The notes below the pieces were generated by a model, which did not search any database, had not been told where the DNA came from, and was given only the letters and a program-made list of their open reading frames with translations. DNA of 64,000 nt from Geothrix sp. (lineage in GTDB: Bacteria > Acidobacteriota > Holophagae > Holophagales > Holophagaceae): NCBI RefSeq assembly GCF_030219325.1, contig NZ_CP126625.1:1848857-1912856 (forward strand), given 5' to 3'. This document shows, piece after piece, positions 1-64,000 of this stretch; the first letter of the stretch is position 1, and the number at the start of each line of letters is the position of its first letter. The position numbers and the translations under genes were made by a program.

Positions 1-1
1 G

Positions 2-220
2 GGCTACACAGTGTTAATCCGACACGGCGCCTGCATGGTCTTCCCCCGCCTGCTGAAGCCCTGTGATACGCTCCTCAAAGCGAAGGCTGATGACTTCGTC
101 GCCATGAGCACCGGAACGCTGAACGCCCAGGAGGCTTTCATGACCGGCAAGATCCAGATCGAGGGTGATCCCCTGCTCATGCAGAAGGTGGCGAAGTCGT
201 TCCGGCGGCCGGAGGCCTGA
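2..220 (+). CDS. SCP2 sterol-binding domain protein, 3' fragment
   Basis: This is the C-terminal part of a reading frame that is open from the first bases of the window and stops at 218-220, so the gene starts upstream. The visible ~72 residues include a stretch reading ADDFVAMSTGTLNAQEAF followed by MTGKIQIEGD and a hydrophobic helix. This is the characteristic end of SCP2 domains, small lipid-binding modules with a hydrophobic tunnel. The fragment cannot tell whether this is a stand-alone SCP2 protein or the tail of a larger one. About 210 bases without a convincing gene separate it from the convergent regulator gene. Confidence 0.7.
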   Translation, partial: GYTVLIRHGACMVFPRLLKPCDTLLKAKADDFVAMSTGTLNAQEAFMTGKIQIEGDPLLMQKVAKSFRRPEA

Positions 221-432
221 CAGCCATGCCCAGAGGGACCGCCCGCAAACCCCAGACCACCCCCAAGGCAGACATGGGGTCCGGGGTGGTGCGGATGGCG
301 AAGGCGGTACCGACCATGGAACGACCGGCCCCCATGAAGGACCTGGATCCTCCCATGGACAATGGCCTGCCCTGTAGTGGACGGTGTGGACACTGCGACT
401 GCCACCCGTGCCGGCTGCACGCTCCGATCTGA

Positions 433-1188
433 TCAGGCCCCTTCCCAGAGTTCGCGGAGACGCTGGAATCCCGCCCGGCTCACGGGCAGGCGGGTGCCGT
501 CCCGAAGGATGGCGTCGCGGTGTTCCTTGGAGTCCTGCTCGATCCGGACAAGGCGGTCGAGGTTCAGGATGTAACTACGGTGGATGCGGATGAAGCGGCT
601 CGAATCGAGCTGGGTTTCCAGGCTCGCCAGGGTCTGCTGCTTGAGCAGGTTCTTCCCCTCGGTCCGCAGGAGCACATAGTCATCCTGGGCCTGCACCCAG
701 TCGAGCCGGTCCAGGTGGACCACGGTGACCTTGGGCCCGTCCTTCACGACGATGCGTTCCAGGGGACGGCCTTGACGGGCGCTGGAGGCTAGGTCCGCGG
801 CCGGGGCCGGAGGTGCTGTGGGTTGGGCCGACTGCAGGGCCCTCGCCTTGGCCAGGGCCGAGTCGAACCGTTCCTTCGAGAAGGGCTTCAGCAGGTAGTC
901 CACCGCGTGGGCCTCGAAGGCCCGCAGCGCGTGCTGATCATAGGCCGTGACGAAGACCACCGCCGGGCGCTTGCCCTCGGCCTCGAGCAGCTCGAGCACC
1001 TCGAAGCCATCCAGCTTGGGCATCTGGATGTCCAGGAAGATCAGGTCCGGCTGGTGCTGGGCTGCCGCCTTGATGGCCTCGAAGCCGTTGGCGCACTCGC
1101 CCACGACCTCCACGTCCGGATGGGCCGCCAGGTGCTCGCGCACCACGGCGCGGGCCAGGTCCTCGTCGTCGATGATCAGGGCTTTCAT
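433..1188 (-). CDS. LytTR-family response regulator
   Basis: This is a 251-residue two-component response regulator. The receiver domain (about residues 1-120) has the acidic pair D8/D9, the phosphoacceptor D53 in FLDIQMP and the conserved K101 in LLKPF. The C-terminal part (about 145-247) is a LytTR DNA-binding domain, with FIRIHRSYILNLDRL as its typical core. The longer open frame upstream lies inside the kinase gene. The ATG at 1188 overlaps the kinase stop codon (ATGA), which shows translational coupling. It is the last gene of a five-gene operon with a LytS-type kinase and LiaF-like membrane proteins, so it probably controls a cell-envelope stress response. The target genes are not evident. 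Confidence 0.93.
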   Translation of the reverse strand: MKALIIDDEDLARAVVREHLAAHPDVEVVGECANGFEAIKAAAQHQPDLIFLDIQMPKLDGFEVLELLEAEGKRPAVVFVTAYDQHALRAFEAHAVDYLLKPFSKERFDSALAKARALQSAQPTAPPAPAADLASSARQGRPLERIVVKDGPKVTVVHLDRLDWVQAQDDYVLLRTEGKNLLKQQTLASLETQLDSSRFIRIHRSYILNLDRLVRIEQDSKEHRDAILRDGTRLPVSRAGFQRLRELWEGA

Positions 1189-2249
1189 GGTTCCACCTCG
1201 AGCGGGAATACCAGGGTGACTCGATGGCTGCCGTCCTGCACACCGGCTTCGAAACGGGCCCGGCTGCCAAAGCGCCCCAGCAGGCGCTGGCGGACCTGCC
1301 GCAGGCCGATCCCGAGCCCCTGCGGGGCCGGTGAATCCGCGTCCAGGGGGTTGTCCACCTTCAGGACGACGTATCCCTCCAACACCTCGGCGGCCACGCG
1401 CAGGGTGCCGCCCTCGGGAAGGGCCGCAATGCCGTGCTTGATGGCGTTCTCCACCAGGGGCTGCAGCAGCAGGGTGGGCAGCAGCGCCGGCTCTGCCGCG
1501 GGATCCACCACCCAGGCAAGCTGCAGGCGGGCCCCGAACCGGATCTGCTCGATGGCCAGGTAGGCCCGCGCCAGCTCCAGTTCCTCGCGCAGCGCCACCA
1601 GCCGGCGTTCGCCCAGGCCCAGGCTGCGGCGGAGGAAATCGGAGAGCAGCACGCACATCTCCCGGGCCCGGGCCGGGTCCACAGCCGTCAGGGCCGACAG
1701 GGAGTTGAGGCTGTTGAAGAGGAAGTGGGGATTCAGCTGGGCGCGGAGGGCCTTGAGCTCGGACTCCTGGGCCAGCAGCTGCAGTTCCGCACCCTTGCGC
1801 TCGGCCTCGACGGCCCGGTCCTGGGCCAGCATCAGGTAGCTGAGGGCCACGGAGGCCAGGTAGAGGAGGATGCCCAGGCCCGTGAGCACCGGCAGAGCCG
1901 TGCCCACCCGCTGGGGCAGGGCGCCCAGGCCGGGAATCCAGGCCAGGAGGCGGGCCAGGATCCAGGCCAGGCCGGCCCACAGTCCGCCCATGAGGACGGC
2001 GGCCATGCCCCAGGCGGCGCCGTGGGCCCCCAGGCCATCGATGGTGCGGCCCAGGGGCAGGGCCCGGCAGAGGAACCAGGCCGAGAGGAAGAGCAGAGCT
2101 GCGAACAGGCAGAGAGGCAGGGCCAGGCAGGCCGCTTCAGCCCAGGTCCAGCCCTGGCTGCGGGCAATGCCGGTCAGCAGCAGCGCGATGGGGGCCCACC
2201 CCAGGAGGTAGGCCCCCAAGCGCGCGCGGCTGGCCAGCAGGGGGTGCAT
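1185..2249 (-). CDS. LytS/YehU-type sensor histidine kinase
   Basis: This is a 354-residue membrane kinase. Four hydrophobic segments occupy roughly residues 15-30, 38-62, 78-103 and 118-141, and a short coiled stretch follows. The His_kinase domain has H175 in LRAQLNPHFLFNSLN, the signature of the LytS/YehU class rather than classical HisKA. The ATP-binding part shows QPLVENAIKHG (263-273) and GLGIGLRQV (from 311). Its ATG overlaps the stop of the upstream LiaF-like gene (TAATG) and its stop overlaps the regulator start. It should sense a membrane signal and phosphorylate the adjacent LytTR regulator; the LiaF-like partner may inhibit it, as in Lia systems. Confidence 0.92.
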   Translation of the reverse strand: MHPLLASRARLGAYLLGWAPIALLLTGIARSQGWTWAEAACLALPLCLFAALLFLSAWFLCRALPLGRTIDGLGAHGAAWGMAAVLMGGLWAGLAWILARLLAWIPGLGALPQRVGTALPVLTGLGILLYLASVALSYLMLAQDRAVEAERKGAELQLLAQESELKALRAQLNPHFLFNSLNSLSALTAVDPARAREMCVLLSDFLRRSLGLGERRLVALREELELARAYLAIEQIRFGARLQLAWVVDPAAEPALLPTLLLQPLVENAIKHGIAALPEGGTLRVAAEVLEGYVVLKVDNPLDADSPAPQGLGIGLRQVRQRLLGRFGSRARFEAGVQDGSHRVTLVFPLEVEP

Positions 2250-2959
2250 TAGGACTTCACCTCGGTGCCGCCGAAGAGGATCAGGCCGGTGATCACGAGG
2301 CGGGGGCGGCCTTCCACCGTGCTGGGGCCATGGTGCGTGCTGTCGTTCAGGGCGCCGGCGATGGCCGTGGCCCGGTTGGCGATCTCCCAGCCCTCGGGCA
2401 CGCGGATCTCGCCGCCCCCGAAGAGCACAAAGACGTCGATGCGGGCCTGGCCTGACTCCAGGGCCGCCTGGCGCAGGTCGACCTCGTAGCCGCCGAAGAT
2501 GGCCGTCAGCTCGCCGCCCTTGAAGGCCTGTGTGAGCACCCGGCGCTTGAAACCCCCGAAGATCGCCGTGCCCTGGAGGAAGTCCTCGGACCGGGCCAGC
2601 TCCGGGGGCACGCCACGGTTCTGCTTCAGGGCCTTGATGACGATGAGGATGCCCACAGCCACCACCAGCATGGGCGCCAGGGCCTCGGCCAGGTGACCCC
2701 GGGCGAAGGAGAAGAGCAGCAAGAAGGACCCGCCCAGCACGAGGAACCATCCGCCCATGCCACCGCCGCTGCCCTCTTGGCGGATCTTCGCGATGCCCAT
2801 GGCCACCAGCACCAGGGGCCAGAGCTTGAAGATGGTGTGGGCCTCGATGAGCCCGAGGTTGTCGAGGGTGAGCACCAGGCCCGCCACGATGATGGCCACG
2901 CCCAGCACCAGCTTGGGGCTGAAGGGGCTCGGGGCCTTGGTTTCGTCGGGGGCGTTCAT
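2249..2959 (-). CDS. LiaF-like transmembrane protein
   Basis: This is a 236-residue protein. The N-terminal half holds four or five short hydrophobic helices of the LiaI/LiaF type (from about residue 16 to 110). The C-terminal half is a beta-rich domain with repeated IFGG/LFGG turns, typical of the LiaF C-terminal (cell-wall-active antibiotic response) domain. In Firmicutes LiaF restrains the LiaS kinase. Here it lies directly upstream of a LytS-type kinase and overlaps it, so a similar inhibitory or sensing role is a reasonable inference. Its ATG overlaps the stop of the preceding small membrane protein gene. Confidence 0.85.
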   Translation of the reverse strand: MNAPDETKAPSPFSPKLVLGVAIIVAGLVLTLDNLGLIEAHTIFKLWPLVLVAMGIAKIRQEGSGGGMGGWFLVLGGSFLLLFSFARGHLAEALAPMLVVAVGILIVIKALKQNRGVPPELARSEDFLQGTAIFGGFKRRVLTQAFKGGELTAIFGGYEVDLRQAALESGQARIDVFVLFGGGEIRVPEGWEIANRATAIAGALNDSTHHGPSTVEGRPRLVITGLILFGGTEVKS

Positions 2960-3381
2960 GGTTTCACCTGCGTGGCATCGGTTCCAGGATCACAGGAATC
3001 AGCGGGGGTTGGCGATGGGGAACCCGCCTTGGCCTTCTTGAGGCGCTTGGGTTGGGGGAAGATAGCTCGCAGCGTCACGATGATGCCGCCCCAGACGATG
3101 AAGGCCGGCCACCAGCGCTCCAGCAGGCCCCAGGGCCCGAACTGGGAGATGAAGCCGGCGACGGCGAACCCCAGCCAGATGTGGCCGCGGAGGCTGAGGA
3201 TGCCGTCCTGGGTCAGGCGGGCGAGGCCGAAGGCGGCGAGGGCCAGGGGCCACCAGGTCAGCAGGTGCCAGGCGTCGTACCAGCGGAGCGTGTCAGCCAT
3301 GAAGATCAGGCCCAGGGCGATCACCGTGAGGCCGAAGACCAGCTTCGTCGAGAAGAGGGGTGGGCGTTCCTGGGTGTTCAT
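2956..3381 (-). CDS. DUF5668-like small membrane protein
   Basis: This 141-residue protein has four predicted membrane helices (about residues 12-30, 38-55, 65-85 and 88-105). It resembles the LiaI/LiaF-type N-terminal membrane module and has the same opening pattern (PPLFSTKLVFGLTVIALGLI) as the next gene, so the two are probably paralogous. A charged Lys-rich tail follows. The start at 3381 is supported by an AGGAAC-type ribosome site and by overlap of its ATG with the stop of an upstream 37-codon ORF. Its stop overlaps the LiaF-like start. No enzymatic motifs are visible; it is probably part of the same sensing complex. Confidence 0.8.
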   Translation of the reverse strand: MNTQERPPLFSTKLVFGLTVIALGLIFMADTLRWYDAWHLLTWWPLALAAFGLARLTQDGILSLRGHIWLGFAVAGFISQFGPWGLLERWWPAFIVWGGIIVTLRAIFPQPKRLKKAKAGSPSPTPADSCDPGTDATQVKP

Positions 3382-3491
3382 GAGCGGTGTTCCTTTCTGC
3401 CTGAACCGAAGGGGATGACGAAGGCCAGGGAGGGCAGCCACAACGCCAGCCACCACCAGGCGCTGTCGATGAACCAACCGGTCTGGACCAT
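3378..3491 (-). CDS. 37-residue predicted membrane peptide heading the LiaF-like operon
   Basis: This is a 38-codon frame (ATG at 3491, TGA at 3378-3380). It is preceded by a strong GGAGGAAG ribosome site about 8 bases upstream, and its stop overlaps the next gene's start as ATGA. The peptide begins MVQTGWFIDSAWWW, continues with a single hydrophobic helix rich in Trp, Leu and Ala, and ends in a basic tail (GRKEHRS). The arrangement matches a real, translationally coupled first cistron. I recognise no family. It could be a short regulatory membrane peptide for the downstream kinase module, or a leader that only serves coupling. Confidence 0.6.
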   Translation of the reverse strand: MVQTGWFIDSAWWWLALWLPSLAFVIPFGSGRKEHRS

Positions 3492-3581
3492 GGGGTCTTC
3501 CTCCCGTGTGATCAAGCTACGGGCCTTCCGCTTCCGGCCAGGGCGGGGATCGGTGAACGGGGGGCGGGAGTCGGCGAGCGG

Positions 3582-4238
3582 TCAGTCCCAGCGAATCAAC
3601 CCGCCCCGGCTGCGCTCCTGCCAGGCGTGCTCCAGGGCCTCGACCAGCTCAGGGGGGCACACGAACCGGAGGATGGCGGCCTCCCTCTCGAAGGTCTGCT
3701 CCTGGACCACGGCCCCGGGGAAGGCCCCCAGCAACGCGAAGGGCAGGTGGGCCTGGGCGGCCGGGACCTGGATCTCCCCGGTGCGGACGATGCGGACCTC
3801 CTCCCAGGCGCCCTGGGCATCCGCCGCCGCCAGGGCCCCCTGCACGCCTTCGGTGTAGGCCCGCACCAGACCGCCGGTGCCGAGCTTCGTGCCGCCGTAC
3901 CAGCGGATGCAGACGGCGATCAGGTCCGTGGCCTGGGCCCCTTCCAGCACGGCCAGCATGGGCCGACCCGCGGTTCCCGAGGGCTCGCCGTCATCGTCGG
4001 TGCCGAAGGCCCCGACCGGCACCCCCTCCCGCCAGGCGCTGCAGTGGTGGGTGGCGTCGAAGTCGCGCTTGCGCAGGGAGGCCAGCACCGCCGCCCGCTC
4101 CACCGCATCCCGTGCTGGATGCAGTTCCGTCAGGAAGACCGAGGCCTTCTCCCGGAACCGATGGCTCGCAGCCTCCTTCAACCGACGCATGAACTCAGCA
4201 TGGATGGGGCTCTGACTGGAATCAACAAGGGCCCGCAT
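3582..4238 (-). CDS. yigZ: YigZ/IMPACT family protein
   Basis: This protein of about 218 residues belongs to the UPF0029/IMPACT family. The N-terminal domain carries the diagnostic DDGEPSGTAGRPML and RWYGGTKLGTGGLVRAY motifs; the C-terminal part is the small ferredoxin-like domain of YigZ. The molecular role in bacteria is not settled; eukaryotic IMPACT modulates Gcn2. The ATG used here (4236-4238) lies at the edge of the loop of an 11-bp hairpin that also looks like the terminator of icd. An alternative in-frame ATG at 4190 would give a 202-residue protein that still contains the whole domain. The exact start is therefore uncertain, the identity is not. Confidence 0.88.
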   Translation of the reverse strand: MRALVDSSQSPIHAEFMRRLKEAASHRFREKASVFLTELHPARDAVERAAVLASLRKRDFDATHHCSAWREGVPVGAFGTDDDGEPSGTAGRPMLAVLEGAQATDLIAVCIRWYGGTKLGTGGLVRAYTEGVQGALAAADAQGAWEEVRIVRTGEIQVPAAQAHLPFALLGAFPGAVVQEQTFEREAAILRFVCPPELVEALEHAWQERSRGGLIRWD

Positions 4239-4251
4239 TCGCGGGCCCTTG
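4226..4251 (-). terminator. Hairpin between icd and yigZ, overlapping the yigZ start
   Basis: An 11-bp perfect stem (4226-4236 with 4241-4251) encloses a four-base loop, about 30 bases after the icd stop. On the minus strand it is followed by TTGATT, only a weak U tract. It fits a terminator or mRNA-stabilising hairpin for icd and sequesters the proposed yigZ initiation codon. Confidence 0.6.
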
Positions 4252-4283
4252 TCAGCTGTGGGACGACGCCCCTGAGCGACGGA

Positions 4284-7602
<3,319 letters not shown>

Positions 7603-7612
7603 CGTCACACCC

Positions 7613-8407
7613 CTACAGCTTCAGCTTCTTGTCGCGGATGGCTTCCTGGATCGGCACCGGGATGGTGAGTCGGCCCGGCGGGGGCGGGAGCAGCTCCTTT
7701 TTTGCTTTCGCGAGGAAGGAACATTCATCCAGCAGCATCTGGCGCAGGGTCAGGCCGGTGGTGAAGGGCTTGCGGCCCTTCTTCAGGGTGGGGATGGAAT
7801 CCCCGCCGCCGTAGAGGTAGTCCGAGGTGGCCACCTTCACCGTGGCCGCGGGGTCGATGGGGGAACCATCCTCCCAGGTGATGGTGTAGGTCACGGCCTC
7901 TGGGGTGCCCCCCACCACGGCCTTCACGCCGGAGGAGGGTTCGCCGCCGCGGCGCACGATGCCCTCCTTCACGACCTGGATGATTTCGGCCCCAGTCAGC
8001 TCGATCACCACCAGCTCGTTCTCGAAGGGCATCACCTCGAAGATGTCGGCCACCTTCAGCTGGCCCGGCCGCAGGTTGCCCCGCAGGCCGCCGGCATTGG
8101 TGATGGCGAAGCGCACCGGACTGCCCACCACGCCCTGGGCGGCCTTGCGCATCACGTCCGACACCCAGTAGCCCAGCAGGTTCTCCTCACCGCGGCGGCC
8201 CCGGAAGACCCCCAGCGGCGCCGGCACCAGGGGCAGGTCGAAGGTGGCCTTGATCTCGGCCGCCAGGGGCGCGATGACCTTCTGGATGGCCTCGTCCTCG
8301 GGGATGGTGGCGGCCACCGGGATGACCTCGGCCTTGCGGACCGGCGTCTGGGCCGCCAGACCCAGTGCAAAAAAGGAGCAGAGCAGGGCGCTACAGGGCT
8401 TCGGCAT
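7613..8407 (-). CDS. 5'-nucleotidase C-terminal domain protein
   Basis: This protein of about 264 residues has a Sec-type signal sequence (MPKPCSALLCSFFALGLAAQ). The 5_nucleotid_C domain is recognised by NLLGYWVSDVMRKA, ITNAGGLRGNL and TSDYLYGGGDS; in UshA-type enzymes this part binds the nucleoside moiety. It precedes the metallophosphatase gene by 10 bases, so the two domains of one enzyme come from separate exported proteins in reversed order. A GTG directly before the ATG is an equally possible start (8410). It overlaps the end of the upstream membrane-protein gene. The two exported chains probably assemble in the periplasm; this is an inference. Confidence 0.87.
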   Translation of the reverse strand: MPKPCSALLCSFFALGLAAQTPVRKAEVIPVAATIPEDEAIQKVIAPLAAEIKATFDLPLVPAPLGVFRGRRGEENLLGYWVSDVMRKAAQGVVGSPVRFAITNAGGLRGNLRPGQLKVADIFEVMPFENELVVIELTGAEIIQVVKEGIVRRGGEPSSGVKAVVGGTPEAVTYTITWEDGSPIDPAATVKVATSDYLYGGGDSIPTLKKGRKPFTTGLTLRQMLLDECSFLAKAKKELLPPPPGRLTIPVPIQEAIRDKKLKL

Positions 8408-9317
8408 CACGGAGCGATTCCTTCAGAGTCATGCGGACGTCCTGCACCAGGACGTCGTGGTTCCAGAACCGGGCCGCGGCACGGAGCAGCCAGCCCATCA
8501 CCCAGCCGTTGACCGCCGTGACCAGGAGCTGGAGCAGGAGGAACAGCCACACGCGGAAGGTGGTGCCGCCGCCCATGCGCCACGCCAGCAGCAGCACCAG
8601 GAAGGGTGGGAGGGCCCGCAGCGCGGCGCCGCCGATCGAGAGCAGCCCCCACTGGATGGGATGGGACCAGAGTCGCATGAAGCTGACCCCGAGGTGTGTG
8701 CGGTAGCCATGCGCCAGCCCAGCGGAGCGGCCCAGGCGGCAGAGCCACCACTGGACGTTCAGGGCCGCGACCAGGGACATCCACACCAGCGGGCGGCCGA
8801 AGAAGGCGGTCCAGCCCAGGGCGTCCAGACCGGCATTCCCGACCTTGGCGAGACCCAGATCCACCAGCCAGGCCACGAGCCCGAGCGGCACCACGCCGAT
8901 CAGCAAGGTGTCCAGGGCGCCCAGCAGCCAGGCACCCAACCGGGCCTTCTGGCCCGCGACTTCAGCCTGCATGCGCCAGCCGCACCAGAGCACGACGACC
9001 AGGCCGAGGCCGAAGAGGTGCACCGTGGGGGAGTTCGTCAGGCGGTACTGCAGGCCCCCGTTCTGCCAGAGTTCCCAGATGTCGCGGGCGCTGAGGCTCT
9101 CGCCCCAGTGGCTGGGCAGGGCGCTCCAGCCTGCGGCGCGGCGCAGGTGGCCGGCCCAGCCCAGGGCCGGGCCCAGCAGCACGAGCATCCACCCGGCCAT
9201 GATTCCCCAGCCCCAGCGGGTGAAGCCTCCGGGCAGGGCCCCGCGCAGGAAGGGCCAGGGGCCCCGGGGAGCCAGCTCCTCCTCGGTGTGAATGGTGGTG
9301 GGGCGCTCAGGTTCCAT
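8391..9317 (-). CDS. Polytopic membrane protein of unknown function
   Basis: This protein of about 308 residues has six or so hydrophobic segments spread from about residue 38 to 290, and Trp-rich loops. No catalytic or binding motif is recognisable. The ATG at 9317 (MEPERPTT) is chosen because it precedes the conserved-looking cytoplasmic leader; an ATG at 9341 would add eight residues, and neither has a good ribosome site. The end overlaps the start of the 5'-nucleotidase-domain gene by about 17 bases, so it is probably co-transcribed with the exported nucleotidase pair. It is divergent from the trp leader. Confidence 0.7.
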   Translation of the reverse strand: MEPERPTTIHTEEELAPRGPWPFLRGALPGGFTRWGWGIMAGWMLVLLGPALGWAGHLRRAAGWSALPSHWGESLSARDIWELWQNGGLQYRLTNSPTVHLFGLGLVVVLWCGWRMQAEVAGQKARLGAWLLGALDTLLIGVVPLGLVAWLVDLGLAKVGNAGLDALGWTAFFGRPLVWMSLVAALNVQWWLCRLGRSAGLAHGYRTHLGVSFMRLWSHPIQWGLLSIGGAALRALPPFLVLLLAWRMGGGTTFRVWLFLLLQLLVTAVNGWVMGWLLRAAARFWNHDVLVQDVRMTLKESLRDAEAL

Positions 9318-9351
9318 GTCCGTCCACAGGCAATCCCCCATCAAACCACAC

Positions 9352-9381
9352 TTGACAGGGCCTGGACCGATGGGGTTTCAT
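9352..9381 (+). promoter_or_regulatory. Candidate trp operon promoter
   Basis: A perfect TTGACA (9352-9357) is followed after 18 bases by TTTCAT (4 of 6 matches to TATAAT). Transcription would start near 9388, just at the leader-peptide ATG, so the leader mRNA would be leaderless or nearly so. This agrees with the lack of a ribosome site before that ATG. The -10 element is weak. Confidence 0.4.
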
Positions 9382-9388
9382 CGCTTCC

Positions 9389-9481
9389 ATGCTGCTGTCC
9401 TTCCCCATCCCCTGCCAGGGTCTCTCCTCTGAGGCTTGGTGGTGGCGTACGGGCTCGGACGGCTCCCTGTGCGAGGCCTAG
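9389..9481 (+). CDS. trpL: trp leader peptide with three tandem Trp codons
   Basis: This is a 30-codon frame from ATG 9389 to TAG 9479-9481, upstream of trpE. It begins MLLSFPIPCQ and codons 17-19 (9437-9445) are TGG TGG TGG. Tryptophan is rare, and a run of three directly before an attenuator-like pair of hairpins is the mark of ribosome-mediated attenuation. When charged tRNA-Trp is short, the ribosome stalls on these codons and leaves 9451-9459 free to pair; otherwise it runs to the stop and covers that segment. There is no clear ribosome site, which fits a leaderless transcript from the promoter proposed just upstream. Confidence 0.8.
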   Translation: MLLSFPIPCQGLSSEAWWWRTGSDGSLCEA

Positions 9482-9512
9482 CGGCCGACGCCATTCCGGA
9501 CCCTCCGAGCCC
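9451..9512 (+). promoter_or_regulatory. trp antiterminator stem
   Basis: Bases 9451-9459 (GGGCTCGGA) are exactly complementary to 9504-9512 (TCCGAGCCC). This stem uses the first five bases of the terminator's ascending arm (9508-9512), so the two structures exclude each other. The left arm lies six bases after the third Trp codon and within the translated leader. Confidence 0.7.
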
Positions 9513-9534
9513 GACCCCACGGTCGGGCTTTTTC
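9508..9534 (+). terminator. trp operon attenuator (intrinsic terminator)
   Basis: A perfect 9-bp stem AGCCCGACC (9508-9516) / GGTCGGGCT (9521-9529) with a four-base loop is followed by a T tract to 9533. It lies between the leader stop codon and trpE and has the form of an intrinsic terminator. Confidence 0.85.
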
Positions 9535-9550
9535 GTTATGGAATGAACCC

Positions 9551-10966
9551 ATGTCTGAGCAAACCAAGTCCCAGCCACCCATGAACCTCATCCGGCACCC
9601 TCTTCCCGCGGACCTGCTGACGCCCCTCGCGGCCTACCTCGCGCTGCGGTCCTCGGGGGCGAGCCTCCTGTTGGAATCCTGCGACCAGGGCGAGCGCGTC
9701 GGCCGCCACAGTTTCGTGCTCATCGAGGGGGCCAGTGAATGCCGCCTGCCCGCGCCGGCCAACGGCTGGGCCGAGGCCATCCGGACCCTGGCGGGCGCGA
9801 CGCCCACCGAGACCCTCCACGATCCGGCCGCCACGCTGCCCGTGCTGCGGGAGGTGCTCCCGGTGGGCGTGGGCTGTGCGGGCTATCTCGGCTTCGAGGC
9901 CATGGGGGCCATGGAGCCCAGCCTCCAGCTCCCCGCCAAGAACAGCCTCGGTCTGCCGGGTCTATGGGTGCGCCGCTTCGACACGGCCCTGGTCTTCGAC
10001 CACCTGCACCAGGTGGCGGAATTGCAGACCCTGGCCGCGGTTCCCGAAGCCGGCTTCAAGCGCCTGGCGGCCCTGAAGGCTCGCCTCCTGGAGGGGGCCC
10101 AGGATCCCGGCCCCGGTGGCGCGGAGCCCAGCGCCCAGGCCCAGATGACGCGCGAAGCCTACGAGGGCGCCGTGGCTGCGGCCCAGGAGCTGATCCTCGA
10201 CGGCGACATCTACCAGCTGGTGCCCAGCCAGCGCTTCCGCATCGAGGACCCGCCCCTGCCGCTGGAGGCCTACCGCCGCCTGCGCCGCCTCAACCCGAGC
10301 CCCTACGGCTACCTGCTCGAGTGGGGGGACTTCGCCCTGGTGGGCGCCTCGCCGGAGATGCTGGTGCGGGTCCAGGATGGCGAGGCGGAGACCCTGCCCA
10401 TCGCCGGCACCGTGCCCCGGGGCGCCAGTGCCGAGGAGGACGCCCGGCGCTTCGAGGCCTTGAAGCGTGATCCCAAGGAGCTGGCCGAGCACCAGATGCT
10501 GGTGGACCTGGCCCGCAACGACCTGGGTCGGGTGGCGGTGCCCGGCGGCGTGCGCGTGGAGCTGCCCCTGGCTCTCCAGCGCACCAGCCACGTGCTGCAC
10601 CTGACCACCACGGTGCGGGCAAAGCTGAAGGCGGGCGTGGATGCCCTGGACGTGCTGGCGGCCGCCTTTCCGGCGGGAACCGTCAGCGGCGCACCCAAGC
10701 TCCGGGCCTGCCAGCGCATCGCCGAGCTGGAGAGGGAGCAGCGCGGTCCCTACGGCGGCGTGCTGCTGCGGCTGGGTGCCGATGGCGTGCTCGACACGGC
10801 GCTCATCCTGCGCACGGCGGTCTATGCGGGCGGCGCCGCCCACATCCAGGCCGGAGCCGGCGTGGTGCGGGCCTCAAGGCCCGAGGCGGAGTATTTTGAG
10901 ACCCTGCACAAGCTCGGCGCCATCGCCCAGGCCCTGGGCGTGAAGCTGGAAGGGGGTGCCCGGTGA
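9551..10966 (+). CDS. trpE: Anthranilate synthase component I
   Basis: This 471-residue chorismate-binding enzyme converts chorismate to anthranilate with ammonia supplied by TrpG, the first step of tryptophan synthesis. The N-terminal domain has the LLLES motif that forms the tryptophan feedback site. The catalytic domain shows LVGASPEMLVR, PIAGTVPRG, AEHQMLVDLARNDLGRV and FPAGTVSGAPKLRA. Its length is slightly short for the family but all core motifs are present. It starts about 20 bases after the attenuator and ends in a GTGA overlap with trpG, so it is controlled by the leader. Confidence 0.97.
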   Translation: MSEQTKSQPPMNLIRHPLPADLLTPLAAYLALRSSGASLLLESCDQGERVGRHSFVLIEGASECRLPAPANGWAEAIRTLAGATPTETLHDPAATLPVLREVLPVGVGCAGYLGFEAMGAMEPSLQLPAKNSLGLPGLWVRRFDTALVFDHLHQVAELQTLAAVPEAGFKRLAALKARLLEGAQDPGPGGAEPSAQAQMTREAYEGAVAAAQELILDGDIYQLVPSQRFRIEDPPLPLEAYRRLRRLNPSPYGYLLEWGDFALVGASPEMLVRVQDGEAETLPIAGTVPRGASAEEDARRFEALKRDPKELAEHQMLVDLARNDLGRVAVPGGVRVELPLALQRTSHVLHLTTTVRAKLKAGVDALDVLAAAFPAGTVSGAPKLRACQRIAELEREQRGPYGGVLLRLGADGVLDTALILRTAVYAGGAAHIQAGAGVVRASRPEAEYFETLHKLGAIAQALGVKLEGGAR

Positions 10967-11538
10967 TATTGCTCATCGATGCCCTCGATTCCTTCACCTA
11001 CAACCTCGTCCAGGCCTTCGAGACCCTGGGCGCCGAGGTGCGCGTGATCCGCCACGATGTCATCTCCCTGGAGGAGGCGCAGGCGCTGCGGCCCGAGGCC
11101 GTGGTGCTGTCGCCGGGGCCCGGCCACCCCACGGAAAGCCCCGCCCACATGGCCCTGGCCGCTTCGGACTGGGGGGTGCCCCTGCTGGGCGTCTGCCTCG
11201 GGCACCAGGCCCTGGCCGCCGCCACCGGGGGCCGGGTCATCCGCGCCATCGAGCCTCTGCATGGCGAGGCCACGGCCCTGGAGCACGACGGCACGGGCCT
11301 GTTCAAGGATCTGCCTGCGGGCCTGCCCGTGGGCCGCTACCACAGCCTCATCGCCGAGCCTTCCACGCTGCCCGCCTGCTGGCGCGTCACCGGGCGCAGC
11401 CCCGGGGGCGAGATCATGGCCATGGCCCATCGGCAGCTGCCCCGCTGGGGCGTGCAGTTCCATCCCGAAAGCATCCTCACGCCGGACGGTCCGGCCATGC
11501 TCGCGAACTTCCTCCGCCTGGCCAAGGAATCCCGATGA
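10963..11538 (+). CDS. trpG: Anthranilate synthase component II (glutamine amidotransferase)
   Basis: This 191-residue class I glutamine amidotransferase provides ammonia to TrpE. The catalytic cysteine (C78) sits in LLGVCLGHQAL, and the His/Glu pair of the triad in WGVQFHPESI near the C terminus; the oxyanion region SPGPGHP is also present. Translation starts at GTG 10963, overlapping the trpE stop (GTGA), and ends overlapping trpD (ATGA). It is a separate gene, not fused to trpD or trpE. A secondary role in p-aminobenzoate synthesis is possible, as in some bacteria, but nothing here shows it. Confidence 0.97.
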   Translation: MILLIDALDSFTYNLVQAFETLGAEVRVIRHDVISLEEAQALRPEAVVLSPGPGHPTESPAHMALAASDWGVPLLGVCLGHQALAAATGGRVIRAIEPLHGEATALEHDGTGLFKDLPAGLPVGRYHSLIAEPSTLPACWRVTGRSPGGEIMAMAHRQLPRWGVQFHPESILTPDGPAMLANFLRLAKESR

Positions 11539-12569
11539 CGCTCCTCACGACCCACAATCCCATCCGTCCCCTGCCCGAGGCCACGGCCTCGGAGCTCATG
11601 CGCATCTTCATCGACCAGGACACGGACGCCCTCCTGGTGGGCGCCTGCCTGGCCCTGCTGGCCCAGCGCGTGCCCGAGGCCCACGAGCTGGCCGCCTTCG
11701 CCGATGCGCTCTCGGCGGTGGCCGTGCCCTTCCCGACCGTGCCCGATGGCGCCATCGATGTGGTCGGGACGGGTGGCGATGGCGCCTCCACCGCCAACCT
11801 CAGCACCCTGTCGGCCCTGCTGCTGCCCCGTTTCGGCGTGCCCGTGGTTAAGCACGGCAACCGCGCCGCCACCGGCGTCTGCGGCAGCGCCGACCTCATG
11901 GAGGCGCTGGGCTACGACCTCTCCCGGCCCATCTCCGACCTTGAGAAGGATTTGGCCACCCGCCACTTCGCCTTCCTCTTCGCCCCGGCCTATCATCCGC
12001 TGCTGGGTCGTCTGCGGGAGATCCGCAAGCGCCTGGGCATCCCCACCATCTTCAACCTGCTGGGTCCCCTCCTGAACCCCGGCCAGCCCCCGCTGCAGCT
12101 GCTGGGCGTGGCCCGGGAGGAGCTGCTGGCGCCCATGGCCGGCGCCCTGGAGCGCCGCACGAGCCTGCGCCGGGCCTTCGTCATCCACGGCAAGGACGCG
12201 GAAGGGAAGGGGTTGGACGAGGCCTCCATCGAGGGACCCACCTTGATCCTGGCGGTGGTCGAGGGGCGCGTGGGAGCGTCCCAGGTGCTGGTGCCACGGG
12301 AGCTTGGCCTCGCAGCACCACCACGGAATGCCCTGCGGGTGGTGGATCGGGCGGAGGCGCTCGCCGTGGCCAGGGGCCTCTTCGCGGGCGCCGCCCACGC
12401 GGACTTCCGCCCCGCCGTGGCCGATGCGGTGGCCCTCCAGGCCGCTCTGGGCCTCCACCTGCACCGGCAGGCGGGGCTGGAAGGACTGGCCGACACGCTC
12501 AGAGAGACCCGGGCCCAGATCGACCGGGGCTTCCCGCCGCCCTTCGCCGCCCCGGAGGTGCAGCCATGA
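11535..12569 (+). CDS. trpD: Anthranilate phosphoribosyltransferase
   Basis: This 344-residue enzyme transfers the phosphoribosyl group of PRPP to anthranilate. The family signatures are VVGTGGDGASTANLST (PRPP and magnesium binding), KHGNRAATGVCGSADL and the N-terminal helical subdomain. The open frame extends far upstream, but that part overlaps trpG; the ATG at 11535 overlaps the trpG stop. The stop at 12567-12569 overlaps trpC by four bases. Confidence 0.96.
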   Translation: MTLLTTHNPIRPLPEATASELMRIFIDQDTDALLVGACLALLAQRVPEAHELAAFADALSAVAVPFPTVPDGAIDVVGTGGDGASTANLSTLSALLLPRFGVPVVKHGNRAATGVCGSADLMEALGYDLSRPISDLEKDLATRHFAFLFAPAYHPLLGRLREIRKRLGIPTIFNLLGPLLNPGQPPLQLLGVAREELLAPMAGALERRTSLRRAFVIHGKDAEGKGLDEASIEGPTLILAVVEGRVGASQVLVPRELGLAAPPRNALRVVDRAEALAVARGLFAGAAHADFRPAVADAVALQAALGLHLHRQAGLEGLADTLRETRAQIDRGFPPPFAAPEVQP

Positions 12570-13390
12570 GCGGGCTGCCGGATCCGGCCAGCCTCGTCCA
12601 TGGGACCGGCCTGGGGTCGCGCTCCCACCTGCAGCGGGTGCTGGTCTCGGAGCTGGCCCGACTGGCCACGCTGGGTGATCCCGCCGCGCCGAGGCGCGCC
12701 CGACTGGTCGAGCCCGGCCCCTTCGAGGCAGCGCTGCGGCGCGAGGCCCGGGAGCGCGGCGGCGCGGTCATCGCCGAGTTCAAGCAGGCCTCGCCCTCGC
12801 TGGGGCCCTTCGCCATGGGCACGCCCCTGCTGGCGCAGCTCCGGGCCTACCGCGAAGGGGGCGCCGCTGCCTTCTCGATCCTGGCGGAGCCGGCCTATTT
12901 CAAGGGCTCGGTGGACCACCTCAAGGCCGCCTCGGAGCTGAAGCAGCCCCGGCTCTACAAGGGCTTCGTGATCGCCGAGGCCCAGCTGGCCGAAGCGGAA
13001 ACCAGTGGCGCCGAGGCGGTGCTGCTCATCGCCCGGGTGCTGAAGGAACACACCGCGGCTTTCGCCGGGGCGGCGCGGGCGCGGGGCCTCGAACCCCTCG
13101 TGGAACTGCACGACATGACCGAGGTGGGCTTTGCCCAGGCCGCCGAGGCCCGCCTGGTGGGCATCAACGCGCGGGACCTCTCCACCTTCAACCTCGGCGT
13201 GCCCACCGCGGAGCCGCTGCGGCGGGTCTTTCCCGAGGCGGTGCTGATCCGGGAATCCGGCCTGGCCACGCCCGAGGATGCCCGGGCGGCCCTGCGGGCG
13301 GGCTTCGATGCCGTCCTCATCGGCGAAGCCCTCATGCGCAGTCCCGATCCCCGCGACTTCCTCAGCCGCATCCTGGCGGGCCTGCGATGA
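12566..13390 (+). CDS. trpC: Indole-3-glycerol phosphate synthase
   Basis: This 274-residue TIM-barrel enzyme closes the indole ring from CdRP. It shows the catalytic lysine strand VIAEFKQASPSLG, the second strand YKGFVIAEAQ, GINARDLSTF and LIRESGLATPEDA, all typical of TrpC. It is a single-function protein with trpF as the next gene. The start overlaps trpD and the stop overlaps trpF, each as ATGA. Confidence 0.96.
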   Translation: MSGLPDPASLVHGTGLGSRSHLQRVLVSELARLATLGDPAAPRRARLVEPGPFEAALRREARERGGAVIAEFKQASPSLGPFAMGTPLLAQLRAYREGGAAAFSILAEPAYFKGSVDHLKAASELKQPRLYKGFVIAEAQLAEAETSGAEAVLLIARVLKEHTAAFAGAARARGLEPLVELHDMTEVGFAQAAEARLVGINARDLSTFNLGVPTAEPLRRVFPEAVLIRESGLATPEDARAALRAGFDAVLIGEALMRSPDPRDFLSRILAGLR

Positions 13391-14007
13391 GCGCCCTCGC
13401 CAAGGTCTGCGGTCTGGTGCGCCCCGAGGATGCGGCCTTCGCCGCGGGGCAGGGGGCCGACCTGCTGGGCTTCGTGTTCCATGAGCCCAGCCCCCGTAAC
13501 TGCGCCGATCTGACCGTGGCCGCGCCCCATCTGGACCGCGCGGTGCTGGTGATGGTGGCGCAGCATGCTGAAGCGATCCTCGCCACGGCCCGGCGTCACG
13601 GCTTTCAGAAGGTCCAGCCCTACCTTCCCGCGGTCGCCCGGGAAGCCGGCGTCCGCCTGCTGCGTGAGGCGGGCCTCCAGGTCCTGCTGCCCTGGCCCGA
13701 TGAACTGGACCAGGCCCCCGTGTCGGCGGATCTCTACCTCTGGGAGTCCAGCCCCCAGGTCACCGGCGTGGCCGGCGGCTCCGGGATGGGCCATGCCATG
13801 GCCCATCCCCCGCCGGGGCCCTTCCTGCTGGCCGGTGGACTCGACGCCACGAACCTGCGGGAGCGGGTGCAGGGCCTGCCGGCGCCGGTGCGCAAACGCT
13901 TCCTCGGCGTGGACGCTGCCAGCCGCCTCGAGGCTTCGCCGGGCGAGAAGGACCCCTCGAAAGTCTCCGCCTTCATCCTTGCCGCTCACGCCCTGGAGCA
14001 CCCATGA
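13387..14007 (+). CDS. trpF: Phosphoribosylanthranilate isomerase
   Basis: This 206-residue TIM-barrel isomerase catalyses the Amadori rearrangement before TrpC. Seen motifs are the N-terminal AKVCGLVRPEDA (catalytic Cys), LLGFVFHEPSPRN, LLAGGLDATNL and GVDAASRLEASPGEKD. The strand that usually reads VQLHG is VQPY here, a small divergence. The gene overlaps both neighbours by ATGA. Confidence 0.93.
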   Translation: MSALAKVCGLVRPEDAAFAAGQGADLLGFVFHEPSPRNCADLTVAAPHLDRAVLVMVAQHAEAILATARRHGFQKVQPYLPAVAREAGVRLLREAGLQVLLPWPDELDQAPVSADLYLWESSPQVTGVAGGSGMGHAMAHPPPGPFLLAGGLDATNLRERVQGLPAPVRKRFLGVDAASRLEASPGEKDPSKVSAFILAAHALEHP

Positions 14008-15188
14008 CCGAAACCTTCAGCCTGGTCTCCCGCTTCGGCACCCAGGGACTCGGCGGCTGCTACGCGCCCGAGACCCTCATGCAGCCGCTCCTCGACCTGG
14101 AGTCCGCCTTCCGTTCGGCCCTGGCCGACCCGGCTTTCCAGGTGGAACTCAAAGGCGAGCTGCGCCACTTCGTGGGCCGGCCCACGCCACTGACGCCCGC
14201 GCCGCGACTGGCCGCGAAGCTGGGCCTGCGGGCCCTCTTCCTCAAGCGCGAGGACCTCACCCACACCGGCGCCCACAAGATCAACAACGCCCTGGCCCAG
14301 GCCATCCTGGCCCGGCGCATGAGCAAGACCGAAATCATCGCCGAGACCGGCGCGGGCCAGCATGGCGTGGCCACGGCAGCGGCTTGCGCGCGGCTGGGCC
14401 TGAGCTGCACGGTCTACATGGGCGTCACCGACATGGCCCGCCAGGCACCGAACGTGGCCCGCATGCGGCTCTTCGGCACGAAGGTGGTGCCCGTGGAAGC
14501 GGGACAGGGCACCCTCAAGGAGGCCGTGAACGAGGCCCTGCGCGCCTGGGCCGGCCGCTGCGACCAGGCCCACTACATTCTCGGCTCCGCTTTGGGACCC
14601 CATCCCTTCCCCACGCTGGTGCGCAGCTTCCAGACCGTCATCGGCGAGGAGGCCCGGGCCCAGGTGCTGGAGCAGTCCGGAGCGCTTCCTGAAGTGGTCC
14701 TGGCCTGCGCGGGCGGAGGCAGCAATGGCCTCGGCCTGCTGGTGCCCTTCCTCGGCGATGCCCTGCGCCGCGTGGCGGTGGAGGCTGGCGGTCACGGCCA
14801 GGCCCTCGGCGAACACGCGGCGCGGCTCGATGGCGGCCGCATGGGCGTCCTTCATGGGTGCAAAACCCTGCTGCTGCAGGACGACCACGGCCACACGGCG
14901 GAGACTGCCAGCATCAGCGCCGGCCTGGACTACCCGGCCCTGGGGCCCGAGCTGGCGGCCCTGGCCCTCGACGGGAAAGTCGAAGTACGCCGGGCCTCGG
15001 ATGACGAGGCCCTCGTGGGCGCCCGGCAGCTCTGCGAAGCCGAAGGCATCCTGCCCGCCCTGGAGAGCAGCCACGCCCTGGCCCTGCTGCCCGCGCTCGC
15101 CGCGGAGGGCGTCGCCACCGTGCTGCTGGGACTCAGCGGCCGCGGCGACAAGGACCTGTCCACCTATCAGTCGCGTCTGGGGATCTGA
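14004..15188 (+). CDS. trpB: Tryptophan synthase beta subunit
   Basis: This 394-residue PLP enzyme joins indole and serine. The PLP lysine K92 lies in THTGAHKINN, the catalytic Glu in AETGAGQHG, and the phosphate-binding loop in CAGGGSNGLG. C-terminal motifs ALESSHALA and LSGRGDKDLSTY complete the family pattern (TrpB1 type, the partner of TrpA). Its start overlaps trpF; one base separates its stop from the trpA ATG. Confidence 0.98.
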   Translation: MTETFSLVSRFGTQGLGGCYAPETLMQPLLDLESAFRSALADPAFQVELKGELRHFVGRPTPLTPAPRLAAKLGLRALFLKREDLTHTGAHKINNALAQAILARRMSKTEIIAETGAGQHGVATAAACARLGLSCTVYMGVTDMARQAPNVARMRLFGTKVVPVEAGQGTLKEAVNEALRAWAGRCDQAHYILGSALGPHPFPTLVRSFQTVIGEEARAQVLEQSGALPEVVLACAGGGSNGLGLLVPFLGDALRRVAVEAGGHGQALGEHAARLDGGRMGVLHGCKTLLLQDDHGHTAETASISAGLDYPALGPELAALALDGKVEVRRASDDEALVGARQLCEAEGILPALESSHALALLPALAAEGVATVLLGLSGRGDKDLSTYQSRLGI

Positions 15189-15189
15189 C

Positions 15190-15951
15190 ATGAGCCTGAA
15201 TCCACTGCTGCCCTTCCTCATGGCCGGCGACCCCTCGATGGAGGCCTTGCCCCACCTTCTCTCGGAAGCCAAGGCCCTCGGTCTCGAAGCCCTCGAACTG
15301 GGCCTGCCCCACTCCGATCCCATCGCCGATGGCCCCGTGCTGCAGGCGGCGGCCCAGCGTGCCATCGGCCGCGGTGCGACGCCGCTGCGGGTGCTGGAGG
15401 CCCTGGCGGGGATCACGGACAGTCCCGACGTGATCCTCTTCACCTACCTCAATCCCCTGCTGCAGATCGGTGCCGGGCGGCTGCGGGCCCTGCTGGCGCC
15501 GACGCCCGTGAAGGCGCTGCTCGTGGTGGACCTGCCCTTCGGGGAGGAACCCATCTTCGAGGCGGACCTGCGCGCCGCGGGCTATCCCATGGTGCCCCTG
15601 CTGGCCCCGACCACCACCCTGGAGCGGGCCCGGCAGATCCTGGTGGAGCGCCCTGATCCCGGGCCGGACGCCGCCTTCGCCCAGCGCTTCGCCTACGTGG
15701 TGGCCCGGCTTGGCGTCACCGGTACCGGGCAGGCCATGGACATGGGACCCGTGTCGGCGCGCGTCCAGCAGCTTCGGACTTTTTCGGACCGTCCACTGGC
15801 CGTGGGCTTCGGCCTGTCGGACCCGCAGAGCCTGGCGCGGGTGCGCTTCCTGGGTGCCACGCCGGTCATCGGCTCCGCCCTGGTGCAGGAACTGGCCGAG
15901 GGCCAAAGCCTCCGCGCCGCCCTGTCGCCGCGCATGGTTGGTGATGCCTAG
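15190..15951 (+). CDS. trpA: Tryptophan synthase alpha subunit
   Basis: This 253-residue TIM-barrel enzyme cleaves indole-3-glycerol phosphate to indole and channels it to TrpB. The catalytic Glu (E36 in LEALELGLP) and Asp (D47 in SDPIADGP) are present, as is the LFTYLNPLL strand and the GFGLSDPQS phosphate site. It is the last gene of the operon; no clear intrinsic terminator follows before fadL. Confidence 0.95.
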   Translation: MSLNPLLPFLMAGDPSMEALPHLLSEAKALGLEALELGLPHSDPIADGPVLQAAAQRAIGRGATPLRVLEALAGITDSPDVILFTYLNPLLQIGAGRLRALLAPTPVKALLVVDLPFGEEPIFEADLRAAGYPMVPLLAPTTTLERARQILVERPDPGPDAAFAQRFAYVVARLGVTGTGQAMDMGPVSARVQQLRTFSDRPLAVGFGLSDPQSLARVRFLGATPVIGSALVQELAEGQSLRAALSPRMVGDA

Positions 15952-15989
15952 ATCGTGAATGAACCGCCGGATCCTGGTACCGAGAGAGG

Positions 15990-16017
15990 TTGCAGGACCG
16001 GGGCGATTTGGTATCGT
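15990..16017 (+). promoter_or_regulatory. Candidate promoter for the FadL-family gene
   Basis: TTGCAG (15990-15995) and TATCGT (16012-16017) are spaced by 16 bases and would start transcription about 70 bases before the FadL-family gene. The matches are moderate (three or four of six each), so this is only a candidate. Confidence 0.3.
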
Positions 16018-16093
16018 GGTCCATCTTCATCCCTACGGAATCGGCTGGTGACAGCCACTCACCCCGGGACACCGGGTCAGGAGCTATGCCCCT

Positions 16094-17620
16094 ATGAGTC
16101 ATCGTTCGCGTCTCACCCTCACCGCCCTGACCCTGGTCGCGGCCGGGGCCTTCGCACCCCAGGCCAAGGCCAGCGGCTTCCAGCTCCGCGAGCAGAGCCC
16201 GCTTTCCCAGGGCAACGCCTTCGCTGGCGTCAGCGCGGGCGGCGGCGACATCAGCTCCCTCTTCTTCAACCCGGCGGTGATGACCCAGTACGACGGCTGG
16301 CAGTTCTCCATGGGCGGCACCTATGTGGGCCTGAGCGCCAAGTTTGAGAACGGCTCGGCCACCCGCACGCCGACTCTGCTCGGGCTCGGCTTCCAGAGCG
16401 CCCCCAACACCGGCACCAACCTGAATACCATCTCCGGCCCCGCGGACCACGGCAATGCCGCCATCTCGGCCGTGCTGCCCGAGTTCAACATCATGTACAG
16501 CGTGAACCGGGACCTCAAGATCGGCCTCTCGCTGAACGTGCCCTTCGGCCTCACCACGGAGTACGACGCCAACTGGATCGGCCGCTACCACGCCCTGAAG
16601 TCCGACCTGAAGACCATCGACATCGCCCCCAGCATCGCCTACCGCGTGAGCAATACCGTCACGATCGGCGCGGCGTTCATCGCCCGCAAGGCCGATGCGG
16701 AGCTCACCAACGCCGTGGACTACGGCACCGCGCTCGCCCTGAAGGTGGGAGCTGGCCTGGCTGGCGCAGGGTTGTCCACCGTCTCCCCGGGTCCCGGTCA
16801 GAACAGCCCCGTCGCCGCTGTTGCCATGGGCCTGCCCAACGCCACCTTCGGCACGCCCGGTTATGCCATTCCCGGCGCCTGGGACGGCAAGGCCGGCCTG
16901 AAGGGCAATGGCTGGGGCTACGGCTGGAAGGCCGGCATCATCTTCGAGCCCTCCAAGGACCTGCGGATCGGCCTGGCCTACCAGGCCGCCATGACCATGA
17001 CCTTGAAGGGTGATGCAACCTTCGAATACCCCACGGCCATGCCCGCCACCGACTACGCCGCCCTGACCGGCGCCGGTCTCAGGAACGGCAGGGGCCAGGC
17101 GGACCTGGATCTTCCCTCCACGGCCTCGCTGGGCTTCGACTGGAAGGTGTCCCCAACCTTTTCGCTGCAGGGCGAAGTGGCCCGGACCACCTGGTCCTCC
17201 TTCAAGACCCTGGTCGTGAAGTTCCCGGATAACACCGCCCCCGGCCAGACCACGGAGTCCGTCACGGACGAGAACTGGAACGACACCACCTTCGTGTCCC
17301 TGGGCGGCACTTGGAAGGTGAACCAGGCCTGGACCTTCCGCGCCGGTCTCGCCTTCGACAAGAGCGCCGTGGATGATGCCCACCGCACCCCCCGCATCCC
17401 CGACAATGATCGCAAGTGGGTGTCCTTCGGGGCCAGCTACGCACTCTCGAAGCAGACGACCTTCGATTTCGGCTACAGCCGCCTCTTCATCAGCGATGGC
17501 AAGGTCATGCTCTCTGCCGGAACCACTCCTACGGACAACAACGCCACTCGGGGTAGCCTGAACGGCACCATCAAGGCCAGCATCAACATCCTGGGCGCCG
17601 CCCTGCGGTACAGCTTCTAG
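16094..17620 (+). CDS. OmpP1/FadL/TodX-family outer-membrane transporter
   Basis: This 508-residue protein has a Sec signal (SRLTLTALTLVAAGAFAPQAKA) followed by the FadL hatch region SGFQLREQSPLSQGNAFAG and then FFNPAVMT, the family's NPA signature. The rest alternates amphipathic strands and ends ALRYSF with a terminal aromatic residue, as needed for BAM assembly. FadL-type channels bring hydrophobic substrates such as fatty acids or aromatics across the outer membrane. It stands alone after the trp operon and ends at a strong bidirectional hairpin shared with the convergent thiolase gene. Confidence 0.92.
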   Translation: MSHRSRLTLTALTLVAAGAFAPQAKASGFQLREQSPLSQGNAFAGVSAGGGDISSLFFNPAVMTQYDGWQFSMGGTYVGLSAKFENGSATRTPTLLGLGFQSAPNTGTNLNTISGPADHGNAAISAVLPEFNIMYSVNRDLKIGLSLNVPFGLTTEYDANWIGRYHALKSDLKTIDIAPSIAYRVSNTVTIGAAFIARKADAELTNAVDYGTALALKVGAGLAGAGLSTVSPGPGQNSPVAAVAMGLPNATFGTPGYAIPGAWDGKAGLKGNGWGYGWKAGIIFEPSKDLRIGLAYQAAMTMTLKGDATFEYPTAMPATDYAALTGAGLRNGRGQADLDLPSTASLGFDWKVSPTFSLQGEVARTTWSSFKTLVVKFPDNTAPGQTTESVTDENWNDTTFVSLGGTWKVNQAWTFRAGLAFDKSAVDDAHRTPRIPDNDRKWVSFGASYALSKQTTFDFGYSRLFISDGKVMLSAGTTPTDNNATRGSLNGTIKASINILGAALRYSF

Positions 17621-17634
17621 TCCCGGATTCACGC

Positions 17635-17668
17635 AGAAATGAGGCCCGGCGTGCCGGGCCTCATTTCT
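17635..17668. terminator. Bidirectional terminator between fadL-like and thiolase genes
   Basis: A 16-bp perfect inverted repeat (arms from 17635 and ending at 17668) has a two-base centre, with A-rich and T-rich ends on both strands. It lies between two convergent genes and can serve both. Confidence 0.8.
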
Positions 17669-17690
17669 GTTAGGCGGCTACGCCGCCGCG

Positions 17691-18863
17691 CTACACGCGT
17701 TCCACGGCCATGGCGATGGCGTTGCCGCCACCGAGGCACAACGCGGCGATGCCGCGCTGCTTTCCCTGGCGCTCCAGCGCATGGAGCAACGTGGCCATCA
17801 CCCGGGCGCCGGACGCCCCGATGGGATGGCCCAGGGCCACGGCGCCACCGTGGACGTTGATGCGGTCGGCGGGCAGGTTCAGCTCCTGCATGGTGGCCAC
17901 CAGCTGCACGGCGAAGGCTTCGTTGATCTCCCAGAGGTCCACGTCGTCCACGCCCCAGCCCACCTTCGACAGGAGCTTGCGGATGGCCTCCACGGGAGCC
18001 ATGAGCACCCACTCGGGATCCAGACCGGCGGTGGCGGTGCCCAGGATGCGCGCCTGGATGGGCAGGCCGTGGGCCTTGGCGTAGTCCTCGGTCGTGACCA
18101 GGGCAGCGGCGGCGCCGTCGTTCACGCTGGGGGCGTTGCCGGCGGTGACGGTGCCATCCTTCTTGAAGGCCGGGCGCAGCCTGGCCAGGGATTCTGTCGT
18201 GCAGTCGGCGCGGGGGCCCTCATCCTCAGTGACGATCAGGTCGCCCTTCCTGCCGGGCACGGCGATGGGCACGATCTCGGCCTGGAAGGCGCCGGCCTGC
18301 ATGGCCGCCAGGGCCTTGCGGTGGCTCTCGGCGGCCCACGCATCCTGGGCCTCGCGGCCCACGCCGTACTTGTCGGCCACCAGCTCGCCCGTGTGGCCCA
18401 TGTGCTGATCCGTCATCGCGCACCAGAGGCCGTCGAGAATCATCGCGTCCTTGGCCTCGGTGTGGCCCATGCGGGCGCCGGTGCGCAGCTTGGGCATGAG
18501 GTAGGGCGCGTTGGACATGGACTCCATGCCGCCCGCCAGAACCACCTCGTGGTCACCCAGGCGCACGGCGTTGGCCGCCAGCTGGATGGCCTTGAGCCCG
18601 CTGCCGCAGACCTTGTTGATGGTCAGCGCCGACACGCTGGCGGGCAGGCCGCCGCGCAGGGCCGCCTGGCGGGCCGGGGCCTGGCCCACGCCCGCGCCCA
18701 CCACGTTGCCGAAGATGGCCTCCGAGGGCAGGGCGCCCGGCACCGCGGCCAGCAGCGCCTTCACCACCTGGGCCGCCAGATCCGGCGCCGCCAGGGGCGC
18801 CAGCGCCCCCTGGAACTTGCCGATGGGGCTGCGGAGGGATTTGAGGATGACGGCGTGGGACAT
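17691..18863 (-). CDS. Acetyl-CoA C-acetyltransferase (thiolase)
   Basis: This 390-residue thiolase has the acyl-accepting C86 in [46 protein letters not shown] with the catalytic His, and the C-terminal CLGGGNA with the second Cys. It condenses two acetyl-CoA or cleaves acetoacetyl-CoA; the exact direction in this organism is not shown. The start at 18863 has GGAG 5 bases upstream; the frame continues upstream without a signal. It follows yggT and divIVA on the same strand with a 26-base gap, so it may be co-transcribed. Confidence 0.94.
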
Positions 18864-18889
18864 GGGGACTCCGGTGGTGCGCGGGGCAA

Positions 18890-19435
18890 TCAGGTCAGGT
18901 TCGACCGCTTCTGGGTGGGAAAGGTCTCGTCCAGGGCGCTGAGGTCGAGGTTCTCCAGGTTCAGGGTGGGGGGCGCGGCCACATAGACGTCCGGGGCCTC
19001 GTCCTGCAGGTGGCGGCGGGTGCGGTCCATGAGGGACTCCACTTCCCGCAGGAACTTGAGGCGCTCCATCTTCAGGTTGCGGATGTGCACTTCCAGCTCC
19101 ACCACATGCTGCTGGGCCTCGCGGACCACCTCCTCGGCCTTGAACTGGGCCTCGCGGATGACCAGCTCCTTCTCGCGGTTGGCCCCGTCCAGCACATCCT
19201 CCCGGGTGCGCTGGGCCTGCAGCAGGGTCTCGCGGAAGATGCGGTCCTGGTCCTGGTACTGACGCAGCCGCTCGCGGTTGTCGAGGATCTCCTCCTTGAG
19301 CTTCTGGTTCTCGGCCAGCAGCTCCTCCCACTCCCCGGCGATCTCGTGGAGGAAGGTGCGGACCTCGGATTCCTCCAGGCCCCGGAAGACCTTCTCGAAT
19401 TCCCGGCGCTGGATGTCGAGGGGGGTGTATTTCAT
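18890..19435 (-). CDS. divIVA: DivIVA-domain protein
   Basis: This 181-residue protein is nearly all coiled coil. It begins [19 protein letters not shown], the DivIVA N-terminal motif that binds curved membranes, and continues with long heptad stretches to about residue 145, then a less ordered acidic tail. DivIVA-like proteins mark poles or division sites. Its position next to yggT is the standard arrangement in many phyla. Confidence 0.9.
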
Positions 19436-19442
19436 GATGGCC

Positions 19443-19700
19443 TCAGGAGGTCAGGGCCCGGAGGAAGACCCGCTGGATGACGCCGAGCAGCAGCACGGCG
19501 ATGAGGATGTCGAGGCTGAAGCCCCCGATGGGCGGGACGAGGGCCCGGATGGGGTGGAGGATGGGCTCGGTGACGGTGTGCAGCAGGCGGACCCAGCGGT
19601 TCCGGGGGTCGATGGGGAACCAGGACAGGATGGCCGTGGCGATCAGCAGGTAGATGACCGCATCCAGGGCGTAGTAGGCGATGGTGAAGAGAAGGGGCAT
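19443..19700 (-). CDS. yggT: YggT-family membrane protein
   Basis: This 85-residue protein has two membrane helices (about residues 5-26 and 60-80). The motif SWFPIDPRNRWVRLLHTVTEP followed by PIRALVPP between them is typical of YggT. Family members are linked to cell division and osmotic tolerance. It precedes divIVA by 7 bases, and the bshA gene diverges 48 bases away. Confidence 0.9.
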   Translation of the reverse strand: MPLLFTIAYYALDAVIYLLIATAILSWFPIDPRNRWVRLLHTVTEPILHPIRALVPPIGGFSLDILIAVLLLGVIQRVFLRALTS

Positions 19701-19748
19701 GGGCAGGATCCTGGGAACGCTTCATGATAGCTGGGACGAGGATCTTCC

Positions 19749-20858
19749 ATGCGCATCGGCATCTCCTGCTACAGCACCTTCGGCGGCTCGGGCGTCGTGG
19801 CCACGGAGGTGGGCAAGGCCCTGGCGGCCCGGGGCCACGAGGTGCACATCCTCAGCCCGAGCCTGCCGCCACGCCTGGTGGGCTTCGAGGACCGCATCAC
19901 CTTCCACGAGGTGCGGGCCAGCCCCTACCCCCTGTTCGAGGATGCGCCCTATTCCATCGCCCTGGGCTCGAAGATGGCCGACGTGGCCGAGCACAACGGC
20001 CTGGACATCATCCATGCCCACTACGCCATACCCCACGCCATGGCGGCGCTGCTGGCGCGCATGGCCGTGCCCCACCTCAAGGTGGTGACCACCCTGCACG
20101 GCACGGACATCACGGTGGTGGGCAGCGATCCCAGCTACCTGCCCATGGTGAAGATGGCCATCCGCGAGAGCGACGGCGTCACGGCCGTTTCGGAGTATCT
20201 GCGGGACGAGACCGTCCGGACCTTCGGCGTGGACCGCGCCATCGACGTCATCGGCAACTTCGTGGAACCCCCGGGCCAGGAGCGGCCCGATTGCCGGGCC
20301 TGGCTGGCCCCCAAGGCCGCCTTCGTGCTGACCCACATCTCGAACTTCCGAGCCGTGAAGCGGGTCATGGACGTACTCAGGGTCTTCGAGCGGGTGCGGA
20401 AGGAAGTCCCCGTGCGCCTCATCATGGTGGGCGACGGCCCCGACCGCGTGGAGGCCGAGGCCTTCTGCCGGGACCGCGGCTTTGCCGCCGAGGTGCGGTT
20501 CACGGGCAAGCAGCTCGACATCGGCACCGTGCTGGCCTGTTCCGATCTGTTCATCCTGCCCAGCGCCACGGAGAGCTTCGGCCTGGCGGCCCTGGAGGCC
20601 ATGGGCCACCGGGTGCCCGTCATCGCCAGCCGGGTGGGCGGCCTGCCGGAAGTGGTGCGGCACGGGGTGGACGGCTACCTCGAGGCCCTGGGCGACGTGG
20701 ACGCCATGGCGGCCGATGCCGTCCGGCTGCTGCGGGACGAGGATCTGCGGCTGACCATGGGCACGGCCGCCCGGGAACGTGCCCTGGGCACCTTCGCCGA
20801 AGGGCCCATCGTGGACCGCTACGAGGCCCTGTACCGCCGTGTCCTGGGCCAGGACTGA
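19749..20858 (+). CDS. bshA: N-acetyl-alpha-D-glucosaminyl L-malate synthase
   Basis: This 369-residue GT4 glycosyltransferase matches BshA closely: MRIGISCYSTFGGSGVVATE at the start, FHEVRASPYPLFEDAPYSIAL, HAHYAIPHA, TTLHGTDITVVGSDPSY, ISNFRAVKRV, and LPSATESFGLAALEAMG for the nucleotide-sugar site. BshA joins UDP-GlcNAc and L-malate, the first step of bacillithiol synthesis. bshB and bshC are not in this window. The start at 19749 follows a GGACGAGGA stretch. It is divergent from yggT. Confidence 0.95.
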   Translation: MRIGISCYSTFGGSGVVATEVGKALAARGHEVHILSPSLPPRLVGFEDRITFHEVRASPYPLFEDAPYSIALGSKMADVAEHNGLDIIHAHYAIPHAMAALLARMAVPHLKVVTTLHGTDITVVGSDPSYLPMVKMAIRESDGVTAVSEYLRDETVRTFGVDRAIDVIGNFVEPPGQERPDCRAWLAPKAAFVLTHISNFRAVKRVMDVLRVFERVRKEVPVRLIMVGDGPDRVEAEAFCRDRGFAAEVRFTGKQLDIGTVLACSDLFILPSATESFGLAALEAMGHRVPVIASRVGGLPEVVRHGVDGYLEALGDVDAMAADAVRLLRDEDLRLTMGTAARERALGTFAEGPIVDRYEALYRRVLGQD

Positions 20859-20933
20859 CGGGCCATCCCGGCATCGCTCCGGAATCAGCCAAAGGGCCGG
20901 GTCCGCCGATGAAGAGGAGATGAAGGAGTCCCG

Positions 20934-23492
20934 GTGACGGTTCGGCAATTCGTACGCATGGTCCTGCTCCTCGGGTTGACCGGGGTGGCCTGGGCCACCG
21001 GGGGCTGGCGACGTCCCTTCGAAGTGCTGGGACCGGCCCAGGGCCTCCCCGATGGGGGCGTCCTCTGCATCGCCCAGGATGCGGACGGGTTCATCTGGCT
21101 GGGCAGCGAGGTCGGGCTCTTCCGCTACGAGGGCGGGCAAAGCAGCCACTGGAGCCGGAAGGAGGGGATGCCCTCCGACCATGTGGACCGGCTGGCCGCA
21201 AGCCCCACCGGAGGCGTGTGGGCATCCACACCCCAGGGCCTGGTCCGGCTCCGGAATGGGCGCCTCGACCTGGCCCGTTTCCCGGATCGGACCCCCTTCA
21301 CCGGCACCCTGGCGATGGCCCACGATCCTTCCGGGCGCCTCTGGATCGCCGCGACGCGGGGCCTCTTCGTGGAAGGGGAGGACCTGACCTTCAGGCCCCA
21401 CCCTCAGGGCCCGCCGGGACAGGTCTTCACGGTGAGCGTGGGCCAGTCCGGAGCGATGCTCGTGGGCGGTGAGCATGGCCTGACCGCCTTCCGCCCCGGC
21501 GGCGGCATCGAATCCTGGAATTCGAGCCAGGGCCTGCCCCGGACCCGCATCGAGCTCGCCCGTGAAGACGATCAAGGCCGATTCTGGGCCTGCTCGGGCC
21601 GGACCCTGGTCATGAAGGAGGCCGGGGCGACCCGTTTCACCGATCAGTCCAGGCTCCTGAAGGCCCCGGTCACGCCCTACGGCGACTTCTTCCTGGATCG
21701 GGACGGGTCGCTCTGGCTGCCGACCCTGAAGGGCGCGCTGTGCCTCCAGGGTCCGAAGAGCGCCGCGCTGGACGATACCGCGGGCCTGCCCATGCGCTGG
21801 GTCCGGAAGGTCTTCCGGGACCGGGAAGGGGGCCTCTGGCTGCTGGGCACGGCGGTGGCCCGGCTGCAGGGAAACGATCAGCTCTGGAACCACCCACTGG
21901 CCGAGGGCCCCTCCGGCGTGATCGTCTGGGCCTTCCTGCGGGATGTCCGGGGACAGCTCCTGGTGGGCACAGATGACGGCGTCTTCCGGGTGGGCGCGGC
22001 CAGCCACGCGCGCATTCCGGGCACCGAGGGACGGCGCATCAAGGGGCTGGCGATCGACGGGACCGGCCGGCTCTGGATGGTGGGGACCACTGGACCCGCG
22101 CTGTGGCTCGGCCCTGGCGAATCGACGGCCAGGGTGGCCCCGCTGGGTGAGCTCGGCAGCGCCCTGAACACCGTCATGGCCGATGGGTCGGGCGGGATCT
22201 GGGCCGGCCATTCGCGGCTGGGCATCCTGCATTGGGACGCCGGGAAGCAGCGCCTGGTCCAGGAGGTGGGACCGGAGGTCGCGCCATCGGGGGCCCTGGG
22301 GGCATTCCAGATGCGCCAGGATGCCTCGGGCCGGCTGTGGGTGGCGACCACCCGCGGCCTCTACCTCCGGGAGCGCTCCGGGGCCTGGCACCTGTTCGAC
22401 GAGAAGGACGGAATCCTGCCCTTCGGCCTGCATGGGATGGCCTTCCTGCCGGACGGCAGCGCCTGGGTCCACTACACCGAGCCCCAGGGCCTCCAGAGGA
22501 TCCGCATCGACGGAACGCAGGTCACGGTGCTCGAGCGGCGCCGGGCGGGACAGGGGCTCCGCTCAGACCGGATCTACGCCCTGGAGGTCGACCCGGACGG
22601 CCACGCCTGGGCCAGCTCCAGCCAAGGTTTCGAGTGCCTCGACCAGCCCATCCGCCTGGGCCGTAGGGAAGGCATGATCAGCGAGGACTGCGATCTGCTG
22701 GCCCTGCTGGCCGAGAAGGGCCGGATCTGGGTGGGGACTTCGGCCGGCGTTGTCCGCTACGACGGTGGCGAAGGGCCGGCCGCCCTGCCACCCCCGCTGC
22801 CCCAGATCCTGTTCGCCCAGAAAGGGGAACGGCGGCTGGAAGCCCCCTTGGCGGCCCTGGAGCCGGTGGCGCCGAGGGAATCCAGCCTCGCCTTCCGCGT
22901 GGCCGTTCCCAGCTACCGCCACGAGGGCCAGCTGAAGATCCAGGTCCGCCTGGTGGGCCTGGAAGAGGACTGGCGAGACCTCGAAGCACCCCTGACGCGC
23001 TATCCGAGCCTGCCTGCCGGCAGGTACCGCTTCGAGGTCCGGGCGGCCCAGCCCGATGGGGCCTTCGGCCCCGTCGTCAGCCTCGCCTTCGAGGTCCTGC
23101 CCCGGTGGTGGCGCACCTGGTGGGCCCTGGCGCTGTGGGGCCTGGCCGCCGCCGGGCTGGTCGTCCTCATCGTCCGCCTGCGGGTGGCGAGCCTGGCGCA
23201 GAGCAAGGTGGAGCTGGAGGAGCTCGTCGCCAAGCGGACCGAAGAATTGCGGTCCCGGAACGCCGACCTCACCGAGGCGCTGGGCCGGGTGAAGCAGCTC
23301 TCGGGCCTGCTGCCCATCTGCGCGAGCTGCAAGAAGATCCGCGACGACCGGGGCTACTGGAACCAGCTGGAGCAGTACATCAGCGACCATTCGGAGGTGG
23401 GGTTCTCCCACGGCATCTGCCCAGATTGCGTGGGCACCCTGTTCCCGGACTACTCGGGCCACCATAAGACCAAGGCCAAGGGCGATCCCTGA
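20934..23492 (+). CDS. Beta-propeller/Y_Y_Y membrane sensor with C-terminal four-Cys motif, no kinase
   Basis: This 852-residue protein starts at GTG with AAGGAG seven bases upstream and has a signal sequence. Repeats of the two-component-regulator propeller type (such as DADGFIWLGSEVGLFRYEGG and DASGRLWVATTRGLYLRE) fill about residues 30-620, followed by a Y_Y_Y domain and one membrane helix (about 730-748). A coiled coil then leads to a short C-terminal module with C796-x2-C799 (LLPICASCKKIRDD) and C829-x2-C832 (HGICPDC). This module is known at the end of many sensor kinases and regulators, but its function is unknown to me. No histidine kinase or GGDEF domain is present, so the output is unclear. 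Confidence 0.85.
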   Translation: MTVRQFVRMVLLLGLTGVAWATGGWRRPFEVLGPAQGLPDGGVLCIAQDADGFIWLGSEVGLFRYEGGQSSHWSRKEGMPSDHVDRLAASPTGGVWASTPQGLVRLRNGRLDLARFPDRTPFTGTLAMAHDPSGRLWIAATRGLFVEGEDLTFRPHPQGPPGQVFTVSVGQSGAMLVGGEHGLTAFRPGGGIESWNSSQGLPRTRIELAREDDQGRFWACSGRTLVMKEAGATRFTDQSRLLKAPVTPYGDFFLDRDGSLWLPTLKGALCLQGPKSAALDDTAGLPMRWVRKVFRDREGGLWLLGTAVARLQGNDQLWNHPLAEGPSGVIVWAFLRDVRGQLLVGTDDGVFRVGAASHARIPGTEGRRIKGLAIDGTGRLWMVGTTGPALWLGPGESTARVAPLGELGSALNTVMADGSGGIWAGHSRLGILHWDAGKQRLVQEVGPEVAPSGALGAFQMRQDASGRLWVATTRGLYLRERSGAWHLFDEKDGILPFGLHGMAFLPDGSAWVHYTEPQGLQRIRIDGTQVTVLERRRAGQGLRSDRIYALEVDPDGHAWASSSQGFECLDQPIRLGRREGMISEDCDLLALLAEKGRIWVGTSAGVVRYDGGEGPAALPPPLPQILFAQKGERRLEAPLAALEPVAPRESSLAFRVAVPSYRHEGQLKIQVRLVGLEEDWRDLEAPLTRYPSLPAGRYRFEVRAAQPDGAFGPVVSLAFEVLPRWWRTWWALALWGLAAAGLVVLIVRLRVASLAQSKVELEELVAKRTEELRSRNADLTEALGRVKQLSGLLPICASCKKIRDDRGYWNQLEQYISDHSEVGFSHGICPDCVGTLFPDYSGHHKTKAKGDP

Positions 23493-23505
23493 CGCGACCG
23501 GCTCG

Positions 23506-24246
23506 CTAGAAGCGCCGACCCAGGCCCAGCCAGACATTGGGGCCGGTGGAATCGGTGTCCGCCGTGACCGTGGGTGAGGGGGCCAGGGAACCCGAGGCCG
23601 GGACCGAGTGCCGGAGCCGGGCCCAGGAGTAGCTGAGACCGGCCTCGGCGTACCATGTCCTCCTGTCGGAGACGTAGGCGTCCACCCCGACGCCAAAGGT
23701 GGCGATGGGGAACCAGCCGCTGTTGTCCACCTGCAGGGATTCGTCCAGGACGCCGTTGCGCAAGGCGAGGCGGGTCCGGTCCTTCTCGTAGGCGAGGCCG
23801 ACCCCTCCGAGCAGGAAGGGCACCCAGCGCCCGTTCGCACCCAGGGGCCGGTACTGGGCCAGGACGAAGAAGTCCGCGTAGATCGAGTATTCCTGCTTGA
23901 AGGCAAGGGTTGCGGCGCCGGCGGGCGTATCCACCGTGGTCGTCCCGTCGATCTTCCCGCGGGACCAGTCCAGCCCGAGCCCCACCTTCCACTTCGGATC
24001 CAGCTCCCGGAAGAGCTGCAGTCCCAGGTTGAGGTTCGGTACGTCATCCCAGGTCCGGAAGGCGGCGCCGAAGGTCGCGTTGATCTCCCTGATCTGGCGG
24101 TTCGTCTCGGTCTGCTTCGGCCAACTCTGCTGGAGGTAGGCCGTCATGGACCAGGGAGACCCATCCTGGGCGCGGGTCGGCAGGCTGAGGCCAAGCAGGC
24201 AGACCCCGGCTTGGACCAGACGAAGGCGGAGACGGGCAGACGACAT
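23506..24246 (-). CDS. Outer-membrane beta-barrel protein
   Basis: This 246-residue protein has a signal sequence (RLVQAGVCLLGLSLPTRAQ) and alternating hydrophobic strands that suggest a small barrel, ending WLGLGRRF with a terminal Phe. No known porin or transporter motif is recognisable. It is convergent with the propeller sensor gene (13 bases apart) and divergent from the GAF gene. A TTGACA-N17-TATCCC promoter lies just upstream. Confidence 0.75.
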   Translation of the reverse strand: MSSARLRLRLVQAGVCLLGLSLPTRAQDGSPWSMTAYLQQSWPKQTETNRQIREINATFGAAFRTWDDVPNLNLGLQLFRELDPKWKVGLGLDWSRGKIDGTTTVDTPAGAATLAFKQEYSIYADFFVLAQYRPLGANGRWVPFLLGGVGLAYEKDRTRLALRNGVLDESLQVDNSGWFPIATFGVGVDAYVSDRRTWYAEAGLSYSWARLRHSVPASGSLAPSPTVTADTDSTGPNVWLGLGRRF

Positions 24247-24269
24247 GGCACCATCCGGGAAATCCTCCA

Positions 24270-24298
24270 GGGATAGGGCCCTCAGTTCGGCCTGTCAA
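24270..24298 (-). promoter_or_regulatory. Promoter of the beta-barrel gene
   Basis: On the minus strand TTGACA (24293-24298) is followed by 17 bases and TATCCC (24270-24275). Transcription would start about 15-20 bases before the ATG at 24246. Confidence 0.55.
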
Positions 24299-24339
24299 TG
24301 AGGAGCGCAAGGTCACTGATTGGGTCGAGAGGGGAAGTC

Positions 24340-24353
24340 GAATCATATGATTC
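24340..24353. promoter_or_regulatory. Perfect 14-bp palindrome, possible operator
   Basis: GAATCATATGATTC lies between two divergent genes, about 40 bases upstream of the beta-barrel promoter -35 box. It has the size and symmetry of a dimeric regulator site; no regulator is assigned. Confidence 0.35.
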
Positions 24354-24435
24354 ACTGAAGGCTGAACTGTGATGGCTGCCACTCCCCTGGAATGCCCCGT
24401 TCGAGCAGACTGGTTTTTTGCCTGTAGGGGCCCCC

Positions 24436-25086
24436 TTGCCTAGCCGGTTGCATCCAAACGACGGATCCGTCTTTGACCTCTTCGACGGGGCGAAGGTGGT
24501 GGATGTCGAGGCCCTGACCCTCGAGGTCCACCAGCTGCGGGAGAAGGAGAACTTCCTCAACCGCCTGCTCATGGCCATGACCCTGCTCAGCCGCCACCGG
24601 TCCATCGTGTCCGGAGACCTCGGCAGCGCGCTCCGCGACATCACCCGCATGGCGGCCCTCTCGGTCCAGGTGCAGCGGGCCAGTGTCTGGTTCCTCGACG
24701 AGACGCGGACGACCCTGACCTGCGCCTGCATCTTCGACGGGCTTGAAGGGCTCCACAGTGAAGGTGCGCGGTTGTCGGCCGGCGACTACCCCACGTATTT
24801 CGCAGAGATCGAACGCGGCCGGGTGGTGGCCGCCGAGGACGCCTGCCAGGATTCCCGCACGCGCGAGTTTGCCGAGGGCTACCTGGTCCCGCTGAGCATC
24901 ACCTCCATGCTGGACGTGCCCATCAAGCAGGGCGACAAGCTGGCGGGCGTGGTCTGCCTCGAGCACACAGGCCCGATGCGGGCCTGGCTGCCGGAGGAGA
25001 AGCAGTTCGCGGCCTTCGCCTCCAGCCTGGTGAGCCTGGCCATCGAGGCCACGGAGCGCCTGGAGAGCGCGGAGAAGGGCCGGTAG
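24436..25086 (+). CDS. GAF-domain protein
   Basis: This protein of about 216 residues has a short coiled coil (VEALTLEVHQLREKENFLN) followed by a single GAF domain to the end (ALRDITRMAALSVQVQRASVW, SITSMLDVPIKQGDKLAGVVCLEH). GAF domains bind small ligands or chromophores; there is no output domain. The start is uncertain: TTG at 24436 has AGGGG close upstream, TTG at 24418 would add six residues, and the first ATG is inside the coiled coil. It could work as a free-standing sensor or scaffold partner of a kinase. Confidence 0.75.
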   Translation: MPSRLHPNDGSVFDLFDGAKVVDVEALTLEVHQLREKENFLNRLLMAMTLLSRHRSIVSGDLGSALRDITRMAALSVQVQRASVWFLDETRTTLTCACIFDGLEGLHSEGARLSAGDYPTYFAEIERGRVVAAEDACQDSRTREFAEGYLVPLSITSMLDVPIKQGDKLAGVVCLEHTGPMRAWLPEEKQFAAFASSLVSLAIEATERLESAEKGR

Positions 25087-25386
25087 GGTCCCCGCCCGCC
25101 ACACCCGGTTCGACCCGAAGGTCGCCATCGACGGAGCCGGGAGGGGCGGCCTCCCCGGGCGTCCACCCCGGCGCCGATCCAGGCCCAGCCTCATTCCCGT
25201 CATGGAAATCGCCTTGAGCTGACTGGGATTCTCGACCAGTGCAAGCGCCTGCAGAGGGGGCCTCCGGGGCTCCGGGCAGGGGGGGACCGCTTTACGAATT
25301 TCCCGGGAACTCAATTCGGGCTTGAATCTGCCGCGATTGAGGGCATGATCCTGTGCGGGCCCACGCCCTTACACAGGAGCCATTTC
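25087..25386. other. Intergenic region with candidate HU promoter
   Basis: No reading frame here looks coding. A candidate promoter for the HU gene is TTGAAT (25322-25327) with CATGAT (25344-25349) 16 bases later, giving a leader of about 30 bases that includes an AGGAG site. I see nothing else of note. Confidence 0.4.
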
Positions 25387-25698
25387 ATGGCCGAGAACCT
25401 CACCAAGGCTGAACTCGTCGAAGCCGTCGCCAAGGCTGCCGACATCACCAAGTCCGCCGCCGCCGCTGCGATCGGCTGCTTCCTCGGAACCATCTCCGGC
25501 CACGTCGGCAAGGGCGGGAAGGTGACCCTGGTCGGCTTCGGCACCTTCTCCCAGAAGGTCCGCAAGGCCCGCACCGGCCGCAACCCCCAGACTGGCGCCG
25601 CGATCAAGATCGGCGCTTCCAAGTCCATGGGCTTCAAGGCCTCCAAGGCCGGCGCCGCGAAGAAGGCCGCCCCCAAGAAGGCTGCCAAGAAGAAGTAG
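25387..25698 (+). CDS. hup: HU-family DNA-binding protein with lysine-rich tail
   Basis: This 103-residue histone-like protein has the HU fold to about residue 90, with the start MAENLTKAELVEAVAKAADI and the VGFGTFSQKVRKARTGRNPQTG arm that contacts DNA. A C-terminal extension of alternating Lys/Ala/Pro (AAPKKAAKKK) resembles histone H1 tails. The start at 25387 has AGGAG 6-9 bases upstream. A strong terminator follows 20 bases after the stop, so it is monocistronic. Confidence 0.95.
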   Translation: MAENLTKAELVEAVAKAADITKSAAAAAIGCFLGTISGHVGKGGKVTLVGFGTFSQKVRKARTGRNPQTGAAIKIGASKSMGFKASKAGAAKKAAPKKAAKKK

Positions 25699-25718
25699 TG
25701 GCGTTCTGAGAAAGGCAG

Positions 25719-25750
25719 GCGGGGAGGCTATGTGCCTCCCCGCTTGTTTT
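25719..25750 (+). terminator. Terminator of the HU gene
   Basis: A 10-bp perfect stem GCGGGGAGGC/GCCTCCCCGC with a five-base loop is followed by TTGTTTT. Confidence 0.9.
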
Positions 25751-25811
25751 GTACGACGGGGATTTTTGTACTCGACAATGCTTGTCAAGCGGGCTTTGGA
25801 CAAGCTGCTTG

Positions 25812-25829
25812 GGCAGACTCGAACTGGCG
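25812..25829. repeat. tRNA T-arm-like direct repeat, copy 1
   Basis: GGCAGACTCGAACTGGCG matches copy 2 (26364-26381) in all 18 bases and the T arm of the nearby tRNA-Met gene (26631-26648) in 17 of 18. The following bases (ACCTAGGG-like, then TCATGGGGACC) loosely recall the anticodon arm but do not fold as a tRNA. Confidence 0.5.
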
Positions 25830-25946
25830 GCCCAGGGGTCATGGGGACCTGGATGAAATTGCCTCGCTATGAATGAGGCGCAGAGGACGCCTGCCCTGAG
25901 TGGCTCCGCCTGGCTACCAGCCGATCCGGATCCCGGGTCCGGTTGC

Positions 25947-26324
25947 CTAGAAGGGGCTCTCGCCGAACCAGGCCTCGGCTTCAGCGAGGGATCTGACGAT
26001 CCGGATCGTGATCTGCGGATGATCGTTCAAGGTCTTGAACATCTGGGTCATTCCGTAGGTAAGGTCTCTATCCACGATGAAGGCCGATTTGACCGGATTC
26101 TTGAGGGGCATGGCCTTCCGGATCTGCGCAAAGTCGAACACGTCTTCGAAGGAAATGTCGAACACGTCCACGGAGCCGACATCGACAACCCGATTCGGCG
26201 TCACATCCGTTGATGACTCGATCTCCTCCACTCGCCGGGTGATCTCCTTGAGACCCATGCGGGAGAATGTTCCGGTCAGCTGCAAGATCACATAGTCGTC
26301 GTGGTGGATAAACAGGAACGCCAT
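25947..26324 (-). CDS. STAS/SpoIIAA-like domain protein
   Basis: This 125-residue protein begins MAFLFIHHDDYVILQLTGTF and contains VVDVGSVDVFDISFEDVFDFAQ, the alternating strand/helix pattern of STAS or SpoIIAA-like (Sec14-like) domains. The start at 26324 is set by AGAGGA about 6 bases upstream; the longer frame has no signal. The fold suggests a regulatory or lipid-associated role; no partner is nearby. It is bracketed by copies of a tRNA T-arm sequence. Confidence 0.75.
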   Translation of the reverse strand: MAFLFIHHDDYVILQLTGTFSRMGLKEITRRVEEIESSTDVTPNRVVDVGSVDVFDISFEDVFDFAQIRKAMPLKNPVKSAFIVDRDLTYGMTQMFKTLNDHPQITIRIVRSLAEAEAWFGESPF

Positions 26325-26360
26325 GATTTCCTCTGAGGGACGCCTCAGGTTACTCCTCAA

Positions 26361-26381
26361 GGAGGCAGACTCGAACTGGCG
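26361..26381. repeat. tRNA T-arm-like direct repeat, copy 2
   Basis: GGAGGCAGACTCGAACTGGCG differs by one base from the 3' part of the intact tRNA-Met gene at 26628-26648. It lies 37 bases upstream of the STAS-like gene start. Confidence 0.5.
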
Positions 26382-26411
26382 CGTGGCTGGCCCCGGCTGC
26401 GGACGCTGCGC

Positions 26412-26555
26412 AGGCCCCACTGGGGCCTTGCTCGCTGCAGCCACCATTCGCCAGGAGTGGCGAATAGGACGGCATCGCCGCAGGCGATGGCCGCCCGAAG
26501 GGCGAGGGCACAGGAGGTGCCCGAGTCAGCCGGGCCGCCACTGCTTCTCGGCAGT
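26412..26555. other. Cluster of six short hairpins
   Basis: Six perfect inverted repeats follow one another: 26412-26428 (8 bp, one-base centre), 26446-26465 (8 bp, loop GGAG), 26473-26489 (7 bp), 26492-26504 (5 bp), 26506-26522 (6 bp) and 26540-26555 (5 bp). There is no convincing gene. It may be structured RNA or decayed repeats, and lies downstream of the tRNA-Met terminator on the minus strand. Confidence 0.4.
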
Positions 26556-26586
26556 CCGAGTCTGTTGGCTTGGGTGGGGGTACAGC

Positions 26587-26610
26587 AAAACCGGAGCCTC
26601 TCGGCTCCGG
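26587..26610 (-). terminator. Terminator of tRNA-Met / lut transcript
   Basis: On the minus strand an 8-bp stem CCGGAGCC/GGCTCCGG with a four-base loop is followed by TTTT, 10 bases after the tRNA 3' end. Confidence 0.75.
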
Positions 26611-26619
26611 TCTGTTGAG

Positions 26620-26696
26620 TGGTGGCTGGAGGCAGACTCGAACTGCCGACCTAGGGATTATGAGACCCTCGCTCTAACCACCTGAGCTACCCAGCC
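26620..26696 (-). tRNA. tRNA-Met (anticodon CAT)
   Basis: This 77-base cloverleaf includes an encoded CCA. The acceptor stem is GGCTGGG/TCCAGCC (one G-U), the D arm GCTC/GAGC, the anticodon loop CTCATAA and the T arm GGCAG-TTCGAGT-CTGCC. Sequence resemblance is to elongator tRNA-Met rather than initiator or Ile2. The fifth anticodon-stem pair is T-T. Confidence 0.93.
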
Positions 26697-26732
26697 ACGA
26701 AGGGACAGTCTAGCGCGGGTGCGGGCTTGGGT

Positions 26733-27395
26733 CTAGGCGAGATCCTGCACCAGCACCACGATGAGGCGCTTGGGGCCGTGGACGCCGTAGGCGAGGGTCT
26801 GCTCGATGTCGGCGGTCTTGCTGGGGCCGGAGATCAGCAAGGCATTGGGCGGCAGGCTCCGGCCCCAGCCCAGGGCCTTCACGGCGGACCAGAAGGTGTC
26901 CTGGATGGTGGAGGCCCGCAGCAGGGCGATGTGGATGGGGGGCACCAGGGACATGAGGCGCGGCTCGGCGGAACCGGGCATCAGCAGCAGGCCGCCCGTT
27001 TCGGCGATGCCGCCCACGGTGCTGGTGAAGCCGGCGTCCACGCCCGTGAACAGCTCATCCTTGAACGCCTCGACGGGGCGGTCGTAGGGCATCAGCTGGG
27101 TGCCCCCGGGGGCCCAACCCTTGGCCAAGTCCGCCCCGGCTTCGCAGGTGGGGCCGAAGAGCAGGTTCTTCAGGCCCTCGCGGTCGCAGAAGGCCCTGAC
27201 CACGACGGGCCAGGTGGCCGGGGTGGCCTCGAGGAACTCCGTGTGGACCGCCTCCATGCCCTTGCGGAGGCGCTCCACACGCTCAGCGGCGGGCCACTGG
27301 CGGCGCTCCAGGACGGCGGTGTCGAGATCGGGCAGGGGGCCGGACCCGCCGGCGGCGCGGAGACGGCCGAGGATGGCAGTGCGGGCGTCAGTCAT
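26733..27395 (-). CDS. lutC: LutC-type lactate utilization protein
   Basis: This 220-residue protein carries a LUD domain with the signature GFTSTVGGIAETGGLLL and PPIHIALLRAS, and ALLISGPSKTADIEQTLAYGVHGPK near the end. LutC is a subunit of the LutABC complex that oxidises L-lactate to pyruvate. It overlaps lutB by 8 bases and is the last protein gene of the lactate operon; the tRNA-Met gene follows on the same strand. Confidence 0.93.
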   Translation of the reverse strand: MTDARTAILGRLRAAGGSGPLPDLDTAVLERRQWPAAERVERLRKGMEAVHTEFLEATPATWPVVVRAFCDREGLKNLLFGPTCEAGADLAKGWAPGGTQLMPYDRPVEAFKDELFTGVDAGFTSTVGGIAETGGLLLMPGSAEPRLMSLVPPIHIALLRASTIQDTFWSAVKALGWGRSLPPNALLISGPSKTADIEQTLAYGVHGPKRLIVVLVQDLA

Positions 27396-28821
27396 GGGAG
27401 CCTCCCTCGGCGCGCATGCGCTCGCTGAGCGAGCGGCGGGCCGGAACGGGTTTGGTGCGGGTGCGGGTCCAGTTCTTGATCAGGGGGGCCCCGGCGGGCA
27501 GGGCCTTGCCGAAGCGGGTGGCGAACCAGGAGGCCACCCGGTAGAGCGCCGGTCGCTTCAGGACGCCGGCCCAGATGCGCCAGGCCCAGTCCTCGGCGGC
27601 TGTCCGGCCGGTCCCCCGGCCCAGCACGTTCGAGCCCACGTCCTCGTGGGTGGCCTCGCGGCGCAGGCGCACCAGGATCTCGGGGATGGGGATCTCCACC
27701 GGGCACACCTCGCTGCAGGCGCCGCAGAGGCTGGACCCATGGATCAGGTCGTGCCGGACGCCCACGCCCTCCATCTGCGGCGTGAGGATCTTGCCGATGG
27801 GGCCCGGGTAGATGGCCTCGTAGGCATGGCCGCCGATGCGGGTGTAGACCGGGCAGTGGTTCATGCAGGCGCCGCAGCGGATGCAGCGCAGGGTGGCGCG
27901 GAGCTGGGGATCGGCGTACATCCGGGAACGCCCGTTGTCGAGGATGACGAGGTGGACCTCCCGGGGGCCGTCCTTCTCGTCCGTGCCCCGGGGGCCGCTG
28001 ATGAGGTTGAAGTAGGTGCTCACCGCCTGGCCCGTGGCGGAGCGGGTGAGGATGGCGTAGAGCGGCGCCACGTCTTCCAGGCGCGCCACCACCTTCTCCA
28101 GCCCCATGACGGCGATGTGGAGTGGCGGCACGTGCGTGCTCATGCGGCCGTTGCCCTCGTTCTCCACCAGGCAGAGGGTTCCGGTCTCGGCCACGGCGAA
28201 GTTCACGCCGGAAAGGCCTGCGTCGGCGTGAAGGAACTTCTCGCGCAGGACCTTGCGAGCCATGGCGGTGAGCTCGTCCACGTCCTCGGTGTACTTCGCA
28301 TCCTTGATCTTCTGGCTGAACTGCCGGGCGATCTGATCCTTGTTCTTGTGGATGGCGGGCATGATGATGTGGCTCGGCGTTTCGCCATCGAGCTGGATGA
28401 TGTACTCGCCCAGGTCGGATTCCAGGGCCTCGATGCCCTTGGATTCCAGGAAGGCGTTGAGGTGCATCTCCTCGGAGACCATGCTCTTGCCCTTGACCAG
28501 GGTCTTGGCGCCCTTGGCCTGCATGATGCCGAGGATCAGCTCATTGGCCTGCTCGCAGGTCTCGGCCCAGTGGACCTGGATGCCGTTCTTCGTGCAGTTG
28601 GCCTCGAACTGCTCCAGCAGCTCGGGCAGGCTCAGCAGGCTCCGCGAGCGGATGGCCGTGCTGAGGTCCCGCAGGTCCTGCAGGTCCCGGGGATCCGGGA
28701 ACTGGTTCCGGCGCTTGGTGATGAGGCCGTCCATGGCCCGGCGGAAGTTGGCCCGGAGCTGGGGATCCAGCAGGGCCTTCGAGGCGGAATCGCGGAAGAG
28801 GATTTCTTTCTCAGCGTGCAT
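27388..28821 (-). CDS. lutB: LutB-type iron-sulfur lactate utilization protein
   Basis: This 477-residue protein has an N-terminal LUD domain (GVNFAVAETGTLCLVENEGNGRM type, conserved in LutB), then two Fe-S motifs, CIRCGACMNHCPVY and CGACSEVCPVEIP, that bind two 4Fe-4S clusters. It should carry electrons from L-lactate in the LutABC complex. It overlaps lutA by 11 bases and lutC by 8. Confidence 0.95.
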   Translation of the reverse strand: MHAEKEILFRDSASKALLDPQLRANFRRAMDGLITKRRNQFPDPRDLQDLRDLSTAIRSRSLLSLPELLEQFEANCTKNGIQVHWAETCEQANELILGIMQAKGAKTLVKGKSMVSEEMHLNAFLESKGIEALESDLGEYIIQLDGETPSHIIMPAIHKNKDQIARQFSQKIKDAKYTEDVDELTAMARKVLREKFLHADAGLSGVNFAVAETGTLCLVENEGNGRMSTHVPPLHIAVMGLEKVVARLEDVAPLYAILTRSATGQAVSTYFNLISGPRGTDEKDGPREVHLVILDNGRSRMYADPQLRATLRCIRCGACMNHCPVYTRIGGHAYEAIYPGPIGKILTPQMEGVGVRHDLIHGSSLCGACSEVCPVEIPIPEILVRLRREATHEDVGSNVLGRGTGRTAAEDWAWRIWAGVLKRPALYRVASWFATRFGKALPAGAPLIKNWTRTRTKPVPARRSLSERMRAEGGSHD

Positions 28822-29554
28822 GGGTGCGCTCCCAGAGGAACTCGGCGATGTGCTGGACGCGGAGCGGGCTCTGCTTCGCCTCCAGGGTGCCGTTCACGTT
28901 GAGCAGGCAGCCGCCGTCCGTGGACAGCAGCACGGAAGCGCCGGTGGCCTCAGCATCCGCCGCCTTGTCGCAGGACATGACGCCGGAGATCTCCGGCTGG
29001 CGCACGGAGAAGGTGCCGCCAAAGCCGCAGCACTCATGGGTGCGCGACAGGGGCGCCAGCTCCACATTCGACAGCTGGCCGATGAGGGCCTGGGGCTCGC
29101 CCTTCAGGCCCAGGTCGCGGACCGCGTGACAGGAGCTGTGCCAGGTGACCTTCACGGGCTCACCCAGGTCCTTGAGCTTCACGTCCAGGACATCGACCAG
29201 GAACTGCGTCAACTCGTAGACCCGGGCGCTGAAGGCGCGCACCTGGGCCTCGTCGGGCTGCCCGTGGAAGAGTTCCGGATAGTGGACCTTCATCATGCCG
29301 GCGCAGCTGCCCGAGGGCAGGATCACCGGCAGATCCTTGGGGAACAGGGCCACCTGGGTGCGGGCCACGTCGCGGGCCTCCTCCCAGTAGCCGCAGTTGA
29401 AGGCCGGCTGGCCACAGCAGGTCTGCCCCTCGGGGAAGACGACTTCCACCCCGGCCTGGCGCAGGAGCTGGATGCCGGCCATGCCGGCATCGGGGAAGAA
29501 CAGGTCCACGAGACAGGTCCCGTAGAAATAGACTTTCGTCGGTTTGTCGCTCAC
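28811..29554 (-). CDS. lutA: LutA-type Fe-S (CCG-domain) lactate utilization protein
   Basis: This 247-residue protein has two CCG (cysteine-rich) domains, marked by GQTCCGQPAFNCGY and HECCGFGGTF, as in LutA/YkgE and heterodisulfide-reductase subunits. It should be the third subunit of L-lactate dehydrogenase LutABC. Translation starts at GTG 29554, overlapping the stop of the D-lactate dehydrogenase gene (GTGA). Confidence 0.94.
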   Translation of the reverse strand: MSDKPTKVYFYGTCLVDLFFPDAGMAGIQLLRQAGVEVVFPEGQTCCGQPAFNCGYWEEARDVARTQVALFPKDLPVILPSGSCAGMMKVHYPELFHGQPDEAQVRAFSARVYELTQFLVDVLDVKLKDLGEPVKVTWHSSCHAVRDLGLKGEPQALIGQLSNVELAPLSRTHECCGFGGTFSVRQPEISGVMSCDKAADAEATGASVLLSTDGGCLLNVNGTLEAKQSPLRVQHIAEFLWERTHAR

Positions 29555-32406
29555 TTGGCCACCTCCGGGCGGGTCGCGGATTCGAGCAGGTACAGGAAGC
29601 TGCGGTAGATCTCGCCCGTGGAGCGGGTCATACCCACTTCGCAGGTGCGGCTGCTGGCGTAGTGACCATCGAAGGACTGGCTCTTCACTTCCTTCGCCTC
29701 ATGCTTCGTGGCCGAGGCGGTCAGCTCGGCATGGGTGAAGCCGCGGTCCCCCGCGAAGCCGCAGCACCCCGCATCGCGAGGCACGACGACCTTGTCGGCG
29801 CAGGCCTGGGCCACGCCCTCCAGTTTGGGCAGCAGGTTCATCTTGGTGAGCGAGCAGACCGGGTGGAGCACCACGGAGCCCACCTTGCGGGTCACCTGCA
29901 GCTTGGGCAGCAGCACGTCGTAGGCGAAGGCAGTGCTGTCGATGATCTTCAGCTTGTCGAACTTCGCCTGGTTCTCGGGCGTGAGGTAGGCCCGGCTGGT
30001 GACCACGCCGTAGGTGCAGGGGCTGGTGTCCATGACGACCGAGAGGCGGCCCTCCTGGCTCCATTCCCAGAACTTCTCGATGGCGTGGTTCACGGTGTAC
30101 TTGTGCGCCAGGTCGAAGCCCTTGGAGGAGAAGGGTACACCGCAGCAGGTGCCTTCGACGTCGAGGGGGATGTGGACCGGCACACCGGCCCGCGCCGAGA
30201 CCTTGACCAGGGCCTCGACCAGGCTCAGCTCCTCGGACTCGCCGGGCAGGTGGCCCATCATGCGGGAGATGCAGGCCGGGAAGTAGATGGCCTGGGCGCC
30301 TTCCAGGGAGGTCACGGGCAGGGGCGCCTTGGCGGCCCTGGGCATCTCGGGGCTCCATTGGTGGGAGGCGCCGAAGGCCTTCATGACCCGGGTGATGAAG
30401 GGCATCACCTTGGGCCCGAAGAGGCTCTGCACCATGTGCCCGGAGCGCAGGGCGACCCGCATGACCGGCTCCACCGTGGCGAAGTTGCGGGCCACGGAGA
30501 GGGCGATCTTCTGGGCCCGGCGGCTGTGGCTCGCCCGCCGGAAGCGCTTGGTGAGCTGGCCGGTATCAATGCTCACGGGGCAGGCGGTGGCACAGAGGCC
30601 ATCGGCCGCGCAGGTCTCCAGGGCCATGTAGGGGAAGGCCGCCTGCAGGGAGGAGAGCAGGGCAGGGTTCTCGTGGTTCCCCTCGAGGCGCGCCATCTCG
30701 CGGCGCACGACGATGCGCTGGCGGGGCGTGAGCGTCAGCTCGCGGCTGGGGCACTTGGGCTCGCAGTAGCCGCACTCGATGCACTTGTCGACCTCCTCCT
30801 CCACGCCGGGCATGGGCTTGAGGTCGGCCACGTGGCACTTGGGGTCGGCGTTGATGATGACGCCGGGGTTCAGCAGGTGCAGGGGATCCACCAGGGCCTT
30901 GAGCTTCTCCATGACGGCCTTGGCCTCGGGGCCCCACTCGGCCTCGACGAAGGGGGCCATGTTGCGACCCGTGCCGTGCTCGGCCTTCAGGGCGCCATCG
31001 TATTTCTTCACCACCAGTTCGACCACGTCGTCGATGAAGCGCTCGTAGCGGTCCACGGCGGCCTGGTCGTTGAAGGACTGGGTGATGACGAAGTGGAGGT
31101 TCCCGTCCTTGGCATGGCCGAAGATGATGGCCTCGTCATAGCCGTGCTTGGCGAAGAGCTTGGTGAGGTCCACGGCGGCGTCCGCCAGGCTCTCGATGGG
31201 GAAGGCCACGTCCTCGATCAGCACCGTGGTGCCGCGCTTGCGGACCGCGCCCACGGAGGGGAAGGTGCCCGAGCGGATCTTCCAGAAGAGGGCCTGCTCC
31301 ACCGGGTCATGGGTGAACCGGGCGGGCTCCATCAGCTTGAGGTCGGCCGTCGTGGCCAGGGCGGTGCGCTCCAATTCGGCACGGACGGACTCGTCCCGGC
31401 CGTGGAACTCCACCAGCAGCGCCGCGGCGCCTTCGGGCAGGGACTTGATGCCGGGGGGGATGCCCGGCTGGTTCTCGACGGATTTCAGGGAGGCGCGATC
31501 CAGCAGCTCCAGGGCCGCGGCGCCCGCATCCCGCAGGGGGATGATGGCGGCACAGGCGGCATGCAGATCCGGGAAGAGCAGGAAGGCCGTCACCTTCACC
31601 GGCAGGTCGGGCACGGACTTCAGCACGGCTTCGGCGATGAAGGCCAGGGTGCCTTCGGAGCCCACCAGCACATTGCGGAAGATGTCCACGGGCCGGTCGA
31701 AGTCGATGAAGGCATTGAGGGAATAGCCCGTCGTGTTCTTCATCTTGTACTTGGCCCGGATGCGCTCGGCCAGGGTGGGGTTGGCCAGGAGGTCGGCCTT
31801 GAGGTTCAACAGGCCCTGCGCCAGCTCCGGCTCGGCCTCGCGGAAGCGCGCGTCGGCATCCGGGGCGGCCGTGTCGATCACGGTGCCCGAAGGCAGGACG
31901 AAGGTCAGGGATTCGAGCGTGTGGTAGGCGTTCTGGGTGACGCCGCAGCACATGCCACTGGAGTTGTTCGACAGGATGCCACCCACCGTACAGGTGTTGA
32001 TGGAGGCCGGGTCGGGGCCCATCTTGGCCTTGAAGAACTTGAGGGCGTGGTTCACGTGGGCGCCGATGACGCCGGGCTGGACCTTCACCTTGGCCCCGCC
32101 TTCCAGCACCTGGATGCCCCGCCAGTTGCGGGCGACTTCCACGAGAATGCCATCCGACACCGACTGGCCTGACAGGCTGGTGCCCGCGGCCCGGAAGGTC
32201 ATGGGGATCTTCCGCTCGTGGCTCAGCCGGAAGAGCCCCCGGATGTCCTCGACGCTTCCCGCGAAGGCCACCGCCTTGGGAATGAGCCGATAGAAGCTGG
32301 CGTCCGAAGCGAAGGCGATGAGGTCCACCGGCCGGTCCAGCACGCGGTCCGGGCCCACGATGGCGACAAGGGAATCCCTGAGGGAGGTGGCGGTGGCAGT
32401 GATCAT
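29551..32406 (-). CDS. FAD/Fe-S D-lactate dehydrogenase (Dld-II type)
   Basis: This protein of about 951 residues has an N-terminal FAD_binding_4 domain (FRAAGTSLSGQSVSDG, CTVGGILSNNSSGM), a FAD-oxidase C-terminal domain (EHGTGRNMAPFVE), 4Fe-4S motifs CIECGYCEPKCPS and CAADGLCATACPV, and two CCG domains (EGTCCGVPF, DAGCCGFAG). This matches Dld-II enzymes of Shewanella and relatives, which oxidise D-lactate to pyruvate. The start at 32406 has GAGAGG at suitable spacing; the ATG at 32415 touches that site and is less likely. A terminator hairpin separates it from lldP. Confidence 0.92.
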   Translation of the reverse strand: MITATATSLRDSLVAIVGPDRVLDRPVDLIAFASDASFYRLIPKAVAFAGSVEDIRGLFRLSHERKIPMTFRAAGTSLSGQSVSDGILVEVARNWRGIQVLEGGAKVKVQPGVIGAHVNHALKFFKAKMGPDPASINTCTVGGILSNNSSGMCCGVTQNAYHTLESLTFVLPSGTVIDTAAPDADARFREAEPELAQGLLNLKADLLANPTLAERIRAKYKMKNTTGYSLNAFIDFDRPVDIFRNVLVGSEGTLAFIAEAVLKSVPDLPVKVTAFLLFPDLHAACAAIIPLRDAGAAALELLDRASLKSVENQPGIPPGIKSLPEGAAALLVEFHGRDESVRAELERTALATTADLKLMEPARFTHDPVEQALFWKIRSGTFPSVGAVRKRGTTVLIEDVAFPIESLADAAVDLTKLFAKHGYDEAIIFGHAKDGNLHFVITQSFNDQAAVDRYERFIDDVVELVVKKYDGALKAEHGTGRNMAPFVEAEWGPEAKAVMEKLKALVDPLHLLNPGVIINADPKCHVADLKPMPGVEEEVDKCIECGYCEPKCPSRELTLTPRQRIVVRREMARLEGNHENPALLSSLQAAFPYMALETCAADGLCATACPVSIDTGQLTKRFRRASHSRRAQKIALSVARNFATVEPVMRVALRSGHMVQSLFGPKVMPFITRVMKAFGASHQWSPEMPRAAKAPLPVTSLEGAQAIYFPACISRMMGHLPGESEELSLVEALVKVSARAGVPVHIPLDVEGTCCGVPFSSKGFDLAHKYTVNHAIEKFWEWSQEGRLSVVMDTSPCTYGVVTSRAYLTPENQAKFDKLKIIDSTAFAYDVLLPKLQVTRKVGSVVLHPVCSLTKMNLLPKLEGVAQACADKVVVPRDAGCCGFAGDRGFTHAELTASATKHEAKEVKSQSFDGHYASSRTCEVGMTRSTGEIYRSFLYLLESATRPEVAK

Positions 32407-32437
32407 GAGAAACATCCTCTCCCCGCGTAGGGGCGGT

Positions 32438-32473
32438 AAAAAGTCCCGCCGACGATCAGGATGTCGGCGGGAC
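32438..32473 (-). terminator. Internal terminator between lldP and the D-lactate dehydrogenase gene
   Basis: On the minus strand an 11-bp perfect stem (32463-32473 with 32443-32453), loop of nine bases, is followed by five T. It has full intrinsic-terminator form inside the operon and probably lowers downstream expression relative to lldP. Confidence 0.85.
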
Positions 32474-32502
32474 CCAGGTCATTCGTCTGAAGTCCGCGCG
32501 GC

Positions 32503-34266
32503 CTACTTGGCCGGGGCGGGGGCGGGCGCAGCTGCGGGGGCAGCCGGAACGGCAGGCGCGGCGGCCGGAGCGGTCGTCACGGCGGGGGCAGCGGGCACCT
32601 GGGGCATCCAGTTGGCGGGCAGGACCTTCGCGTAGAGGAAGATCACGACGCCGACCATCGCGGCCAGGGCCAGGCTGTGGAAGAACACGTAGCGCAGGAT
32701 GGTGCCTTCTTCGCCCTGCTGGTTGGTGGCGACGGAGGCCACCACGAGGCTCTGGGCGTCGATCATCTTGCCCATGACGCCGCCGGTGGTGTTGGCCGCG
32801 GCGGTGAGGATCGGGTTCAGGCCCAGCTGCTGGGCGGTGATCTTCTGGAGGCCGCCGAAGAGCACGTTGGCGGAGGTGTCACTGCCCGTGAGGGCCACGC
32901 CCAGCCAGCCCAGCATGGCGCTGAAGAAGGGGAACAGGGCGCCGGTGCTGGCGAAGGCCAGGCCCATGGTGGCGTCCAGGCCCGCGGACTTGGACACGAA
33001 GCCCAGGCCCAGCATGGCGGCGATGGTGAGCAGGGAGATCTTCACGCGGTTGACGGTCTTGCCGAAGATCTTGACGAGCTCAAGGAAGCTGAAGCCCGCC
33101 ACCAGACCGCTGAGGATGCCCGCCAGGAGGAGGCTGGTGCCCGTGAGGGAGAGCCAGTTGAAGGTCCAGACGGCGGCTTCGGCCGAGGGCTTGGCGACGA
33201 CCGGGGGAGCCTTGATGACCATCTTGTGGAGCTTGGGGATCTCGAAGTTCTTGACGGTGTAGCCCATCAGGAAGTTCGGCTTCTCCTTCGTGCCGCCATT
33301 CAGGAAGGTCTTGACCTGGGGGGTGCCCCACACGAACACGAAGAGGGAGAGGAACACCCAGGGCAGCCAGGCCTTCACGATCTTGCCGGTGGGCTGCTCG
33401 ACCTTCTCGGTGTGGGCCTCTTCGCGCTCGTGCTCGTAGCGCCAGGTGGTCTTGGGCTGCCAGACCTTGAGGAACAGGACCAGGGACACCATGGAGACGA
33501 TGGCGCCGATGATGTCCACCAGCCAGGGGCCGTGGAAGTTGCTCACCGCGAACTGGGTGATGGCGAAGCTGCCACCGGCCACGAGGCAGGCGGGCCAGAC
33601 TTCCATCATGGCCTTGCGTCCGGCCATGGTCCAAATGATCCAGAAGGGCACGATCAGCGAGAAGATGGGCAGGATGCGGCCGGCAGCGGCGCTCAGCATG
33701 TCCAGGGGCAGGCCGGTGACGCCGGCGAGGGCGATGAGGGGGCTGCCCAGGGCGCCGTAGGCCACGGGAGCCGTGTTGCCGATGAGGGCCAGACCGGCGG
33801 CCTGGAGGGGCCGGAAGCCCAGGCCGATCAGCATGGCGGCGGAGATCGCCACCGGCGTGCCGAAGCCGGCGGCGCCCTCGATGAAGGCGCCGAAGCTGAA
33901 GGCGATCAGCAGGGCCTGGATGCGGCGGTCGCCCGCCAGCCCGGCGATGCTGTGCTTCACCACCTCGAAATCACCGGATTTGACAGTGATGTCGTAGATG
34001 AAGATGGCGTTCAGCACGATCCAGCCGATGGGCAGGAGACCGAAGAGCGCGCCGTGGACGGCGGCCATGCCGGCCATGCCGGCGGGCATCTTGTAGACGA
34101 AAATGGCGACGGCCAGACAGGTGAGCAGGCCCAGGATGGCGGAATAATGCGCCTTCACATGCTTGGCCAGGAAGCCCAGCAGCACGAAGACCGGCAAGGC
34201 GGCCACCAGTGCGGAAATGAAGATATTCCCCATGACGGGGGAATAGACTTGGGTCCAGGGGGTCAT
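32503..34266 (-). CDS. lldP: L-lactate permease
   Basis: This 587-residue transporter has about 12-14 membrane segments and the LldP/GlcA family features FIEGAAGFGTPVAISA, IGNTAPVAYGALG and TGSDTSANVLFG. It should import lactate (and possibly glycolate) with protons. The C-terminal ~30 residues are almost only Pro, Ala and Thr, an odd tail for this family. It is the first gene of the lactate operon, divergent from its regulator, with a strong terminator just behind. Confidence 0.96.
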   Translation of the reverse strand: MTPWTQVYSPVMGNIFISALVAALPVFVLLGFLAKHVKAHYSAILGLLTCLAVAIFVYKMPAGMAGMAAVHGALFGLLPIGWIVLNAIFIYDITVKSGDFEVVKHSIAGLAGDRRIQALLIAFSFGAFIEGAAGFGTPVAISAAMLIGLGFRPLQAAGLALIGNTAPVAYGALGSPLIALAGVTGLPLDMLSAAAGRILPIFSLIVPFWIIWTMAGRKAMMEVWPACLVAGGSFAITQFAVSNFHGPWLVDIIGAIVSMVSLVLFLKVWQPKTTWRYEHEREEAHTEKVEQPTGKIVKAWLPWVFLSLFVFVWGTPQVKTFLNGGTKEKPNFLMGYTVKNFEIPKLHKMVIKAPPVVAKPSAEAAVWTFNWLSLTGTSLLLAGILSGLVAGFSFLELVKIFGKTVNRVKISLLTIAAMLGLGFVSKSAGLDATMGLAFASTGALFPFFSAMLGWLGVALTGSDTSANVLFGGLQKITAQQLGLNPILTAAANTTGGVMGKMIDAQSLVVASVATNQQGEEGTILRYVFFHSLALAAMVGVVIFLYAKVLPANWMPQVPAAPAVTTAPAAAPAVPAAPAAAPAPAPAK

Positions 34267-34348
34267 GCAGCCTCCAGAGGGGGGTAGGAAGAAGATGGGG
34301 GGGTAGGGTTATGGGAAAGAGCTTGGGCGAAGGTTACAATGGGTCTAG

Positions 34349-34359
34349 TGGTCAGACCA
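34349..34359. promoter_or_regulatory. LldR/FadR-family operator
   Basis: TGGTCAGACCA is a perfect 11-bp palindrome matching the TGGTNNNACCA consensus of FadR/LldR-type regulators. It lies between the divergent lldP and regulator genes, about 85 bases from each start. A weaker related site (AGTGGTATTTTTGATCACACT) follows at about 34368-34388. Confidence 0.7.
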
Positions 34360-34438
34360 TACTGAAGAGTGGTATTTTTGATCACACTTTCCATGTAGTA
34401 TTTTTTTCAACAGTTATATTTTTTCATAAAGCGACCCC

Positions 34439-35155
34439 ATGGAATTCTCCCCCATCAAGACCAAGCGGCTCTACGAGGAGATCGTGGAGCAGATCAAGCA
34501 ACTCATTACCGACGGGAGGCTGAAACCGGGGGACCGGCTGCTGGCGGAGCGGGAACTGGCCGATCAGTTCCAGGTCAGCCGCGCCTCCGTGCGGGAGGCC
34601 ATCCGGACCCTGGAGATGCTCGGCGTCATCGACATCCGTCCCGGCGAGGGCACCTTCGTCCGGGGCACCGAGACCGATGACATCATCCGCCCCCTGGCCA
34701 TGTTCCTGGCGGTCGAACGAAGCTCGCTCCTCGACATGTTCGAGATGCGCCGCATCTTCGAGACCGCCACGGCGGGCCTTGCGGCGGAACGCGCCACCGA
34801 GGAGGAACTCGACCACATCGAGGCCATGCTCGAGAAGATGCGCGAGCGGCTGAACGTGCTCGATCCGGAGAAGGGCGAGGAATTCGACGCAGCCTTCCAC
34901 TACGCGGTGGCCGAATCCACCCACAACAGCCTGCTGACCAAGCTGTTCAAGACCGTGTCCGAGGAGTTCGCCAAGGCCAATTCCGTGGCCCGGCGCCAGC
35001 TGTACCACGACAACATCCAGAACGCCCAGAAGATCATCGACCAGCACTCCGAGATCCTCGAAGCCATCCGTTCCCGGTCGCCCAAGGCCGCCTCGGAAGC
35101 CATGCTCGCGCACCTCATCTTCGCGGAGGGCGAGCTGAGGAAGTGGATCGTTTAG
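34439..35155 (+). CDS. lldR: GntR/FadR-family lactate regulator
   Basis: This 238-residue protein has an N-terminal winged helix (about 8-72; LLAERELADQFQVSRASVREAI) and a C-terminal FCD ligand domain with FHYAVAESTHNSLL and IIDQHSEILEAI helices, whose histidines may bind a metal. The divergent position next to lldP and the palindromic operator between them indicate a lactate-responsive repressor or dual regulator like LldR. A 17-bp hairpin follows the stop directly. Confidence 0.9.
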   Translation: MEFSPIKTKRLYEEIVEQIKQLITDGRLKPGDRLLAERELADQFQVSRASVREAIRTLEMLGVIDIRPGEGTFVRGTETDDIIRPLAMFLAVERSSLLDMFEMRRIFETATAGLAAERATEEELDHIEAMLEKMRERLNVLDPEKGEEFDAAFHYAVAESTHNSLLTKLFKTVSEEFAKANSVARRQLYHDNIQNAQKIIDQHSEILEAIRSRSPKAASEAMLAHLIFAEGELRKWIV

Positions 35156-35170
35156 AGCGCCCAATCACGG

Positions 35171-35208
35171 CCATGCAAAGCGGGCACGCGAGTGCCCGCT
35201 TTGCATGG
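35171..35208 (+). terminator. Terminator hairpin of lldR
   Basis: A perfect 17-bp stem (35171-35187 with 35192-35208) with a GCGA loop starts about 16 bases after the stop. It lacks a T tract. Its last bases touch the proposed left attachment site of the island. Confidence 0.7.
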
Positions 35209-35219
35209 TGGCCCGGTGG
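35206..35219. repeat. Putative left attachment site (tRNA 3'-end remnant)
   Basis: TGGTGGCCCGGTGG matches the tRNA-Ile2 3' end on the other side (TGGTGGCCCCGGTGG, 56361-56375) except for one missing C, in the same orientation and exactly where the foreign region begins. Confidence 0.5.
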
Positions 35220-35281
35220 CTACCACACATGCCATCTAAAGTAATGTGAATCGACATACTTAATTTTATTGCCTCTTGATC

Positions 35282-35303
35282 ATGCCCCCAGATCTGCCCC
35301 CAG
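35282..35303. repeat. Left-end TGCCCCCAG repeats (putative integrase arm sites)
   Basis: ATGCCCCCAG (35282-35291) and CTGCCCCCAG (35294-35303) are spaced by 12 bases. The same motif recurs at the right end of the island next to the integrase gene. Confidence 0.5.
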
Positions 35304-35440
35304 AGTCAGGATGGCAAGCAAGCTAGCTTTCAAGGTTTTGGCCCCGATTTCATAAGATCATGGCCTAGTCAATTGCCGTGAGATTCATCCATGACGACCC
35401 ACCAAATCGTTAATCAAAGCCGAGTTCTAGGGCCGAACAA

Positions 35441-36433
35441 ATGGGAGAAGTCGTGACTCCCCAGGTGTTCACCGCTGAGTTCATCAGGGGGCTACCCCCC
35501 GATTCATGGCTTCTTCAGGTTGCGACAATTGACCAATTCAAGGAAGTTCGTGAACACATTGAAGGTTTTATTGACTTGATGGGTGAACAGAAGGCCAAGG
35601 CAATTCGGCTATTCCAGAACCCGGACATGCCCAAATTCTGGGATGCATACAAGGAACTGATGGTTGGGGCCATCCTCCTCGAATGTGGAATTTCCGCCCA
35701 AAACAGCCCAAGGGTTATGCGAGGGGACGGAACCTCACAGACACCGGATTGGGTGGTCTTTGGTGAGGACGGTCGCCCCACTCTGATTGTCGAGGTAACG
35801 TCCCTTCACGGGAATCAAGACGGGGAAACCCTCCGGTCCCAGGTTGAAGACCTTCGAAATCGATTAAAGGAAGGACTACCTCCTGGATTCGATCTCGAAT
35901 TGAGCGACTACCTGGCCCCCGAAGTGGACGATTTGGCAGTAGCCCACTCAAGTTTGGTGGAGGCACTCACCATCGCTTTGGGACCAACGGCTCCACCTGA
36001 CAGGTTGGAACACCGAATGAATCTGGAAGAAATTGCTCCCGATCTTGGTTTTTCTGGCGTTGTGACTTGGAAATGCCGGGAAGCCGAAGGCCCGTCATTG
36101 ATTCAACCCTACATCTTCGTTGGAGATGCAGGTGGCTATGACATGGATAGATTCAAGAGCTCTGTAGCAAAAAAGGCACGGAAGTACGAGGTCATATGCT
36201 CTGAATTGAACTGCCCACTTGTGGTAGCAATCTGCCCTGAGTTCTGGGCGAATATCTTCCCTTCAACCGTCGACTACTTCTTAGCTCGGTGCGGATTCTT
36301 CGAGAGAGTCAGCAATTCACTGAGCAGCATCTGGATTTGTGATTGTGGAGCTAGCTGGTCCTGGCGGTCACACTTAGTCCATAACCCTAAGGCCATAAGA
36401 CCAACCCCAAACACAGTGCACGACAAATGGTGA
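35441..36433 (+). CDS. Orphan nuclease-like hypothetical protein
   Basis: This 330-residue protein has no family I can name. A block TPDWVVFGEDGRPTLIVEVTS (residues 101-121) has the look of a PD-(D/E)xK nuclease core (P102-D103, 14 residues, E118-V-T120), with Thr where the catalytic Lys is usual, so it may be inactive or the likeness accidental. Helices surround this core, and the base composition is lower in G+C than the host genes. ATG 35441 has GGGCCG only, a weak site. It is the first gene inside the left end of the island and is transcribed inward alone, as cargo genes often are. Confidence 0.6.
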   Translation: MGEVVTPQVFTAEFIRGLPPDSWLLQVATIDQFKEVREHIEGFIDLMGEQKAKAIRLFQNPDMPKFWDAYKELMVGAILLECGISAQNSPRVMRGDGTSQTPDWVVFGEDGRPTLIVEVTSLHGNQDGETLRSQVEDLRNRLKEGLPPGFDLELSDYLAPEVDDLAVAHSSLVEALTIALGPTAPPDRLEHRMNLEEIAPDLGFSGVVTWKCREAEGPSLIQPYIFVGDAGGYDMDRFKSSVAKKARKYEVICSELNCPLVVAICPEFWANIFPSTVDYFLARCGFFERVSNSLSSIWICDCGASWSWRSHLVHNPKAIRPTPNTVHDKW

Positions 36434-36513
36434 ACATCGTCCCCAAAGCCTGTCAGACCCGCTTTTTGCGGTAAGCCGACTAGACCAGAATCCAGAGCCC
36501 TCATCAGTCAATA

Positions 36514-36861
36514 TCAGGGAAAGAAAGGCATGGCCATCCAGGAAGCAACGGCCAGCGCGCTTCGACTGGAGTGCCCCCAAGTTCCCACGGCATGGGCGAG
36601 GTTAAAATTTCGGTATCCCAGCTCGGTCCAATCTCTGCCCTGATCCCAAACGTTGAGCAGGAATTCGATGATCAACTTCTCCCCATTCGAGGCGCCAGAG
36701 TATGCGTTTGCCACGATTGGGTTCGACACCACGTCGTAAGGCCAATAGCTGAGCTTGTAATCGATCTTGAATGTCTTCAGAAGTGCGGTCATCTGGGGAT
36801 GTGAATGAGTAGGTCGGGCCAGGGCTCGGCTTTCAATCGGGCGATGATCCTTGTTGTGCAT
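36514..36861 (-). CDS. Hypothetical island protein, 115 residues
   Basis: The ATG at 36861 is preceded by TTGGAG at six bases, which supports this start over the GTG 12 codons upstream. The protein has a short polar N terminus, a region with several aromatic residues (KIDYKLSYWPYDVV) and a C-terminal HAVGTWGHSSRSALAVASWM stretch. I do not recognise it. It is convergent with the nuclease-like gene and upstream of nothing obvious; it may be co-oriented with the replication gene as an accessory. Confidence 0.5.
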   Translation of the reverse strand: MHNKDHRPIESRALARPTHSHPQMTALLKTFKIDYKLSYWPYDVVSNPIVANAYSGASNGEKLIIEFLLNVWDQGRDWTELGYRNFNLAHAVGTWGHSSRSALAVASWMAMPFFP

Positions 36862-37002
36862 GTTGTTCTCCAAATTGTTAGGGATGGATATTTCCACTCG
36901 ATGGTTAGGGACTCCCCCGATGTGGCAGCGCCCAGTGAAAGAGCCTGCAGGTGAGTTACCCAGGGCACGAGATCACCCTTTGGTGAGATGGCTCAGGCCG
37001 CC

Positions 37003-39537
37003 TCAGGCCACGTCTTCGCGAGCAACTTTCGCGGACTCCGGGATGGAAACCGGAGAAACCGAACAAACCGACGGGGCCACTTCCACACGCCATCGTTCGG
37101 AGGAGGTGTTTCCGGCCGCACGCACAATGCGCCTGCCATCTACGATCCGTCCGACGTGACGGCGCATCCACCAGCCAACTTTGCGGGAGTTAATCGCCCC
37201 TCGTTCTCCAGCGATTTCCTCCATGACATCCCGAAGGTCCGCATCCTTGTCCCCGTTGGCCGCAACCCTGCGGAGTGCATCACGGACCATGGCACTGGTC
37301 TTCCCAAAGGTGTGCATCCATGCATCCAGGAAGCGTAGGAGGACATCCCTTTCCGGGTCCTCCGTCATGGCTTCAAAAATAGAATCAGTTGGATCATTAA
37401 TTCCAAGCCATAGAAGCGGTTGACGACAGAAGTTAGACCAGTCTTCATAGCCGGCAAACGGCCTGCATTCCTCCTTGGGGCATCCAGCGGCCACCCATGC
37501 ACAGATGAGGGTCAAGACGGCGGATACATACCGGCCGCGCTCCTGGAGCACCTCTCTAATCAGGTGGGGTCGACAGAAGGATCTGGCCGCGGGGACCTCA
37601 CATTGGGGGGCCAAGTGAATGGAGAGGCAGCGGCGTGTCATGTCCCGCACCGGATCGACGTTGTTGCCACTGGAGAGCACCAGCACACGGGTGGAGACGC
37701 TGACGGTCTTAGACAGGCCCAAGATCCGCCCCGAAATGAATTCGGAGGTCAAGGCCGTGCAAAGGCTCTTGTGGGGCACAAGATCTCCAGTCAAGTTGTC
37801 GAACTCAACCACAGCCGGGGCCCGCAGCAGTTCCGCCAGGAGTAATTTGCGACATTCCTCATCGTCGGCAGGAAATGTAGTGGGGGTGCCACGCTGAGGC
37901 GTCGCGAAGGCAGTGATCAACTGGCAGAGGTAGGATTTCCCCGAACCTGGCATATGGGCCCGAGCGTGGAACATCGGAGCCAGTGGCAGGCTCGCACGAA
38001 CGGTGGCGGTCAGGATTGCAGCCAGGGCCGCAGCTCTGTCTACCTCACGGGCGAAACTGAATTCAGTCAACAGGTCGTGAAGCACCTCCAGAGCTGCTTC
38101 TGCATCCTTTCGAGTGGGGGCCTCCGAGATGGAAAAGGCCTTGGAGTTGAATACTCCGAACATGCCCGTGTCAGGGTCGTACCCTGCCGTCCGCACCAGG
38201 CTGCCATCAGGCCGGAGGTATGGCTGGCGGGCCAGCCCGTTCAACACGGGAAGGTGAGGGTAGACCGAAGAATCGAAGAGCACGCCAGCATGGCGGGCAG
38301 GGGGGTCAGTCCTCACCCAATCCTCTGAGCGCCCATCGAACCGCTCCCAACTCGCCACGCCTGCGAGGGCACGCACGAGGGCGGGCTGGGAGACCTCCTG
38401 GACACGGGTCTCCCGAGTCCCGGGATCCGTGTTCACCGTCACGATCAATCCTCCGCGCTGGTAGAACCTGCGTGCCTGGGCCAGCTCCCGCTCTGCCGCG
38501 TCCACCACTCGATGGATCTCTCCCGCGACCGTGCGGATGGTCGGCTTCATCCGAGCTTCACTGGGCTGGATCCCGAGGAAGGCTAGCAAATCCCGGATAT
38601 GCCGCCCAGAACAATGGCCATGCTGGCACTTGAAGCCACCAATGGGCCAATTGTCATCTGGCTCGAAGTAGGCCGTGCCATGGTCAACGCCGCCAGAATG
38701 CTCCTCGACCCAGGGGCAGGTCAGATCATGCTTCCCCTCACCCAGCGGGGTCTTGTAAAGGCCCCGATCCCTTAGGGCCACGAGGACCGGATTCTCGTCG
38801 GGACGAGGCAGCAGGACCGCGTCTCCATCCTCTGGATGGGATGCAGGATGTCGCGTCTCACGCCGTGTTGAACCACCAGCAGCCGCAAGATCCAACTGGA
38901 GCCCTGCGACCAGTTCATCCATGGAGTAACGCCGCCCTGGTTCCCAGGACTTCATGCGGCAGCGGAAGGCTGGTTGATGCTTGCCATTACTGCCCACAGG
39001 GAGCCGAGCCAGTCGAGCGCGAGGACCATTCGCCCCCGGATCGCACAATCCAGCCGTCACGATGGCCTTCATTAGGCGATCCGCCAGAAGGCCATCCAAC
39101 AGCGGTTCCTTGAAGGCGTAGCCTGCCTGGAAGTTCCCCGGGGAAGTTTCAAGAAGCCAGGTTGGCGGGAGCGTAAGCCGATCCAAGGGCACCTTCCCAC
39201 CCAAGTCGTCCAGCATGACCGCAGGAAGTGCCATGAATTGTGCCTTCCGACGACGGTATCGACCCGACTCGTCGGGCCTGAACGCGGCCAGGGAGAAGTA
39301 GGTGTTGGCCTCCGCCGCGCCTGCCGGGTTGCCATCGGACCAGTGAGAGCCGAACCAGGCCGAAGCACTGACTTGCCCAGGATGCCCCTCAAAGCAGACC
39401 ACGACGGGCCGCGCATTGCCGGATGGGCCAATGAAGAGGGTCCGCAGGAATTCCTCGTTGGTGCAGAGGTCGGTTTCCTCGGTTCCTCGGGTTTCCCCTT
39501 CGCCATTCGGAAAATCATTCGCTGACGATTCGCTCAC
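37003..39537 (-). CDS. Island replication protein: primase-helicase fusion
   Basis: This 844-residue protein has an N-terminal RepB-like primase module (about 75-230, with PAVMLDDLGGKVPLDRLTLPP and LLETSPGNFQAGYAF), a Cys/His cluster resembling a primase zinc ribbon (CPWVEEH...CQHGHCSG, about 270-310), and a C-terminal P-loop ATPase (HMPGSGKSYLCQLI Walker A, VVEFDNLTGD Walker B) like superfamily 3 or DUF927 helicases. It probably starts replication of the excised island. Its start overlaps the stop of the AlpA-like gene, so both are in one leftward operon. Confidence 0.8.
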   Translation of the reverse strand: MSESSANDFPNGEGETRGTEETDLCTNEEFLRTLFIGPSGNARPVVVCFEGHPGQVSASAWFGSHWSDGNPAGAAEANTYFSLAAFRPDESGRYRRRKAQFMALPAVMLDDLGGKVPLDRLTLPPTWLLETSPGNFQAGYAFKEPLLDGLLADRLMKAIVTAGLCDPGANGPRARLARLPVGSNGKHQPAFRCRMKSWEPGRRYSMDELVAGLQLDLAAAGGSTRRETRHPASHPEDGDAVLLPRPDENPVLVALRDRGLYKTPLGEGKHDLTCPWVEEHSGGVDHGTAYFEPDDNWPIGGFKCQHGHCSGRHIRDLLAFLGIQPSEARMKPTIRTVAGEIHRVVDAAERELAQARRFYQRGGLIVTVNTDPGTRETRVQEVSQPALVRALAGVASWERFDGRSEDWVRTDPPARHAGVLFDSSVYPHLPVLNGLARQPYLRPDGSLVRTAGYDPDTGMFGVFNSKAFSISEAPTRKDAEAALEVLHDLLTEFSFAREVDRAAALAAILTATVRASLPLAPMFHARAHMPGSGKSYLCQLITAFATPQRGTPTTFPADDEECRKLLLAELLRAPAVVEFDNLTGDLVPHKSLCTALTSEFISGRILGLSKTVSVSTRVLVLSSGNNVDPVRDMTRRCLSIHLAPQCEVPAARSFCRPHLIREVLQERGRYVSAVLTLICAWVAAGCPKEECRPFAGYEDWSNFCRQPLLWLGINDPTDSIFEAMTEDPERDVLLRFLDAWMHTFGKTSAMVRDALRRVAANGDKDADLRDVMEEIAGERGAINSRKVGWWMRRHVGRIVDGRRIVRAAGNTSSERWRVEVAPSVCSVSPVSIPESAKVAREDVA

Positions 39538-39794
39538 TTCTGCTCCCTTAGACCAGGGGCCTTCCGGCTGGCTTCGAGGGTGCGGACAAGGGAACGAATC
39601 TCGGCGTCCCCTTTTCCAGCAATGCGCGCTTCGTTGAGGGCCGCCACCTCGTGTTCAGGCCATCCTACGGACCGGGCGCCGAGCGAGACAGGGCGGGTGA
39701 AGAGCCCCTGCCGAATATCCAGGTAGTGAGTGCTCCTCGATCGGCCACGGGCCTGGAGCACAGCAGGGAGGCGGAGAATGGCGTACTTCACCAC
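39534..39794 (-). CDS. AlpA-like phage/island regulatory protein
   Basis: This 86-residue protein has an AlpA-type DNA-binding pattern: ILRLPAVLQARGRSRSTHYLDIRQGLFTRPVSLGARSVGWPEHEV, a winged-helix like MerR/excisionase. AlpA activates integrase or excision genes in P4-like elements. It overlaps the upstream HTH gene by one base and the primase gene by four bases, so it is the middle gene of a three-gene operon. Confidence 0.85.
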   Translation of the reverse strand: MVKYAILRLPAVLQARGRSRSTHYLDIRQGLFTRPVSLGARSVGWPEHEVAALNEARIAGKGDAEIRSLVRTLEASRKAPGLREQK

Positions 39795-40051
39795 TATTCC
39801 CCTCCCTGGATGGACCGCTGGCCATCCTGTCCAAGGACAGGGAGGCTAGATTTCCATCGTTCGGCCTCCTCCCTTTCCACCAGAGTCCGAGTCCCCACCT
39901 TCTTGGGAAACAGCCGCTTGTTCCGCACTTCCTTGTAGAACTGGGATTTGCTGATATCTGCCCAACGAAGAAACGCCCGAACGCTCATCAGGCCGCTGAG
40001 ATGGGCCCCATCATCCCGACAGGGAAGGGGGGAAGGTGAGTAGATGGCCAT
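39794..40051 (-). CDS. Small helix-turn-helix (excisionase-like) protein
   Basis: This 85-residue protein has FLRWADISKSQFYKEVRNKRLFPKKVGTRTLVEREEAERW, an HTH_17/excisionase-like winged helix. Small proteins of this kind act as directionality factors for tyrosine integrases. The stop codon shares a base with the next gene's start. It is the first gene of the leftward replication/excision operon. Confidence 0.75.
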   Translation of the reverse strand: MAIYSPSPLPCRDDGAHLSGLMSVRAFLRWADISKSQFYKEVRNKRLFPKKVGTRTLVEREEAERWKSSLPVLGQDGQRSIQGGE

Positions 40052-40316
40052 GAGCCCTCCTAATTGGCTCCTAGGGGGGTCAGAGCGGTCTGTTGTCTTG
40101 CCTCAAGGCCAGTCCGGTTCGAGAATGGGCTGCCCTGAGGAGTCATCCCCCGGGGTGCCCCCCTCCTTGTCCGGCCACCTGGTAAGTACTGGATGGGGAG
40201 GGGGGGCAGTTGAGGTAGCGTAGGTGCGATGCACCAAACAACCACCACGGAGCAAGTCTGAGTCAACCCATGTAAGTGCGGAAGTCCAAACAACTTGCGA
40301 TTCAGTCGAAAAATTG

Positions 40317-40344
40317 ATTGTAAAAAATATTTGACTTTTTCTAA
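40317..40344 (-). promoter_or_regulatory. Candidate promoter for the leftward excision/replication operon
   Basis: On the minus strand TTAGAA (40339-40344) is followed by 16 bases and TACAAT (40317-40322). A plus-strand TTGACT (40331-40336) with TAAGCT (40354-40359) overlaps it, making a divergent pair. Confidence 0.4.
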
Positions 40345-40413
40345 GTGATCTGCTAAGCTCCAGGCTGCGCAAAGCGATTAAGCCTTGAGAGCATAAAGAC
40401 CGACTTAGGTCCA

Positions 40414-40515
40414 ATGTCCCAAGGTTTTAAGAACGACCAGGTTGTGGTCAATTGTGACAAATGTCACACCAGAGTCGTTACTTGCGCCCAGCTCTCCCTG
40501 GCGACCCGGAGTTGA
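40414..40515 (+). CDS. Candidate 33-residue Cys-rich ORF
   Basis: The frame from ATG 40414 to TGA 40513-40515 encodes a peptide with VVNCDKCHTRVVTC, a CxxCH plus Cys pattern that could bind zinc. It would be expressed from the plus-strand TTGACT/TAAGCT promoter about 50 bases upstream; the ribosome site (TTAGG) is weak. A perfect 14-bp palindrome lies inside it. It may be a small regulator, or the frame may be chance. Confidence 0.25.
   Translation: MSQGFKNDQVVVNCDKCHTRVVTCAQLSLATRS
40454..40467. promoter_or_regulatory. Perfect palindrome GTGACA-AA-TGTCAC
   Basis: It is a 14-bp symmetric site in the divergent control region of the island, between the excision/replication operon and radC. 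The symmetry suggests an operator for an unidentified repressor. Confidence 0.35.
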
Positions 40516-40584
40516 AAGTGCAACCGCAATGCCACATGGAAGGTGGCCATTCACGAGCGTGAATCGCTTCTTCCGAAACTCCTC

Positions 40585-41283
40585 TCAATGGCAAGAGTCC
40601 CACCCCTCCGCCGCGCGGAAGCTGTGCCAGCGATCACTGCCCAGAACCACATGATCCGCCAAGGGAACGCCCAGGCTCTCACCGGCAGACCGCAGGCGAG
40701 CGGTGATTGCCATGTCCTCGCGGGAGGGCGTGGGATCCCCGGAGGGGTGGTTATGCCAGGCCAGGGCCGTGGTGGCACCGTAGCGCAGGGCCTCGCGAAA
40801 GAATTCTCGGGGGCTGATGAGGGTGGCGGTGGCCGTCCCCTGACTCAGAATGCGGTCGGCCAGTAGCTCGCCCTTGGCATTGAGGGCCAGCAATCCGAAG
40901 CGCTCTTCGGTCCAGCCCTGAACCTTGGGCAAGAGGTACGTGCCAGCCGACCGGGGCGAAGTGATACGCGGACGGTCGAAACCCACTCTGGTGCTGCGGC
41001 GGTGAACCTCCTGAAGGATGGCGAAACGGGCCATCTCGGCTTTGCTGAGGCCTAAAGCCTGGAGTTCAGAGGGCCCCATGGCCACCAGACGACTCATGCT
41101 CCCGGCCTGCTGGAGGATCTGATCGGCCCGCCCGGGGCGCACGCGGTTCAGCATGGCTTCGATGATCTGGGCATCCGAGAGGGATTCGGGCCCGTAGAGG
41201 GCCACGGTCTCGGCGACAGGAAAGACCTTCGCGGTCGCTTGGGTGGAAACAATTGGGAAGAGAGGAAGACTGGAAGGGGTCAT
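40585..41283 (-). CDS. radC: RadC/JAMM-domain protein
   Basis: This 232-residue protein has the helix-hairpin-helix and JAMM domain of RadC with the metal motif WHNHPSGDPTPSREDM. The ATG at 41283 is chosen for GGAGAACGCC upstream; the longer frame is not supported. RadC-like genes are common on mobile islands; despite the name a repair role is not proven. Confidence 0.9.
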   Translation of the reverse strand: MTPSSLPLFPIVSTQATAKVFPVAETVALYGPESLSDAQIIEAMLNRVRPGRADQILQQAGSMSRLVAMGPSELQALGLSKAEMARFAILQEVHRRSTRVGFDRPRITSPRSAGTYLLPKVQGWTEERFGLLALNAKGELLADRILSQGTATATLISPREFFREALRYGATTALAWHNHPSGDPTPSREDMAITARLRSAGESLGVPLADHVVLGSDRWHSFRAAEGWDSCH

Positions 41284-41777
41284 GGCGTTCTCCGCGCCCA
41301 CCGGATCGGGGCACGAAAACGCCGGGGTCCCCCGCTCCCCAGGCCTGGACCGGGAACGAACCGGGTAACGAAGAGAACCGGGCAGAGAGCGGGTAGGGCC
41401 GCCGTGGCGCGGGATCAGGACAACCGGCAGTGCCTGATCTGGAATGGGTAAGGAATCCGTGAATCCCACTCCCTCGCCCCCCTCGCAACCAATGGGTCAC
41501 CAGCACCCTGACCCCGACCAGGCACACCATGGGCACAGTCCAATTCCGGTCTCGTGGCGGAGTAGACGGCGCGGTGACAATAGCCCTCCCGGCAATCCCA
41601 ATGCCAGGCATCTCACGGCGACCCCCTTTCCCGGACCTTTGAGATGCGCATCAGGGCACCTTGGTTGATCACCGTGACTTAAAGCGGGGAGTCTCGCTTA
41701 TGCCGAAATGGGGGGCTTGAATCCCTTGGGAAATGCCACTCGGAAGGCTACCGTCAAGGGATAGCAAGGACTGACCC
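41284..41777. other. Intergenic region between radC and the ATPase gene
   Basis: No coding frame is convincing in about 490 bases. The last 60 bases before the ATPase gene hold a TCCCTTG...CAAGGGA inverted repeat (41722-41761, long loop) and the AAGGA ribosome site. The two genes diverge from here, so their promoters should lie inside; I cannot point to clear -35/-10 pairs. Confidence 0.3.
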
Positions 41778-44585
41778 ATGGGCACCCAAGATGGGGCATC
41801 GAGGATATCGATGGCCAACCCAAATTCTAAGCGTGACTGGAATCGCGCCAAGGCAATTGCCCAGCGATGGGTCGAGACCCTCCGTATCGCGATCGCCGCT
41901 TCTCTTGTGGTGCTCATTGTTCTTTGGGCCATCGCTCCTTGGATCAGCGAAGGTGAGAAGGCGCCACAATGGTTTCAGCGTATCGGAAAGCTCGTGGCCA
42001 CCTACCCCTGGTGGGCGCTGCTCCTAGTGCTTGGCATCGGCTTGTTCGTGAAATACGCGAATGCCAATTTCTGGAAGACTGGCCTCGCACCATGGTCCCT
42101 CCTGCGGACGATCTTGATGTATCCGCGCTTGTGGATGGGGGCTTTGCTCAGCACCACTATGCTTGTCTGGATGCTGGGGAGCTGGAAGGGCCTTACAGGG
42201 TGGTTGGGGTTGCCCGAATCCACAGTTCTGCTGATCAGCCCCCATGCACCCATCGGAATCAAGGCGGGGCTCATTCTGTTGGTGGCAGGGGCCACGACGT
42301 GTCTGTCATTTGTTCCCTGGCGTTCGCCCGAACCCAAGGAATCCCTTCCTAGGGATGGACAATCAGAGGACCCCGCGGGTGTGCCGGATTTTCGGGATTT
42401 TGAAGAACTTCGAAATTGGCTCAAGGACGACAAGCCGGTGGAGAAGTTGGACCAGGACCGCTTCGGCCATCGGAACATCGCTCAACGGATGGCCCAGCGC
42501 CTATGTTCTTCCAAACACCCCTATTCCCAGGCGGTGCTCGGCCCCTTAGGCTCAGGCAAGAGCACCTTGGGGCTGTTGGTGCAGGATGCCCTCGATCAAG
42601 CGTCCGTGAAGGGCCGGGTCCGGCTGGTCCAGATCGAGCTTTGGCCCTTCACCACGCCCGCAGCTGCAGTTGAGGGCATTCTCCAACGCTTGGTCGACGA
42701 ATTTCGGAAGGATGTGAGCGTCACCAGCCTGTGGGGGCTTCCGGAAATGTATTGGGAAGCAGTGAGTGCGGCGGGCGGTTTCTGGTCCGTGCTGGGGCGT
42801 CTTCTAAGGGGCCGGTGGGATAGCCCCCCGAAACTCCTCTCTCATCTCGATCAGGCCGCCACCGCCGTCGGAATTCGATACGTCTTGTGGGTGGAGGATT
42901 TGGAACGTTTCGCAGGAGCTTCGATCTCCGACGATTCGGAAACCACTGAACAAGCTCTGATCCTGGCCCCCATCCGGGCCTTGCTTCATGGTCTCGACCG
43001 TTGCGATTCGCTGGCTGTTGTCACCGCGACAACTAACCTTCATGCCCGTTTTGACCTGGAAAAGATCGCCCGTTTCGTGGAGCCGATCCCCCGCCTGCCG
43101 AAAGAGAACGCAAAGCGTATCCTGGACCAGTTTCGACGAGGTTGCACCACGGATCGGCCCGATTTAATCGACCCGGCGAGAGATGCAAGGCCCCGCCGGG
43201 AATTCGATGGCACCCTGGCTCAGGAAGATGGGTTGTCATCACGATTAGAGGATTATTTGTATTCCTCCCCAGGATTTACCGGCGCTTCTTCGACGGGCAT
43301 TGAGTCCCTTCAAGACGCGCTCCTCACCCTATGCGAGACGCCCAGAACCTTAAAGCAGGCCCTTCGAAGGTGCCTAGATTTCTGGACGGCTTTGCCAGGA
43401 GAGATCGACTTCGATCATCTGTTGGCGCTGAACATCCTGCGAACTTGTAAACCGGATGTGTTCTCGCTCATCCAAAAACGGAGCAAGGAACTGGTCTGGT
43501 CCACTACAAAACCCTTTCAAGAAAGCGAGATCGGTCAGGTCATCTTGTCCGATCCTGCGATGAAATTCCGTATGCAACAACCCACTGTTGATGAGGAACG
43601 TGGCCGAGATGCTGTGATCTACATCATCAAGTCCTTGTTTGGTACAGAAGCCAGGGATCTTCTACCCCAAGGCATTTCCGCCAAAGACTGCGAGGAACAT
43701 TGGCGGAGATTCCTCGCGGAACCATACTTGCATCCATATGAACGCCATCAGACTTTGTTCCAGAAAATCAGAGATGCGGACCTAGTTGAGTTGCTTGCCT
43801 TTCTAGAGTCTCCGGAGCAATCCGGAGATGCAGCCTACTACTTGTCCTGGTTGCGAAAGGCTGATTTGGAGTCCCTGTTCGGGTTGCTCATAGACCGGAG
43901 AAATGGAGAAAAGCCGGATCGTTGGCCATTAGATGCCAACGGCACCAGGAGAGAACCCCCGGGGTTATCTTCGCTGCTAGAAGCCGTCCAGCTTGCACGA
44001 GGACGTGGCCACTTGGCGGGCGATTTCCCTTGGGCAGTTTTCTCTGACAAGGTGGACTCGCTCATCGCAGCAAACCTCTCATTTGCTTTCCGCTTAAAGC
44101 AAACATTGATTGAGAATTTTGATCTCGGGCCAAACGCATACTTCCAGCAGCAGGCCCTGTCGCGACTACATGCCAGCTTACGTCTGCATTACTCTGGCAA
44201 GCCGGATCGATTGGCTGATGCCCTTCAAAACGCTCTGCCAGCAACTCTGAATGTGCTTTGCGGGAAGGCCGCATCTGGTGGAGTGGGAAACCAAGGTCCC
44301 TTCACGCCCTGGAAGGGGTTTGCTGCAACCATTCTTCGAGCGGCTCGCCACAATCCCATCCCGATGCTTCCGCAAGTCGCTGCAATGGTTTTGGAAATGG
44401 ATCATTCTGATTCGGACCGTTTCGACCGCTACCGATTCCTGCCCGACCGGGCTGGCGCGCTTTTCGGGAGCCCGGAGGCTGTACTGGACCTGGTGAGAGG
44501 GCGGCGCTTAGAGGAGTGGTCTGGGGGTGCCGCCCAAATGGTGGAAGCTCTCTTCAAGACGCCCCCAGAAGGTGTCACGCCCTAG
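41778..44585 (+). CDS. Membrane-anchored KAP/YobI-like P-loop NTPase
   Basis: This 935-residue protein has four membrane segments near the N terminus (about 37-53, 76-92, 117-135, 148-170), then a P-loop NTPase domain with Walker A GPLGSGKST (255-263) and a Walker B-like VLWVEDLERF (residues 369-378), as in KAP or YobI-type NTPases. A long helical C-terminal region of about 450 residues has no motif I recognise. KAP-type NTPases often occur in bacterial defence and membrane-signalling loci, so a role as a phage sensor/effector is plausible but unproven. ATG 41778 has AAGGA at suitable spacing. It is convergent with the A+T-rich Mrr-like gene. Confidence 0.75.
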   Translation: MGTQDGASRISMANPNSKRDWNRAKAIAQRWVETLRIAIAASLVVLIVLWAIAPWISEGEKAPQWFQRIGKLVATYPWWALLLVLGIGLFVKYANANFWKTGLAPWSLLRTILMYPRLWMGALLSTTMLVWMLGSWKGLTGWLGLPESTVLLISPHAPIGIKAGLILLVAGATTCLSFVPWRSPEPKESLPRDGQSEDPAGVPDFRDFEELRNWLKDDKPVEKLDQDRFGHRNIAQRMAQRLCSSKHPYSQAVLGPLGSGKSTLGLLVQDALDQASVKGRVRLVQIELWPFTTPAAAVEGILQRLVDEFRKDVSVTSLWGLPEMYWEAVSAAGGFWSVLGRLLRGRWDSPPKLLSHLDQAATAVGIRYVLWVEDLERFAGASISDDSETTEQALILAPIRALLHGLDRCDSLAVVTATTNLHARFDLEKIARFVEPIPRLPKENAKRILDQFRRGCTTDRPDLIDPARDARPRREFDGTLAQEDGLSSRLEDYLYSSPGFTGASSTGIESLQDALLTLCETPRTLKQALRRCLDFWTALPGEIDFDHLLALNILRTCKPDVFSLIQKRSKELVWSTTKPFQESEIGQVILSDPAMKFRMQQPTVDEERGRDAVIYIIKSLFGTEARDLLPQGISAKDCEEHWRRFLAEPYLHPYERHQTLFQKIRDADLVELLAFLESPEQSGDAAYYLSWLRKADLESLFGLLIDRRNGEKPDRWPLDANGTRREPPGLSSLLEAVQLARGRGHLAGDFPWAVFSDKVDSLIAANLSFAFRLKQTLIENFDLGPNAYFQQQALSRLHASLRLHYSGKPDRLADALQNALPATLNVLCGKAASGGVGNQGPFTPWKGFAATILRAARHNPIPMLPQVAAMVLEMDHSDSDRFDRYRFLPDRAGALFGSPEAVLDLVRGRRLEEWSGGAAQMVEALFKTPPEGVTP

Positions 44586-44773
44586 GGTTAATACAATTGT
44601 TCACGAGTCCCAAACCCAGAAACATCGATGGTGGGCATCCAGCCAATCGCGACTGTACCTACCCTCCGCAAAGTGCTTGGTAAATGTCTCTCTCTGGCCT
44701 CGAATACAGATGATATTCGCCAAGAATTATTGCCTCGACTTCAGTTTGTGGAACTGCAACTCCCATCTGGAGA

Positions 44774-46633
44774 TTAGGAGTTACATTTTAGGCCATCGAA
44801 TTCATAAATAATTTTATCATATTTTAATGAAATCATTATTTCGTCAGTATCGGACATGTTTGAAATAATATTTTCTAGATAATTTAGTTCATCAACTGGA
44901 AAAGCATTGACCATACTTATACCTACGTGACCAAGATCTATAGGCTTCCCAAAAAGCATAAAAGGTACCACGCGGTTCCCATTGATAGTCAGCGGCTGAC
45001 CTGTTTTCCAATCATCTAATAATCCGGTAGCTAAGACCTTGTCGGCGGATAATACGAGACTTCCTTCTAGTAACGAAGGAACACTCACTGCTCCATGCTC
45101 AATGGCCATCGCAATGATTTCGATCGTATTGATATCCTCCTTTTCAGGCGCATCCTTCGGATATCGAAAGTCTGTTTTAAGTTTATTATTAATTGTAACT
45201 AGCCATTTCAAAATAGTTTCAGAGCCATCATAAGTTGCAGCATCGAAATTCAGTTTGACTCCTTCACCTCTGAACAGGCGGAACCCATGTTCTGGAGATG
45301 TAACTTCAAATATTTTTGGAACTGCCATATGTTTTAAAAAACGGATAGTATTATATGCGTTTAATGCACGTGTAATCGATAAATCCAAATTTAAATCAAT
45401 TCTTGTCTTTGATTGGTCTTCCGTTGAAAGGGTAAATATCATGTTCCCAGATAATTGACCGCCTCCAATTGATAATTCTATTTCCTTTGTCCCACGCCGA
45501 ACCAAGGAAAGATAGGTTAGATCGATTTTATCGATCTCATTCTCGATTTCATCAAGTAGATGTATGGAAATTGGCACCTTGCTACTTGGGATATTGGGTT
45601 TCATTCTAAATACATCAGGCTTATTTACCCATCCGCCATGGGAACTTTTAATAGGTGGAACCCAATCAAATTCTCCTTCTCTTAACTCGATTTCGCGCCC
45701 CTCTTCTATCAATTGTCGGAATTTTTCTCTTCCGACTCTACCTTGATCTGTGTCTGGGAATGTCGGAGGATCCACGAGTATCGCCTCGTCGGGATTAGAC
45801 GGTCTAATTATGTAAATGGTATTTGAACAACTGCTTTCTGTTGTTACTGATAATCCAGGATTCTCTTGCTCAATTTGATGCACAAGCTGCTGCATCATTT
45901 GGGGAACTTGATCTACGCTAGGCCTAACATACGCCAATATTTCCTTAAGATGCTGATTTAGAGGGTCCAACAATTCCGGGGTCACAACCTTTCTTATTGC
46001 GAAAAATTCTTCTACTAAATCACCATATTGTTTTATCCGGTTGGTCAGCTTGATCCCACCTTCTGGCACGAATTGAGGCCACCACTCGTGACAAAAGACT
46101 AACAATTCGTCGCCAGGAGCTTCACCAAGGAATTCCTCTAGAGCTTGATCAATATTTTTTATCCATAATGTTTGATTAGTAAGTAGATCAATGCCGGGAG
46201 AACTAAAATCCTTCGACGCATAAAAATATATCTTATCGGGGGCTGGGTAAATTAATTTTTTAAATACATTTACATATAATTTTGCAATTTCTTTCCTGAT
46301 TACACCAATACCAATATTTTCATTATAATGTTTGCATTGAATTAACTCGACGATACCATCTTTAATTACAAAAATATCTCTACCAAGATCTTTGGTTTTT
46401 CCAAAATAGAATATATTGTCGCAATTTTTTGGATCTTCTTTTAAAAGCAATAAAAAAGCTAATATCTCAAATTCGTCGGATGAAAGGACAGAAAATGGAA
46501 GAGAATTATCGCGTTCAAGCCAGGGTGGAGTCAGTCGATTAAATGGTAAATCGTTTCTAGCTTGAGATTCCGTTGTAATTTTCGATCGACCATTCTCAAT
46601 ATGAATTTCATTTACTTTTTCATGATCGATCAT
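44774..46633 (-). CDS. Mrr-type PD-(D/E)xK nuclease with unknown C-terminal half, very A+T-rich
   Basis: This 619-residue protein has an N-terminal restriction-endonuclease fold: SSDEFEILAF (E54), GRDIFV (D86) and LIQCKHY (Q99-C-K101), a D-x12-QxK core like Mrr_cat. Residues from about 280 form a beta-rich part I cannot assign. The start at 46633 has GGAG at seven bases. The DNA is strikingly A+T-rich compared with both neighbours, with A/T-ending codons, so it was acquired recently from a different donor. Such enzymes usually cut modified or foreign DNA. Confidence 0.75.
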   Translation of the reverse strand: MIDHEKVNEIHIENGRSKITTESQARNDLPFNRLTPPWLERDNSLPFSVLSSDEFEILAFLLLLKEDPKNCDNIFYFGKTKDLGRDIFVIKDGIVELIQCKHYNENIGIGVIRKEIAKLYVNVFKKLIYPAPDKIYFYASKDFSSPGIDLLTNQTLWIKNIDQALEEFLGEAPGDELLVFCHEWWPQFVPEGGIKLTNRIKQYGDLVEEFFAIRKVVTPELLDPLNQHLKEILAYVRPSVDQVPQMMQQLVHQIEQENPGLSVTTESSCSNTIYIIRPSNPDEAILVDPPTFPDTDQGRVGREKFRQLIEEGREIELREGEFDWVPPIKSSHGGWVNKPDVFRMKPNIPSSKVPISIHLLDEIENEIDKIDLTYLSLVRRGTKEIELSIGGGQLSGNMIFTLSTEDQSKTRIDLNLDLSITRALNAYNTIRFLKHMAVPKIFEVTSPEHGFRLFRGEGVKLNFDAATYDGSETILKWLVTINNKLKTDFRYPKDAPEKEDINTIEIIAMAIEHGAVSVPSLLEGSLVLSADKVLATGLLDDWKTGQPLTINGNRVVPFMLFGKPIDLGHVGISMVNAFPVDELNYLENIISNMSDTDEIMISLKYDKIIYEFDGLKCNS

Positions 46634-46719
46634 AAATTTCTCCACTGTTGTATATAATTCAATTTTTACAAAAATTAATTACATCAATAAAATCGATAAT
46701 CCTTTTCCTCGTCTTACCA

Positions 46720-49700
46720 TCAAACTACCGCCGCTGTGGGCCGACTCCACCGAAGGCCTTCGGGGGTGTCGAGTCGATCCACGAGGCCTAGGTCCTCCAG
46801 AACTCCCAAGTGAGCCTGAATGGAGTCGCGGTACCGGCCCCGGGACTTGAAGACCTTGGCAAGATCTTCGAGGGACCAAAGTCGGGCACAGCTGAGCAGG
46901 AGGTCGCGCAATACCTGGAGCTGTGCACGCCGCTCTGTGGGCCAGGGCACGGGTTTGATTTCGGGTGTGGGGGCCCCTGTCAGAACTCCCGGCTCGGGCT
47001 CCGGTACCAGGCGAGGCGTCTCGAGTTCGAGGGCGGCGCCTGCGGCCCGGGCCTGGTATTCGGGCCGCAGCCAGCGCACAAGGCCCCGGGCCTCCTCGGC
47101 GGCGCGTTCCCGATTCAGGGTCACGAGGCGCTCCAAGATCTCCGCCTCGGGCAGATCTATTGGCCACCCGTAGGCCCCAGCTACCTCTGCGTCCAGCTCA
47201 TCATGAATTTGGCGGAGTATTTCGGTCTGCGCGGCTTCGTGCTGCTCGCGGTCCTTAGGCGTGAAAGACTCCCCCGCCCGCAGCTTGGCCAGGAGGTTAT
47301 ACATTCCTGTGATGGTCACGCCCCGCGCCTGGGCGGCCTTTCGGTGCGCATCCAATCGCTCTGCCAGGTCGCGGATGCGAACCCTCTGGGATTCGGTAGC
47401 GTCCGGGAAGGGGAAAGGGTCGAAGCAGCGAGAGTTGTTGTAGCGCGGGCGGTCCTCCAGTGTGCTGCCAGCAGCCGTGGCCCACGCGAGATGCACACGG
47501 GAACTCAGCACTCCCAAGTGAAAGGCATCTTCTGAAGCAATGAGAATCACTTCGCTATCGGCCAAGGTCCCCGCAGGAATGAAGGAGAATGCTCGGTGTT
47601 TCGCTGTTCTTGGTGAAAAAATCAATCGGGCGAGACCTCTCGCAGCCGGACGGAATAGCCCCCGAGGTTCTGCAAACACCCACCATTTCTCTCGGTAGGA
47701 GGGGCGGTTGTTCTGCATCCGTTCCGGCCGGACTGTCTCGAACAAATGCTGGTAAGCCGTTGGGTGAGACATCCTCAATTCGTTTTCGGTGAGGCCAAAG
47801 GCATCCAACACCCTTAATCCCCTTGGTTCATCCGTGAGATCTCGGCCGGAGAGAATGGGAACCCCGATGGCAGGTTTCCCAAGTCGCTGGTATGCGACAG
47901 CATCCAAGAGAAACCCTTTTCCAACCAATGTCATTCCTCGGTTGACCAGAGAACCGTTGGCCTTGAGGGCCACAGCACTAGCCACGTTCGCTCCTGCACT
48001 CAAATCATCGTGGATGGTCTCCACGCTTCTACTTTCGACCTTCACTGCCTCGGCCTCGGCTTCTGGTGTGTCGGCACTTCGCTCCTCGATCACGCGCCCT
48101 AGCCAGGGTTGGCCTTCGAGTCCGCCCACACTCATGGCGATGCGGACGGCAGCACCATCATCGGTCCAGGGATGGTCGGGGATGGCCCAAAGCAGCTTCA
48201 GGGGCGGCTTCCCGCTCATGTGGTGGGAGATGACGCGGCGGTTGAAGGTCTGGGTGAGGCTGTTGGTCGTGATGAGGCCGAAGCGCCGGGTATGGCCAGC
48301 CTTTACGGCCTCAGCGGCCTTGTGCCACCAGTAGAGGACGAAGTCCACGCTGTCGGGCACGGCGGGGTAGGCGGCGCGGAGGGCCTCGGCGTAGCCATCC
48401 CCCAAGGCGTCGCGCATGCGCTTGTTTCCGATGAAGGGTGGGTTGCCCACGATGAAATCTGCCTCGGGCCAGGTGGCGGGGCGTGAGTTCAGGTATTCCA
48501 GGATGGGTAACTGGGCTGACTCATCCGGGACCTCCCGACCCGTCACGCTGTGTGGCTTGGTGGTCACGCCATCCCAGTGTGTGCGCCCCGTCTCGCGGGT
48601 GTCGGTCCAGGTGAGCACGGCATCCCGGCAGGCAATGTTGCCGTAGGCCTGGAGCACCGGCTCAGGCGGAGTGTGGCCTGGGTGCAGGCGGCGGTGCCAC
48701 TGGAGGTGGCCGATCCACAGCACCATGTCGGCGATGGCGGCGGCCCAGGGTTTCACCTCGATGCCCATGAACTGCTTGGGGGTGACGACCTGCCCCTCCA
48801 GGGCCAGGGCCTGCTCCGTCTCGCCCATATCCTGAAGGCGGCGCTGCACTTCGCCTTCAAGCCGCTTCAAGGTATCGTAGGCCGCCGCGAGGAAGTTGCC
48901 TGAACCGCAGGCTGGATCGAGAATGCGGAGGTGGGCCAAGTCATGCTGGAAGCGGTGTAGTACCGTCCGGGCTTCGGCCTTCTCGGCCTCGGTAGGAAAC
49001 TCCGACAGATGGCTCAGGGCCTCAGCCTGGGCCAGATCCCAGTCCTGCCGCAGGGGCTCCTCCAGAGCCGGACGCAGCAGGCGCTCCACATATGCGCGGG
49101 GTGTGTAGTGGGCGCCTAACCGATGCCGTTCCCGACTGTCCAGAGCGCTCTCCAGTAGGGTCCCGAAGATGGAGGGATCCACCTCGGCCCAATCGAACCG
49201 GGCGGCCTGGAACAGCAGGTCGATGTCCTGGGTGCCCAGATCCAGGGCCACATACTCAGAAAAGAGGCCGCCGTTGAAGTGGAGGATGGGCAATGGCCCC
49301 CAGAGACCACCGGTGTTCATGGCATCCCAGAGGCTCTCCAGGCCGCGCACGAAGAGACGCGGATCCTTCCGCCAGCGGTCGAGCGCATCCTGGAAGGCGT
49401 TGGCAGGCAGAAGGCCCGCATCCTCGGCAAAGAAGGTAAAGACGCAACGCATGAGGAAGCGGGCCACGGCCTCGCCGGGGAAGCGTCCCTCCAGCCGCTG
49501 GGCCAGCTGGCCTAGCGTCTGAGCGACTTCGCGAGTGACGCGGGCGCGGCGGCGGGCGGGATCGAGGCTCTGCGGATCATCCCAGATGGCCCGGAAATAA
49601 GCCTGCACATCGTCCTTGAGGAGATCGTCCATGCGGAAGGTCTGGCGGCGGGCATAGCCGCCGAAATCGCCAGAGAATCCTTCCCAAACTTCGAAGACAT

Positions 49701-50085
49701 GGCCGATGTCGCAGGTAATGACGAACGGGGGCCGCTTGGGCAGGGCTTGGACATACCGAACCACCTGCCCGAAGGCCCGCTCCATATAGCGATCATGGCT
49801 CCGGGTGCCCCGGGCATTGGGCGAGCCGGGACGGCCGCCCTGCTTGGCCTCCAGCACAAAGCTTCCGGTCCGGTAGAGATCCATGAAGCCGGTGGTGGTG
49901 GTGCCGTCCCCGTGAGTTAGCCGGATCTCCTTCTCGAAGCAGTAATCGGGTGAGGTGTCTTTGGGCCCAGGGCTATCAAGTCCCAGGGCCTCACAGAAAT
50001 CCCGGAGAAAGGAATCCTTGTTGGCCCGCTCATCACCGGCAGAGCCTTTCCATTTCGATACGAAAGCAGAAGGATTCGGAGACAT
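46720..50085 (-). CDS. MmeI-like type IIL restriction-modification enzyme
   Basis: This 1121-residue protein has nuclease and methyltransferase in one chain. The N-terminal D69-x9-E79-A-K81 matches the D-x9-ExK core of MmeI. The methyltransferase has ILDPACGSGNFLAA (motif I, SAM binding) and VGNPPFIGNKRM (motif IV). The C-terminal ~400 residues should be the target recognition part and a tail resembling the MmeI C terminus. It would cut unmodified DNA at a distance and methylate adenine. A DISARM DrmMI-type methylase is the alternative; no other DISARM gene is here. Confidence 0.85.
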   Translation of the reverse strand: MSPNPSAFVSKWKGSAGDERANKDSFLRDFCEALGLDSPGPKDTSPDYCFEKEIRLTHGDGTTTTGFMDLYRTGSFVLEAKQGGRPGSPNARGTRSHDRYMERAFGQVVRYVQALPKRPPFVITCDIGHVFEVWEGFSGDFGGYARRQTFRMDDLLKDDVQAYFRAIWDDPQSLDPARRRARVTREVAQTLGQLAQRLEGRFPGEAVARFLMRCVFTFFAEDAGLLPANAFQDALDRWRKDPRLFVRGLESLWDAMNTGGLWGPLPILHFNGGLFSEYVALDLGTQDIDLLFQAARFDWAEVDPSIFGTLLESALDSRERHRLGAHYTPRAYVERLLRPALEEPLRQDWDLAQAEALSHLSEFPTEAEKAEARTVLHRFQHDLAHLRILDPACGSGNFLAAAYDTLKRLEGEVQRRLQDMGETEQALALEGQVVTPKQFMGIEVKPWAAAIADMVLWIGHLQWHRRLHPGHTPPEPVLQAYGNIACRDAVLTWTDTRETGRTHWDGVTTKPHSVTGREVPDESAQLPILEYLNSRPATWPEADFIVGNPPFIGNKRMRDALGDGYAEALRAAYPAVPDSVDFVLYWWHKAAEAVKAGHTRRFGLITTNSLTQTFNRRVISHHMSGKPPLKLLWAIPDHPWTDDGAAVRIAMSVGGLEGQPWLGRVIEERSADTPEAEAEAVKVESRSVETIHDDLSAGANVASAVALKANGSLVNRGMTLVGKGFLLDAVAYQRLGKPAIGVPILSGRDLTDEPRGLRVLDAFGLTENELRMSHPTAYQHLFETVRPERMQNNRPSYREKWWVFAEPRGLFRPAARGLARLIFSPRTAKHRAFSFIPAGTLADSEVILIASEDAFHLGVLSSRVHLAWATAAGSTLEDRPRYNNSRCFDPFPFPDATESQRVRIRDLAERLDAHRKAAQARGVTITGMYNLLAKLRAGESFTPKDREQHEAAQTEILRQIHDELDAEVAGAYGWPIDLPEAEILERLVTLNRERAAEEARGLVRWLRPEYQARAAGAALELETPRLVPEPEPGVLTGAPTPEIKPVPWPTERRAQLQVLRDLLLSCARLWSLEDLAKVFKSRGRYRDSIQAHLGVLEDLGLVDRLDTPEGLRWSRPTAAVV

Positions 50086-50164
50086 GCGGGTAGATTACCG
50101 CGAGAACGATATCCAGATCAGCACCAGGAGGCCGCTGAGCGGCCCCCTGGTGTCCAGACCAGTG

Positions 50165-50635
50165 CTACAGGGAGGGGTGGCTGGTGGCCGATTCCCCAAT
50201 CTCGTCCTCGGCCATGCCGGGAAAGTAGTAATCAATCACCTCCCTGGCCTCTTCCTCGCCCGAGCCGTCGGGAAACTCCAGCAGAGCCATCCTCACGGCG
50301 GGGAGGGGATCGTCTTCCCCCAGAAGTGGAAGCACAACCCTCAAGGTGTCAGCCGGGGCCAATCCAATTTCCAATAGGGCATGCGCCACATCCTCCCAAT
50401 CGGCCGCGACCTCATCCCGGAGGTGCCTGACAATCTCGTCGTAGGGATAGCCGTGCTGCTTCCACTCCTGGGCCTCCTCAACCCAGGCCTGATGCTCGCG
50501 GAGCACCGTGGTGATCACGTCCTCGTCCAGCCCTTCGCCTCGAAGATCCACGACGATGTCAGCCCATCCTTCCTGGCTGGCAAGGCTGTCCTCCACCAGG
50601 CCCCGCGCGTAAGAAACCCATCCCTGATCGCTCAC
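50165..50635 (-). CDS. Acidic hypothetical protein after the coupling protein gene
   Basis: This 156-residue protein starts at GTG 50635, overlapping the coupling-protein stop (GTGA), with GGGGGAGGA upstream. It is strongly acidic and mostly helical, with repeated short helices ending in LREHQAWVEEAQEW and LPLLGEDDPLPAV, somewhat like small armadillo-type repeats. I do not recognise it. Its coupling to the mobilization operon suggests an accessory transfer protein. Confidence 0.55.
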   Translation of the reverse strand: MSDQGWVSYARGLVEDSLASQEGWADIVVDLRGEGLDEDVITTVLREHQAWVEEAQEWKQHGYPYDEIVRHLRDEVAADWEDVAHALLEIGLAPADTLRVVLPLLGEDDPLPAVRMALLEFPDGSGEEEAREVIDYYFPGMAEDEIGESATSHPSL

Positions 50636-52488
50636 AGCCAGTCCTCCCCCACAGGGAGCACGAGCACCTCCGGAGCGACCGAAGGAGCCGCGAGGCCAGC
50701 CGGGATCTGGATCGATTCCGGCTTCCAGTCCGGCGGCGTGACGGCCTGAATGGCAGCCTTCGCCAGGGCCTCGGCCTCCTCCCAGGGATCCACGGCCACC
50801 ACCGGCACCCCCAGAGGCGGGCGGGTCACGGTCAGGCTCAGGGGCAGCCAGTAGGTGAACCCGTGGGACCGGGCCAGCGCCGCCCGCTCCTCGGACCAGC
50901 GCCCCCATGCATCCACAGGCATCAGGTCGGCCTCCTTCTCCGTCGGCTGGGCGTTCTTGTTGACCGGGGGGATGCGGCGGGTCCACCTGCCCAGGACCCG
51001 GCTCAGCTTCTCCCGGAGATCGTCCTCCATGTTCCGGGCCAGCCAGATCTTGGTGCCGAACCCCTGGAGCACCGCCTGCCAGTTCCTGGGGTAGACATCC
51101 TGGAGCAGCCCCATGTTCTGGATGCCCGCCACGATGGACACGCCCTTGGAGCGCAGGAGCACCAGGGCCCGCTCGATGTTCGGGAGCCGCCCGCAGTCCC
51201 CGAACTCGTCCAGCAGGAGGATGATCGGCGAGGCGCCCTCGGCCCGGTTCCGGAGGCGGCCGAAGATCATGCCCCAGAAGCAGTGGACCGGCACCCGCAG
51301 CGCATCGGACATCTCGCAGTTCATCACGTACCCGCCCCGGCGGATGAAGTCGTCGATGGTGACGGTGCTGGGCCCCTCGGTGATGGCGCTGATGCGCTCG
51401 GTCTCCCAACGGCTCAGGGAGACCACCAGATCCTGGAGCACCGGCACCTGGCTCTTGGGCTCGGACATCGCATCCCGGTAGATGGGATCCAGACCATCAA
51501 GGAAAGGCTCCAGGCGGCTCTCCCTCAGCGTCCGGGCGATCTCCTGGATGCTGGACCAGCGGCGGGAAGCCAGAATCGCCCCAAAGACCGCCCGGGCCAT
51601 GTCCCGGACCCACGGGTTCGCATCGTGGGGGTTGCTGGGGAAGAGGTGGTCCACCAGCAGATCCCTGTCCTCCTTCGAGCGGATCTCCTCCATGGGATTC
51701 CAGACACTCGAACGAGTCTCATGGCCCCGAACATCCAATCCCCAGAGGCAGGTGTTGGGGAAGGTATCCCGGAAGGGCAGCTCGGCTTTCGAGTCCTGGT
51801 AGATCCAGGGGCACAGGGCCGAATGCTGGATATGCCCGAAGACGGTCGTGGTCTTCCCAGAGCCCTGGACCCCGAAGACGAAGAGATGGCGGCTGAGGGT
51901 TTCCCAGGTGAGTGAGACCAGGGTCAGGAAGCCCTTGAACCGCTGCCGCAGCACCAGGGTCCAGCGCGATGCCAGGGTGGGAGCACGGAATCCGAGCAGT
52001 TCGGCCATGGGCCTGCCGTCACCCTTCCGGCGCCCATCCTGGATCTCGTAGGGACCAAAGTCCTCAGGGACATCCTTGAACTGGGCCTCGGCCCTGCCTT
52101 CGCCTGAGCGAATGTACTTGGGCCTCCGGTCCCAGGTGAGCCAGACCAGAAAGGCCAGGAGCACGAGGCCCGCCTGAAGGCCAAGGAACAGCGCCGCATT
52201 CCGGAAGGACCACAGGAGAAAGTCCTTCTGCTCGAGGGCCAGGAGCATCCCACCTCCGAGGCCGACGGCCGCCAGGCTCACGGGCAGGGTCTTCTTCGAG
52301 CGACGATGCTGGAGCAGCCAGCGGTTCAACCCGTCGAAGCGGTTGTGCAGGAGCACCAAGGGATCCTCATGCTCCACGAGGTACCAGCGGGTGAAGGACC
52401 AAAGGGCCCCAAGGAGCCCGAGGGCCAGGAGCAGGTACGCCCCCCAGGCCTTCCAGGCGGAAAGGAAGTGGAAAACAAGGTCCGTCAT
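50632..52488 (-). CDS. Type IV coupling protein (VirD4/TraG-like)
   Basis: This 618-residue ATPase has two N-terminal membrane segments (about 10-32 and 68-116), Walker A GVQGSGKTT (206-214), Walker B IILLLDEFGD and the VAGIQN glutamine motif. Coupling proteins bring the relaxase-DNA complex to the secretion channel. It overlaps the relaxase gene by four bases. No other secretion genes are in the island. Confidence 0.88.
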   Translation of the reverse strand: MTDLVFHFLSAWKAWGAYLLLALGLLGALWSFTRWYLVEHEDPLVLLHNRFDGLNRWLLQHRRSKKTLPVSLAAVGLGGGMLLALEQKDFLLWSFRNAALFLGLQAGLVLLAFLVWLTWDRRPKYIRSGEGRAEAQFKDVPEDFGPYEIQDGRRKGDGRPMAELLGFRAPTLASRWTLVLRQRFKGFLTLVSLTWETLSRHLFVFGVQGSGKTTTVFGHIQHSALCPWIYQDSKAELPFRDTFPNTCLWGLDVRGHETRSSVWNPMEEIRSKEDRDLLVDHLFPSNPHDANPWVRDMARAVFGAILASRRWSSIQEIARTLRESRLEPFLDGLDPIYRDAMSEPKSQVPVLQDLVVSLSRWETERISAITEGPSTVTIDDFIRRGGYVMNCEMSDALRVPVHCFWGMIFGRLRNRAEGASPIILLLDEFGDCGRLPNIERALVLLRSKGVSIVAGIQNMGLLQDVYPRNWQAVLQGFGTKIWLARNMEDDLREKLSRVLGRWTRRIPPVNKNAQPTEKEADLMPVDAWGRWSEERAALARSHGFTYWLPLSLTVTRPPLGVPVVAVDPWEEAEALAKAAIQAVTPPDWKPESIQIPAGLAAPSVAPEVLVLPVGEDWL

Positions 52489-54038
52489 CGGTCTACCTCC
52501 ACGCCGCGAGATGCGGCATTAGCGACGGTTTTCGTGGTTTCGGCCGCCACCTCGGCGACCTTCGAGACGCTCCCCACGACGGGAAGCCATCCGATCACTT
52601 GCAGGGCCCGGCGCACGGGCTCGGGGAGTTTGGCTGTCAGGCCAGCACTCCGAGCCGCCGTGGCGCCCAGGTCCGTGGCCCCTCCCGCCAGGGTTCGACC
52701 CAGCGAAAGGGGAGAGAGGGTGAGGAGATCCTTGGTGGCGCCAGCTGCTGTCCGAGCCGTCGTTGCGGCCATCTGGGCTCCGGCCTGGACCTCCTGGGGC
52801 AGAAGCTCACGGCCGCCTGCGGCCAGTGCACGGCCAGCCCCCTTGCCCAGTTCGGCCCCGGCGCGGGTGGCCCCTTGGCCCAGTTCCTTACCTGCCTGGG
52901 CCAGATCCTGACCCGCCTCCTTCCCGGCCACCTTCAACGAGGCTCCAGCGGACGGCAGGGCCGCCGCCAGACCCGTGGCCAGCTTCACGGATGCCTGGCC
53001 CACATGGATCCCGCTCCGGGCCGCGGCCTTGGCCGCCTCCATGGAGGCCCGGAGCGTGGCCTGTGTCGCCTCCTGGGCCAGCACCAGGCCCGCCCGACTC
53101 ACCTTCCGAAGTGGCGCGGGAACACCGAGTTCCTTCATGGCCTTGTCCAATGCCATGCGTCCCACGCGTCCCGCCGCCCGGGTCCCGCGCTGAACCACGC
53201 GACTACCCTGGTCCAAGGCCCGTCCGAGACGGGCCTTGGCCACGCCAAGCTCCCGTGAAGTCTCCCGCTTCTCCAGCCGACGCAGCGCCCCGGTCCGCCG
53301 ATGCTCCACCTGCTCCAGCTCCGCCTTGTGTCGCGGGCTGCCCAGCATCCCTCGGGACTCGTAGCGGGCCCGGAGCGCGGCAGTTTCGGTCAGGCTGCGC
53401 CGCTCTATGAGAAGCCGAGCCTTCCGCTCGAAGGGGCGGGCAGCCTCGGCCTTGCGCCCGGGTTCGACCCGCGTGACGGCCTCTCGGCGGTGGCGTTCGT
53501 TTTCCTTCTGCTCCCGGATGACCTCCTGGAGCCGGACCTTCTCCGCCTTGAACCTCTGATGAGCTTCCCAGTCCTGGATCCTCGGCTCATCCCCGAACAG
53601 CTCCCGATCCCAGTGCTTCTGGATGGACCCGTGGCGCCCCAGGGCCTGCTCGGACAGGCTCCCGCGCACGGCGATGTGGAAGTGGAAGCGCCCGTCCTGC
53701 TCATGGATTGCGAGGAGGTAGGGACGCCCGTTGGCATAGGCCCTGGCCAGGCGATGCCCCGATTCCTCCGCGGTCCGGGAAGGATCCGACGGGTTGCGGC
53801 TCAGGATCGCCCTGCATTCGGACTCGGAGGGAGACAGGATGACTTCGTGGTACGAGACCGATTTCCCGCCCATGGCCTCGATGGCCTGGGTTGGAGTGAG
53901 ATCCTTCCCCTCCACCCCGAGGAGTCGCGCCGAATCGCGGTCAGTCTGGGCCGCCAGATAATACGCCCGTCGGCCCAGACTCGGAGGCGTGGTGCGCCCA
54001 CGGAATCCCGGCCGGAATCCGGGCTTGATGATGGCCAT
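52485..54038 (-). CDS. Mobilization relaxase
   Basis: This 517-residue protein has an N-terminal relaxase domain with the metal triad pattern H112-x6-H119-F-H121 (IHEQDGRFHFHIAVRG) and an upstream SYHEVILSPSE strand, as in MobA-type relaxases. Residues about 280-500 are low-complexity, rich in Ala, Gly and Thr, including long runs resembling late-embryogenesis-like repeats. It nicks oriT and stays bound to DNA. The catalytic tyrosine near the N terminus (Y26 or Y27) is my guess. The start follows the accessory gene stop after one base. Confidence 0.78.
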   Translation of the reverse strand: MAIIKPGFRPGFRGRTTPPSLGRRAYYLAAQTDRDSARLLGVEGKDLTPTQAIEAMGGKSVSYHEVILSPSESECRAILSRNPSDPSRTAEESGHRLARAYANGRPYLLAIHEQDGRFHFHIAVRGSLSEQALGRHGSIQKHWDRELFGDEPRIQDWEAHQRFKAEKVRLQEVIREQKENERHRREAVTRVEPGRKAEAARPFERKARLLIERRSLTETAALRARYESRGMLGSPRHKAELEQVEHRRTGALRRLEKRETSRELGVAKARLGRALDQGSRVVQRGTRAAGRVGRMALDKAMKELGVPAPLRKVSRAGLVLAQEATQATLRASMEAAKAAARSGIHVGQASVKLATGLAAALPSAGASLKVAGKEAGQDLAQAGKELGQGATRAGAELGKGAGRALAAGGRELLPQEVQAGAQMAATTARTAAGATKDLLTLSPLSLGRTLAGGATDLGATAARSAGLTAKLPEPVRRALQVIGWLPVVGSVSKVAEVAAETTKTVANAASRGVEVDR

Positions 54039-54039
54039 G

Positions 54040-54504
54040 TCAGGCCTCCCCTCGCAGGGCCTGGACCTTCGCCTTCCCCGAGGCAGCGATGTCCGCCGCC
54101 CGTGGGCTGGTTTCCACCACGCCCATCAAGTAGGCATAGGTGTGCTGTGTGAGGCTGGTCACCACCGCCAGCGTCTGGAGGATCTGCGCCTCCCGTTCGG
54201 CCTGGCCTTCCTCCACCTTGCGGAGAATGGCTACCAGTGCCTCGATACGGGTGGCGTGGCGGGCTTGCTGCTCAGCCACTCCGACGAGAGTGCGTGCCAG
54301 AGCATCCAAGCGTGGTCCGAAATTCTCCTCGGCCATGCGCTCCCGTGCGTCGACCAGCAGATTCCTCAGTGCCTGGGTGTGGCTCACTCCTTGGCGGTTG
54401 GCCAGTTCCTCCAACACCGCCCAGCATTCCGCCCCAACGCGGGCATGCACCACGTTCTTGCCATGGGTAGAACCCAGTATTGATCGGCCTTTTCGTTCGT
54501 TCAT
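54040..54504 (-). CDS. MobC-like relaxosome accessory protein
   Basis: This 154-residue protein begins MNERKGRSILGSTHGKNVVHARVGAECWAVL, a ribbon-helix-helix-type DNA-binding start, followed by a coiled helix to the C terminus. Its position just before the relaxase and after a likely oriT fits an oriT-binding accessory factor. The start at 54504 has AGGAG at seven bases; the longer frame is unsupported. Confidence 0.65.
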   Translation of the reverse strand: MNERKGRSILGSTHGKNVVHARVGAECWAVLEELANRQGVSHTQALRNLLVDARERMAEENFGPRLDALARTLVGVAEQQARHATRIEALVAILRKVEEGQAEREAQILQTLAVVTSLTQHTYAYLMGVVETSPRAADIAASGKAKVQALRGEA

Positions 54505-54985
54505 GTTGCAGCTCCTGTTGTGCTCACCGCATCGCGACACGCGAATGCACCACTCCCAACCTGTCGAAAGACAGGGCCTTGCCCATCGGGCGCCACAGTC
54601 ACGCGCCACGCCGAACTTGCCACCCAGAGGGTTCGATCTATCGATCGCCCGCCCGAACCAGCGTTCCCCAAGGATTGAGGTGTTCTCCCGAAGGCGCTAG
54701 GGGTGAAATTGACACCCAAACACCTGTGAACTCAGGAGGCTGCGTGCGCACAGCGGTTGTGACATGCATCACTGCAGCGGGCCCATGGCAAGTTGGCATG
54801 TTGAGCGCTTTTCCAGGCCCAGGCTTTCCCGTCATGGCGGAGCGATAGAGCTCTCGGGGTGAGGGTGCAAAGCGAAGCGGCCCTTGTGGCTTGCGCCCTC
54901 AACCTGAGGGCGGACAGTCACACGGATGACGGGAAAGCCGTCGAGGGAGGTGCGACTCGCGAGACTTTGACTTGGGGCAGGGGGG
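54505..54985. other. Noncoding region with candidate oriT
   Basis: No gene is visible. Perfect inverted repeats are CCTGTC-GAAA-GACAGG at about 54584-54599 or nearby, GGGTG/CACCC nested in AGGTGTT/AACACCT near 54678-54731, and CGCCCTCA-ACC-TGAGGGCG at 54894-54912. The last is preceded by CTTG and so reads TTGCGCCCTC, close to the nic motif TAAGTGCGCCCT of R1162-type origins. It lies directly upstream of the mobilization genes. The exact nic site is not shown. Confidence 0.4.
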
Positions 54986-56197
54986 TCAGGCGTTCTTCAT
55001 CAGCGGGATTACAGCAGTGCCTGTCTTGAGCTTGTCCAGATAATCGGCCCACTGCTGCATCATCTTCCGCCGCTCAGCCAAGTGTGCGGTGCGGTTGTAG
55101 GCGCGTCCATTCGGGTCACGAACGGCATGGGCGAGCTGGTGCTCAATGAAGTCGGGCCGCACTCCAAGAACTTCGTCCAGGATGGTGCGAGCCACAGCCC
55201 GGAAGCCGTGACCGGTCATTTCCTCCTTGCCGATGCCCATGCGTCGCATGGCGGCAAGGACAGCGTTTTCACTCATGGGTCGAGTGATGCTCCGAGCGCT
55301 GGGGAAAACATAGCGCCCTCTCTCAGTAAGGGGTTTCAGGTCTCGTAGAATTTCCACCGCTTGGGTGGAGAGCGGAACAATGTGGTGGGTCTTGGTCTTG
55401 GTAACGAAGTACCGCCATTCAGAAGCTTCGAGATCCATATCCACCCATTCCGCCTTCCGAAGTTCGCCGGGGCGCACGAAGACCAAGGGGGCAAGCCGAA
55501 GGGCGCATTTCACGATGAAGGTCCCCTCATACCCATCCATCGCTCGCAGGATTTCCGCCACTCGGTTTGGGTCAGTGGTGGCAGCAAAATGGTTAGTCTC
55601 CGCTGGGGGCAGGGCACCTCGCAGATCCCCAGATGGGTCGTGTTCTGCCCTTGCGGTAGCTACCGCGTAGCGAAACACCTGCCCGCAGGTGCTTCGGACG
55701 CGGTGGGCAGTATCCAGTGCCCCACGGCCTTCCACGCGACGGATGACGGAAAGCAGCTCGATGGCTGTGATCTCTGCGATCGGGCGCGGGCCAATCCAAG
55801 GAAACACATCCCGTTCAAGACGGCGCAGCACTCTATCCCTGTGAAGCTCCGCCCAAGTGTTAGAGAACTTGGCGTACCACTCCCTGGCCAAAACTTCGAA
55901 GCTGTTCGCCGCTCGATCCGCTTTTGCGGCCTTCTGTGCTTTGCGATTCGCGCTGGGATCAACGCCATCCGCCAGTATTTTGCGGGCCGCATCCCGGCGA
56001 TCCCGGGCCTCCTTCAGACCCACATCCGGATAGACGCCCAGGGACAGGCGCTTCTCTTTCCCCTCGAAGCGGTACTTCAGGCGCCACCACTTGCCTCCGC
56101 TCGGGGAGACCTCCAGATAAAGCCCCCGCTCGTCGTAGAGCTTGGTTGGTTTCTCGCCAGCTTTGGCCTTGCGAATGGTGACGTCGGTCAGCGACAT
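54986..56197 (-). CDS. int: P4-type tyrosine integrase
   Basis: This 403-residue recombinase has the DUF4102 arm-binding start (MSLTDVTIRKAKAGEKPTKL, DERGLYLEVSPSGGKWW) and the catalytic domain with R in VRPGELRKAEW, HGFRAVART (H-x2-R) and Y in AYNRTAHLAERR/ADYLD near the end. It is directed toward the island interior and its start is about 160 bases from the tRNA. No good Shine-Dalgarno precedes ATG 56197; instead an inverted TGCCCCC motif overlaps it. It should integrate and excise the island at the tRNA 3' end. Confidence 0.93.
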   Translation of the reverse strand: MSLTDVTIRKAKAGEKPTKLYDERGLYLEVSPSGGKWWRLKYRFEGKEKRLSLGVYPDVGLKEARDRRDAARKILADGVDPSANRKAQKAAKADRAANSFEVLAREWYAKFSNTWAELHRDRVLRRLERDVFPWIGPRPIAEITAIELLSVIRRVEGRGALDTAHRVRSTCGQVFRYAVATARAEHDPSGDLRGALPPAETNHFAATTDPNRVAEILRAMDGYEGTFIVKCALRLAPLVFVRPGELRKAEWVDMDLEASEWRYFVTKTKTHHIVPLSTQAVEILRDLKPLTERGRYVFPSARSITRPMSENAVLAAMRRMGIGKEEMTGHGFRAVARTILDEVLGVRPDFIEHQLAHAVRDPNGRAYNRTAHLAERRKMMQQWADYLDKLKTGTAVIPLMKNA

Positions 56198-56258
56198 GGG
56201 GGCAACTCTTAAGGGCAACATCCCTATTGCCCCTAATCATGCCCCCAGTTGCCCCCGG
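56195..56258. repeat. Right-end TGCCCC repeats (putative integrase arm sites)
   Basis: Five related motifs occur: two inverted (ATGGGGGCAAC from 56196, AAGGGCAAC near 56211) and three direct (TTGCCCCTAA 56227-56236, ATGCCCCCAG 56239-56248, TTGCCCCCGG 56249-56258). The direct copies match the left-end repeats. The first overlaps the integrase start codon. Confidence 0.55.
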
Positions 56259-56360
56259 ATTCCAATGAAACCCATCGGACCCTAATGGACTAAGATTTCG
56301 CATGAATCTTAGATTTTTCAGGTCTTTTCGGATGGTATTGGATGTTGTTGGATGTTGTAT

Positions 56361-56436
56361 TGGTGGCCCCGGTGGGGTTCGAACCCACGACCAAGCGGTT
56401 ATGAGCCGCCAGCTCTGACCGCTGAGCTACAGGGCC
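56361..56436 (-). tRNA. tRNA with CAT anticodon, probably tRNA-Ile2
   Basis: This 76-base cloverleaf includes CCA. The acceptor is GGCCCTG/CGGGGCC, the anticodon loop CTCATAA and the T arm GTGGG-TTCGAAC-CCCAC. The GGCCC start, GGCGGCTCATAACCGCTTGGTCG core and short D loop resemble tRNA-Ile(CAU), whose C34 becomes lysidine, more than tRNA-Met. It is the island's attachment site; its 3' end faces the integrase. Confidence 0.88.
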
Positions 56437-56472
56437 AGGGGCAGTGTAGCAAACGGATTCCGGAGTGCAGGG

Positions 56473-57096
56473 TCACAGCCCGCGGATGGCGCGGCCACCC
56501 ACGGCGAAATCCAGCAGCTGCAGCATGCGATCCGCGAGGGTCGGCAGGTCCTCGGATTCGAGGAGGAACTGCCGTTCCGTCGGTTCGAAGTCCAGGGCCA
56601 TGGCCAGGGTGTTGAGACGGCCCGTGTCTTCCAGGGGCAGATCCAGGAGTTCCTTGAGCTGGGTCTCGATGCCCTCAGCCGCCGCGTAGGCGTGGAGGGA
56701 CTCCATGAGATGACGGCGATGGGGACCGGGCCAGAGCACCGAGGCGTTGAATGGGATCGCTTCGAAACGACACTGGCGGAATGGCTTCCCGGGGAGTTCC
56801 TCCAGGATCCGGACCGTCTCCTTCCCCTGGAGCAGTAGGTTCCAGCGTCCCGAGGTGAGGGGCTCGGCCCGTACCACTTCGGCCAGGCAGCCCGTCTCGA
56901 AGATGGGCGCGGTCTCCCCCAGGGAGCCCGGGTCCGGTGTCTCCCGCATCAGGGTGAGGATCAGGTGGTGGTGGGCGTTCAGCACCTCCACCGTCATCTC
57001 CTGGTACCGGGGCTCGAAGATCCGGACCGGCAGGAAGGTCTGCGGGAACAGCACGACCTGGGGCAGGGGGAAGAGGGGGAGAATGGCTGGTAGCAT
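56473..57096 (-). CDS. LON N-terminal substrate-binding domain protein
   Basis: This 207-residue protein has the LON domain (LPLFPLPQVVLFPQTFLPVRIFEPRY), which recognises degradation substrates in Lon protease, but no ATPase or protease domain. Such stand-alone proteins are common and of unknown function. ATG 57096 has AAGGTG at suitable spacing; the frame upstream is not supported. It diverges from kpsF with 36 bases between the starts. Confidence 0.88.
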   Translation of the reverse strand: MLPAILPLFPLPQVVLFPQTFLPVRIFEPRYQEMTVEVLNAHHHLILTLMRETPDPGSLGETAPIFETGCLAEVVRAEPLTSGRWNLLLQGKETVRILEELPGKPFRQCRFEAIPFNASVLWPGPHRRHLMESLHAYAAAEGIETQLKELLDLPLEDTGRLNTLAMALDFEPTERQFLLESEDLPTLADRMLQLLDFAVGGRAIRGL

Positions 57097-57132
57097 GAAC
57101 ACCTTGCTCGCCAACGCATCGGAGTCGAAACA

Positions 57133-58119
57133 GTGAAGGATGAGAACGAGGCCGCTGGATCGCTCGAGGTCGGAAATGCCGTGCTGGACGCGGCCCAGGG
57201 GGCCCTTCGGGAATTGAGGGAAACCTGGGATCCGCAGGTCGTGGATGGCTGGGTCCGCATGGTGATGGGCAGAAGCGGTCGGGTGGTATTGACCGGGATG
57301 GGCAAGTCGGGACTCGTGGCCCAGAAGATCGCGGCCACCCTCGCCTCGACAGGCTGTCCCGGCTTCTTCCTCCATCCCGCGGAGGCCCTCCACGGCGACC
57401 TGGGCATGGTGACACCCGAGGATTCCATCCTCGCCCTGTCGAACAGCGGCGAGAGCGAAGAGGTGGTGCGCCTCCTCCCGAGCCTCCTCCGGCTGGGCAT
57501 CCCCATCGCGGCCATCACCGCGAAGCCGGACAGCAGCCTGGGGCAGGCGGCCGACTGGACCTTCAGCTACCGGCTCCCCGAAGGCGAGGGCTGTCCCCTG
57601 GACCTGGCGCCGATGGCCAGCACGACCCTCCAGCTGGTCTGGGGCGATGTGCTGGCGAGCAGCCTGATGGCCCGGAAGGGCTTCACCCGGGACCTCTTCG
57701 CCCTCAATCACCCTGGTGGAAGTCTGGGTGCCAAACTGGTGAAGGTGGAGTCCTTGATGCACGAATCCTGGCCGATCGTCGGACCTGAGGCTTCGCTCAC
57801 CAAGGTCCTGAAGGCCATGACCGAGGGTCGACTCGGCATGGCGGGCGTCCTCGAAGGGGGCACACTCTCCGGCGTCATCACGGACGGGGACCTCCGCCGC
57901 GCCCTCGAGAAGGCCGAGCAGGATGGGCGGAATCCACTGGAGCTCTCAGCCAGCCAGGTCATGACCCGGAATCCCGCCACCATCGGAGATCAGGCCCTGG
58001 CCCTGGAGGCCGCGGGCCTCATGGAGACCCGGAAGATCACCTTCCTTGTGGTGACTCGGAAGGGTATTCCATGTGGGGTCCTCCACATCCATGATCTGTT
58101 GGCATCCAAGGTCTTATGA
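57133..58119 (+). CDS. kdsD: Arabinose-5-phosphate isomerase (KpsF/KdsD)
   Basis: This 328-residue protein has an N-terminal SIS domain (LTGMGKSGLVAQKIA, LSNSGESEEV, LAPMASTT) and two CBS domains (MHESWPIV and VMTRNPATI regions). It converts ribulose-5-phosphate to arabinose-5-phosphate for KDO, a lipopolysaccharide sugar. It starts at GTG 57133 with GGAG eight bases upstream. The next gene exports lipopolysaccharide, consistent with a shared pathway. Confidence 0.93.
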   Translation: MKDENEAAGSLEVGNAVLDAAQGALRELRETWDPQVVDGWVRMVMGRSGRVVLTGMGKSGLVAQKIAATLASTGCPGFFLHPAEALHGDLGMVTPEDSILALSNSGESEEVVRLLPSLLRLGIPIAAITAKPDSSLGQAADWTFSYRLPEGEGCPLDLAPMASTTLQLVWGDVLASSLMARKGFTRDLFALNHPGGSLGAKLVKVESLMHESWPIVGPEASLTKVLKAMTEGRLGMAGVLEGGTLSGVITDGDLRRALEKAEQDGRNPLELSASQVMTRNPATIGDQALALEAAGLMETRKITFLVVTRKGIPCGVLHIHDLLASKVL

Positions 58120-58193
58120 ATCGCCCAGGCGGGCATCGTCGAACATCCAAGGTTACATAATATACATTATCGAAACTAAATCAGGACCCCAAG

Positions 58194-60434
58194 GTGCACT
58201 CCGTTCTGTCCCGATATGTCCTCCGACGCTGGGCGACCCCCTTCCTGGGCGCCCTTCTGTTCTACGGCTTCCTCCTCCTCTCGTGGGAGATGGTGACCAT
58301 CTCGAAGGAGATCTTCTCCCAGGGCGCCCCCCTGCGGTGGTTGCTGCCGATGCTGCTGACCTCCATGCCCGAGAACCTCGGACTGGTCCTGCCCATGGCC
58401 GCCGTCCTGGGTGGGCTGCTGGGAACCCAGCAGCTCATGGAGGGCTCTGAACTGGTGGCCGCCCAGGGACTTGGCGCGGGCCGGCGGACCTGGACCGCTC
58501 CCTGGCTCAAGATGGCCTTCTGGCTGGTCCTCCTGGCCACCCTCAACGCCCACGTTCTGGTACCCGCCGCAGCCCGGCTGCAGCAGACGGTGCGGGTCCG
58601 GATGACCGAGGACGCCAAGGCGAGGTTCCTCCGGCCCGGGGCTCCGCCCTGGTTCCCGCCGGGAGCCCCCAACTCGGCTTTCTGGGTGTCTCCGGAAGGT
58701 CAGGTCCACATCATGGAGTCCACCCCCCAGGGGGTTCAGCATCTGACGGCCTCCACCATGACCTACGCCTTGGAGGCCAAGCCAGATGGGTCCTCTGAGT
58801 TGCAGCTCCACCTCACGGGCCTTCAGGGGGCGCTCTACCAGACCTCCGGCCAGGGAAGCGTCATCCATCTGAGCCAGGAGAAACAGGTCCTCCGGTTCGG
58901 CATTCCGGCCGGGACCCGCCTGCTGCCGCCCACGCCCCTGCGCTACGAGAGTTCGGCGGCCCTGCTGGGCATCCTCCGGGCCGGCCCACTGCCAGCGGAG
59001 GCTGATCGCGAGGCCCGGGATCTCCGGCTCAAGGCGGCCATGGAGTTCTGCCGTCGCACCACCCTGCCCTTGGCGGCCGCGGCCCTCCTGCTGCTGGGCA
59101 TCGCGGTGGGTTTCGGCCATCCGCGGTTCCATCGCGGGGGCGCCATCCTCAAGAGCCTGGGCATCATCATGCTCTATTACCTTGTCATGAAGTACTTTGA
59201 AACCATGTGGATGAACGAGAAAATCAAATCGGTCGTCCCGCTCCTCCTTGTGCCATTTCCATTCCTGGCGGGAGGCTGGCTCCTGCTCCGGGAGCGTCTG
59301 AAACCCCACCGGTCCAACCCCATGGAGGGCGGATTCAGCGCCATCTTCCGGCCGATCCGGATGGGGATGGCCCCCCTGCTGGATCAAGTGAAGCATCGTC
59401 GGGATGCCCTTGCAGCCTGGCTCCATGGCAAGGGGACCCGGCACGGGATCCTGCGGCACTGGTCGAGCCTCGCTTGGTGGCGTAACTGGGGCTCGGCCCT
59501 GGGCAGCCTGCTCGTCCTGAACCTGCTCGTGGAATATGCCAGTCTGGCTGGCGACCTGTCGAAAAATGGCGTCCATTTCGTTGTTTTCATTCAATATTGG
59601 TTCTGGAATCTACCTCCATTCCTGGTCGTCGCACTGCCCATCTCGTTCCTTCTCGGCACCCTCCTGACACTCTCGGAGGCGGCGCTCAGCCGGGAGTGGC
59701 TGGCACTTCGCGCAGGCGGGGTCAGTCTGTTGCGCTGGCTATGGAGCAGCCGCTGGGCCTGGGGCTTGGTCGCAGCCCTCACCCTGGTCCTCCAGGTCGG
59801 TCTGGCGCCACGAGCTATGACCAAAGCCAACCAGCTTTACCGTCAAATCCTCAATCGGCCCCAGGGACAATTCTCCACGCGGCCATGGCTCTACCTCGGC
59901 TCCACGGGCGTGCTCTGGCACCTCCAGGCTGAACAGCGCTGGGGATTTCCGCTGAAGGCGCCCGGGGAGGCCCCCCTCCTCCTCCGATGGCAGATGGGAG
60001 AGACGCATTCCGAAGCCCTGGCTTGGGGTGGGTTGCGCCTTGTCCAGGGGCCCCCGGTCGAACGGCTCTTCCCGGCCAGGGCGCTCCGGAACACGGTCAG
60101 TGCGGAGGAAGCCCAGACCATCGACCTGGTGCATTGGCAGTTGTGGGCCCCGGATCCAGAGCGGGCCTACATGCTGTGGGGTCGCCTGCTGGGCTGGCTG
60201 GCCGGCCCCTGCCTGGTGCTGGCGATGCTCTCCTTCGCCTTCCCCGGCCCCAGGCAGGGACGGGGGCAGGCCATGGGCGCCGGACTGGTGGCGGGCCTGG
60301 TGTTCCTCGGCCTGCAGACCCTCTTCGGAGGGGCGGCGCGGGCCTCGGAGATCCCGGCCTACTGGGGGGTGCTCGCTCCCCTGTTCCTCCTGCTTTCCGT
60401 GTGCCTCCTCCGCCTCCGCCGGCTCAGGACCTGA
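58194..60434 (+). CDS. LptF-LptG fusion, lipopolysaccharide export permease
   Basis: This 746-residue protein contains two YjgP/YjgQ permease units in tandem. The first (about 1-375) begins SRYVLRRWATPFLGALLFYGFLLLSWE and the second (about 420-740) has LVVALPISFLLGTLLTLSE and LALRAGGVSLLRW, typical of LptG-type segments. In most bacteria LptF and LptG are two proteins of about 360 residues that form the LptB2FG transporter. Here one reading frame covers both, without a stop or frameshift between. The start is GTG 58194 after AGGACCCC. A TATACATTAT-rich stretch lies about 30 bases upstream. Confidence 0.88.
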   Translation: MHSVLSRYVLRRWATPFLGALLFYGFLLLSWEMVTISKEIFSQGAPLRWLLPMLLTSMPENLGLVLPMAAVLGGLLGTQQLMEGSELVAAQGLGAGRRTWTAPWLKMAFWLVLLATLNAHVLVPAAARLQQTVRVRMTEDAKARFLRPGAPPWFPPGAPNSAFWVSPEGQVHIMESTPQGVQHLTASTMTYALEAKPDGSSELQLHLTGLQGALYQTSGQGSVIHLSQEKQVLRFGIPAGTRLLPPTPLRYESSAALLGILRAGPLPAEADREARDLRLKAAMEFCRRTTLPLAAAALLLLGIAVGFGHPRFHRGGAILKSLGIIMLYYLVMKYFETMWMNEKIKSVVPLLLVPFPFLAGGWLLLRERLKPHRSNPMEGGFSAIFRPIRMGMAPLLDQVKHRRDALAAWLHGKGTRHGILRHWSSLAWWRNWGSALGSLLVLNLLVEYASLAGDLSKNGVHFVVFIQYWFWNLPPFLVVALPISFLLGTLLTLSEAALSREWLALRAGGVSLLRWLWSSRWAWGLVAALTLVLQVGLAPRAMTKANQLYRQILNRPQGQFSTRPWLYLGSTGVLWHLQAEQRWGFPLKAPGEAPLLLRWQMGETHSEALAWGGLRLVQGPPVERLFPARALRNTVSAEEAQTIDLVHWQLWAPDPERAYMLWGRLLGWLAGPCLVLAMLSFAFPGPRQGRGQAMGAGLVAGLVFLGLQTLFGGAARASEIPAYWGVLAPLFLLLSVCLLRLRRLRT

Positions 60435-60435
60435 G

Positions 60436-61560
60436 GTGAGCAGGCTCCTCGACCAGGCGCTCGCCCCCCTGGACCAGCATCCCACCCTCCGTCCGGGCGA
60501 CCGGGTCCTGGCAGCCATGTCCGGCGGCGTCGACAGCTCCGTCATGGCGGCACTCCTGCATCGGGCCGGGTACCAGGTCATCGGCATCTCCATGCAGCTG
60601 TTCGAGAAGGACAGCGCTCAAAGTTCCGAGGGGAAGTGCTGCACTTTGGATGATTTCCATGATGCAAGAAGGGTCGCGCATCAGGTGGGTTTCCCCCACT
60701 ATGTGATGGACTTCGAAGCCTGGTTCCGGGAGACGGTCATTGATGGGTTCATCCAGGGGTACTTGGACGGTGAAACTCCAAGTCCATGCATTCGTTGCAA
60801 TCAACACCTCAAATTCTCCGCGCTGATGGAGCGGGCTGAATCGCTGGACGCGCCCTTCGTCGCCACAGGCCACTATTCGACCATCACCCGTGAGGCTGGA
60901 CGTTGGCATCTCCGGAAGGCCTCTGATCCCGGCAAGGACCAGAGCTACTTCCTCTTCCACCACACCCAGGCCACCCTGGCGCGCACCCTGTTCCCCCTGG
61001 CCCATCTCACGAAGCCCGAAGTCCGCCGACTGGGGGCTGAGCTGGGGTTGCACCTCGCCGAGAAACCCGAAAGCCAGGAGATCTGCTTCGTCACCCAGGA
61101 CCGCTACGACGCCTTCATCGAAGCCGAAGGTCGCGACCCCGGCGTCGGCGAAGGGGATATCCGCCACCTGGACGGGCGCGTCCTGGGGCGCCACCAGGGG
61201 TACTGGCGGCACACCGTGGGCCAGAGGCGCGGCCTGGGCGTGGCCTTCTCGGAACCCCTCTATGTGATCAGGACTGAACCGGCCACCAACACCGTGTGGG
61301 TCGGGCCCGAGTCGGGTCTGATGGCGCGGGAGCTCGTGGCGCGGGAGCTCAACTGGATCCACGCCGCCCCGGCCGGTCCACTGGCGTGCGAGGCGCGCAT
61401 CCGCAGCCGCGCTCCCGAGGCGGAGGCGCTGGTCATCCCCCTCCCCGATGGGCGCGTGAAGGTCGCCTTCGCCGAAGCCCAGAGGGCCATCGCCCCGGGC
61501 CAGGCGGTGGTCTTCTACCGCGAGGGCGAGGTGCTGGGCGGCGGCTGGATCGACGGATGA
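60436..61560 (+). CDS. mnmA: tRNA-specific 2-thiouridylase MnmA
   Basis: This 374-residue enzyme inserts sulfur at U34 of Lys, Glu and Gln tRNAs. The PP-loop is AAMSGGVDSSVM; the catalytic cysteines lie in PCIRCNQHLKF and QEICFV; the C-terminal barrel ends GEVLGGGWID. The start is GTG 60436, one base after the lptFG stop, with AGGACC upstream, so they are probably co-transcribed. The frame upstream lies inside lptFG. Confidence 0.95.
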   Translation: MSRLLDQALAPLDQHPTLRPGDRVLAAMSGGVDSSVMAALLHRAGYQVIGISMQLFEKDSAQSSEGKCCTLDDFHDARRVAHQVGFPHYVMDFEAWFRETVIDGFIQGYLDGETPSPCIRCNQHLKFSALMERAESLDAPFVATGHYSTITREAGRWHLRKASDPGKDQSYFLFHHTQATLARTLFPLAHLTKPEVRRLGAELGLHLAEKPESQEICFVTQDRYDAFIEAEGRDPGVGEGDIRHLDGRVLGRHQGYWRHTVGQRRGLGVAFSEPLYVIRTEPATNTVWVGPESGLMARELVARELNWIHAAPAGPLACEARIRSRAPEAEALVIPLPDGRVKVAFAEAQRAIAPGQAVVFYREGEVLGGGWIDG

Positions 61561-61616
61561 CCGGGCCCTCAGTTCCTGTGACCCCTGCCCTGCCCGACCC
61601 TGGGTAGCCTTCCTGC

Positions 61617-62147
61617 ATGAACAGCTACCGGCTCTGGGTCCTGGCCCACCCCTACCTTTCCGCCGCGATCCAGTTCGGCCTGCTCGGCACGCTGGGCGAG
61701 TTGGGGGCCGCCTCCATGAAGGCCCGCCGCCTGACGCTTCCCTGCACGCCAGTGCAGGTGCTCCTGAAGGTGATGGCCTGGGCCTTGCTCGGGCTGGTCA
61801 TCAAGGCCGGATTCGTGGGCATGAAGGGCTTCACCCGGGCTCTGCTCGATCACCACATCCTCCCGGTCTTCCTGTCCACCGGCATCGGCTGGGCCTTCTC
61901 CCTCTCGACGCTGACCAACCTCTTCTTCGGGCCCCAGATGATGCTGTTCCACCGGCTGGAGGACAACCTCATCCTGCGCCGCCGGGGCTTCGATGGGATG
62001 ATGCCCGCGATCCGGACCCTCGCCTGGTTCTGGATCCCGGCGCACACCCTCACCTTCAGCCTGCCTCCCGAGTTCCAGGTCGGCCTCGCCGCCCTCTGGT
62101 CCCTGGTTCTCGGGGTCATTCTGGGCCTGGCCGCATCCCGCAGGTAG
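61617..62147 (+). CDS. Small polytopic membrane protein
   Basis: This 176-residue protein has about four hydrophobic segments (15-33, 48-70, 85-108, 150-172) and a charged loop with FHRLEDNLILRRRGFD. The pattern is slightly like Mpv17/PMP22 proteins, but I am not certain. It follows mnmA with 56 bases and a weak ribosome site. No function can be assigned. Confidence 0.65.
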   Translation: MNSYRLWVLAHPYLSAAIQFGLLGTLGELGAASMKARRLTLPCTPVQVLLKVMAWALLGLVIKAGFVGMKGFTRALLDHHILPVFLSTGIGWAFSLSTLTNLFFGPQMMLFHRLEDNLILRRRGFDGMMPAIRTLAWFWIPAHTLTFSLPPEFQVGLAALWSLVLGVILGLAASRR

Positions 62148-62168
62148 CCAGCCGATCCCGGACACAGG

Positions 62169-62188
62169 AAAGCCCCCTTGCGGGGGCT
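62169..62188 (-). terminator. Terminator of the tRNA pair
   Basis: On the minus strand a 7-bp stem AGCCCCC/GGGGGCT with a GCAA loop is followed by TTTCC, just behind the tRNA-Cys 3' end. Confidence 0.7.
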
Positions 62189-62192
62189 GTGC

Positions 62193-62267
62193 TGGAGGCG
62201 CCGATCGGATTCGAACCGATGTATACGGGATTTGCAGTCCCGGGCCTTACCACTTGGCGACGGCGCC
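62193..62267 (-). tRNA. tRNA-Cys (anticodon GCA)
   Basis: This 75-base cloverleaf has acceptor GGCGCCG/CGGCGCC, anticodon loop CTGCAAA, T arm ATCGG-TTCGAAT-CCGAT, discriminator T and encoded CCA, all typical of tRNA-Cys. Confidence 0.95.
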
Positions 62268-62323
62268 TTGCGTTGCTGCAGTCTGACATTGAATGACACG
62301 GGCCGCTTGCGCGGCCCGGGCAG

Positions 62324-62398
<75 letters not shown>

Positions 62399-62434
62399 GT
62401 GAGACATCAAGCCTAGCAATGGCGCGCGGTCCGG

Positions 62435-62866
62435 TCAACGGTCTTTTTCGGATCGGCAGGTCCCGCAGAGTCCGAACAACTGGAGCTGATGACGGGTGAT
62501 CCGGAATCCTGAGAGCGTTTCCAGGTGCCTCAGGGATTCGTCGAGACCGCAGGCGTCCACCTCCACCGTCCGGCCGCAGCGCTCGCACTGGAGGTGGTGG
62601 TGGTGGTCGCGCGACTCGCAGCGGACGAACCGCATCACCTGGTCGGTGCCGAGGATGCTCTCGGCCCAGCCTTCGCGGACGAAGCGTTCGAGGTTCCGGT
62701 AGACCGTGGGAAGGCCGGAGCGGCGCTCGGGCATGCGCTCCCAGATCTCCTCCACCGTGAGCGGCCGGTCGGAATCCCGCAGCACCTGGAGGATGCCTTC
62801 CCGCTGCGGCGTCTGCCGCATGCCTGCGGCACGGAGGGAGGGGGTTGGTGAGGCGGAGTCGGCCAT
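62435..62866 (-). CDS. Fur-family transcriptional regulator
   Basis: This 143-residue protein has the Fur winged helix (GMRQTPQREGILQVL, SGLPTVYRNLERFVREGW) and the HHHHLQCERCGRTVEVD region with a second LCGTC pair, the four-Cys zinc site. Whether it senses iron, zinc or peroxide cannot be told. ATG 62866 is followed by the frame; only 27 bases separate it from the divergent sensor kinase. Confidence 0.9.
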   Translation of the reverse strand: MADSASPTPSLRAAGMRQTPQREGILQVLRDSDRPLTVEEIWERMPERRSGLPTVYRNLERFVREGWAESILGTDQVMRFVRCESRDHHHHLQCERCGRTVEVDACGLDESLRHLETLSGFRITRHQLQLFGLCGTCRSEKDR

Positions 62867-62893
62867 GGCCCTAGGATGGCAGATTCGGGCACC

Positions 62894-64000
62894 ATGGTTG
62901 ACATGCTCCAGCGCACCTGGGGCAGGTTGGGCGTGTCCGATGCCAGCGCCCCCTTCCTGCCCCTTTCCTTCCGTCTCTTCGCCAGCTTCGGTCTGCTGGT
63001 GGTGCACGCCGCCCTTCCTGCGGATGGCAGGGCTTCGGGCCCCGGCGAACAGACCTACCTGGCCGCGCTCCTGCTGATGTTCATCGAGGCACTCTGGGAA
63101 TCCGGGCGCGGGCTCACCGCCATGGACCACCTCTTCCCGACTCCCCGTGCCCCCTGGATCCGCTGGAATCTGGCCCTCGACCTGGCCCTGGTGACACTCG
63201 TCATCGCCTTCCAGGGCGTGGTGCAGGAACGCTTCGCCACCCTCTACATCTTCCCCGTGCTGGCCTCGGCCTTCTACCTGAGGACCGTGGAGATCGTCTG
63301 GGTGGGGGTCGTTTCCTCGCTCACCCACGTCGTCCTGGTGCTCGGCTTCACCTTCGGCGTGATCCCGCCCTTCGGTTTGTCCGGCGAACTCGTCGATCCC
63401 GACCCCAGTCGGCTCTCGTTCCTGCTTGGCACGGCCTCGTTGCAGGTCTTCGCGGCCACGCTCCTGGTGGTCCTGATCCGACGGAATCTCGACCGGCTCA
63501 GGACCGATCTCAGCGTCAGCGAGGCGGCCGTCGACGAGCTCTCGGCCCTCCATCAGCGGGTCGTCGAGTCCATGAACTCGGGGTTGATCACGCTGGATCT
63601 GAAGGGCAGGGTCACCTCCGCGAATCCAGCTGCCAGAGCCATCCTGGGCGTTCCCGTGGATCCCGGGATCGCGATCCAGGATCTGCTTCAGCTCGGAGAT
63701 CCGCTGCCCTGGCGCCAGGGCCGGGAACATCGCTTCGAGGTGGTGCTGAGCGTCCCGGGCCGGGGCCGGCGCATCCTCGGCGGGCACCTGGCCTCGCTGC
63801 GCGGGGCCTCCGGCCGGGAATCCGGCCAGCTCCTGCTCTTCCAGGACCTCACGGACCTCAAGGCCCTGGAAGAACGCACGCGGATCAGTGAGCGGCTGGC
63901 TGCCATCGGTCAGCTCGCCGCTGGTCTCGCCCACGAGCTGCGGAACCCCCTGGCCTCCATCAGCGGCTGCGTGCAGCTGCTTCAGAAGGAGGGGGCGCCC
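62894..64000 (+). CDS. NtrB-like sensor histidine kinase, 5' part
   Basis: This is a 369-codon open frame that runs off the window without a stop, so it is missing from a list of closed frames. The N-terminal part has several hydrophobic segments (about residues 20-180), then a PAS-like domain (from about 220, SMNSGLITLDLKGRVTSANPA) and the start of a HisKA domain with the phospho-acceptor His in GLAHELRNPLASISG. The kinase ATP domain is beyond the window. Either ATG (62894 or 62903) may be the start. The layout recalls NtrB/AtoS/PilS-type kinases. Confidence 0.85.
   Translation, partial: MVDMLQRTWGRLGVSDASAPFLPLSFRLFASFGLLVVHAALPADGRASGPGEQTYLAALLLMFIEALWESGRGLTAMDHLFPTPRAPWIRWNLALDLALVTLVIAFQGVVQERFATLYIFPVLASAFYLRTVEIVWVGVVSSLTHVVLVLGFTFGVIPPFGLSGELVDPDPSRLSFLLGTASLQVFAATLLVVLIRRNLDRLRTDLSVSEAAVDELSALHQRVVESMNSGLITLDLKGRVTSANPAARAILGVPVDPGIAIQDLLQLGDPLPWRQGREHRFEVVLSVPGRGRRILGGHLASLRGASGRESGQLLLFQDLTDLKALEERTRISERLAAIGQLAAGLAHELRNPLASISGCVQLLQKEGAP

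Follow-up and report, generated by a model that had tools for sequence, protein, structure and literature searches.

A predicted ribosome-mediated attenuator of the trp operon in Geothrix and other Holophagaceae, with homologous copies in two other phyla

The seven-gene run trpEGDCFBA at 9551–15951 of a Geothrix genome is very probably controlled by a ribosome-mediated transcription attenuator that lies immediately upstream of it. This reading comes from the sequence of the window (the whole stretch of 64,000 nucleotides that was analysed) and from its relatives. The signal would be the charging of tRNA-Trp. The switch itself is of a familiar type, found where it would not be expected; comparative evidence supports it well, and it may have been predicted computationally before.

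The features of the leader and of the operon are collected in Table 1. An earlier note on this DNA had described a leader with a WWW codon run, a 9-bp stem and a terminator that excludes this stem, and direct reading bears out the positions of all of them. GGGCTCGGA at 9451–9459 and TCCGAGCCC at 9504–9512 are perfectly complementary. The antiterminator and terminator stems have nt 9507–9512 in common and are hence mutually exclusive. A scan of 9001–9900 found a single terminator-like site, where shuffled sequences give a mean of 0.1. By script, 14 terminator-like sites occur in the window on both strands, and only that of the attenuator follows a short reading frame with a run of regulatory codons. 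The tripeptide-coding run by itself was rejected as evidence, since the window is rich in TGGTGGTGG, with 9 occurrences on both strands vs 0.75 expected from dinucleotide shuffles.

Table 1. Positions of the leader elements, the trp genes and the neighbouring reading frame in the window
Feature	Position	Strand	Remarks
Predicted -35 hexamer TTGACA	9352–9357	+	same TTGACA 29–33 nt before leader ATG in 61/61 Geothrix-type leaders
Predicted -10 hexamer TTTCAT, weak	9376–9381	+	spacer 18; 7 nt before ATG
Leader ORF (trpL-like)	9389–9481	+	30 codons, stop TAG; translation MLLSFPIPCQGLSSEAWWWRTGSDGSLCEA*
Strand 1 (GCTGTCC)	9394–9400	+	pairs with 9457–9463; covariation
Small hairpin 5′ arm, upstream of Trp codons	9420–9424	+	partner 9431–9435; 96.1% paired
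Small hairpin 3′ arm	9431–9435	+	partner 9420–9424
Regulatory Trp codons TGG TGG TGG	9437–9445	+	2 or 3 Trp codons in 46/46 Geothrix leaders
Strand 2, antiterminator 5′ arm (GGGCTCGGA)	9451–9459	+	97.6% paired
Part of strand 2 pairing with strand 1	9457–9463	+	3-nt overlap with antiterminator arm
Leader stop codon	9479–9481	+	within antiterminator hairpin
Strand 3 (TCCGAGCCC), antiterminator 3′ arm and terminator 5′ arm	9504–9512	+	pairing, covariation
Intrinsic terminator hairpin	9507–9530	+	T tract 9529–9533
trpE	9551–10966	+	best family NCBIfam trpE_most, 401 bits, E 6e-120; under its cut-off of 517.7
trpG	10963–11538	+	TIGR00566, over cut-off
trpD	11535–12569	+	TIGR01245, over cut-off
trpC	12566–13390	+	TrpC models best, E 2e-56; under cut-off
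trpF	13387–14007	+	TrpF models best, E 2e-20; under cut-off
trpB	14004–15188	+	TIGR00263, over cut-off
trpA	15190–15951	+	TIGR00262, over cut-off
Divergent reading frame left of operon	8391–9344	-	308-aa protein at 8394–9317

The genome around the window is a single contig of 3.73 Mb. The earlier note had reasoned for the case that the organism is an acidobacterium; the host does belong to Acidobacteriota, with Geothrix and other Holophagaceae as its closest named relatives. Its TrpE is 95% identical to that of Holophagaceae bacterium MS_R2_30, and 83–88% identical to those of G. limicola, G. paludis, G. terrae and G. fermentans. Only one strong copy of the attenuator is found in the genome (168 bits, the next match 22.5). 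The ilvB gene of this genome was considered as a site for a branched-chain leader and dropped, as it lies close behind another frame with no leader or terminator seen. The reading frame to the left of the operon is divergent, and therefore the terminator at 9507–9530 is not the end of that gene. Its 308-aa protein has no NCBIfam match; relatives with 45–48% identity, partial at the ends of their loci, are neighbours of the trp operon in L273 and L274, which belong to two further Holophagaceae genera.

The leader is conserved throughout the genus. trpE was found in 46 of the 47 Geothrix genomes searched, the one without it being 58% complete, and all 46 carry a leader ORF and a terminator upstream of trpE. 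The ATG is invariant and the frame is kept in every one of them, with a single 3-nt insertion as the sole indel within the ORF; length differences of 1 nt are confined to the region after the leader stop. The distance from this stop to the 3′ arm of the terminator is 43, 42 and 44 nt in 37, 6 and 3 leaders, respectively, and the stop itself is TAG in 33, TGA in 12 and TAA in 1. All 10 terminator pairs are formed in 46/46 leaders. A lack of conserved Trp codons in relatives had been named in the earlier note as grounds for giving up its reading, and the Trp codons are conserved. As a block they stand; the WWW triplet is not invariant, for three Trp codons are present in 24 of the 46 leaders and two in the other 22.

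The same holds for the family. A TrpE match was obtained in 61 of 77 Holophagaceae genomes, and a Trp-rich leader followed by a terminator precedes trpE in 61/61 (46 Geothrix and 15 others). The analysis excludes a 62nd Holophagaceae genome (G071), where TrpE matches in part, and L178, a locus that starts within trpE. The upstream regions were parsed by script in 59 cases and placed by hand in two (L052 and L055), the terminator of L055 having an interrupted T tract. These two are absent from the 46-row alignment, from a further alignment of 22 sequences chosen out of the 59, and from the 59-leader shuffle test; the starts of L030 and L050 were shifted by hand to an earlier in-frame ATG. The eight most distant leaders come from three other genera with TrpE only 40–44% identical. 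Their peptides are unrelated (WNWSWWPQ, AWWWQ, AWRWWPN), and the Trp codons, the stop-enclosing hairpin and the terminator are retained. Two loci of a distant Holophagaceae genus (g9), L266 and L272, have a trp operon of apparently mixed descent, in which trpC-F-B-A are like those of Geothrix (55–79%) but trpE-G-D are only 42–51% identical.

Pairing between strands 2 and 3 is maintained across these leaders. In the 46 Geothrix sequences 97.6% of the antiterminator cells are paired, against at most 59.7% when the partner is slid along. The paired substitutions that the earlier note had proposed to look for are present: one antiterminator pair occurs as CG in 33, UA in 7 and UG in 6 leaders. Three of five measures beat the shuffles, with one covarying pair; the percentage paired, the number of covarying cells and the covariation score lie above all 500 shuffles, while for two counts, covarying pairs and pair types, 460/500 shuffles were as high. 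On a TrpE tree of 39 of the 40 named Geothrix loci, the window and two outgroup rows (the truncated L159 was dropped), the G/A state in strand 3 changed at least five times and the C/T state in strand 2 at least six times. The A in strand 3 always occurs with the T in strand 2 (7/7) and never with C in the 40 Geothrix rows; a tree-based sign test has just two independent pairs on supported branches. Since the C to T change in strand 2 alters the peptide (Ser to Leu), it is the RNA that is kept. In single sequences, no more than 3 of 200 shuffles equalled or exceeded the pairing of strands 2 and 3 in 45/46 Geothrix leaders, as against 0–78 of 200 in 13 more distant ones. The small hairpin upstream of the Trp codons shows covariation as well, one of its pairs occurring as UA20/UG20/CG5. 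A pairing of the Trp codons with 9488–9495 was rejected, with 88.7% paired and 172/500 shuffles as high.

A perfect TTGACA stands 29–33 nt before the ATG in all 61 Geothrix-type leaders (46 from Geothrix, 7 from three other Holophagaceae genera and 8 foreign copies described below), most often at 31 nt (44 leaders); in 39/61 a TTTCAT comes next, with a spacer of 18. From this placement of TTGACA the transcript probably begins at or adjacent to the ATG, so that the leader mRNA may be leaderless. A start of transcription downstream of 9445, which the earlier note had seen as fatal to its proposal, is at odds with a conserved TTGACA that sits upstream of the ORF. The hexamer is absent from the eight distant Holophagaceae leaders, and a sigma-70 consensus scan found no promoter site.

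The switch may work as follows, and we consider this exact wiring somewhat more probable than not. Transcription is predicted to begin at the leader ATG. When charged tRNA-Trp is scarce, the ribosome would stall at the Trp codons, in the loop between strands 1 and 2, and block helix 1:2, so that strand 2 could join strand 3; with helix 2:3 formed there would be no terminator, and trpE to trpA would be transcribed. When Trp is plentiful, the ribosome would pass strand 2 and reach the stop codon inside the 2:3 hairpin. There it would wedge strands 2 and 3 apart, and strand 1 could close on strand 2 behind it. The terminator would then halt transcription about 20 nt before trpE. The sequences show the anatomy, its conservation, the covariation of helix 2:3 and, within Geothrix, of helix 1:2, and the mutual exclusion; we infer the stalling, the wedge action, the role of helix 1:2 and the leaderless start. 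Folds in which the ribosome acts as a barrier reproduce the expected switch. When this barrier stands at the first Trp codon, the strand-2 and strand-3 regions form a mean of 22.7 pairs in the 46 Geothrix leaders, 19.3 in the 15 further leaders of this operon type and 20.4 in the 8 distant ones. With the barrier at the stop, the strand-1 and strand-2 regions form 11.3, 9.5 and 9.7 pairs in the same three sets; the loss of helix 2:3 under this barrier arises by construction, and masking the bases instead leaves a mean of 11.4 pairs in Geothrix.

Helix 1:2 is where the proposed wiring parts from a simpler one of the same class, in which no functional 1:2 exists, the position of a ribosome on or beyond strand 2 decides, and untranslated RNA reads through. 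Folding speaks for the simpler wiring, for the unbound Geothrix RNA at equilibrium favors 2:3 over 1:2 (mean 23.5 vs 2.0 pairs), and from this preference a default termination without translation, as in E. coli, is not predicted. Single-sequence tests of 1:2 are also mostly not significant (p 0.02–0.9). Fisher combinations over hand-chosen groups gave 0.028 (8 representatives of Geothrix), 0.094 (8 further leaders of the Geothrix type) and 0.015 (5 distant leaders); a test restricted to the helix core covered 29 of 69 leaders, and the duplex energies, whole-segment or core-restricted, were mostly uninformative. The alignment argues the other way. Within Geothrix, 97.8% of the cells of helix 1:2 (315/322) are paired, against at most 55.9% when slid. 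Two pairs have changes on both sides, and 0–1 of 500 shuffles were as high per measure. Moreover, substitutions in strand 1 change amino acids yet preserve the pair. Taken with this covariation, the simpler wiring is the less probable one, and we regard it as rather unlikely.

Readings outside this class fare worse. The terminator might answer to another signal, a T-box, a Trp-binding riboswitch or a TRAP-like protein, the Trp codons being incidental. No point in support of this was found. Only tRNAs reach the Rfam gathering score within the window, no T-box or riboswitch appears up to E 10 in 9300–9600, and the Trp block and the frame are conserved. Only four GAG/UAG triplets were counted by eye in the leader, fewer than TRAP would need. 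Control by such a signal is thus very improbable. A main action in trans of the short terminated RNA or of the leader peptide, like that reported for rnTrpL and peTrpL of S. meliloti, is hardly more credible and likewise very improbable; it can draw on the predicted leaderless start, a likeness to S. meliloti as described in PMC7298713. Against it, the peptide appears unprotected. Mean entropy is 0.46 at third codon positions vs 0.59 at first and 0.68 at second positions (permutation p 0.92), and with third positions no more variable, selection seemingly acts on the RNA and the frame, not on the peptide. A trans-acting peptide as the main function was rejected, there being no sign of selection at the peptide level. 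A ribosome-mediated attenuator remains the preferred reading.

How far this attenuator follows the known ones was judged on a panel of seven E. coli leaders. The earlier note had called it the design of enterobacterial trp leaders. This stands for the short ORF with Trp codons upstream of trpE and for the antiterminator and terminator that exclude each other through a common strand, as in E. coli trpL. It does not stand for the layout, because the stop codon of the Geothrix leader comes after strand 2. In E. coli trpL the stop lies before strand 2 and none of the 14 antiterminator pairs encloses it, whereas in the Geothrix type it is enclosed; the last Trp codon is 12 nt from the stop in the former and 33–39 nt in the latter. 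The predicted pairs around the stop number 13 or more (median 22) in 61/61 Geothrix-type leaders, and at least 20 in 8/8 distant leaders. By the same count, which takes one minimum-energy fold for each segment, the segments being delimited by a simple rule, E. coli leuL (17/17 pairs) and ilvL (20/21) enclose their stops as the Geothrix type does, and thrL (9/15), ivbL (10/22) and hisL (12/31) do so less cleanly. Neither trpL nor pheL has the stop-in-hairpin layout. A stop inside the antiterminator was therefore rejected as a new layout, being present in leuL, ilvL and thrL, which serve other amino acids and operons. The Geothrix leader is a trp attenuator with a layout of the leu/ilv/thr type.

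A leader with Trp codons on a leaderless transcript also has precedent, in S. meliloti trpL and Streptomyces lividans trpL1 (MFAHSTRNWWWTAHPAAH), both from other phyla than Geothrix, as reported in PMC7298713 and PMC8079986. The predicted leaderless start and the stop-in-hairpin layout thus both have precedents. The Rfam family RF00513 (Trp_leader), which scores 93.1 bits on an E. coli control, has no match up to E 10 in 9300–9600, up to E 1 in L048–L062, or up to E 0.1 in L002, L171, L172, L270 and L271.

Outside Holophagaceae, the mechanism appears scattered in the sampled phylum, while it is consistent within the family, as judged from upstream sequences. In 60 upstream regions of other acidobacterial families, hand-picked at mostly one or two per family (54 among the phylum matches listed over the model cut-off and 6 from a class list), a Trp leader and a terminator precede trpE in 9, from 7 families. 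Seven of these were identified by script (L093, L106, L108, L115, L116, L117 and L122); in L065 and L090 the terminator was seen by eye. In the other 51 of the 60 the two do not occur together, some having a short ORF with two Trp codons and no terminator. Such scattered leaders form a natural series for asking whether switches of this kind arise repeatedly. Among the literature matches listed, titles and abstracts mention no trp leader attenuator in Acidobacteriota; a comparative survey of attenuators of this kind, by Lopatovskaya et al. in 2010 (PubMed 20198868), may include cases.

Leaders rich in both Tyr and Trp lie upstream of trpE in L117 (family f40), L093 (f35) and L090 (f9), with the sequences YWYYWYWYAQRVGR, HPRYYYWWYMRVGL and HPYYTYYWWFKRVGL. 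The leader of L117 opens with codons that restate the 5′ arm of the terminator (GACCCACCTGT), so it seems to have a built-in strand 1 that resembles strand 3 and could pair with strand 2. Three MAGs titled Thermoleophilia and Actinomycetota (L179, L180 and L190) have a leader ending in AWWWLMSGRDPVR and a terminator before trpE. A Melioribacteraceae MAG (L199) carries a WWWW ORF upstream of trpE (KNWWWWHMDSRELSVE), for which the scan found no terminator.

Homologous copies of the operon also occur in other phyla. The nearest TrpE outside Holophagaceae, 62–67% identical, are in six Lysobacterales-like and two Opitutia genomes. The former (L166–L171) are titled Lysobacter, Lysobacteraceae or Lysobacterales, two of them only Proteobacteria, and include Lysobacter silvestris AM20-91 and Lysobacteraceae bacterium CU05-9, neither labelled as a MAG; the latter are L172 and L175, one titled Opitutaceae. 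A homologous attenuator was found in 8/8 of these copies. They share with Geothrix the promoter spacing, the Trp leader, the GGCTCGG/CCGAGCC antiterminator and the terminator, and differ in their leader peptides (AWWWRRGSGDSPGA; WAWWWHSGSEKATRR). From trpE to trpA the identity is 53–76% in L. silvestris and 57–78% in L276, an Opitutaceae stretch that gave no match to trpF. Sampling each of the two orders showed a Geothrix-type TrpE in the seed genome only: 1/121 in one (116 with any match) and 1/103 in the other (63 with any match), the remaining TrpE matches in both being about 36–46% identical. The Geothrix-type operon forms one clade (100/100), apart from the native TrpE of the same two orders.

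The straightforward reading of these sequences is that the operon and its attenuator were transferred across phyla together. As to direction, transfer was perhaps out of Holophagaceae. The Lysobacterales copies of TrpE group beside a Holophagaceae MAG, L164, with a support of 92 in one tree and 88/80 in a second. This grouping depends on a single MAG contig, and mis-binning of L164 is possible, since two of the Lysobacterales-like MAGs belong to its isolate series (SZAS). For the Opitutia copies, the first TrpE tree gives a place within Holophagaceae (91), which the second does not resolve. By the AU test, a tree that sets Holophagaceae to one side is not rejected (p 0.054), nor is one that does this with the eight foreign copies (p 0.084).

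We tentatively propose, at rather less than even confidence, that the trp operon and its leaderless attenuator form a self-contained regulated unit with its origin in Holophagaceae (Acidobacteriota), and that Lysobacterales (Gammaproteobacteria) and Opitutia (Verrucomicrobiota) received it from there in at least two exports. The switch may have been kept because it needs only a ribosome, tRNA-Trp and RNA polymerase. This history across phyla is the most interesting part of the finding. If operon and transcriptional switch made the move between phyla as one, it becomes feasible to ask how portable gene regulation is.
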